Positions 1 to 34,059 of a stretch of DNA of 34,059 bases are shown piece by piece. Positions within the stretch are counted from its first letter, which is position 1; every line of letters starts with the position of its first letter. The stretch comes from Bacillota bacterium. GTDB lineage: Bacteria > Bacillota > SHA-98 > UBA4971. The stretch covers positions 1 through 34,059 of the forward strand of contig JAAZLO010000082.1 in the NCBI GenBank assembly GCA_012689375.1. The letters are read 5' to 3'. Under the pieces are notes generated by a model that saw only the letters and a list, made by a program, of their open reading frames with translations, had not been told where the DNA came from and made no database searches. The position numbers were made by a program, and so were the translations under genes.

Positions 1-119
1 CCCTTAATACACGTAATGTTTTTTATCCCCCGGCATGCCGTCCCATTTACATCAGTTTTGTAGTTGTACAGAACGTACAAGCGTTAAATTGAAGTAATTC
101 ATTCAACTAGAACCAATTG

Positions 120-1139
120 TTATCGACGGTACTGGAGTTCCTCTACAGATGAAGGCCCGCCTGCTCTACTTCCTACAAAGGCAAGCAGGTTTTCCCAGGC
201 GATTTCACTGAGATTATCAGGTGCACGACTTATGTAGCCTGCTTCTTCCATGAAATCTGCAAAACCTAAAAGGCCATATGGAGCAGTTGTATAATTCATG
301 CCTGGCCATGTCAGGTATGAATACGTTTTTTCCGGGGTAAGCCCGAATTCCGGTGCTAGGAGATTAGCTGCTTCTTTCTTGTTTTCATTAATCCATGCCA
401 TCGCTTCACTTATAGCATTGACAAAGCAAGCATATGCCACCGGTTTTTCATCGTGGAACTTTTTAGATGCGACACCTACATTAAAACTGAAAGGCTGACC
501 AAAGGCTTCGACATCATCGGTAATTGTATGAAAACCCGGTTGAGCAAGCTCTTCAAAGAGGTATGGCGGTGTAGTAAAATGAGCGACAATTCCCCGTTTC
601 GAAATTAGGGCAGCGGCTCCATCCGGATGCGCCATTGCAACGAGATTCTGATCTAGGGCAGACGCTGAACCCAGCTCCTTTTCAGCAGCCATTGCCAGGA
701 GGATATGTTGGACACTCCCCGGTGACGGGAGGGCGATCTTATCTGTAGACTTTAAATCTCCCAGACTGGTTATTGACGTGTCGTAAGTCACAAGTCCTAC
801 GGGGACTACCACGAATCCCAGTGCTGCCTTCCACGGACAACCTTTATCCCAACCAATTAAAAATGGCGGAATGCCCATGAACCCCACATCCGCTTCGCCG
901 GATACCAACCCTTCACGGACTGCAGCTCCGGATCCGTACTCCCTCCAGATAGGCTTCAGGCCATACTTTTCAAAGATACCGTGTTCCCGGGCAACCATAA
1001 GAGGGGCATATACCAACCCAAATTGACCTGCGATCTGAATCTCATTGACCGGTGCGGCAAGTATTGGGCCGAAATTAAAAACGTTAAGACCACCTATAAG
1101 CAAGAGGATAAACACTGCAACTCTGATAAATCCCTTCAT
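120..1139 (-). CDS. ABC transporter substrate-binding protein, NitT/TauT (NMT1/SsuA-like) type
   Basis: The 339-residue protein begins with a signal peptide (basic MKGFIR, a hydrophobic stretch to about residue 28, then Ala-Ala). Mature sequence follows the NMT1/SsuA pattern: an opening strand ending in 'GLVYAPLMVAREHGIFEKYG', then 'GEADVGFMGIPP' near residues 81-92, typical of extracytoplasmic receptors for sulfonates, nitrate, thiamine precursors or similar small molecules. The ligand cannot be told from sequence. It would deliver ligand to a membrane permease and ATPase, but neither gene is seen here; they could lie to the left of the window, downstream on this strand. A GGAGGG ribosome binding site precedes the ATG. 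No Cys lipobox is visible, so the protein may be secreted, anchored otherwise, or simply retained by its uncleaved leader. Confidence 0.85.
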   Translation of the reverse strand: MKGFIRVAVFILLLIGGLNVFNFGPILAAPVNEIQIAGQFGLVYAPLMVAREHGIFEKYGLKPIWREYGSGAAVREGLVSGEADVGFMGIPPFLIGWDKGCPWKAALGFVVVPVGLVTYDTSITSLGDLKSTDKIALPSPGSVQHILLAMAAEKELGSASALDQNLVAMAHPDGAAALISKRGIVAHFTTPPYLFEELAQPGFHTITDDVEAFGQPFSFNVGVASKKFHDEKPVAYACFVNAISEAMAWINENKKEAANLLAPEFGLTPEKTYSYLTWPGMNYTTAPYGLLGFADFMEEAGYISRAPDNLSEIAWENLLAFVGSRAGGPSSVEELQYRR

Positions 1140-1242
1140 AAAATTAATCCCTCCATTTTTGTCAGTAGGCTTTTACCTTGCTATAATCTGCCTACAAAAT
1201 AAAAACCACACTATCATTAAATATGAAAACAGGGGTGTTGTT

Positions 1243-1284
1243 GTGACAGGGGCACATGACAGGGGGACGGGGTTATTGACACAT
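1243..1284 (+). repeat. RAYT-type repeat, copy 1 (single half-site, somewhat degenerate)
   Basis: Contains GTGACAGGGG followed by ATGACAGGGGGACGGGGTTA and TTGACACAT. It is the same core as the copies at 3304, 5499, 8906 and 23837, but only one arm is present, so no long hairpin forms. It lies between the 3' end of the DUF441 gene and the start of the substrate-binding protein gene. Confidence 0.75.
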
Positions 1285-1406
1285 ACAGTCAGGTACAGGG
1301 GGTTAGGTTGATTAGCCAGTTTTGCAGGAACTGGTTTGAAATGTTCTATTGTCTGCAGCACCCGGAGCCCCTTTTCAGTTACTACAATAAAACTGAACAC
1401 TAATGA

Positions 1407-1856
1407 TTATCCGGATCTAAATATTTTAAGAAGGAGGGCGGTAATCCCAGCTGCAGCCAAAGGCCCAACAGGAATCCCCCGAAATAAAACCACCCCGATG
1501 ATCGTCCCTAGGATGATGCCTGATGTAATTTGGGGCTGTCGGGTGAGTAAAGAAATTCCCTGCCCGCTTATGCAGGTTGCGGCTGCACCACCCACCATTG
1601 CAAGGATACCCGGTAAAGAAAAAAATGTATCGAAAATTTGACCTACCGTTATTTGCCCCTTGGTAAAGGGTGTGAGAATTGCAATAGTGAGGAAAACGAG
1701 GCCCAACTGGAGGGCCCTTTCTTCGAAGAAAACAATGACGCTTGTAAAGCCAGCTGATTTCACAAAGAGCAAAATGGCAGATGCCCCTGTTATCAATGAG
1801 TTGCCGGAAATAAGGCCTGCGATTAGGATAATTAGGATGGGTAAAGCGGTGTTCAT
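1407..1856 (-). CDS. DUF441 (YeaL-like) integral membrane protein
   Basis: A roughly 149-residue, very hydrophobic protein with about four membrane segments. It matches the DUF441/YeaL family over its whole length: the characteristic 'QPQITSGIILGTIIGVVLFR' followed by 'GIPVGPLAAAG' is at the C-terminus. The function of this family is unknown. The ATG at 1856 is preferred over a GTG at 1865, because the AAAGGAG ribosome binding site sits about 10 nt before the ATG but almost touches the GTG. The gene appears to be monocistronic; the next gene downstream starts more than 260 nt away, beyond a repeat. Confidence 0.85.
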   Translation of the reverse strand: MNTALPILIILIAGLISGNSLITGASAILLFVKSAGFTSVIVFFEERALQLGLVFLTIAILTPFTKGQITVGQIFDTFFSLPGILAMVGGAAATCISGQGISLLTRQPQITSGIILGTIIGVVLFRGIPVGPLAAAGITALLLKIFRSG

Positions 1857-2089
1857 TTTATGCACGCTCCTTTACAGGATTGCTCGGATTAGGACCTACA
1901 TCACATTCTTATTTATATAATTGCGAAAAGAGACTGAAATGCCAGGGATCAGCTTCGCCAAGCATCGTACAGGGGATGGAGCATTAGAAACCAGGGAGGG
2001 AAAATTTAGACTTTATATACTGTATTTAGATGGTGCAGAAAGGCTACACTACAAGACGGACAATATCCAAATAGGGGTGTCGAGGCAGA

Positions 2090-3307
2090 GTGAAATCTAA
2101 AAATATCCTTCCCTTTGCAGTGTTGTGTAGTGTTCCATTTGTGATGGTGCTTGGTAATTCTATGCTTATTCCCGTATTGCCTAAGATCAAGTCCACACTC
2201 CACCTAACCCAAATACAAACAGGCCTTATTATAACAGCCTTCTCCATCCCGGCAAGTCTTGTTATTATGTTCGTGGGTATCCTCTCTGACAGAATTGGGA
2301 GGAAAAAGGTGATTTCACCTGCTTTGATTATTTACGGAATGGGAGGGGCAGGTGCGGCTCTGGCCGGAATATTTCTTGAAGATCCGTACCCTTCTATTAT
2401 AGTAGCCAGAGTAATTCAAGGTATAGGGGCAGCGGGGACAGCTCCTATAGCTATTGCATTGGCAGGTGATATATTTCAGTCGAAGGAGCGAAGCAAAGCT
2501 CAGGGCTTACTTGAGGCATCCAATGGCTTAGGTAAAGTCCTAAGTCCGGTGCTCGGGGCAGGCAGCGGGCTTCTCAGCTGGTGGGCACCGTTCGCTTTAT
2601 ATTCAGGCATTGCAATACCTGCAGCGATCGCTGTTTGGTTTCTCATCCCCGAGCCTAAGCAGAAGGGGACAAAGGTTCCGATACATCAATATTTCCATGA
2701 ATTAGGCGGGATTTTAAAGAAAAAGGGCCGATCCCTGACTGCTTGTTATATTGCAGGCGGGGTGGTTCTGATGATCCTATTCGGCGTACTATTCTATTTT
2801 TCGGATTTGCTTGAATCCAAGTTTGATGTAACAGGACTGCCAAAAGGGGCTATAATAGCTGTCCCAATACTTATTATGTCGGTTACTTCATTTCTGGTAG
2901 GTATTTTTATGCAAACTCACAGGGACCGGCTGAAAACAGCAACATGGTTAGGCTTATTAGTGATTGCAGCTGCTCTGGGGGTATCGTCACTTATTAAGGG
3001 TGCTCTGTGGCTTGGCATTGCCATGGCTTTTGTCGGGCTTGGTAGCGGATTTGTATTGCCGTCATTGGATACAATGATAACAAGTGCTGCGGGTGGGCAG
3101 GCCAGGGGGATGGTGACCTCAATATACGGGGCCGTACGATTTTTTGGGGTGGCATTGGGCCCTCCAGCTTTCGGGTGGCTTATGGATCATGGGCGCTTTG
3201 TTATTTTTATACCCCCTGCAGTACTGTCAGCGGCAGCAGGGATATTTGTTACGCTTGCATTACAACCTAAATTATTGGAACCCCCAAAGACCCCACAACA
3301 GACGTGA
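2090..3307 (+). CDS. Major facilitator superfamily exporter
   Basis: A 405-residue protein with about twelve hydrophobic segments. The loop after the second helix contains the MFS motif A (GILSDRIGRKKV, about residues 63-74). The motif C-like region 'IQGIGAAGTAPIAIALAGD' (about 107-125) is typical of the drug:H+ antiporter families, so multidrug or metabolite export is likely but the substrate is unknown. The start is GTG; no strong ribosome binding site is obvious (GAGGCA lies immediately upstream). The TGA stop codon lies inside the first bases of a RAYT-type repeat, suggesting that the repeat landed at, and may have set, the 3' end of the gene. Confidence 0.85.
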   Translation: MKSKNILPFAVLCSVPFVMVLGNSMLIPVLPKIKSTLHLTQIQTGLIITAFSIPASLVIMFVGILSDRIGRKKVISPALIIYGMGGAGAALAGIFLEDPYPSIIVARVIQGIGAAGTAPIAIALAGDIFQSKERSKAQGLLEASNGLGKVLSPVLGAGSGLLSWWAPFALYSGIAIPAAIAVWFLIPEPKQKGTKVPIHQYFHELGGILKKKGRSLTACYIAGGVVLMILFGVLFYFSDLLESKFDVTGLPKGAIIAVPILIMSVTSFLVGIFMQTHRDRLKTATWLGLLVIAAALGVSSLIKGALWLGIAMAFVGLGSGFVLPSLDTMITSAAGGQARGMVTSIYGAVRFFGVALGPPAFGWLMDHGRFVIFIPPAVLSAAAGIFVTLALQPKLLEPPKTPQQT

Positions 3308-3363
3308 TGGGGTGATAGGGGTGATAGGGGGGGGGTGACAGGGGGACGGAGTTATTGACACAT
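3304..3363 (+). repeat. RAYT-type repeat, copy 2, with expanded GTGATAGGGG units
   Basis: Starts GTGATGGGGTGATAGGGGTG, continues through a run of nine G, then GTGACAGGGGGACGGAGTTA and TTGACACAT. The GTGATRGGG unit is repeated, which looks like replication slippage at the outer edge of the element. It begins on the stop codon of the MFS gene. Only one arm is present. Confidence 0.8.
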
Positions 3364-3576
3364 ATACCGAAATGAAGGAACCGGGGCAAATTGAAAGCGC
3401 AAATAACCTGCTGGCATACCTGCGTAACGAATACAATGATAAATTCGCAATTCCCCTTTAGAATAATTTTTAATGAAAAACTTTGCCCTTAAACGCCGTA
3501 TATGTTATTATCAGGTACCGGGATAGAATCTGGGGGTAAAATTTAGATTTAAAAAAATGATAAAATCAATCTAAGC

Positions 3577-3671
3577 GGAGAGATACCCAAGTTGGCTGAA
3601 GGGGAAGGTTTGCTAAACCTTTAGGCGGTGCAACAAACCGCGCGAGGGTTCGAATCCCTCTCTCTCCGCCA
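3577..3671 (+). tRNA. tRNA-Ser(GCU), copy 1
   Basis: The acceptor stem GGAGAGA pairs with TCTCTCC, followed by discriminator G and an encoded CCA. The anticodon stem AAGGT/ACCTT encloses TTGCTAA, giving anticodon GCU. A long variable arm (class II tRNA) and the T-loop GGTTCGAATCC are visible. The 95-nt gene is identical to the copy at 4454-4548; identity extends 6 nt upstream of the mature 5' end. Confidence 0.97.
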
Positions 3672-3847
3672 CTTATTTTCTTCTCAGCCTTTTTAATTTG
3701 GTAATCCTTCTTGAATTATATTAGCATTGGAATTCAGTTATTGCTTTAAACATAATAAAATTGTATTTTTATAGATAATCCTAATTGACTAATCGATTTG
3801 CTCTTTAAGGGAAAGGATGGATCAATACGAATAAAATAATAGCACCG

Positions 3848-4042
3848 GTGATAATCACTTGCTTATTCACTGTATTACTTGCGTCTTATGTCATTTATAT
3901 TGTGAAATTTGTACCATTCCTGTGGGTGAAAATAGCAGGGGTGTTAGCTGTATTAGCGTTAATCGTAACCGCCATATACGTGCTATTTGAAAGAGTAAAT
4001 GAGATAAGGAGCGGGGAAGAGGATGATCTTGGTAACTACTGA
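3848..4042 (+). CDS. Small hypothetical membrane protein (start uncertain)
   Basis: The 64-residue reading frame has two hydrophobic segments (about residues 2-20 and 25-45) and a charged tail, and overlaps the following YbjQ-family gene by 20 nt, which suggests translational coupling. The GTG at 3848 has no good ribosome binding site. Protein-like sequence (I-N-T-N-K-I-I-A-P) continues upstream in frame to about 3821, where AGGGAAAGG and ATGG occur but the ATG is one base out of frame. Dropping one G of ATGG would give an ordinary start, MINTNKIIAPVI. So either a one-base insertion or assembly error is present, or an unusual start is used. No family recognised. Confidence 0.55.
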   Translation: MIITCLFTVLLASYVIYIVKFVPFLWVKIAGVLAVLALIVTAIYVLFERVNEIRSGEEDDLGNY

Positions 4043-4334
4043 TTATATTACAGGGAAAAACCTGGAGACCATCGGTTTGGTTAAAGGCGGCACAATCCAA
4101 ACGAAACATATTGGTAAGGATATAAGCCAATTCCTGAAGCACTTGGTAGGGGGGGAACTCAAGGCCTATACTGAAATGATGGACAATGCCAGAGCCCTTG
4201 CAACAAAAAGAATGGTTGAAGAGGCAGAAAAGTTAGGTGCTGATGCGGTGGTAGGCATTCGATTTTCCTCGGCTGCTGTCATGCAAGGTGCGGCTGAAAT
4301 AATTGTGTACGGAACTGCTGTAAAATTTATGTGA
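4023..4334 (+). CDS. YbjQ/UPF0145 (DUF74) family protein
   Basis: The 103-residue protein matches the YbjQ family along its full length: N-terminal 'MILVTTDYITG', a middle helix, and the conserved C-terminal block 'GADAVVGIRF' followed by 'GAAEIIVYGTAVKF'. Members form small beta-rich pentamers of unknown function; a 'heavy-metal-binding' label is often attached but not well proven. The start ATG follows a GGGGAAGAGG sequence within the end of the overlapping upstream small membrane protein gene, so the two are probably made together at the membrane. The pair sits between two identical tRNA-Ser genes. Confidence 0.88.
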   Translation: MILVTTDYITGKNLETIGLVKGGTIQTKHIGKDISQFLKHLVGGELKAYTEMMDNARALATKRMVEEAEKLGADAVVGIRFSSAAVMQGAAEIIVYGTAVKFM

Positions 4335-4453
4335 CAGAAGTGTATGGCAGGGATCTTGTCCTTGGGTGAGGGATATGCTATATTAGCAAGTAACGGGATG
4401 GAATTCAAGAATAAATCCCCAGCCTAGCGAAAAGTTACAGAAACAACCTAAGC

Positions 4454-4548
4454 GGAGAGATACCCAAGTTGGCTGAAGGGGAAGGTTTGCTAAACCTTTA
4501 GGCGGTGCAACAAACCGCGCGAGGGTTCGAATCCCTCTCTCTCCGCCA
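4454..4548 (+). tRNA. tRNA-Ser(GCU), copy 2
   Basis: Identical over 95 nt to the gene at 3577-3671, with the same acceptor stem, GCU anticodon and encoded CCA. Together the two form 101-bp perfect direct repeats (3571-3671 and 4448-4548) with a period of 877 bp, enclosing the small membrane protein and YbjQ-family genes. A terminator-like hairpin lies about 40 nt downstream. Confidence 0.97.
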
Positions 4549-4585
4549 TATTTTTATAACAAAACTATTGCAGGGTTCTAATGTG

Positions 4586-4628
4586 GCAAGCACGTTCTTA
4601 ATGAACATACGCTTGCTATTTTTTATTT
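4586..4628 (+). terminator. Rho-independent terminator after tRNA-Ser copy 2
   Basis: GCAAGC (4586-4591) pairs with GCTTGC (4611-4616), with an inner GTTC/GAAC pairing, followed by TATTTTTTATTT. Orientation and position fit termination of the tRNA-Ser transcript. Confidence 0.7.
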
Positions 4629-4688
4629 AAAGGTGGTGTGCGATGGTTTCATGGGAATACCTAAACGTGGGAATATAGGGACATTCCT

Positions 4689-4724
4689 TTGACATAGTTA
4701 CACTTATATGGTATTTAATACCAT
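4689..4724 (+). promoter_or_regulatory. Probable promoter of the RAYT gene with overlapping palindrome
   Basis: TTGACA (4689-4694) is a perfect -35 box. Seventeen bases later lies TATTTA as a modest -10. The -10 lies inside a perfect palindrome, ATGGTAT-TTA-ATACCAT (4708-4724), just ahead of the GAGGTGA ribosome binding site of the transposase gene. A palindrome there could be a repressor site or an mRNA hairpin that limits transposase synthesis; this is inference. Confidence 0.5.
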
Positions 4725-4736
4725 AGAGGTGATCCC

Positions 4737-5498
4737 ATGCCCCGTGCTGCGAGGAGAAAAAGTGCGAGTGGAATATATCACATTATTATGAGGAGAATAA
4801 ATCGCCTGATTCTTTTCAAAGAGGAAGAGGACAGTGTCAGGTTTATTGAAACTCTACAAAAATACAAGGAAATTTGCGGGTACAGGTTATATGCGTATTG
4901 TTTGATGGGAAATCATATTCATTTACTATTAAAGGAGGACAAAGAGCCGCTTGCAACGATTATGCGGAGGATATGTGGTAGTTATGTGTTATGGTACAAC
5001 AAAAAATACGATAGGACAGGGTGCTTATTTCAGGGCAGGTTTAAAAGTGAACCGGTTGAGAATGAAGTGTATTTTCTCACTGTCCTCCGATACATTTTCC
5101 AAAACCCTATAAAGGCCGGTATTGTATTTGAAGTCCGGGATTATGATTGGACGAATTATGCCGACTACATTGAAGGAAATAACAGAACTGATATTGATTT
5201 CGCCCTTAATATTTTTCATACCGATCGGGAAAAGGCTATAAGTAGATTCATTAAATTTATAAATTTAAAAAACAACGATAAATGTTTGGATGTGTCAGAA
5301 AGAAGGAGAATAAAAGATCATGATGCTATAAGGATGATTAAAAAACGGTGTAAGATAAGCTGTGCAACAGATATTCAGAAGTTTGATGTAGATAAAAGAA
5401 ATTTATGTCTGAGAGATTTAAAGGAAGTAGATAAATTATCCATACGTCAAATTCAAAGGTTAACAGGAATCGGGAGGGGGATAATCCAAAGGGCTTGA
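4737..5498 (+). CDS. REP-associated tyrosine transposase (RAYT, Y1/HUH type)
   Basis: The 253-residue protein is a Y1_Tnp/TnpA-REP-like HUH nuclease. The metal-binding HUH motif is G-N-H-I-H (His60 and His62) and the conserved tail of the domain, 'GCLFQGRFKSEPVE', is near 95-108; the catalytic Tyr is probably Tyr83 or Tyr87. The usual N-terminal R-G-N-N-R box is altered to R-R-I-N-R. The C-terminus (about 225-253, 'LSIRQIQRLTGIGRGIIQR') reads as a helix-turn-helix for DNA recognition. Such enzymes act on short palindromic genomic repeats; a repeat of the family seen elsewhere in this window begins one base after its stop codon. The ATG follows GAGGTGA. The frame is intact, so the protein may be active. 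Confidence 0.9.
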   Translation: MPRAARRKSASGIYHIIMRRINRLILFKEEEDSVRFIETLQKYKEICGYRLYAYCLMGNHIHLLLKEDKEPLATIMRRICGSYVLWYNKKYDRTGCLFQGRFKSEPVENEVYFLTVLRYIFQNPIKAGIVFEVRDYDWTNYADYIEGNNRTDIDFALNIFHTDREKAISRFIKFINLKNNDKCLDVSERRRIKDHDAIRMIKKRCKISCATDIQKFDVDKRNLCLRDLKEVDKLSIRQIQRLTGIGRGIIQRA

Positions 5499-5536
5499 TG
5501 TGACAGTAACCCCGTCCCCCTGACACCCCCTGACAC
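5499..5536 (-). repeat. RAYT-type repeat, copy 3 (single arm, opposite orientation)
   Basis: On the + strand it reads TGTGACAGTAACCCCGTCCC then CCTGACACCCCCTGACAC, the reverse complement of the copies at 1243 and 3304. It starts one base after the transposase stop codon. Adjacency of a repeat arm to the RAYT gene is the classic arrangement of RAYT genes and their repeats. Confidence 0.8.
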
Positions 5537-5578
5537 ATTGACAAAATGTAAAAGCCTGCATAAAATATAATCATAAGT

Positions 5579-5654
5579 GCGCCCGTAGCTCAGTGGATAG
5601 AGCATCTGACTTCGGATCAGAAAGTCGGGGGTTCAAATCCCTCCGGGCGTGCCA
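5579..5654 (+). tRNA. tRNA-Arg(UCG)
   Basis: The acceptor stem GCGCCCG pairs with CGGGCGT (one G-U pair), followed by discriminator G and encoded CCA. The anticodon stem TCTGA/TCAGA encloses CTTCGGA, anticodon UCG. The D-arm AGCTCAGTGGATAGAGC and T-arm GGTTCAAATCC are normal. Confidence 0.97.
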
Positions 5655-5787
5655 CTTTTTTCCGGTTAAGTAAATTAGTAAGACAGGAATGCCACGATTT
5701 TTAAAAAGGTGGAACTTAATATTGAAATTGTGATAACATCCTAATGATTAATGATTATATTTACATAATATAGGACTGATGCTACCT

Positions 5788-6612
5788 TTATTTCATGTAC
5801 ATCAACTGAGCCGCGAGTCTTTTCCCTGTGGGGGTAGCAGCAAGCCCCCCAAGTGCAGTCTCCTTTAATGAAGCAGGCATTTCACGTCCGATTAATGCCA
5901 TGGTTTCTATAACTTCATCAGGGGGTATTACGCTCTCAATCCCTGCAAGGGCCATATTAGCTGCAGCCAACGCTACCCCAACACATATGGCGTTTCGTTT
6001 TACACATGGTACTTCTACAAGGCCAGCTACTGGATCGCAAACAAGACCTAAGAGTCCCTTAAAAGCAAACGCCAAAGCATTGGCTGACTGGTTCGGTGTT
6101 CCCTTGGCCAGCTCAGTTGCAGCAGAAGCAGCCATAGCCGCTGCAGCGCCGCATTCTGCTTGACAGCCGGCTGCAGCCCCCGCTAAGGTGCTGCTCCTTG
6201 CAATAATTTCACCGGTTGCTCCTGCTGAAAAGAGGGCCTCTATAATAAGGCTGTCATTAGTATTAAGTGTTTCAGCAACTGATAAGAGCACACCGGGAAG
6301 TATGCCACATGATCCCGCTGTCGGAGCTGCAACAATTCTACCCATAGCTGCATTTACCTCAGAAACAGCGAGGGCATAAGCTATTGCAGAATTGAGGGGC
6401 TCATTCCCGATCAGAACACCTTCCGCCTTGGCTTGCAGCATCTTAAGAGCATTCTCCCCGATAAGTCCGCTTTTTGAATTTATACCTTGAAGCCCCCGGG
6501 CCACCGATGCCCGCATTACCTTAAGCCGCCTTTCCATTTTTTCGTTAAGCTCGGAGATGGAAAGCCCAGTTTTTTCAGATTCAATCTTCCTGGCTAGTTC
6601 TCCGATAGTCAA
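5788..6612 (-). CDS. sdaAA: L-serine dehydratase, iron-sulfur type, alpha subunit
   Basis: Catalytic subunit that deaminates L-serine to pyruvate and ammonia with a [4Fe-4S] cluster. Counting from the TTG at 6612, Cys150 (in 'AAGCQAECG'), Cys192 and Cys203 (in 'CDPVAGLVEVPC') correspond to the three cluster ligands known for the family. It lies 3' of sdaAB, in the same operon and the same reading phase. The start is unclear: homology-like sequence (I-I-S-S-I-A-K-L-V-E-T-A-S-S-Y-G-L) continues upstream of the TTG almost to the sdaAB stop codon, but contains no ATG, GTG or TTG, only ATA codons (6655-6663) placed 11-17 nt after a GGAGAGG. The protein therefore probably starts near 6663 at a non-standard codon. 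Confidence 0.92.
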   Translation of the reverse strand: MTIGELARKIESEKTGLSISELNEKMERRLKVMRASVARGLQGINSKSGLIGENALKMLQAKAEGVLIGNEPLNSAIAYALAVSEVNAAMGRIVAAPTAGSCGILPGVLLSVAETLNTNDSLIIEALFSAGATGEIIARSSTLAGAAAGCQAECGAAAAMAASAATELAKGTPNQSANALAFAFKGLLGLVCDPVAGLVEVPCVKRNAICVGVALAAANMALAGIESVIPPDEVIETMALIGREMPASLKETALGGLAATPTGKRLAAQLMYMK

Positions 6613-6666
6613 ACCATACGATGATGCTGTTTCAACTAGTTTAGCTATACTTGATATTATTATGAC

Positions 6667-7344
6667 TTACACATCCTCTCCAAGCAATGTTTGGGGCAAG
6701 ACTATTAACGTGCCCACATCTGGGGCTTGCTCAATCCGGGTTATCACTTTTTCAGGCACAGGTTGATCTAATTCGATAACTGCAAGGGCTTCAAAGTGTT
6801 TGGCTGTACGGGATACACGCATTGCAGCAATGTTCACATTTTCAGTTGCAAGTAAAGCTGTGATTTTAGCTATCATACCGGGTTGGTCTCTATAAGATAT
6901 TATAAGTGCGTGATTTTTCCCTGTAAAATCTACTTGAAACTGATCGATCCCGGTAATTATGATATCCCCTCCGCCTATGGATGCACCTTTTATACATCTT
7001 TTAGTGCCATCAGGCGATATCAATTCGAGTTGCACGGAGTTTGGGTGGGTATCCCCTAAATCCCCGGTTTGAAACTGTATTTTGAGCCCTTTCTCCCAGG
7101 CGATTTGCAATGCATCAGGGATCCTTTCATCATCCGGTTTCATTCCTAAAAGGCCTGCTACTAATGCAGTATCAGTACCATGACCATGGTATGTTTCTGC
7201 AAATGATCCATGTAAAGTTATAACGGCTCCAGATAAGTCCCCGCCGATAATAGCCCGGGCTGCAAGTCCAATACGGACTGCACCTGCGGTATGTGATGAT
7301 GAGGGGCCGATCATGATAGGACCGATTATATCAAAAATACTCAT
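6667..7344 (-). CDS. sdaAB: L-serine dehydratase, iron-sulfur type, beta subunit
   Basis: The 225-residue regulatory/structural subunit begins with the hallmark 'FDIIGPIMIGPSSSHTAGAV' (residues 3-22). It ends in an ACT domain (about residues 148-220, 'IISYRDQPGMIAKITALLA'), the usual site for binding amino acids, here probably serine. The ATG follows GGAAGGTG. sdaAB precedes sdaAA with essentially no spacer, so the subunits are made from one message. Together they supply pyruvate and ammonia from serine during amino-acid fermentation. Confidence 0.95.
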   Translation of the reverse strand: MSIFDIIGPIMIGPSSSHTAGAVRIGLAARAIIGGDLSGAVITLHGSFAETYHGHGTDTALVAGLLGMKPDDERIPDALQIAWEKGLKIQFQTGDLGDTHPNSVQLELISPDGTKRCIKGASIGGGDIIITGIDQFQVDFTGKNHALIISYRDQPGMIAKITALLATENVNIAAMRVSRTAKHFEALAVIELDQPVPEKVITRIEQAPDVGTLIVLPQTLLGEDV

Positions 7345-7630
7345 AGGTTCACCTTCCTGTAAAGGGGTCTGTAAAGGGATCCTTAGATCAACCGGATCTC
7401 TGCTTGATTATACATGTTTGTGCTGAAAAGTTCCATTTTGTTAATACCGGGAAACACGATACAAAGTTGTTGCCAAGGGAGAAAACTCAGCCCCTGGGGG
7501 TTCTTTTTGATTTGAATTATGAAGATCAGACCAATGTGTTAAAATTAAGGGGATTAAATACCCTGACTTGGATTATCCTGAAACCGGGAAAAAGGGAAGG
7601 GGAATCATAAGACTACTTGAGGGTGATTGA

Positions 7631-8902
7631 ATGATGCAGAAACAGCTGATGTTGTTCCCTAATCGAATAGACGATAAGGGGGCCATCACATGTGAGCAAT
7701 TCCATTCTGAAATTAAAGGATTCAATAAGTTTGGGAAAACTACTGATTGTCTTAGGTTCTCTGATTCTGAGATTGAAGTACCCGTATACATAAATGAATT
7801 TTGGACATCAAAACAAAGGGCTGCCCATTCGTTACACGAAATCTCTTATAGGGCTTGCTTTAAACCACAATTGCCCCGTTTTTTTATCACCCGTTTAACC
7901 GCTGAAAATGATATTGTTTATGATCCGTTTATGGGTCGGGGCACTACAATCATTGAATCCGCATTGCTGGGACGGATTCCTATTGGCTGTGATATAAATC
8001 CTCTCAGCCGTATTATTACTCTCCCAAGGCTTTTTCCGCCCGAAATTATTGAAGTCCGGGAACGTCTTGGGACTATTGATTTAGAAAAATCCCGGGATAT
8101 CCAGGAAGACTTGTTAGTATTTTATCACCCGGAAACACTACGTTCAATAACGAGTCTCCGTGATTATTTGTTGAAAAGACAGGGACAACATGAAATAGAT
8201 CATGTTGATGCCTGGATACGCATGGTGGCAACAAACAGGCTGACAGGTCACTCAAGCGGTTTTTTTTCCGTTTATACTTTACCGCCTAACCAGGCAGTCT
8301 CAATTGATTCTCAGCAGAGAATTAACGAAAAACGTCAGCAGTCCCCTCCCCCGAGAAATGTTAGGGAACTTATTATCAAGAAAAGTCGTTCACTTTTAAG
8401 GAAATTAAGGAAAAACGATATAGATATGCTTCGAAACAATGCCCCTAAGGCAAAGTTGATTACATGTTCTGCAGATTGTACACGGGAAATCCGAAAAAAC
8501 ACTGTAAATCTCGTTGTTACGTCGCCACCTTTCTTGGATATTGTTGATTACCACCAGGATAATTGGCTTCGTTGTTGGTTTAACGGGATAGATCCTGAGG
8601 ATGTGGATATTTGGCATTTAAGCGAGCCAAGTGATTGGCAGGATAAAATGGCAGATGTATTCAGGGAACTAAAAAGAGTCCTCGTGCCAGGGGGGTATGT
8701 TGCTTTTGAAGTGGGTGAAGTGAGAAGTGGCAGGATTCTCCTTGAGACACTGGCGGTTCCTGCTGCTCTCGGGGCAGGATTGATCCCTGAAATGATTATG
8801 ATAAACAGCCAGGTTTTCACAAAGACATCAAATTGCTGGGGAGTGAATAATCTGAAAAAAGGTACAAATACAAACCGGATTATTCTACTTCGGAAACCGT
8901 GA
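7631..8902 (+). CDS. Solitary DNA methyltransferase (probable N4-cytosine or N6-adenine)
   Basis: The 423-residue protein has the AdoMet-binding motif 'YDPFMGRGTT' (residues 97-106) followed by 'GCDINPLS', and the catalytic motif T-S-P-P-F (297-301) in 'VNLVVTSPPFLDIVDYH'. The F/Y after S-P-P is typical of amino-methyltransferases acting on cytosine N4 or adenine N6. The binding motif precedes the catalytic one, with about 190 residues between that could hold target recognition. The upstream 'FWTSKQRAAHSLHEISYRAC' is a conserved lead-in of this group. No restriction endonuclease is adjacent, so the role may be epigenetic or an orphan. The ATG follows GAGGGTGA. The TGA stop overlaps a RAYT-type repeat. 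Confidence 0.88.
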   Translation: MMQKQLMLFPNRIDDKGAITCEQFHSEIKGFNKFGKTTDCLRFSDSEIEVPVYINEFWTSKQRAAHSLHEISYRACFKPQLPRFFITRLTAENDIVYDPFMGRGTTIIESALLGRIPIGCDINPLSRIITLPRLFPPEIIEVRERLGTIDLEKSRDIQEDLLVFYHPETLRSITSLRDYLLKRQGQHEIDHVDAWIRMVATNRLTGHSSGFFSVYTLPPNQAVSIDSQQRINEKRQQSPPPRNVRELIIKKSRSLLRKLRKNDIDMLRNNAPKAKLITCSADCTREIRKNTVNLVVTSPPFLDIVDYHQDNWLRCWFNGIDPEDVDIWHLSEPSDWQDKMADVFRELKRVLVPGGYVAFEVGEVRSGRILLETLAVPAALGAGLIPEMIMINSQVFTKTSNCWGVNNLKKGTNTNRIILLRKP

Positions 8903-8905
8903 CAG

Positions 8906-9020
8906 GGTGACAGGGGGGTGATAGGGGGTGACAGGGGGACGGGGTTACTGACACACTTGATATGTTGCTATGTGTCAGTAACCCCGTCCCCCTGTCACCC
9001 CCTATCACCCCCCTGTCACC
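8906..9020. repeat. RAYT-type repeat, copy 4: perfect 50-bp inverted repeat
   Basis: The left arm is 8906-8955 and the right arm 8971-9020, complementary at all 50 positions, around a 15-nt loop. Each arm runs GGTGACAGGGGGGTGATAGG, then GGGTGACAGGGGGACGGGGT, then TACTGACACA. It fills the gap between the convergent methyltransferase and permease genes. Further GTGACAGG sequence (8899-8905) supplies the methyltransferase stop codon. No T-run follows, so it is not a standard terminator, although the hairpin could stabilise 3' ends of both messages. Confidence 0.95.
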
Positions 9021-9021
9021 A

Positions 9022-10230
9022 TCACTCATATCGTAGCGCTTCCACAGGGTTTAACCTTGCCGCTTTACTTGCAGGGTATATACCAAAGAAAAGCCCTACA
9101 GCCACTGCGAAGGAAAATGGAATCAATATTGAGGCAACAGAGATGGCGTTGGGCCATCCTGTTACTCCTGCTGCAATCTTTGAACCGGCAATTCCCACAA
9201 TAATCCCTATTGCCCCTCCTACAACACTTAAAACAATAGATTCAACAAGGAATTGCAGAAGAATGTCGGAGATCCGTGCACCTACGGATTTCCGCAACCC
9301 GATTTCCTTTGTTCTTTCCGTGACAGAGACAAGCATTATATTCATAACACCGATCCCGCCTACAAGCAATGAAACACCGGCAATACCCGCGAGGAGTACA
9401 GTAAAGATACGGGTAATATCATGGGCTGCCTCTAATATATCAGCCTGATTACTTATGGAGAAAGCCTCAGGTTTGCCTAACCGGGCTGTCAGAACGGATT
9501 CTATTTCATTATTTGCCGAATTCATAGCATTTCCGTCTCGCGCCTGGGCATAAATTGTCCGGACATATTTTGTTCCCAAGATACGCCTTTGGGCAGTTGT
9601 TATTGGGACATAAATGATATCATCTATATTCATCATTCCGCTTTGGCCTTTTGTCTCCATAATTCCTATGATCAACAGACGTGTCTCACCGACTCTGATT
9701 TCTTTTCCTATTAGATTTTCTCCTGGGGATAACTCGTTTACGATGCCTTGGCCCACAACCGCTACCTTATTTAAAGAGAGGATATCCATATCAGAAAAAA
9801 ACACACCTTCACTGACGTCGAAGGTCCTCACTGACAGATAATCAGGGGTAGTGGCAACAAGCTGAGTTTGCATGCTACTTGTTCCATACTTTACTTGTAC
9901 ACGACTTGAAATTTCAGGGGCAACTGCTGCAACAGACGGACATTCATTGCGTATTGCTTCAACTTCGTCCAAAGTTAAAACATCCATGCTCCCAAACGCT
10001 CCCATGGTCCGCACACCAGGCTCTCTTATTCTACCCGGCGTAATAATAAGAAGGTTGGAACCTAATCTTTGTATATGGGACGAGATTTGAAGGTTTGCAC
10101 CTTCTCCGATTGCTACCATAATAACGACTGCAGCGACCCCAATAATCACACCAAGTGCAGTAAGACCGGACCTCATTTTATTATTTTTAACACTTGTAAG
10201 TGCGATACTCACACATTCCAGTGGATTCAT
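9022..10230 (-). CDS. MacB/FtsX-like ABC transporter permease
   Basis: About 402 residues: a cytoplasmic N-terminus, TM1 at about 21-45, a large extracytoplasmic MacB_PCD domain (about 45-260), then three C-terminal membrane helices of the FtsX fold. The signature 'VSVTERTKEIGLRKSVGA' lies between the last helices. Such permeases are mechanotransmission ABC transporters (macrolide, peptide or lipoprotein export) rather than classical channels. The ATG at 10230 is chosen: GAAAGGTG lies about 9 nt upstream and the sequence matches family N-termini, while a longer frame would overlap the adaptor gene. No nucleotide-binding subunit gene is beside it, although family members usually have one in the operon. 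It lies 31 nt downstream of the adaptor gene. Confidence 0.9.
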   Translation of the reverse strand: MNPLECVSIALTSVKNNKMRSGLTALGVIIGVAAVVIMVAIGEGANLQISSHIQRLGSNLLIITPGRIREPGVRTMGAFGSMDVLTLDEVEAIRNECPSVAAVAPEISSRVQVKYGTSSMQTQLVATTPDYLSVRTFDVSEGVFFSDMDILSLNKVAVVGQGIVNELSPGENLIGKEIRVGETRLLIIGIMETKGQSGMMNIDDIIYVPITTAQRRILGTKYVRTIYAQARDGNAMNSANNEIESVLTARLGKPEAFSISNQADILEAAHDITRIFTVLLAGIAGVSLLVGGIGVMNIMLVSVTERTKEIGLRKSVGARISDILLQFLVESIVLSVVGGAIGIIVGIAGSKIAAGVTGWPNAISVASILIPFSFAVAVGLFFGIYPASKAARLNPVEALRYE

Positions 10231-10261
10231 TTTTGTTTCACCTTTCACACACGATTTAGGC

Positions 10262-11824
10262 TTACCTTTGGCCCGGGACCCCACCTCTGGAGGGTCCGGT
10301 TATACCCGACATTGCCCTTCCGGGCATAAATTGCATCATTCGGTTTCCGGTTCTTCCCCCGGTGCTACCGGATGTACTTGTTATGCTCCTACCGGAATCA
10401 CGTATTGCTACAAACTCACCCTCTTCAAGACCGGAGATAACCTCAGTAAACATACCGTCAGATATTCCAAGTTTGACCTGCTTAAAAAAGGGCTCTTTGT
10501 TTTCATCGAGAACCCGCGCCATAATGACACCGTTGAAACTTTCCAAGGCCATATTAGGGATTATAAGCACATCAGATCGTTCGCTTACGATAATATCCAC
10601 ATCTGCAGTCATACCCGATTTTAATGTACCGGTACTGTCAATAATTTTAACAGTCACTTCAAAATACACAACGCCGCTGATTACTTTTCCCTGCCCGGCA
10701 ATGCTTTCTACAACCCCTTCGAACGTTCTTTCCGGACAAGATTCAACCATGATCCTCGCTTTTTGGCCTATTTTAATACTATGGACGTCTGTTTCATCAA
10801 CATTTGCCAAGACATCCAGCTGTTTTAGATCTGTCACAATCGCTAAAATATCGGATTGGCCCGCCACCTGTCCCGGTTGGGCCAAAATTTCCGTTATGGT
10901 TCCACTTATAGGTGACACGACATTGCAAAAATCTAAATTACGTTCTGCGGAATTAAAAGTATTTTTTGCCTGGACCAATTGAGCCTTGGCTGTAAGAAGT
11001 TGTTGTTGTATATTAAGGGATCTCTCGTTTGTTTCCGCCACAAGAAGGCTGGTTTTGGCTTGCTCTACACCTGCTTCCGCCGCAGCAATTTCCGCAGGAT
11101 CGGGATCTGCCATCAAAAGATCAAGGCTTTGTTCAGTGCTTTTAAGAGATTCAACCGCCGTTAAATACTTGTTTTCCGTAGTCTCCAATTGTTGCTTGGT
11201 AACTGCGCCTTCCCGGAAAAGGACTTTATAGCGTTCATATTCAGTTTTTGCATTTTCATAATTAAGCTGTGCTTGTCTAACCTGTATCTTTGCTTGATCT
11301 ATATCCTGGGGTTTTGCACCCTCCTTAAGTTGTGCCAGCTTTGCTTCGGCATTTAGGAGATTAGCTTTTGCTTGTTCCACTTGTAATTTGGCTTGAGTCG
11401 GCGCAATGTTTGCCTGGGCTTTTGCCTCCTCGAGCTTAGCCTCGGCAATTACGAGATTGTCTTTTGCCTCCTGAAGGCGATCTAATGCATCCTGATTATC
11501 AAGGCTGATCAATAACTTTCCCTTTTCCACAGCATCCCCCAGCTTTACAAAAACATCGGTTACTGTTGAAGACATTTTAGGGGTAACCTGGTGTATTATC
11601 CTTGGATTGATTGTACCGGAAGATGTAATTTTTAGTGTAACAGATCCCCTTTTTACCGAAACGAGCCTATATAGTTCCTCAGATTCTGTGGCTTTCAGAT
11701 GATATGTATTGTTTCTGTATATCATATAACCTACGGCTATTACGACGCATAAAACAGCAATAACAAATAATATGCGCCGACGTTTTGGTCTGTTTTTTCT
11801 GATTATAGTACTTCCGCCGTTCAT
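10262..11824 (-). CDS. Periplasmic-adaptor-type (HlyD/MacA family) membrane fusion protein
   Basis: The 520-residue protein has one N-terminal membrane anchor (about 17-37, after R-P-K-R-R-R), a lipoyl-like first half, a long Ala/Gln/Lys-rich coiled-coil hairpin (about 110-290), the second lipoyl half ('VVSPISGTITEILAQPGQVA'), and beta-barrel and membrane-proximal domains. The C-terminus is Gly/Arg/Met-rich ('GRTGNRMMQFMPGR'). This is the MacA-like partner of the permease just downstream. In a Gram-positive cell it would extend out from the membrane rather than dock an outer-membrane channel. The ATG follows AAGGGG. The absence of an ATPase gene between the two is noted under findings. Confidence 0.9.
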   Translation of the reverse strand: MNGGSTIIRKNRPKRRRILFVIAVLCVVIAVGYMIYRNNTYHLKATESEELYRLVSVKRGSVTLKITSSGTINPRIIHQVTPKMSSTVTDVFVKLGDAVEKGKLLISLDNQDALDRLQEAKDNLVIAEAKLEEAKAQANIAPTQAKLQVEQAKANLLNAEAKLAQLKEGAKPQDIDQAKIQVRQAQLNYENAKTEYERYKVLFREGAVTKQQLETTENKYLTAVESLKSTEQSLDLLMADPDPAEIAAAEAGVEQAKTSLLVAETNERSLNIQQQLLTAKAQLVQAKNTFNSAERNLDFCNVVSPISGTITEILAQPGQVAGQSDILAIVTDLKQLDVLANVDETDVHSIKIGQKARIMVESCPERTFEGVVESIAGQGKVISGVVYFEVTVKIIDSTGTLKSGMTADVDIIVSERSDVLIIPNMALESFNGVIMARVLDENKEPFFKQVKLGISDGMFTEVISGLEEGEFVAIRDSGRSITSTSGSTGGRTGNRMMQFMPGRAMSGITGPSRGGVPGQR

Positions 11825-12098
11825 TTAGTCAACCCCTTATATAGGCAACTCAATGGTTTTTAGGATATCTCAGATTCAGTTGTAAATCAAAATGTCACCT
11901 GATTTATGATCCTGTTTGCATCTTATTACATTATAATTGTTTGGACGGGACAGAATCTATATAAATTATAAGATGATTATGTTGATGTGTACCAATACAA
12001 GGATTAGAATGATTATGTATATATAATTAAATAAGATTATCAGGACAGCAACTGAAGATTATTAAAGACCACCGGGAAATTAAAGGAGAGGGAAACCT

Positions 12099-12833
12099 GT
12101 GAATTGTAAGATCCTTGATGGGCTTATCTCCTCCATAGAGGGGGATGCACCTGTAAGCAAAGTTTGTATCGGACCTTTTTGGACAGCTGTAAAAAGCAGG
12201 GGTTGTGGGTTGGCATCTACTCTATTTATCCACGAACACGGTGGACATTCCCCTGTGAGAGACTGTGGCATTCTGACGGAAAAGACCGGACTTGAACTTT
12301 GCTCGTATTGTAAATCATCCAGCATTCTCGAAGCCACAATCGGTATAGCAGCCATTAATTCAATGCTAGATATTGATGATGGGTGCCTCACTGAAATTAA
12401 TGCATCAGAAATTCTATTGGAAAAAGGTGCAGGGAAGAATGTGGCAATTGTTGGGCACTTCCCGTTTGTGCCCCGACTGCGGCAAGTGGCCGGGAATCTT
12501 TGGGTTATTGAAAAACGTCCCAAAGCCGGAGACCTACCTGAAGAAGCAGCAGAAGAAATGATTCCTAAGGCAGATATTATAGCCATTACCGGGTCTGCGT
12601 TAACTAACGGTACCATGGGCCATCTTTTAGAGCTTTGCCCAAAAGACAGTCTCGTAATGGTTCTTGGCCCATCGACTCCAATTTCTCCTGTTTGGTTTGA
12701 TTATGGTGTGGACTTAATTTCAGGGACTGTTGTGACTGATCCCGAAGTTGTTTTTAGGTTTGTTTCCCAAGGGACAATTTTCCGTCAATTAAGCAAACAT
12801 GGTGTAAGGCTTGTTACTATGTCCAGGAATTGA
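12099..12833 (+). CDS. DUF4213/DUF364 protein (putative heavy-metal chelation family)
   Basis: A 244-residue protein with the two-part architecture of this family. The N-terminal DUF4213 part includes 'VCIGPFWTAVKSRGCGLAST' (residues 22-41). The DUF364 Rossmann-like part includes 'NVAIVGHFPFVPRL', 'TGSALTNGTMGHLLEL' and 'VMVLGPSTPISPVWFDYGVD'. The family is frequent in anaerobes and is suspected of metal or metallocofactor handling, without a proven reaction. Several Cys residues (Cys37, Cys56, Cys68, Cys71) could bind metal. The GTG start follows GGAGAGGG. The next gene, 81 nt downstream on the same strand, is an iron-sulfur scaffold. Confidence 0.85.
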   Translation: MNCKILDGLISSIEGDAPVSKVCIGPFWTAVKSRGCGLASTLFIHEHGGHSPVRDCGILTEKTGLELCSYCKSSSILEATIGIAAINSMLDIDDGCLTEINASEILLEKGAGKNVAIVGHFPFVPRLRQVAGNLWVIEKRPKAGDLPEEAAEEMIPKADIIAITGSALTNGTMGHLLELCPKDSLVMVLGPSTPISPVWFDYGVDLISGTVVTDPEVVFRFVSQGTIFRQLSKHGVRLVTMSRN

Positions 12834-12914
12834 ATATAGGAATTAAATAAACTCAGTCTGCCAAAGGGGATGACTTAGTTTTATATAAGAGAACCAGAAA
12901 GAAGGAACTAATGC

Positions 12915-13331
12915 ATGGTCTATAATGAAAAAGTTTTGGAACATTTCTTCAACCCAAAAAACGTAGGTGAAATCAAGGACGCGGACGGAATTGGAACAAT
13001 CGGAGATCCTGAATGTGGTGATTGCCTGAAAGTTTACATTAAAGTTAAGGACAGACGAATTGATGATGTGAAATTTAAGGTTTACGGGTGCCCTGCCGCT
13101 ATCGGTACAGGCAGTATTACTACGGAACTTGCTAAGGGTAAACTTGTGGAAGAAGCCTACCAATTAGGAGAAAAGGATGTTATTCAGGCAATAGGCGGTC
13201 TTCCTGAACAAAAAATGCACTGTTCAGTATTGTGTCCGGCTGCACTCCGGCTGGCAATTCTTGATTATATTTGCAAACTTAAGGCAAAGAAGGCAAAGGA
13301 ATCCATACAGGAACAGGCGGGGAATCAATAG
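12915..13331 (+). CDS. Iron-sulfur cluster scaffold, IscU/NifU N-terminal type
   Basis: The 138-residue protein has the U-type scaffold fold signature 'HFFNPKNVGEI' and the three cluster-ligand Cys: Cys34 (or Cys37) in 'GDPECGDCLK', Cys59 in 'VYGCPAAIG', and Cys103 in 'KMHCSVL'. Extra Cys37 and Cys107 are typical of the clostridial NifU-like variants. The C-terminal NifU Nfu domain is absent, leaving a short Lys/Glu/Gln-rich tail. No cysteine desulfurase gene is next to it. It follows the DUF364 gene and may be cotranscribed. The ATG follows GAAGGA. Confidence 0.9.
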   Translation: MVYNEKVLEHFFNPKNVGEIKDADGIGTIGDPECGDCLKVYIKVKDRRIDDVKFKVYGCPAAIGTGSITTELAKGKLVEEAYQLGEKDVIQAIGGLPEQKMHCSVLCPAALRLAILDYICKLKAKKAKESIQEQAGNQ

Positions 13332-13338
13332 GCCTGCA

Positions 13339-13941
13339 TTATAAAACAGCGCTGCATGGTTTAGCCTTGTACGGGGATGACAGACATAACAGGAGCTCTT
13401 TAAAATAGTGTTCACCCCGGGGATTTCGGAAATTTAGCAAAAGAAGGGTTGCTTCGCAGTCATATTTTCCACGATGGGCAGTCCCTGCATTGAGTTTATG
13501 AGCCTTCAGCAGGTTTTGGAGCCCCTTTGAATGAAAACCATAGCCTTTCCAATCTATTTGTGACATTGAACAAAGCCAAGATTTTTGCATTGCGGACGGG
13601 TAAAGCCGGGTTACAAAGGAATAATCAAAGGGGGCATTATGGGCGACAATAAATTCAGCCTGATCTATAAGATTTATAATCTTATAGTCATCCAGGCTTT
13701 GATTTTTAACCATATCTTCATGTATTCCATGGATAGTCGAAGCTCTTCGCGGAATTTCCCCGGAAGGCTCACGTAGCCCCGCATACCCATCCTTGATTCT
13801 AATAATCTGGCCTGTTGAGCGTTGAAACGTAAATAGTATGACAGCAAGCTCCAATATCTCATGTTCAGTTGCATCAAGACCGGTCGTCTCAACGTCTACC
13901 ATGGCGGCTTGGCCGTATTTTTCAATTGGGTAACTTCCCAT
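13339..13941 (-). CDS. DEDDh-type 3'-5' exonuclease (DnaQ/exonuclease X-like)
   Basis: The 200-residue protein has all acidic and basic catalytic residues of the DEDDh superfamily: Asp16 and Glu18 in 'MVDVETTGLD', Asp106 in 'AHNAPFDYSF', and His156 with Asp161 in 'AHRGKYDCEATL'. The central 'ASTIHGIHEDMVK' is the usual ExoII-region lead. It is a stand-alone domain, so it may act in repair or nucleic acid turnover rather than as a polymerase subunit. The ATG follows AAGGGG. It ends 7 nt from the 3' end of the convergent scaffold gene. Confidence 0.88.
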   Translation of the reverse strand: MGSYPIEKYGQAAMVDVETTGLDATEHEILELAVILFTFQRSTGQIIRIKDGYAGLREPSGEIPRRASTIHGIHEDMVKNQSLDDYKIINLIDQAEFIVAHNAPFDYSFVTRLYPSAMQKSWLCSMSQIDWKGYGFHSKGLQNLLKAHKLNAGTAHRGKYDCEATLLLLNFRNPRGEHYFKELLLCLSSPYKAKPCSAVL

Positions 13942-13996
13942 TGCTAAACCCCTTGCCTATAACAATTGCACCACTTGTATCTTGGTTCTTTTTTCA

Positions 13997-14977
13997 TTAG
14001 GGGATAATTAACTTTTGGCCTACCCAAATAACATTGGCATCGGTGATTCCGTTGGTAACCATCAGATCCCTAAGTGTTACCTCATATTTGACAGCTATTT
14101 GCCACAAAGTATCCCCAGGCTCCACAATATGATTCTTATTCTCATGTATACTGCCGTTGCTTTGAATAATTATAGTCTGTCCTATCCTTAACATATCCGG
14201 ATTTATATTGGGATTAAGTTGGATAAGCCTATAAATTGTTATTCCCTGTCTTGTTGAGATTGCCCACAATGTATCCCCCGGCTGCACATAATAAACAGTG
14301 TGTCCGGTAATTGTGGCGGATGGATTTTGTATTATATATGACAAATCAGGCCGGGGATTAACCATAGAATAGCCGGAAGCCAGACTGTAAGTTGCGATTG
14401 TCGGTCCTCTTTGTCCCCAATATGTGAAAGACGTTTTAACCTTCTTTGCAATTGTTGCCGCATCTTCTGGGCTTGTAATTTCGCGTATACTGCTTATTGC
14501 CCAGATCTTCCGTAATTCTGAGCGGAAAGGCTGGATCAGCCGGACAACATAGGCCCTCTTATCATGCTGTACAAGGACTTCCGCTTCGGTAGTTCCGGGA
14601 AAACCGCCGGCTCCTGTCCTACTGATTAGGATAAAAATATCGGCTTTAGGGTTCAGACCCAGATCCTGTCCTTCAATCCTTGCAACTTCTACCGGATCGA
14701 GACGCCATAAATGATAACCCTTGTTTACCTCTGCTTGAATTCGATTCAGGGCTTGCAAATCCATGCTTACAGGCCCTGTAATAACCGGTGATTCAGATGC
14801 AGATTCCCCGGCATGGTACACTTGTCCGTTTTGCCCCGCCCGGAAAGACGGATGAACAGGTATCCCTCCTGTTGATTTCTGTACGATCTTATTGTTGGCA
14901 AAAGAAGTTAATGAAATTGAAGTAATTATAAAGATAACTAATCCGATAATAAATATATGCCTTCTTAAACTATACAA
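13997..14977 (-). CDS. Secreted protein with two C-terminal LysM domains
   Basis: About 326 residues. The N-terminus (MYSLRRHIFIIGLV...SLTSFA) is a signal peptide or anchor. A middle part of about 200 residues has no recognised domain; the C-terminus holds two LysM peptidoglycan-binding domains ('YYVQPGDTLWAISTRQGI' to 'LRIGQTIIIQ', and 'HIVEPGDTLWQIAVKYEVTL' to 'IWVGQKLIIP'). The protein probably sits in the cell wall; no hydrolase domain is obvious. A longer frame starts at the TTG at 15001, but the AGGAGAGGAAG ribosome binding site lies inside it and points to the TTG at 14977. A decayed copy of the last LysM motif lies at 25314-25379. Confidence 0.85.
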   Translation of the reverse strand: MYSLRRHIFIIGLVIFIITSISLTSFANNKIVQKSTGGIPVHPSFRAGQNGQVYHAGESASESPVITGPVSMDLQALNRIQAEVNKGYHLWRLDPVEVARIEGQDLGLNPKADIFILISRTGAGGFPGTTEAEVLVQHDKRAYVVRLIQPFRSELRKIWAISSIREITSPEDAATIAKKVKTSFTYWGQRGPTIATYSLASGYSMVNPRPDLSYIIQNPSATITGHTVYYVQPGDTLWAISTRQGITIYRLIQLNPNINPDMLRIGQTIIIQSNGSIHENKNHIVEPGDTLWQIAVKYEVTLRDLMVTNGITDANVIWVGQKLIIP

Positions 14978-15203
14978 AAAATATCTTCCTCTCCTAGGCA
15001 AAAGCCGTGCTTGGTCTATGATAACGGGGGTGGTATTGTCCCTTTGTTATCATACTTATTCTTAAGGAAGGTGTCATTCCAAAAATTATCCCATAACATG
15101 AAAAGAAATGAATATAATATCTCCCGGAAGGAATTGAAAGGAGAAGCGGCGAATTGTTTTTGCATGGGATTAACATAAATAATCCTCAGGAAGGGAGACT
15201 AAT

Positions 15204-16718
15204 GTGTCAATACTGCTCATTGATGGTATGACTCTCACCTACAAAGATGTCGTGGGGGTGGCACGGCATAAAAAACGGGCGGGGATTGCCCCTGGGGTGA
15301 GAGAGAGGGTTGTGGAGAGCCGGGCGACAATAGAATCTGTCCTACAACAGGATACAGTGATTTATGGGGTTAATACAGGGTTTGGTCATCTTGCTAAGGT
15401 AAGGATTTCCCGCAGTGAACTAGGCAGATTGCAGGAAAATCTGATTATGAGCCATGCGTCAGGGACAGGCTCCATGCTGCCGGATGAGGTAGTCAGGGCA
15501 ATGACGCTTCTCCGTGCGAATTCCCTTGCAAAGGGCTTATCCGGAGTTAGGTACGAGTTAATTGAAGCCTTGGTGGATTTAGTTAATCATGACATTTGCC
15601 CGCTTATTCCAGAACAAGGGTCCCTTGGCGCGTCAGGCGATCTGGCACCTTTGGCTCATCTTGCCCTTGCCCTTTTAGGAAAAGGCAAAGTAAGGATGGG
15701 TAGTACATTAATGGATGCAGATGAGGCACTGAGACAGGCGGGGATATCCCGTACCATGCTTGCGCCAAAGGAGGGCTTAGGCTTAATTAACGGTACCCAA
15801 GGAATGACTGCCATTGGTGCTATTGCGCTATATGATGCTATGCTTCTAGCAGTTACGGCTGATGCTGTTGCATGCCTGTCTATACAAGCGCTCAGGGGTA
15901 TTCCTGATTCTTTTCGGCCGTGTGTTCATCAAGCTAGGCCCCACCCGGGTCAGATAGAATGTGCGGAATTTATAAGTAAGTTATTGGATGGAAGCGGACT
16001 TACAAGTGCCCCAGGGGAATTCAGGGTACAGGATGCATATTCGCTGAGATGCATACCACAAGTTCATGGTGCAGTCAGAGATGTTTTAGGGTACATAAAG
16101 GATCTCCTTGATCGAGAAATAAATTCTGCCAGCGATAATCCCCTGGTTTTCCCTGACGGTAATATAATATCAGCAGGGAATTTCCATGGCCAACCTATTG
16201 CATTTGCTATGGATTTCTTATCGATTGCCCTTTCTGAACTGGGAAGCATATCAGAGAGGCGAATTGAACGTCTATTGAATCCCGTATTGTCGGAAATGCC
16301 GGCATTCCTCACATCGGATAGTGGCATCAACAGCGGTTTTATGATTCCTCACTATACGGCTGCGTCCTTAGTGTCTGAGAATAAAGTTCTCTGTACGCCG
16401 GCAAGTATAGATTCAATTCCGGTATCGGCGGCCCAGGAAGATCATGTCAGTATGGGGATGATCGCCGCCAGGAAGGCTAGGAAAATAGTAAATAACGTTG
16501 CTTGTATCCTTGCTATCGAATTAATGTGTGCTTGTCAAGCAGTAGAATTCCGTAATCCTGAAAAACTAACTCCGCAAACCCGGGGGATATACGATTTGGT
16601 CAGGGGGGTAGTGCCCCCTCTCAGTGATGATCGTCGATTATACCCTGATATTCATAGGATTACGGAACTGATTAAAGAAGGTGAAGTAGCCAAATTGGTT
16701 GAACCCGGGATTATATAG
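15204..16718 (+). CDS. hutH: Histidine ammonia-lyase
   Basis: The 504-residue enzyme converts L-histidine to urocanate and ammonia. Ala143-Ser144-Gly145 in 'GSLGASGDLAPLAH' cyclise to the MIO electrophile. 'YGVNTGFG' (residues 54-61) carries the catalytic Tyr54. 'AAQEDHVSMG' retains the Glu that distinguishes histidine lyases from phenylalanine and tyrosine lyases. Length is normal. The start is GTG behind AAGGGAG; an ATG two bases earlier is out of frame and stops soon. No other histidine-degradation gene (hutU, hutI, formiminotransferase) is in the window, so the rest of the pathway must lie elsewhere. Confidence 0.95.
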   Translation: MSILLIDGMTLTYKDVVGVARHKKRAGIAPGVRERVVESRATIESVLQQDTVIYGVNTGFGHLAKVRISRSELGRLQENLIMSHASGTGSMLPDEVVRAMTLLRANSLAKGLSGVRYELIEALVDLVNHDICPLIPEQGSLGASGDLAPLAHLALALLGKGKVRMGSTLMDADEALRQAGISRTMLAPKEGLGLINGTQGMTAIGAIALYDAMLLAVTADAVACLSIQALRGIPDSFRPCVHQARPHPGQIECAEFISKLLDGSGLTSAPGEFRVQDAYSLRCIPQVHGAVRDVLGYIKDLLDREINSASDNPLVFPDGNIISAGNFHGQPIAFAMDFLSIALSELGSISERRIERLLNPVLSEMPAFLTSDSGINSGFMIPHYTAASLVSENKVLCTPASIDSIPVSAAQEDHVSMGMIAARKARKIVNNVACILAIELMCACQAVEFRNPEKLTPQTRGIYDLVRGVVPPLSDDRRLYPDIHRITELIKEGEVAKLVEPGII

Positions 16719-16741
16719 CAGACGGTTTTTTAATACTTCCC

Positions 16742-16770
16742 TTGCATAGATCTGAAAAATGGTATATTCT
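16742..16770 (+). promoter_or_regulatory. Probable promoter of the ribU leader
   Basis: TTGCAT (16742-16747) and TATTCT (16765-16770) are spaced by 17 nt, placing the start of transcription about 17 nt before the FMN riboswitch begins. It lies 23 nt beyond the hutH stop codon. Confidence 0.5.
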
Positions 16771-16793
16771 TTTATTAAATGAAATAGCCATCA

Positions 16794-16934
16794 GATCTTC
16801 GGGGCAGGGTGAGGCTGGAGATTCCGGCCAATTCCCGACCGGTGGTAATGCCGAAAGGCAAGTCCACAAGCTGCAAATGCAGTTGAGCCGGTGTAAAACC
16901 GGCACCGACGGTACAGTCCGGATGGGAGAAGGTT
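16794..16934 (+). promoter_or_regulatory. FMN riboswitch (RFN element)
   Basis: Closing stem GATCTTC (16794-16800) pairs with GAAGGTT. The hallmark conserved blocks are present in order: GGGGCAGGGTG, AATTCCCGACCGGTGGTAAT, GCCGGTGTAAAACCGGCACC, and GACGGTACAGTCCGGATGGG followed by AGAAGG. FMN binding is expected to favour the downstream terminator and turn off the riboflavin transporter gene. The ligand and fold follow established knowledge of the RFN class; the control of ribU is inferred from position. Confidence 0.95.
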
Positions 16935-16984
16935 ACAAGCTGAAAAAGGACGCTTGTAGAACTTTGAATACTATGGAAGTCAGA

Positions 16985-17020
16985 GCCCCGAGGTTTGCTG
17001 CCCGGGGCCTTTCTATTTTT
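16985..17020 (+). terminator. Riboswitch-controlled terminator before ribU
   Basis: GCCCCG (16985-16990) pairs with CGGGGC (17003-17008), followed by CTTTCTATTTTT. It lies about 50 nt after the FMN aptamer and about 107 nt before the ribU start, as expected for a transcription-attenuation expression platform. Confidence 0.8.
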
Positions 17021-17127
17021 CTATGCAGCTTGATTTTTAAAGAGACATATCGGGTAGGGGGGGATGACGGATGCGAAAAATAAGAATGGCTTCGGAAAAC
17101 AAAGGCTTTATGGGGAGGTTGCGTTAG

Positions 17128-17703
17128 TTGGTAAACCGGAGAACCAGGAAAATTGTTATGCTGGGTGTACTTGCATCTATATCAGTGCTTTTGTCCCTTG
17201 TTAATTGGCCATTATTCCCATCAGCCCCGCACCTGCGTTTTGAGACTGCAGATATACCCGTTCTAATTGCAGGATTTGCTTTCGGGCCGGGTGCCGGGCT
17301 TTTAGTCTCTTTTGTTATGGCAGTATTAATGGCTGCCATAACAGGTCTTGATGGGGTGGTCGGTGCGATGATGCATTTCCTGAGCACAGGCAGTCTTGTA
17401 TTGGTTGCAAGCCTGATATATAGGCGACGTCATACCCTGGGTGGCGCTATAATAGGTCTCATAGCAGGTTCTATAGTGCATACTGTACTAATGCCCTTGG
17501 TTAACTTAGGGGTTATCCCAATAGTATACGGATTCTCCAGGGAGCAAATAGTTGCCATGTTGCCTATACTTTTCGCTTTCAATGCCGCAAAGTCTGGGTT
17601 AAATTCTATTATTACACTTGTTTTATATAAGCGGGTTTCATGGTTGATTAAAGGTTTTGCTGCAGAACAAAAAGAATCCGGTATTTTACTTAATAACCGG
17701 TAG
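17128..17703 (+). CDS. ribU: ECF transporter S component, riboflavin-specific
   Basis: The 191-residue integral membrane protein has about six hydrophobic helices. 'ETADIPVLIAGFAFGPGAGL' (residues 39-58) is the conserved S-component loop and helix seen in RibU. It binds riboflavin outside and works with a shared energising module (EcfA, EcfA', EcfT), whose genes are not in the window. Specificity rests on the upstream FMN riboswitch as well as on sequence. Translation seems to start at TTG behind GGGGAGG. A 18-residue frame (17071-17127) ends in TAG immediately before this TTG, so the two may be translationally coupled. Confidence 0.92.
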   Translation: MVNRRTRKIVMLGVLASISVLLSLVNWPLFPSAPHLRFETADIPVLIAGFAFGPGAGLLVSFVMAVLMAAITGLDGVVGAMMHFLSTGSLVLVASLIYRRRHTLGGAIIGLIAGSIVHTVLMPLVNLGVIPIVYGFSREQIVAMLPILFAFNAAKSGLNSIITLVLYKRVSWLIKGFAAEQKESGILLNNR

Positions 17704-17730
17704 GTGGATTTCCCGTTAGGAATCTAAGGG

Positions 17731-18522
17731 TTATATTTGTTTCAGAAGGTCACGTCCAATTAGTGCGGCACCGTATGCCCCTGCAAACTGTGATGCGTCA
17801 GGTACTATTATCTTATATGGGATTTTTCCCTCCAAAGATAACCTGACGCCTTCATTTTTACTGACTCCCCCGGTCATAACTATACCGGGTTTTAACCCAA
17901 CCCTATAAACCATCCCAAGGAGGCGATCTGCAATTGCATCGCATAATCCCCTGATAATTATGTTAGGTGGTACCCCTTTGGATAAAAGGCTGATTACCTC
18001 GGATTCCGCGAATACCGTGCACGTACTTGATATATGTGTCGATTTTTTCGCTGTCCTCCACATACGTCCAAAATCAAAAAGCGAGATACCAAGCCTCCCT
18101 GCCATGACTTCGAGAAATCTTCCTGTCCCGGCAGCGCACTTATCATTCATAACAAAATCTTCTACCATTCCGTTCCTATCGAGACAAATAACTTTTGAAT
18201 CCTGACCGCCTATATCTATTACAAGACCGGCCTTGGGGACTAAGGCTTTTGCCCCTCTGCCGTGACATGTAATTTCTGTAATTGTTCTGTCAGAAGCCTC
18301 AACCTGGGTGCGGCCGTAACCTGTTGATACTATATATGAGATATCCTTTTTAGTTAGCCCACAGGTATTTAAAAGCCGGCTTAAACATTTTTCAGCTGCA
18401 GAACCCAGATCTGTTCCGGTAGAGAGAACAAAAGTTGACAGAACACGCCTGTTCAGGAGGAGGGCTCCTTTGGTTGCGGAGGATCCTACATCAATTCCAA
18501 CCGTATATAAATCAGTTTCCAA
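17731..18522 (-). CDS. ATP-dependent activator of 2-hydroxyacyl-CoA dehydratase (HgdC/BadF/BadG-like)
   Basis: The 263-residue protein is an ASKHA-fold ATPase. 'GIDVGSSATKGAL' (9-21) is the phosphate-1 loop, 'VIDIGGQDSK' (101-110) phosphate-2, and 'GGVSKN' the adenosine motif. Cys129 in 'DKCAAGTGRFLE' and Cys168 in 'STCTVFAESEV' are spaced as the two Cys that bind the single [4Fe-4S] cluster between the homodimer subunits. It would couple ATP hydrolysis to injection of a low-potential electron into the dehydratase-like partner. The TTG start has GAGGTGA at the end of the upstream gene. It is the last gene of the leftward operon, convergent with ribU. Confidence 0.92.
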   Translation of the reverse strand: METDLYTVGIDVGSSATKGALLLNRRVLSTFVLSTGTDLGSAAEKCLSRLLNTCGLTKKDISYIVSTGYGRTQVEASDRTITEITCHGRGAKALVPKAGLVIDIGGQDSKVICLDRNGMVEDFVMNDKCAAGTGRFLEVMAGRLGISLFDFGRMWRTAKKSTHISSTCTVFAESEVISLLSKGVPPNIIIRGLCDAIADRLLGMVYRVGLKPGIVMTGGVSKNEGVRLSLEGKIPYKIIVPDASQFAGAYGAALIGRDLLKQI

Positions 18523-18531
18523 TCCTTTGTC

Positions 18532-19842
18532 TCACCTCAGATTCTTAATCTTTCGGGCTTCTAAAAGCTCCCTGAACGCACCGAGTCTAGTTAAGGATTG
18601 CGCCTCTCCGCTATTTTTTATATCAACTCCGTCACCATCGAGGTTCAGGAAGGGAATCCCCTCTTTCTTTAGGTAGTCCGAAAGAACATAGGAAGCACCG
18701 TTATGCTGTCTGCACCCCCACTGGGCAAACTGTACAACACCATCTATTGAAAATTCCTGTACTATTTTACTGATTACTTTAAGCCTTCGCCTAGCCGGCC
18801 CCCACCCGAAATTAGACATGATTTTATTTGCAAGGCTTGTATAAGGATCCTGTGGATCTAAAACATCCCAGTGTAAATAACTGAATTCCTCAAAGGCTAC
18901 GGAAATCTGTGCCTCATTTTCCAGATAATCAAATAGTTTTGTACTATAGTATGGTCTTAAGTTTAACCATGCAAGCCTGAATTGTTCGTTTGGGATTGGG
19001 TAGTTACCTGTGCTTATAATATTTTCTGCATAATCGCGGAGGGACTTATAGAATTTCGGGAGCCACGGGCTTCCCCAAGACCAAAGAAACAATACCACAT
19101 AATTTAATGCTTCTGAACCCCGCCATGGCGATGGGGTGTTTTTGCGTAATTCACATAACTCGCGGTAGTAACTCAGGGCGGCATTGGAATTTGCCAAGGC
19201 TTCATCCATATATTCTTCAGATAAATCCGGGACTTCGCGCTTTAAATCCTTTACAACTATCTCCAGCTGTTTGCTTAGATACTTCAAAGATTGTTCAGAT
19301 TGCCCGTAAGGTACATCCAGCACATGAAATGGGCAGTTGTGGTAGCGGCTTATTTGAAATAAAGCCTGTTTACCCCCGTCGCAGAGTTGGGACGATACAA
19401 TTACAGCGGCGGGCTCAGGAGTAAGATTAATAACTGAAGCGCCTACACCTGCTCTATGGAAGCTGCAAAGATCTGGGGAATACCAAAGGGATTCACCTGC
19501 AGCAAGGCTTTCTCCTGCCAATTTATAGCTTGCTGCGAACCCAGCTGCGGCTTCTGGCAAAAAGGGTACTGCGCCAAGCCCGTAAACTAATTCATTAGGG
19601 ACAAATGCACTGGTAAATATAGAGGGTTTTTTCCCGAGGTACGCATTGCGAAAATCATTGGCAATGCACCTGATTGCATTAATTTGGTACGGTTTCCAAT
19701 CCCGCTTTTCCAAGTAGTCAATTGCAAGTTTTGCACCGCTGTGGACCCATCCTTTCCGGAGGAGGGTCCTTAAAAGTTTGATACGGCGGGATTCCCCGGC
19801 TAATCTGCGATTTAAAGATTCTGTCATGGCATCTGGAAGCAC
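18532..19842 (-). CDS. 2-hydroxyacyl-CoA dehydratase/benzoyl-CoA reductase-like subunit (HgdB family), 436 residues
   Basis: A member of the HGD-D family, whose subunits hold [4Fe-4S] clusters and receive electrons from the HgdC-type activator. Cys126 ('SPDLCSFHRAGVG'), Cys154 ('VSSQLCDGGKQAL') and Cys377 ('AQWGCRQHNGASYVL') occupy the positions of the usual cluster ligands. The C-terminal 'PFLNLDGDGVDIKNSGEAQS' corresponds to the conserved end of these subunits. The GTG start lies 2 nt after the stop codon of the previous gene, so the two are translationally coupled. The substrate cannot be assigned: no CoA-transferase or acyl-CoA dehydrogenase is adjacent. A double-cubane cluster protein (DCCP) function, which does not need CoA substrates, is another possibility. 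Confidence 0.88.
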   Translation of the reverse strand: MLPDAMTESLNRRLAGESRRIKLLRTLLRKGWVHSGAKLAIDYLEKRDWKPYQINAIRCIANDFRNAYLGKKPSIFTSAFVPNELVYGLGAVPFLPEAAAGFAASYKLAGESLAAGESLWYSPDLCSFHRAGVGASVINLTPEPAAVIVSSQLCDGGKQALFQISRYHNCPFHVLDVPYGQSEQSLKYLSKQLEIVVKDLKREVPDLSEEYMDEALANSNAALSYYRELCELRKNTPSPWRGSEALNYVVLFLWSWGSPWLPKFYKSLRDYAENIISTGNYPIPNEQFRLAWLNLRPYYSTKLFDYLENEAQISVAFEEFSYLHWDVLDPQDPYTSLANKIMSNFGWGPARRRLKVISKIVQEFSIDGVVQFAQWGCRQHNGASYVLSDYLKKEGIPFLNLDGDGVDIKNSGEAQSLTRLGAFRELLEARKIKNLR

Positions 19843-19844
19843 TG

Positions 19845-20921
19845 CTATCTACCTACCCTGAGCATGTACGTAGTTTCAAGCATTTCCTGGAAAGCTTCTA
19901 CCCGTGTTATGGCTTGTCCTGCTTTTCCTGATCCATACTGGCCTTCCAGAAAAAGCATGGGAAATCCGGCCGACGATTTTAAACCATGTCTTATTTCTAC
20001 GGAATCATAGTATGCCTGATCACAAAATTTTGGGGCGAAATATATAAGCCCTTGAATATCATAATCAGATGCAAGCTGTAAAAGACGGGAAACCCTAGTT
20101 TCCTTTTGAAACATTCTGGGGCAGGCCGGCTTATTAAGATAGGCTTCCGCAAGTACGTGAAAGGGATCATTATTATTTTCGCTGCAGATATTAAAATCGT
20201 AGGCTCTCAGTGATATGCAGGAATCAATAAAAGCTATATCGAGGCCTGCATTTTCAATACATTTTATAACAGACAAATCTAGAAGACAGGTCCCGCTGAT
20301 TCCTACAGGGATGCTAGGTCTGTCTTTGTTATCGCGGGGAGATTTTAGGGGTACTTGGTTTATTATTTCATCAATTTCTTGAATGAAAGATTCATTTCCC
20401 TGGAAATAAGGGGGTGCTGGGAGTTTGCTTATGTTTATGGCAAGCTGAGTTGCTTTGGCAGCGGATAGCTTTTTTTCAAACATTAAATTAAAAGTACGGG
20501 AAAGCCTTCGCCGGATTTCGTTCGTAAAATTGATTGTCACCATAAGTCTCCCGAGAAATTCAGATTTTGAAAGTGTTGTCATATCTAAAAACTTATGGCT
20601 AAGGTTTTCAAGCTCCTTTGCATAGAATGAGACAGCTTCAGGACTACCTATCAAAGGGACGTCCACATAGTAAACAGCCTCTGCCAAATTCCAGTAATCT
20701 AGTACATCATAGGTTCTGCGCATTGCATCACATGACCCTGCTACAACAACAATACTGTTATTTCCATACTGCCGGATAAATGCCCGGGCATAGGGGCAGA
20801 AATCTTGAGGGAGGTGTCCTTCCATTTCCGGAATTGGCCCTTCAAACAGATCTCTTGTTACAGGCATTCCCGCTGCCAGCGGTATTTCATATGGTATATA
20901 ACTACATGATAAACGAACCAT
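19845..20921 (-). CDS. 2-hydroxyacyl-CoA dehydratase-like subunit, 358 residues
   Basis: The second HGD-D-family subunit. Cys42 ('DFCPYARAF'), Cys64 ('VAGSCDAMRRTYDVL') and Cys300 ('YFAPKFCDQAYYDSVEIR') match the three-Cys cluster pattern. 'FLEGQYGSGKAGQAITRVEA' near the C-terminus parallels the conserved end of HgdA/BcrB-like proteins. It is shorter than the neighbouring 436-residue subunit, mainly at the N-terminus, as in heterodimeric members of the family. The ATG follows GAGGG and lies 51 nt after copA with no hairpin between, so copper-regulated cotranscription is plausible. Nothing in the window identifies the substrate. Confidence 0.87.
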   Translation of the reverse strand: MVRLSCSYIPYEIPLAAGMPVTRDLFEGPIPEMEGHLPQDFCPYARAFIRQYGNNSIVVVAGSCDAMRRTYDVLDYWNLAEAVYYVDVPLIGSPEAVSFYAKELENLSHKFLDMTTLSKSEFLGRLMVTINFTNEIRRRLSRTFNLMFEKKLSAAKATQLAINISKLPAPPYFQGNESFIQEIDEIINQVPLKSPRDNKDRPSIPVGISGTCLLDLSVIKCIENAGLDIAFIDSCISLRAYDFNICSENNNDPFHVLAEAYLNKPACPRMFQKETRVSRLLQLASDYDIQGLIYFAPKFCDQAYYDSVEIRHGLKSSAGFPMLFLEGQYGSGKAGQAITRVEAFQEMLETTYMLRVGR

Positions 20922-20972
20922 GGTAATACCCTCGCTTATTACGTTACAATTCCATATACCCTTTGTTTAGGT

Positions 20973-23429
20973 TTATTTTGTCCTTGCTTGTTTCATCGGA
21001 TTAAAACTACGTAATCTAAGTGAATTTGTGACTACGGACACTGATGAGAAGGACATGGCCGCACCTGCAATAACCGGAGATAAAAATCCCAGGGCTGCAA
21101 TGGGTATCCCTATGGTGTTATATATGAAAGCCCAGAACAGATTTTGGCGAATGATCCTTATCGTTTGGCGGCTTAACCTGATTGCGGCTGCAATATGCCT
21201 GAGATCTCCCCGAACCAGTGTAATATCAGACGCCTCAATTGCAATATCGGTCCCGGCTCCCATAGCAATACCTACATCTGCTGCGACTAAGGCGGGGGCA
21301 TCGTTAATTCCATCCCCGACCATGGCAACTACCCGTCCTTCACTACGGAGCCTTTCTATTTCCCTTGCCTTATCTTCAGGAAGTACTTCTGCCAGGATAT
21401 TATCAATCCCTGCCTGATTTGCAATATAATCGGCTGTACGTCGGTTATCACCGGTTAGCATTATGACTTCGATTCCAAGATCCTTCAGCGCAAGGACAGC
21501 ATCTTTCGATGTTTCTTTTAATATATCCGCAACGCCGATAATCCCGGTTACATTTCCATCCACCGAAAGGACCATGGCAGTTTGTCCTTGGGATTCAAGA
21601 ATCTCTAAATCACTTTCAGCATTAGCAGTGGATATATTTTTATCCTTCATAAGACGGATTGTACCCACCAATATCTCTTTACCTTCAATTTCCGCCTTTA
21701 TCCCTTTGCCGGGGATTGCCTGAAAATCTGAAGGTTCAGTTAAGCTAAGCCCTACGGCTTTTGCATGGTTGATGATGGCTGTCCCCAGAGGGTGTTCAGA
21801 GCGTAGTTCCGCTGAGGCAGCCAACCTTATTATTTCATGGGTTGCTTCTTTTTCATTGCTGTCGTGAAGGGAACTGACTGCAATTACATTGACAACTGCA
21901 GGCTCCCCTTTTGTTAAAGTCCCGGTTTTATCAAGGACAACAGTATCTATTTTATGGGCTCTTTCTAAATATTCCGCCCCCCTGATTAGAATGCCTGATT
22001 CTGCTCCTTTCCCAGTCCCCACCATAATGGCTGTAGGGGTGGCAAGCCCAAGTGAGCAGGGACAAGCTATTACAAGGACTGCTGTAAAAGCGATAATTGC
22101 CTGTCCCGGATCTTTAGCAATGATCAGCCATAAAACAAGAGTAACCAAAGCTGCTATAAGCACTGAAGGGACAAAGTAGCCTGCTACTACGTCGGCTATT
22201 CGTTGTATCGGGGCTTTTGACCCTTGTGCTTTTTCTACCATTTCAACTATTTGTGAAAGGACGGTATCCCGGCCTACTTTTGTAGCCTCGAATTTAAAGG
22301 TCCCGTATTTGTTTATAGTACCGCCTATTACTTTGGCGCCGGGTTCTTTTTCCACAGGTATGCTTTCACCTGTTAACATAGATTCATCCACCATAGATGT
22401 TCCCTCAATAATTGTGCCGTCTACAGGTATACGCTCTCCGGGTTGGACAATGATAGTGTCCCCTTGGACAACTTCGCTTGTATCTACTTGGACTTCAATC
22501 CCTTCCCGAATAATTCGAGTTTTTTGAGGTGTAAGTTGCATCAGACGCCTTATGGCCTCACCGGTTCTTCCTTTCGCACGGGCTTCGAAATAGCGGCCTA
22601 AGAGAACAAGGGTAATGATAACAGCGGATGATTCATAGTACACATGGCCCGGAGATATAAAGGTGTTGTAAAGGCTAAAAATATAGGCTGCAGAGGTGCC
22701 CATGGCTATAAGCGTATCCATGGTAGCTGTCTTAGTGCGAAATGCAGAAATTGCCCCCCGATAAAACTGGCGTCCCGGACCAAACTGGACAATTGTTGCC
22801 ATAACAAATTGGAAATATGAGCTCTCCAACCAGATCGGGAGATTAACCCCGAATAAATGAGAAAGCATCAATGATAAAAGAGGAATGGAGAATGCTGCGG
22901 AAAAAAGGAAGTTTGTGAGATGATTTCGAATTTCTTTCTCACGCCTGGCTCCTGCTGTTTCTCCCTCCTGCTCTGACTTCCCGGATTTATCCGTTTCTTT
23001 TGCTTCAAATCCTATGTTATTTACGGCTTGCATTATTTCAGAAGCCGAAATCTCATGAGGGAAATAGGTGACGACAGCCCGCTCGGTTGCAAGATTTACA
23101 ATTGCATCAGTAATGCCGGGTGTGTTTTTGAGCCCCTGTTCAACGCGGTGGACACATGAAGCACAATGCATACCGCCGATAGTCAGTTCTAACCTGTCGA
23201 GGACTACGCCGTACCCTAGCTCTTTAATGATTTTGGCCAGGGCAGGGGGCCGGATCCGGGTAGGATCATAGACTATTGTGGCCTTCTGTGTTGCCAGGTT
23301 TATATTTGCGGATAATACACCTTCAATGCTCTCCAGGACTTGATCAATCCTGGCGACACATGATGCACAACTCATTCCTGTAATTTCTAATACTAATTCT
23401 CTTTGTTTTTCATCAGTGTTTGATTGCAT
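20973..23429 (-). CDS. copA: Copper(I)-exporting P1B-type ATPase
   Basis: The 818-residue pump has two N-terminal heavy-metal-associated domains with C-x-x-C motifs (Cys21/Cys24 in 'GMSCASC' and Cys89/Cys92 in 'GMHCASC'). It also has the TGES-containing actuator region, the intramembrane '[13 protein letters not shown]', the phosphorylation motif D-K-T-G-T-L-T and '[10 protein letters not shown]'. The last helices carry 'YN' ('[11 protein letters not shown]') and 'MSFSSVSV', which define Cu(I) selectivity. It detoxifies copper by export through the cell membrane. It lies 18 nt after csoR and is expected to be derepressed by Cu(I). The ATG follows GGGGGTG. Confidence 0.97.
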
Positions 23430-23447
23430 TGGTATACACCCCCTGAA

Positions 23448-23717
23448 TTATCGGATAAATTTTGTGAGGACTTCCATTAATTCATTTATAGCTTGTTCAC
23501 TGCGCTCTTCCTTTATTGCGCAAGTTACACAACCTTCTAAATGAGATTTTAAAATAGCCGTTCCGACTTTACCAAGAGCAGCCCTTGCAGCAACTATTTG
23601 GTTTAATATATCAATACAATATCTGTCTTCTTCAATCATTCGATCAATTCCCCGGACCTGACCTTCGATCCGGGCGAGACGTTTCTTTAAATCTTTCTTA
23701 TTGCGCCCTTCGTACAT
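23448..23717 (-). CDS. csoR: Copper-sensing repressor CsoR
   Basis: The 89-residue all-helical repressor shows the DUF156 signature 'LKKRLARIEGQVRGIDRMIE'. Cys34, His59 and Cys63 have exactly the x-Cys/His/Cys spacing (25 and 4) of Cu(I)-sensing CsoR rather than of nickel or sulfide sensors. The ATG at 23717 is preferred over a longer frame to 23780, because GGAGG lies 9 nt upstream and the family begins here. It heads the unit with copA, and an operator-like site overlaps its promoter at 23774-23790, so it probably represses its own operon until Cu(I) binds. Confidence 0.95.
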   Translation of the reverse strand: MYEGRNKKDLKKRLARIEGQVRGIDRMIEEDRYCIDILNQIVAARAALGKVGTAILKSHLEGCVTCAIKEERSEQAINELMEVLTKFIR

Positions 23718-23773
23718 TTCCAAAGGCCTCCTATTACATAGCGGATAAACAAGGTGTACCTCTTTTATATACG

Positions 23774-23829
23774 ATACCATGGTAGGGTATCCGTATATAA
23801 AGTATATTCCTTACTTACATGAAAGTCAA
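23774..23829 (-). promoter_or_regulatory. csoR-copA promoter with CsoR operator
   Basis: On the minus strand TTGACT (23829-23824) and TATACT (23806-23801) are separated by exactly 17 nt, a near-consensus housekeeping promoter. Ten bases past the -10 lies ATACCCTACCATGGTAT (23790-23774). Its ATACC-7nt-GGTAT symmetry and ATACCCTAC left half match the known Bacillus subtilis CsoR operator of copZA (ATACCCTACGGGGGTAT). The site covers the expected transcription start, consistent with repression by blocking polymerase. Confidence 0.85.
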
Positions 23830-23836
23830 CGGTAAC

Positions 23837-23913
23837 GTGACAAAGGGACGGGGTACCTGACACACCCAATGAACCGATGTTCCCATGTGTCAGGTACCCC
23901 GTCCCTTTGTCAC
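23837..23913. repeat. RAYT-type repeat, copy 5: perfect 28-bp inverted repeat, variant core
   Basis: The left arm (23837-23864) begins GTGACAAAGGGACGGGGTAC and ends CTGACACA; the right arm (23886-23913) is its exact complement; the loop is 21 nt. The core differs from the other copies (AAAGGGACGGGGTACC in place of AGGGGGACGGGGTTAC), yet both arms carry the same changes, so paired arms have been kept identical. It lies 23 nt past the stop codon of the CofE-like gene and just upstream of the csoR promoter. Confidence 0.95.
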
Positions 23914-23935
23914 TTATCTTGTCACCATTACCCCT

Positions 23936-25111
23936 TTAAAGCATTCCTTTTATGAGTACTATTGGTGTGCCTGCATCTGCAGAGCCACTGACAAGATCAG
24001 CCAGGCTTGCAATAACGTCTTCAATCTTTCTCGGAGTAGTACCTTCCGTGGCTTCTCCCTGCCTATCTATGGGCTCATTTGCCTTGGCTTTTAATGCATC
24101 TTCGATGCTTGAAATTTCTGCACCGCGATACCACATCTCATCAACGATATATTTATATTTTAATCCTTCTCGGTATTTACCTGTAAGACCTGATGTCATA
24201 CCGAAGGTGGGCTTCGGGTCAGCCAATTCATAAATACCGGTTGACGGATCGTGATATGCGCCGTCTCCGAATATTAATACTTCTATATTTACGCCCAGCC
24301 CTTCGGAGACTTTATTTTGTAAGTGTCCGGCGATTTCATCTGAATTACGGGGCGCAAGTTTCAGCCTATCCCCAGAGGACATATTACTCCCCAGGAGCCC
24401 CCATTCAGACCAAGGCCCAGGCGGTGTATTACACAGACTCTCAAGGGTTATGCATTTAGGAGCAACTGGTTCAAGGATAGTTTTTGTTTCATTGCGATTA
24501 TGGACATTTGCTACTATAATTGCATCAGCATTAAATTCTATAATCTTCAGAGGATCATTGGAAAAATAGATGGTAGCCCCGGCCCCTTGTTCAATGATAG
24601 CGGAGGAATAAAGTTTGATATAGTCAACACCTGTTACAGGATGTTTTGGCCTATTTGGGCCTGCTTCCTCCAAGGTTATAATATCATTGTCGGTTTTCCC
24701 TAATTCTTTTGCAAGGTTTTGCCGGAGGACAGGGTTCCCGACCTCATCTGTAGGATGGGATAATTGAACAACGACTTCACCCTGTGGGACAGCTTTTGCA
24801 AGCCCTTTAAGGACCAGCCAAAACCTATTGCGGCTTAAGATTGGAAATAAAATTCCAAGCTTGTCAGAAGGTTTTATTCCTAACTTTCTGCGTGTCTCTT
24901 CAGCAATGTCACTAATAGTTACATAGTTGTCTTGTGCTTTTGCTACGACCGATTCTGTGATGCAGACAGTATCCCCTGAAGTGAGGAGGCCGTCATTATA
25001 ACATTTGGCCAGCGCATCGTAGGTCATCCTGACTATGTCGGATCCCGGGACAACCACGCCTATCTTAATGCCAAATGCCGATACTCCTATGTACTCAGGT
25101 AGCCTTATCAC
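23936..25111 (-). CDS. CofE-like protein (coenzyme F420-0:L-glutamate ligase family, Firmicute type)
   Basis: A 391-residue protein resembling the CofE-like gamma-glutamyl ligase group found in Firmicutes: 'DGLLTSGDTVCITESVVAKA' (residues 40-59) and 'LIFGDGAYHDPSTGIYELAD' (about 284-303). Canonical CofE adds glutamate to F420-0 using GTP, but this longer group occurs in organisms without F420 and its real substrate is not established. No other F420 gene is in the window. The GTG start is preceded by AAAGGGA. The gene ends just before the repeat at 23837. I recognise the family from general pattern rather than from a catalytic residue check, so the reaction should not be assumed. Confidence 0.75.
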   Translation of the reverse strand: MIRLPEYIGVSAFGIKIGVVVPGSDIVRMTYDALAKCYNDGLLTSGDTVCITESVVAKAQDNYVTISDIAEETRRKLGIKPSDKLGILFPILSRNRFWLVLKGLAKAVPQGEVVVQLSHPTDEVGNPVLRQNLAKELGKTDNDIITLEEAGPNRPKHPVTGVDYIKLYSSAIIEQGAGATIYFSNDPLKIIEFNADAIIVANVHNRNETKTILEPVAPKCITLESLCNTPPGPWSEWGLLGSNMSSGDRLKLAPRNSDEIAGHLQNKVSEGLGVNIEVLIFGDGAYHDPSTGIYELADPKPTFGMTSGLTGKYREGLKYKYIVDEMWYRGAEISSIEDALKAKANEPIDRQGEATEGTTPRKIEDVIASLADLVSGSADAGTPIVLIKGML

Positions 25112-25313
25112 TTTTTAACATCCCTTTTCTCTATAAAGTATTTGGCGTACAAAGTCCGCTCATAGAATATACCCGATATATCTCAGTTTATCAATGTTGA
25201 ATCTCAGTTTCTCAGGGCTCACTTTTAGATCTCCGCAGCTAAAGTATGGTTTTCTTGAAAAAGCGATTCTTATTTTTGTCTGAAAGTGTCAGCCGATTAT
25301 AAAGGGCAGGGGG

Positions 25314-25379
25314 TTACTCAATCAGGGAATGGCCCCCTACCCAAATAACTCTGGTATCATCGATTCCTTATGTTACATG
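25314..25379 (-). pseudogene. Decayed C-terminal fragment of a LysM protein
   Basis: On the minus strand this 66-nt stretch reads H-V-T-stop-G-I-D-D-T-R-V-I-W-V-G-G-H-S-L-I-E-stop. It aligns with V-T-N-G-I-T-D-A-N-V-I-W-V-G-Q-K-L-I-I-P, the end of the LysM protein encoded at 13997-14977, with a nonsense codon in place of Asn. By eye about 31 of 41 bases match the same part of that gene. It begins 6 nt after the chemoreceptor stop codon. It is probably the remnant of a paralogue or of a deleted or rearranged gene. Confidence 0.7.
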
Positions 25380-25385
25380 CTTTTT

Positions 25386-27269
25386 CTAGTTAATTCTAAA
25401 TATATTTACTGCCTGAGTAAGTTTCCCTGCCATATTGGCAAGTTCCTGAGAAGAAGCGGCTATCTGTTCAATTGACGCTGAAATCTGTTCTGTGGATGCT
25501 GAAATTTCTGCAATGGAGGCAGCTGATTCCTCTGATACAGAAGCTATATTATCCATTGCTTTTTCAACTTCGCTTACTTGCGCAGCCATTTCTTCAGCTG
25601 CTGCAGTGTTTTCTTCTGATACACCGACAACATCACCTATGGATTTCCTTGCCGAGCCCCCGGCTTTGACAAGTTCCTGTACTGATTTTTCAAGACCCTC
25701 AATCAGAACATCAATGTTTTCCGTATTGGCAATTATCTCTTCGAGTACGATTTTTGCTCCTAGGGAAAGTTTGTTGCCTATCCTAACATGTTTATTTGCA
25801 ATATCTACAGCCTCCACTACTTCCTTAGATGCTTGTGTAACCCCAGTTATTAATTCGGCTATTGCCTTCGTTTCAACAGATGAGCGCTCAGCGAGTTTCC
25901 TTACTTCATCTGCAACTACTGCAAAGCCTCTGCCGTGTTCACCTGCTCTTGCCGCTTCAATCGCAGCGTTTAAAGCAAGTAGGTTTGTCTGTTCTGCTAT
26001 ATCATCAATGACTTCCAAGATTTTTCCGATGTCCTGCGTATGAGCATCTAGTTTCTCCATGGCTTCACCGGATGCATTACCTGCTTTATCAAGCTCCGCC
26101 ATACCTGCAATGAGATCCTCTGTCGCTTTACCGCCACGGTGTGCGGATTTCGCACTTTCTTTTGAGGCTACGCTTACTTTTTCAAGACCCTCATTTGCTT
26201 TATCTAATGCTTTTTTCATATTATCCAACATAGCTAAAGCCTGGTGTATACTTTTTACCTGTGCTTCCGCACCTTCGGCTACCTGGGCTATTGCCTGGTT
26301 TGATTGGTGGACTGAGGCAGCAGTTTGATTCGTGCTTGCTGTCTGTTCTTCAATACCTGCGGATATTTCTCCTATTGTGCTTGAAACTTGATGAACTGCG
26401 CTTGCTGACTCTTCGGCTGCAGCGGCAAGTTCTTCACTGGTGCTGGCTACGGCTGCTGCGGATTTAGCGGCTTCTCCAATTACATTCCGCAGGCTTTTTA
26501 TCATATCCCCGAAAGATTTCGTAAGGATCCCGATTTCATCAGCGGACTGTGCACTGATTTCTTCCCTAAGATCCCCTTGTGCGGCTTTCTCGGCAACCAC
26601 AACTAACTTCTGAATAGGATCAGAAATGGCTTTAGCTGTAAATAAACCAAGCACAATGCCGAACACCGCAGAGATGGCAAGAATTATAAGGGTGGTATTT
26701 TTCGCGGATGTATGGGCAGTCCCAGCACGAAACATAGCATTGTCAGTATCATCCTTTACCAGGCCTTCAAATACTGACAGGGATTCATCTAATTTATCTT
26801 CGACTGCTTTTGATTTTTCCCTGGCTAATATAAGGGCTTGTTCCTTCCATCCTTGCTTTGACAAAGAAATTGCTTCTTTAACCATTCCCGTAAATTCATC
26901 CCAGTTCTTTTCTAAAACGGAATAAGCCTTTTTGCCTTCATCTGTTTTAAGAAGGGGTTTCAGGTTTTCCAGGATACCTATAAATGAATCAATATCCCCC
27001 TTCAGGCGGGTTTCATATAGGTTATGTTCTTCCGGAGTGTTGGAGATAACGTGTTGAAGAACACGGCGCCTGAGGTTGGAAGCATATTTACCAAGTTCCT
27101 CTGTATATTCAATTTTAGGCATAGAATTGTATGTTATAAAATCCATTTCTGTACCGATTATATTAAGTTTTATTAGTGAAAGTACACCTATTAATACCAT
27201 AGCTGCAACTAGGAAACCTACTAAAAGAATAATCTTAGATCTCATACGCATGTTCATAAATAGTTTCAC
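25386..27269 (-). CDS. Methyl-accepting chemotaxis protein
   Basis: About 627 residues. TM1 is near the N-terminus ([20 protein letters not shown]), followed by an extracytoplasmic four-helix-bundle type sensor of about 160 residues, TM2 ([19 protein letters not shown]), a HAMP linker ('[20 protein letters not shown]') and a long signalling coiled coil. The tip has the invariant '[20 protein letters not shown]'. It senses an unknown ligand and controls CheA. A longer frame begins at the TTG at 27287, but GGAGG lies just after it, so the GTG at 27269 (11 nt downstream) is preferred. No che genes are nearby. Confidence 0.9.
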
Positions 27270-27646
27270 TATTATTGATACCTCCAATATATTCCATATG
27301 TTTTTCGATGATAACTATAGAAGACGGCTTTTAAAATCCCATTAGGCAACCTCTGGGTTTCATAATTGTGTGATTCTCATTTGGTAAGAAATATAATTTC
27401 CTGTATTAATATCGATAAAAAATACAGGCCGCTTTAGGACTTTATGAGCATATGTTGAAATTTTCTTAGATAGATTGATATCCGTCATTTTTAATTTTAC
27501 AATGCTATTTGTAGGTGTTTTACCGGACTTTCAGAAAAAGGCCGGGGAAAGCGGAACCCCATTGTTAATTTAAGAGTTTATGGGGTTAATGATCCTTAAA
27601 AATAACGATAACAGGCTGAAGAATCTTTCAGTCCAGGGCGGTAAAA
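27270..27646. other. Intergenic region between divergent chemoreceptor and carbamate kinase genes
   Basis: No gene or known riboswitch was recognised in these 377 bases. The notable structure is AACCCCAT (27555-27562) and its exact complement ATGGGGTT (27580-27587), a hairpin with a 17-nt loop about 60 nt before the carbamate kinase start. It has no following T-run. The region is otherwise AT-rich and should hold the promoters of both genes. Confidence 0.5.
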
Positions 27647-28591
27647 ATGAACAATAAAAAGGTAGTTATTGCATTAGGCGGTAACGCAATACTGCAACCC
27701 GGTCAAAAAGGGACATACGAAGAGCAACTAAAAAATATTGAATTAACCTGTTTAGAGATTGTAAGCTTAGTTAAAATAGGATATAAGGTTGTAGTTACCC
27801 ATGGAAACGGACCCCAAGTCGGCAATATCCTAATCCAAAATGAAAAGGGCTCCGGGCTTGTACCCCAAATGCCCCTTTTTATTTGCGGGGCCCAAACCCA
27901 AGGTATGATCGGCTTTATGTTTCAGCAGACCCTAAAGCGTATGTTGGGCAAAGAAAATCCCTGTGAGGTCGTAGCTTTAATAACTCAGGTTGTTGTTGAT
28001 AAGAATGATAATGCCTTCACCAACCCAACAAAACCAATCGGACCGTTCTACAGTAAAGAAAAAGCCCGGTTGGCTATGGAAGAAAAGGGGGAGACATGGG
28101 TTGAAGACAGTAACCGGGGCTGGAGAAAAGTAGTGCCCTCCCCTGAGCCAATAAAAATTGTTGAGGCTGGAATTATAAGAAGCCTCTCAGAACAGGGTGT
28201 CTTAGTAATTGCTTCCGGTGGCGGGGGAATCCCGGTTATAGAGGAGGACGAAGGAAATTATAGAGGTGTTGAGGCTGTAATAGATAAGGATCTTGCAGGT
28301 TTAAGAATGGCAATTGATGTCGGAGCCGACAGTTTTATTATTCTTACTGATGTATCTAGTGTTGCTCTTAATTATGGTAAAGAAAATGAACGTTGGATGG
28401 GAAGTATCTCTTTATCAGAAGCCAAGAAGTATATGGAAGAAGGCCACTTTAAGGCCGGCAGCATGGGCCCTAAAGTCCGGGCTTGTATCCGTTATGTTGA
28501 AGAAACCGGCAATGAGGCAATTATTACTTCATTGGGTAATGCGATAAAGGCAATTAATTACAAAGCCGGCACTGTAATTAAACCGTTATAA
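27647..28591 (+). CDS. arcC: Carbamate kinase
   Basis: The 314-residue protein has the amino-acid kinase fold: 'VVIALGGNAI' (residues 6-15), 'VVVTHGNGPQVGNI' near residues 48-61, and 'VLVIASGGGGIPVI'. The C-terminal 'GHFKAGSMGPKVRA' is the carbamate kinase signature that separates it from glutamate and aspartate kinases. It makes ATP from carbamoyl phosphate (or the reverse), giving CO2 and ammonia, commonly in arginine, agmatine, purine or allantoin fermentation. No arginine deiminase or carbamoyltransferase gene is adjacent, so its source of carbamoyl phosphate is not shown. Length is normal. Confidence 0.95.
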   Translation: MNNKKVVIALGGNAILQPGQKGTYEEQLKNIELTCLEIVSLVKIGYKVVVTHGNGPQVGNILIQNEKGSGLVPQMPLFICGAQTQGMIGFMFQQTLKRMLGKENPCEVVALITQVVVDKNDNAFTNPTKPIGPFYSKEKARLAMEEKGETWVEDSNRGWRKVVPSPEPIKIVEAGIIRSLSEQGVLVIASGGGGIPVIEEDEGNYRGVEAVIDKDLAGLRMAIDVGADSFIILTDVSSVALNYGKENERWMGSISLSEAKKYMEEGHFKAGSMGPKVRACIRYVEETGNEAIITSLGNAIKAINYKAGTVIKPL

Positions 28592-28631
28592 GACAGTAGG
28601 CTGGATTGAAACTTAATTAGCCTAATTAAAT

Positions 28632-28708
28632 TGGCACGCCCGGCAGGATTCGAACCTGCGACCTTCTGATCCGTAGTCAGACGCTCTAATCCACTGAGCT
28701 ACGGGCGC
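28632..28708 (-). tRNA. tRNA-Arg(ACG)
   Basis: On the minus strand the acceptor stem GCGCCCG pairs with CGGGCGT, followed by G and encoded CCA. The anticodon stem TCTGA/TCAGA encloses CTACGGA, anticodon ACG (to be read as ICG after deamination). It shares acceptor and anticodon stems with the tRNA-Arg(UCG) at 5579. Confidence 0.97.
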
Positions 28709-28852
28709 ACAAAATTATGTCTGCTGTCGTTTGCTATAATAGCATAACCCGAAGAGACGTTCAAGACCTCCGGAAATCGTGTTATTATATGAATGAACAA
28801 GCTTGATCGGGTTGCAGTTAGGTGCCGAGCTTTTTAAAACGGGGTGTAGACT

Positions 28853-29401
28853 ATGAGAAACAGTAATGTAAAAAATATAATTCTAGGCGGATTATTTATA
28901 GCTCTCGGAATTGTTATCCCAATAGCATTTCATTCCATTGGTGTCGGATCTTTATTACTTCCCATGCATATTCCGGTTTTACTTTCAGGTTTCATAACAG
29001 GACCTGTGACAGGGGGCTTTGTAGGGGTGCTGACACCTGTTTTAAGTTCCCTTTTAACGGGCATGCCTCCGCTTATGCCGCCCAAGGCTCAAATGATGGC
29101 AGCGGAATTGGCTGTATATGGTTTCCTTTCAGGATATATCTACCATATTAAGCGGCTCCACGTAGTTATATCTTTAATTATAGCCATGCTCGGCGGTCGG
29201 ATAGTCTATGGTGTTCTTGCAGCTTATGTTTTGCCGTTATTCGGCTTTGATAAAATCCCGGTTTTCTACCCCATAACAATAGGACTTATAACATCCCTAC
29301 CCGGGATAATAATTCAATTATTACTTATTCCTACTATTATCATACTTTTGGAAAGACGGTTCAGGACAGCAGGATCCCGGCGGCGCAGATTATGGAATTA
29401 A
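28853..29401 (+). CDS. ECF transporter S component, substrate unknown
   Basis: The 182-residue membrane protein has about six hydrophobic helices. The N-terminal 'NIILGGLFIALGIVIPIAFH' and the conserved 'LLPMHIPVLLSGFITGPVTG' (about residues 36-55) are typical of ECF S components, which bind vitamins or related cofactors. The C-terminus is basic. It is distinct from the riboflavin protein encoded at 17128. No riboswitch that would reveal the ligand was recognised upstream. The ATG follows GGGGTG. A hairpin terminator follows. Confidence 0.82.
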   Translation: MRNSNVKNIILGGLFIALGIVIPIAFHSIGVGSLLLPMHIPVLLSGFITGPVTGGFVGVLTPVLSSLLTGMPPLMPPKAQMMAAELAVYGFLSGYIYHIKRLHVVISLIIAMLGGRIVYGVLAAYVLPLFGFDKIPVFYPITIGLITSLPGIIIQLLLIPTIIILLERRFRTAGSRRRRLWN

Positions 29402-29442
29402 ATCCGAAATAAAAAGGCAATTTGGAGCGGATATAGGAAACT

Positions 29443-29467
29443 GGCCCCATTACTACCAAATGGGGCC
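29443..29467 (+). terminator. Hairpin between convergent genes
   Basis: GGCCCCATT (29443-29451) is exactly complementary to AATGGGGCC (29459-29467), with a 7-nt loop. TATTTTTAT follows 7 nt later on the + strand. It sits between the 3' ends of the ECF S component and the lipoprotein genes and may stop both transcripts. Confidence 0.7.
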
Positions 29468-29482
29468 GACGGATATTTTTAT

Positions 29483-30520
29483 CTACGGAATGCTTATGGT
29501 GATTTCATTACTTCTTGAACTCTCGTTATTAAAGGCATTAGCAGCGGTTACAACATATAAATATATAACCCCTGTCTTTACTTCGGTATCTGTAAAGGTT
29601 TGCCTGGTACCGGGGGAATGTTGAATGGTTGCAGCGATTTTTAAGGGACCGAAGGGCATTTCCCTTTTATATATTATATATTCCACAGGATCGCAGTATT
29701 CAGATCCGTTCCATGAAAGGATAACCCCGGCTTCGGAAAGATCGGCTATCAAATTTGTCGGTGCCTTGGGTGAACGGCTGAGACCTACTTCAAGGGATAC
29801 ATCTCCCAGTGAAAAATCCCAATCAATTGTTGTTGTTTTCCCGGGTAATATATGTACTTCTTCCCATAGGCTTTCATAAACAAGCTCCCCGTCTTCATCA
29901 AAAAGCATTATCATCATGTCATAGGTCTTAGGTGATAGATCAGGGATTTCAGCAATAAGGATATTCACTCCCGGATTACGGGTTATGCTTTTTTGGCTCC
30001 TCAGATTGCTTGAATCTTTATACAGCCTGACTCTCGCGACTTTTTCATGGTTAGGAATTTTGGCCAGATCTATGCGTATTTTAAGCATCCCGAGGGCGGG
30101 CTGTAGCATTATATTTGCGTGGACTACCTGATCTTTAATAACCGAAACCCGGGATGAGCCTGTGTAAGCAGGGTTGCCGTCAAAATCTTTAAGTTCAACA
30201 ATTACATCCCAGGGCCCAATTACTACACCGGGAAACATAATTTCTGCTTTACCGTCTTCTAATAAGGCAGTTTCCGATAAAATTATTGATCCGTTGGTGA
30301 GCCTGACTTCAGCCTGCATAAAAGCTATTTCCCCGGGATACGTTTGAATATCACATAGGCCTTGGATTGTTCCTCCCTGGGATAATTCCGGGCTTGATAC
30401 CAAAACTTTAACCGAACCGGTTTCATTCAAGCTTGTTGATGATTCCCCCTTAAAACACCCGGTAAGACTTATACACATGAGTAATAATAGGAGAATAAGC
30501 ACCGGATAATGTTTATACAC
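29483..30520 (-). CDS. Lipoprotein with C-terminal fibronectin type III-like domain
   Basis: A 345-residue exported lipoprotein: the signal peptide ends in the lipobox L-T-G-C (Cys22). The middle 230 residues look like beta-sandwich repeats without a recognised family. Residues about 253-345 ('APTNLIADLSEAGVILSWNG' to the final strands) have the look of a fibronectin type III domain. It probably stays anchored to the outer face of the membrane; the role is unknown. The GTG start follows AAGGGGGG. Neighbours give no functional hint. Confidence 0.75.
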   Translation of the reverse strand: MYKHYPVLILLLLLMCISLTGCFKGESSTSLNETGSVKVLVSSPELSQGGTIQGLCDIQTYPGEIAFMQAEVRLTNGSIILSETALLEDGKAEIMFPGVVIGPWDVIVELKDFDGNPAYTGSSRVSVIKDQVVHANIMLQPALGMLKIRIDLAKIPNHEKVARVRLYKDSSNLRSQKSITRNPGVNILIAEIPDLSPKTYDMMIMLFDEDGELVYESLWEEVHILPGKTTTIDWDFSLGDVSLEVGLSRSPKAPTNLIADLSEAGVILSWNGSEYCDPVEYIIYKREMPFGPLKIAATIQHSPGTRQTFTDTEVKTGVIYLYVVTAANAFNNESSRSNEITISIP

Positions 30521-30714
30521 ATTTTCCCCCCTTTCATAATCTGCCGGAATTTTGTATTTGTCTCAAATAAATTCTATAGCAACTGCTTTGGCCGTTCTAC
30601 CATATTTAGGGATATCATTCCAATAATCATTACATGGGGGGATTTGGGAGGTTGCCGGGAATCATAATCTCATATAATTAAGGGCCATAGGTTTGTAGGG
30701 GATTATATTAAACA

Positions 30715-30744
30715 GGCCCGGGTTGTTCAGGAAACAACCGGGCC
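30715..30744 (-). terminator. Terminator hairpin of the pnt operon
   Basis: GGCCCGGGTTGTT and AACAACCGGGCC form a 12-bp stem with one bulged G and a 5-nt loop. In the pntB direction it is followed by TGTTTAATAT, a weak T-rich tail. It lies 63 nt past the pntB stop codon. Confidence 0.7.
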
Positions 30745-30806
30745 TTACGAATTGTTTTCTTTGTTTCATCATTATGCAACTATATAAGCATCACGTTAAT
30801 CTAATA

Positions 30807-32768
30807 TTACAGCCCCAGATCGTTTATAAAGTCATCCAATGTTTCAGCGGCATTACCTAATAATAGAGTTGCATTGTCCTGCGTATAAAGGGGGTTGTCC
30901 ACACCTGCATAGCCCGGCTGTGTATCGAGGTTAAATATAATTACATTTCGTGCCTCATGTGCTTTTAAAATAGGCATCCCATAAATCGGGGTACCTTCTG
31001 CGGATCTTGCAGCTGGGTTTACAACGTCATTGGCCCCGACAATAATTGCTACATCTGCATTCTCAAATTCCGGATTAATCTCATCCATCTCAAACAGCTT
31101 ATCGTACGGAACATCTGCCTCTGCCAGAAGAACATTCATATGACCGGGCATTCTTCCCGCCACGGGGTGAATAGCCAACTTTACTTCCGCATTGTTTGCT
31201 TCAAGTGTTTCTACGAGAGATTTCACTTTAAATTGCGCCTGTGCCAAGGCCATTCCATATCCCGGGATAATTATTACTCTTTTAGCTTTTCTCACAGCAT
31301 CCAAATAATCCCCGTCTCTATCCCCGATGTCATCCGGTTTCAGGATTTCAACGGGATCTTCGTGTTCTTCATCTGTAAACATACTAATGAGCTTATCTAA
31401 GGAGTCCTTTGCATCTCCAAGGAAAAGCCGGACTTTAGATGATGAATATAATGGATTATCCACTCCGGCATAGCCGGGTTTTGTATCTAAATTCAGAATA
31501 AATATATCCTTGGCATCTTCTACGCTTAACACCGGCATCCCATAGATAGGTGTATCCTTTGCGGTATTTGCTGCCGGGTTAATTACATCATTTGCACCAA
31601 CTACAACAGCTACATCACAATCGGCAAACTCAGCGTCTATAGTTTCCAATTCGTGAAGCCTGTCATATGGCACATCAACTTCTGCCAGTAATACATTCAT
31701 ATGGCCGGGCATTCTTCCTGCAACCGGATGAATGGCAAACTTTACATCCTTTCCGGCATTTTCAAGAAGATCCATAAACCTTTTAACATGAAATTGTGCT
31801 TGGGCTAAAGCCATGCCATATCCTGGGACTATAATTATGCTTTCAGCATTTCTGAGAATAGTGCCTGCATCCCTTTTGTCAGGTACATCATCAGGTTCAA
31901 CGACATCTTCAGTATCAGGATCAGGCTTCTTACCGTTATCAGTGTGTACAGCAACGGTTTTCCCCGTCATAACCTGGCTCAGGCTTCTGTTCATTGCTTT
32001 ACACATTATCCCGGTTAAAATTAAGCCTGACGCACCTACAATTGCCCCTACTGCAATTAATAAGGGGTTAGAAATCGCAAAGCCTGATATTGCACCTGCA
32101 AGTCCTGAAAAAGAATTCAGCAATGATATCGTAACTGGCATATCCGCACCGCCGACTCGGACAGTAAAAATCACGCCGAAGAATAAGGCAAGAGCGAGCA
32201 ATATAATTGCAAGAGGCCCTATGGAAGCCTTTACAACTACAATAAGGGCTATGTTAAGAACGGCCATTATTATAAGAATAACAGTATTCAACAGGGATTG
32301 TCCTCTGAAGAATATTGGCTTTGATGTCATCCTACGATCAAGCTTTGCAGCTGCAATCAGGCTTCCGCTTAAAGTGATGGAACCAATTATTATACCCAAT
32401 CCTGCTGTAAATTTATCAACGCCTGTAAGGTTAATGTATGGGGTGTTAATAAGGGAAAGTAAAGAAACAATGGCTGAACTGCCTCCGCCGAATCCGTTCA
32501 AAAGCGCAACCATCTGCGGCATCTGAATCATGGCAACCTTAACAGATAAATAGTATCCGAACGCAGAACCTATAGCCATTGATATCCAGAGGATTTGTAT
32601 GTTAACTATTCCTTGAGACAACAGAGTCAATATAATTGCCCCTGCCATTGATATGGCACCGATGGCGTTTCCTTTAACCGCGGTTTCCGGCGAACTCATT
32701 AACTTGATTCCTAAGACAATACCCGCGACAAAGATTAGGCCAATGATATTTATATAGATTGTTCCCAT
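30807..32768 (-). CDS. pntB: NAD(P) transhydrogenase beta subunit with duplicated domain III
   Basis: At 653 residues this is about 190 longer than the usual 460. Residues 1-265 are the membrane domain II (about nine helices; 'GGADMPVTISLLNS', 'MCKAMNRS'). A charged linker follows, then two copies of the nucleotide-binding domain III: about 304-465 and 491-653. Each has 'GYGMALAQAQF' (316 and 503), 'AIHPVAGRMPGHMNVLLAE' and 'GANDV(I/V)NPAA'. By eye 96 of about 159 aligned residues agree. In both copies the Lys-Arg-Ser that binds the NADP 2'-phosphate in known enzymes is Asn-Leu-Asp (426-428 and 613-615). Residue 91, His in Escherichia coli, is Asn, as in some other lineages. The ATG follows GAGGGAG. 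It is the last gene of pntAA-pntAB-pntB. Confidence 0.95.
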   Translation of the reverse strand: MGTIYINIIGLIFVAGIVLGIKLMSSPETAVKGNAIGAISMAGAIILTLLSQGIVNIQILWISMAIGSAFGYYLSVKVAMIQMPQMVALLNGFGGGSSAIVSLLSLINTPYINLTGVDKFTAGLGIIIGSITLSGSLIAAAKLDRRMTSKPIFFRGQSLLNTVILIIMAVLNIALIVVVKASIGPLAIILLALALFFGVIFTVRVGGADMPVTISLLNSFSGLAGAISGFAISNPLLIAVGAIVGASGLILTGIMCKAMNRSLSQVMTGKTVAVHTDNGKKPDPDTEDVVEPDDVPDKRDAGTILRNAESIIIVPGYGMALAQAQFHVKRFMDLLENAGKDVKFAIHPVAGRMPGHMNVLLAEVDVPYDRLHELETIDAEFADCDVAVVVGANDVINPAANTAKDTPIYGMPVLSVEDAKDIFILNLDTKPGYAGVDNPLYSSSKVRLFLGDAKDSLDKLISMFTDEEHEDPVEILKPDDIGDRDGDYLDAVRKAKRVIIIPGYGMALAQAQFKVKSLVETLEANNAEVKLAIHPVAGRMPGHMNVLLAEADVPYDKLFEMDEINPEFENADVAIIVGANDVVNPAARSAEGTPIYGMPILKAHEARNVIIFNLDTQPGYAGVDNPLYTQDNATLLLGNAAETLDDFINDLGL

Positions 32769-32787
32769 TATCTTTTCTCCCTCGCGT

Positions 32788-33060
32788 CTATTTCTTAAAC
32801 ATCCTTAACATCCTATGAGTGACCAGAAATCCGCCTACTACATTAATCATTGCAAGTATTATTGCAACAGCGCCCAGGAATCGGTACCCGGTAGCAGTAG
32901 CTAATGCGGTAATCGTAAGGGCACCGAGAAGGGTAACTCCTGATAATGCATTAGTTCCCGACATTAATGGAGTATGCAGCAAGGCGGGGACGTCACTTAT
33001 CACCTTGTAGCCTACGAGACTGGCAACAATAAAAATAACCAAAAGACTGAGTAAAGTCAT
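32788..33060 (-). CDS. pntAB: NAD(P) transhydrogenase subunit alpha, membrane part
   Basis: The 90-residue protein has three hydrophobic helices ('LLVIFIVASLVGYKVI', 'SGVTLLGALTITALATATGY', 'GAVAIILAMINVVGGFLVTHRM'). 'TPLMSGTNALSGV' is the conserved transhydrogenase loop. This is the separate alpha-2 chain found where the alpha subunit is split into a soluble NAD(H)-binding part and a membrane part. It completes domain II with pntB. It lies 14 nt after pntAA and 19 nt before pntB. The ATG follows GGGAG. Confidence 0.95.
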   Translation of the reverse strand: MTLLSLLVIFIVASLVGYKVISDVPALLHTPLMSGTNALSGVTLLGALTITALATATGYRFLGAVAIILAMINVVGGFLVTHRMLRMFKK

Positions 33061-33074
33061 CAGCTAACAACTCC

Positions 33075-34059
33075 CTACTTCATGTTCATTGCTTCTTTTG
33101 CCCCTGCGTGAAGCAATTTGCCTTCGTGGGTTGTGAGGGAAGAGGCAATTATTTCATCGCTTGTGTCGAAATTAAATTTACCGTTATCAGTGAAGTATGA
33201 TATAAAATTATAAACATTGTTTGCGAACATCCATGTGGAGCTGGTAGGTAGCATTCCCGGTATATTCTTTGTGCCGTCTATGCTTACACCGTATTTTTCA
33301 ACAACATCGGCAGGTTCCGTAATTTCGCAGTTGCCTCCTTGATCAATAGCTACATCAATAATTGCGGAACCGGGCCGCATTCCCTTTACCATCTCGCCGG
33401 TAACCAATACAGGTGCGAGCAGTCCTGGGATTAGTGCGGTAAGGATGACTATATCTGAATCTAAGACAGTTTCTTTGATTGCTTCCCTTTCTTTTAACAG
33501 CCATTCATCAGGTAGCTTTTTTGCATAACCGCCACTACCTACGGCAATCTCGGCGGGGATCCCGACATCAACTATTTTAGCCCCGAGGCTTTTTGCCTGT
33601 TCACGAGCGTCAGGCCTAATATCAGCTGCATGTACCACCGCGCCAAGGCGCTTTGCAGTGGCTACTGCCTGAAGGCCGGCAATACCTGTACCAATAACCA
33701 GGACGTTGGCAGGTTTTATCATGCCTACGGCGGTTCCGACCATTGGAAGGAATCTTGACAGTCTGTTAGAAGCCATCAAAACGGCTTTATACCCGGCTAC
33801 CGTACTCATGGATGTGAGGGCATCCATTGCTTGTGCTTTGGTAATTCTGGGGATTCCGTCCAGAGTCAGTGAAGTAACTCCTTGTTTTACAAGATCCTTT
33901 ATCATCTGGTGATTGGTTGGGGCAGCGGGGTGTAAGAAAGTGACAAGCACTTGTCCCTCCCTCATTAGATCAACCTCATGCTTTCCAATCTGTTCATTTA
34001 GGATAGGTTCCTTTACTTTTAAAATAATATCCGATTCAGCAAATACCTTTGTTCCATCA
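33075..34059 (-). CDS. pntAA: NAD(P) transhydrogenase subunit alpha, NAD(H)-binding part (5' end outside the window)
   Basis: The frame stays open to the right edge, so the N-terminus is missing; about 327 residues are present of a usual 370-390. An internal ATG at 33965 is not the start. The sequence 'RITKAQAMD' keeps the Arg-Gln-Asp residues of the RQD loop that contacts domain III, and 'VLVIGTGIAGLQAVATAKRL' is the NAD-binding Rossmann glycine loop, followed by Asp in 'HAADIRP'. It ends in the usual short tail. It binds NAD(H) on the cytoplasmic side and passes hydride to domain III of PntB. It is the first visible gene of the operon. Confidence 0.95.
   Translation of the reverse strand, partial: DGTKVFAESDIILKVKEPILNEQIGKHEVDLMREGQVLVTFLHPAAPTNHQMIKDLVKQGVTSLTLDGIPRITKAQAMDALTSMSTVAGYKAVLMASNRLSRFLPMVGTAVGMIKPANVLVIGTGIAGLQAVATAKRLGAVVHAADIRPDAREQAKSLGAKIVDVGIPAEIAVGSGGYAKKLPDEWLLKEREAIKETVLDSDIVILTALIPGLLAPVLVTGEMVKGMRPGSAIIDVAIDQGGNCEITEPADVVEKYGVSIDGTKNIPGMLPTSSTWMFANNVYNFISYFTDNGKFNFDTSDEIIASSLTTHEGKLLHAGAKEAMNMK

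Follow-up and report, generated by a model that had tools for sequence, protein, structure and literature searches.

Two subunit genes and an activase gene lie together on the reverse strand of the window, the whole 34,059-nt stretch of DNA analysed here, which comes from an uncultured, anaerobic bacterium of the phylum Bacillota. The two subunits, of 358 and 436 aa, both match the HGD-D family PF06050 over their whole length, and the activase ORF follows the gene of the 436-aa subunit after about 10 bp. With an HGD-D fold, cluster cysteines and a BadF-type ATPase as activase, the module belongs to the BCR-I/HAD/DCCP superfamily. There is no other PF06050 pair in the genome (1.83 Mb, 96% complete). 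All six genomes available for the genus carry the pair, as does the sister genus, with identities to relatives of up to 62% for the 358-aa subunit and up to 73% for the 436-aa subunit; the conservation of an orthologous pair in relatives indicates a real gene module and not a chance arrangement. The N-O-activase module is real, complete and conserved, and it comes from an uncharacterised lineage. The original prediction had located both subunit ORFs correctly, and the cysteines and motifs that it named are present. It had also regarded the unequal subunit lengths as unusual, which they are not, given that BzdN and BzdO have 379 and 447 aa. The features of the locus are collected in Table 1.

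Table 1. Genes, residues and neighbouring features of the module, with positions counted in the window.
Feature	Position	Strand	Remarks
N-like subunit, 358 aa	19845..20921	(-)	ATG start; PF06050, E 4e-54
Cys6 codon	20904..20906	(-)	aligned with BzdN Cys36
Cys42 codon	20796..20798	(-)	aligned with BzdN Cys73
Cys64 codon	20730..20732	(-)	aligned with BzdN Cys100
Cys235 codon	20217..20219	(-)	aligned with BzdN Cys263; lost in HadC and MbdN
Cys267 codon	20121..20123	(-)	aligned with BzdN Cys293; lost in MbdN
Cys300 codon	20022..20024	(-)	aligned with BzdN Cys327
O-like subunit, 436 aa	18532..19842	(-)	GTG start; PF06050, E 1e-61
Glu97	19552..19554	(-)	invariant (48/48); profile-aligned with HadB Glu55
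C126-S-F-H-R130	19453..19467	(-)	cluster motif; F128 at the position of BzdO Tyr97 (thioester contact)
Cys154 codon	19381..19383	(-)	aligned with BzdO Cys128
W292-L-N-L-R-P-Y-Y299	18946..18969	(-)	family-specific conserved segment at the substrate-pocket loop; corresponds to BzdO 271-278 with Gln274
Q374-W-G-C377-R-Q	18706..18723	(-)	motif; Cys377 aligned with BzdO Cys380
Activase, HgdC/HadI type, 263 aa	17731..18522	(-)	TIGR00241, PF01869
Activase Cys129 and Cys168			candidate bridging-cluster ligands; ATPase fold
Copper P-type ATPase	20973-23429	(-)	by eye; directly upstream of the module, gap of about 50 bp
csoR-like regulator	23448-23780	(-)	by eye; precedes the copper P-type ATPase
F420 gamma-glutamyl-ligase-like protein, 391 aa	23936-25111	(-)	PF01996
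DUF4213/DUF364 heavy-metal-chelation protein	12099-13331	(+)	beside a NifU-like scaffold protein

The activator had been taken for an HgdC-type protein, and this was confirmed by a score of 268 bits against TIGR00241 (cut-off 125) and by matches over its length to HadI (4eht, E 3e-65) and HgdC (1hux, E 7e-60) among the PDB sequences. Because it is encoded by one gene, the activase is probably a homodimer.

The 358-aa subunit finds its best PDB sequence match, over the full length, in BzdN (8s02_B), which is also the top Foldseek match (TMq 0.80) of its AF2 model (pLDDT 91). The [8Fe-9S] double cubane of BzdN is held by C36, C73, C100, C263, C293 and C327 (PMC11971306), and in the alignment to BzdN of PDB 8s02 all six positions are Cys in the 358-aa subunit. 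These positions read CCCCCC in 56 of the 58 N-like family members and in 20 of 21 DCCPs, as against PCCACC in the HadC types and QCCFYC in MbdN. The three-cysteine pattern Cys42/64/300 described originally is thus present but incomplete as a ligand set, since six cysteines are conserved and C6, C235 and C267 had been overlooked. On these alignments, the 358-aa subunit is predicted to be a double-cubane [8Fe-9S] electron-storage subunit.

For the 436-aa subunit, the best PDB sequence matches are BzdO and HadB, and its AF2 model (pLDDT 94.5) matches 8s02 with a Foldseek TMq of 0.78-0.79 and 3o3m with 0.79-0.80. The Cys126/154/377 pattern noted for this subunit was borne out as the set of catalytic-cluster ligands: the [4Fe-4S]-OH2 ligands C126, C154 and C377 are kept in 48 of 48 O-like family members, and the protein is predicted to be the catalytic [4Fe-4S]-OH2 subunit. 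In BzdO, Glu65 sits beside the Fe-bound water in an acid/base role (PMC11971306); judging from the spacing, Glu97 probably matches this residue as an acid/base near the Fe-OH2. A pairwise alignment with gaps had suggested that BzdO Glu65 is not conserved, but in the profile alignment E97 stands at HadB Glu55.

Other positions of the active site differ. BzdO binds the thioester oxygen through Tyr97, Gln274 and Tyr298, with His131 and Glu65 at the cluster (PMC11971306), and from the residue set Glu65/His131/Tyr97/Gln274 only the Glu is kept in the 436-aa subunit, as E97. The Tyr97 position is Phe in 43 of 48 family members (F128 here), the Gln274 position is Leu or Ile in the O-like family (L295 here), and the His131 position is Ala or Gly (G157 here). 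Within the family, W292 and P297 are found in 48/48 members, with W292 differing in BzdO, MbdO and HadB. Trp325 (48/48) and Trp375 (46/48) lie at positions where MbdO, HadB and, where its sequence was seen, BzdO differ. The motifs A-G-S-C-D-A-M-R-R and Q-W-G-C-R-Q-H, whose surroundings had been called unusual, are both present, and WGCRQ is family-specific relative to BzdNO. An aromatic pocket that does not vary within the family makes it likely that the members act on one conserved substrate, and the exchanged residues suggest that it is probably other than benzoyl-CoA and other than 2-hydroxyacyl-CoA.

A scan of the genome collection detected at least 117 relatives, of which 80 were kept. 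Bacillota account for 53 of the 80, Moorella thermoacetica and Desulfallas are among those kept, and the others come from deltaproteobacterial groups, Chloroflexota, Actinomycetota, Armatimonadota and Spirochaetota. One O-subunit relative, 59% identical, lies on a contig filed under the archaeon Methanosuratincola (L061) and is probably a binning error from the bacterial family of the O-subunit. Swol_0412 of Syntrophomonas wolfei, a 47-kDa COG1775 protein seen in crotonate-grown cells (PMC3582634), may be a family member.

Against the NCBIfam equivalogs for DCCP, HadB/C, BzdN/O and BcrB, the subunits score far under the curated cut-offs, with 126 and 80 bits for NF040772 (DCCP; cut-off 350) and 74 and 67 bits for bzdN and bzdO (cut-offs 454 and 449). 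In two trees, the O-like family has the clade of BzdO, MbdO and HadB as its sister group and does not fall inside it, with support of 99% for the clade of known catalytic subunits and 92-99% for the O-like family; in the rooted drawings, the DCCPs branch off next. AU tests rejected the union of the O-like family with the HadB types (p=0.0012) and with BzdO (p=0.010), as well as that of the N-like family with the HadC types (p=1.6e-5). The union of the N-like family with BzdN was not rejected (p=0.64), and the separation of the two in the N-subunit tree is weak (support 0.58). HgdAB, FldBC, LcdAB and BcrBC sequences are not in these trees, which is the main gap in the family-placement test. The sub-cut-off scores, the sister position and the AU tests together support the proposal of an uncharacterised branch, and the phylogeny suggested as its check places the catalytic subunit outside the BzdO/MbdO/HadB clade in a tree without HgdAB, FldBC and LcdAB. 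Sequence, phylogeny and fold prediction show the anatomy of the cluster ligands and the placement of the family.

We examined the neighbours at the 80 loci by clustering them by similarity, with Pfam identification for a sample only. The activase adjoins the pair in 56 of the 71 loci with enough flank, and besides it no constant neighbour was found over the 80 loci. The other neighbours are specific to lineages (several were named by inspection): csoR/copA and a DUF3798 sugar-type ABC transporter in the genus, a GldA-type ABC transporter in the sister genus, engB/clpX/lon with bioY/birA in one group, and a LIV-type ABC transporter in another. In 7 of 7 genus genomes, the gene immediately upstream of the module encodes a copper-type P-ATPase, and from this copper-gene context the module may share a transcript with the csoR and copper ATPase genes in the genus. 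Of the promoter-like sites, the best one precedes csoR, but the signal is weak, such sites being fewer than expected by chance.

Several further genes were seen around the module. In five genus relatives (L034-L038; L037:1978-7055), a convergent sugar-type ABC transporter adjoins the activase; it has two BPD_transp_2 permeases, a double ATPase and, where the contig reaches it, a DUF3798 binding protein. No DUF3798 transporter turned up in the genome of the window, but control genomes gave no match either, so that its absence is not firm. The 391-aa F420 gamma-glutamyl-ligase-like protein is conserved upstream of copA in the genus, and CofE models match it only in part. Elsewhere in the window, the heavy-metal-chelation protein and the NifU-like scaffold protein stand side by side (Table 1).

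The usual partners, namely a CoA-transferase, an acyl-CoA dehydrogenase and an electron-transfer flavoprotein (ETF), had been described as absent. This holds near the module and, for the CoA-transferase, genome-wide: CoA_transf_3 (PF02515) and CoA_trans (PF01144) gave no match in the genome, which is 96% complete, so that an assembly gap is possible. For the other two it does not extend to the whole genome: ETF genes give four matches at two sites on other contigs, and one acyl-CoA dehydrogenase gene lies on another contig.

Taken together, the module is probably an ATP-dependent, double-cubane, two-electron reductase that works like BzdNO, part of an enzyme that opens benzene rings in the absence of oxygen, with an archerase-type activase. 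The six double-cubane cysteines of the N-like subunit and the three cluster cysteines of the O-like subunit speak for a BzdNO-like rather than an HGD-like architecture. The Aromatoleum enzyme (PDB 8s02, PMC11971306) is likewise a heterodimer with six double-cubane Cys in its N subunit, three [4Fe-4S] Cys and a catalytic Glu in its O subunit, and an ATP-dependent activase. We infer the electron path and the reductase activity from this homology. The activase dimer would take one electron from ferredoxin or flavodoxin and, with hydrolysis of about 2 ATP per electron, fire it into the N-like subunit, where the six-Cys [8Fe-9S] double cubane would store at least two low-potential electrons. These would then pass to the single [4Fe-4S]-OH2 cluster of the O-like subunit, at which the substrate would be reduced with Glu97 as a proton relay. 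Such a route from double cubane to [4Fe-4S]-OH2 has been proposed for BzdNO (PMC11971306). Two points run counter to the reductase reading: the N-like family is poorly separated from BzdN in the tree, and BzdO His131 is replaced by Ala/Gly. Moreover, the cluster type does not prove the reaction type, as MbdNO is a reductase without the double-cubane ligands, and a dehydratase with a double-cubane partner subunit can be imagined. The 3-methylbenzoyl-CoA reductase MbdONPQ (PDB 9g87, 9gai) resembles the module in its heterodimeric catalytic core and homologous activases, whereas in MbdN three of the six double-cubane positions are not Cys and MbdO falls in the BzdO/HadB clade.

By the tests applied here, the module is neither a benzoyl-CoA reductase, nor a hydroxyacyl-CoA dehydratase, nor a DCCP. 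It is unlikely, though still worth weighing, that the module is a DCCP-like reductase of small non-CoA molecules of the acetylene, azide or hydrazine type, with a possible function in housekeeping or detoxification. DCCP with DCCP-R (PDB 6eno, 7yyl) shares the double-cubane ligand set and an ATP-dependent activase, the module stands alone without catabolic genes, its neighbours in one group are the housekeeping genes engB, clpX and lon (named by sequence inspection), and the DCCPs branch next in the rooted drawings. However, both subunits of the homodimeric DCCP carry a double cubane (PMC11971306), whereas here the double cubane is kept in one subunit only and the 436-aa subunit retains just its three cluster Cys; the family-specific pocket segment, moreover, suggests a larger, dedicated substrate.

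The original prediction, an HGD-type heterodimer, corresponds to a true (R)-2-hydroxyacyl-CoA dehydratase (HGD/HAD) from a branch with a new substrate, in which one electron supplied by the activase would be recycled during water elimination via a ketyl radical. We regard this as improbable. The (R)-2-hydroxyisocaproyl-CoA dehydratase HadBC with HadI (PDB 3o3m, 4eht) does share the fold, the three catalytic Cys and an active-site Glu with the module; the nearest relatives of the activase are HadI and HgdC, HadB and BzdO fit the catalytic subunit about equally well on superposition, and the window also contains hutH and a serine dehydratase-like pair (by eye), which are amino-acid genes. Nevertheless, the full double-cubane ligand set is absent from the HAD partner subunits, HadC lacking two of the six Cys, BzdN is the best match of the N-like subunit, and both subunits fall in clades separate from their Had counterparts, as the AU tests on HadB and HadC show. 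The loss of the double cubane from the HAD partners makes dehydration less likely, as does the genome's lack of a class I or class III CoA-transferase, the partner of HadBC; across the 80 loci, no conserved amino-acid fermentation neighbours were recognised.

A BZD-type class I benzoyl-CoA reductase is very unlikely, even though BzdNO is the nearest structural and ligand match, the pocket residues are aromatic and a sister relation between the N subunit and BzdN is possible. The catalytic subunit lies in another clade, its union with BzdO being rejected; His131, Tyr97 and Gln274 of BzdO are all replaced, the WLNLRPYY and WGCRQ motifs are specific to the family, the bzdN/bzdO scores are low, and one activase gene stands in place of BzdPQ. 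Recurrent neighbours of an aromatic-CoA pathway were not recognised at the 80 loci, with Pfam run on a sample only.

Least credible of all is a lipid-modifying reductase that would work together with a radical-SAM enzyme, like the ester-to-ether reductases PlsA/Ger. PlsA is a HAD-family enzyme (PMC12838417) whose kind shares the superfamily and ATPase activase domains with the module, and 10 of 80 loci, belonging to three groups, have a radical-SAM/SPASM gene no more than a few genes away from the pair, with an ortholog in the genome of the window. That gene, however, occurs in 46 of 61 genomes whether or not they have the pair, and it has no detected tetraether synthase match in the PDB. The reading is further weakened because the genome has a separate PlsA/Ger-type protein, such proteins being single multidomain chains of about 1400 aa with DUF2229 and no detectable similarity to the pair. 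As a functional partner, the radical-SAM/SPASM gene was set aside, since many members of the phylum have it whether the module is present or not, and it is a weak lead only. Its ortholog (L179:2929-4311 (-), genome contig C33) has an ArsR-like regulator gene upstream. The PlsA/Ger-type protein itself (L181:4335-8642 (-), genome contig C106) has 1435 aa, with two BcrAD ATPase stretches and DUF2229, and suggests plasmalogen or ether-lipid synthesis in the organism.

The BzdNO-like, double-cubane reductase that we favour could tentatively be carried one step further, although we would not lean towards this extension: the family may form a third functional class of heterodimeric radical Fe-S enzymes, next to the benzoyl-CoA reductases and the 2-hydroxyacyl-CoA dehydratases, as a widespread double-cubane reductase that performs a reduction at very low potential, perhaps on a non-CoA substrate, in the core metabolism of many anaerobes. 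As of 2025, double-cubane [8Fe-9S] clusters had been described in two proteins only, DCCP and BzdN (PMC11971306). If the assignment is true, the family adds a third, widely distributed and heterodimeric double-cubane class with its own conserved pocket, and it may be an intermediate in the split of the superfamily into dehydratases, aryl reductases and double-cubane proteins. Hosts in culture, such as Moorella thermoacetica and Desulfallas, open the substrate question to knockout and reconstitution. Apart from this family, we also observed five heterodimers (L168, L169, L171, L173 and L174) in which the catalytic side groups with the HAD/BCR types and the partner keeps the six double-cubane Cys; on the basis of these cysteines, they may represent a further set of double-cubane enzymes.
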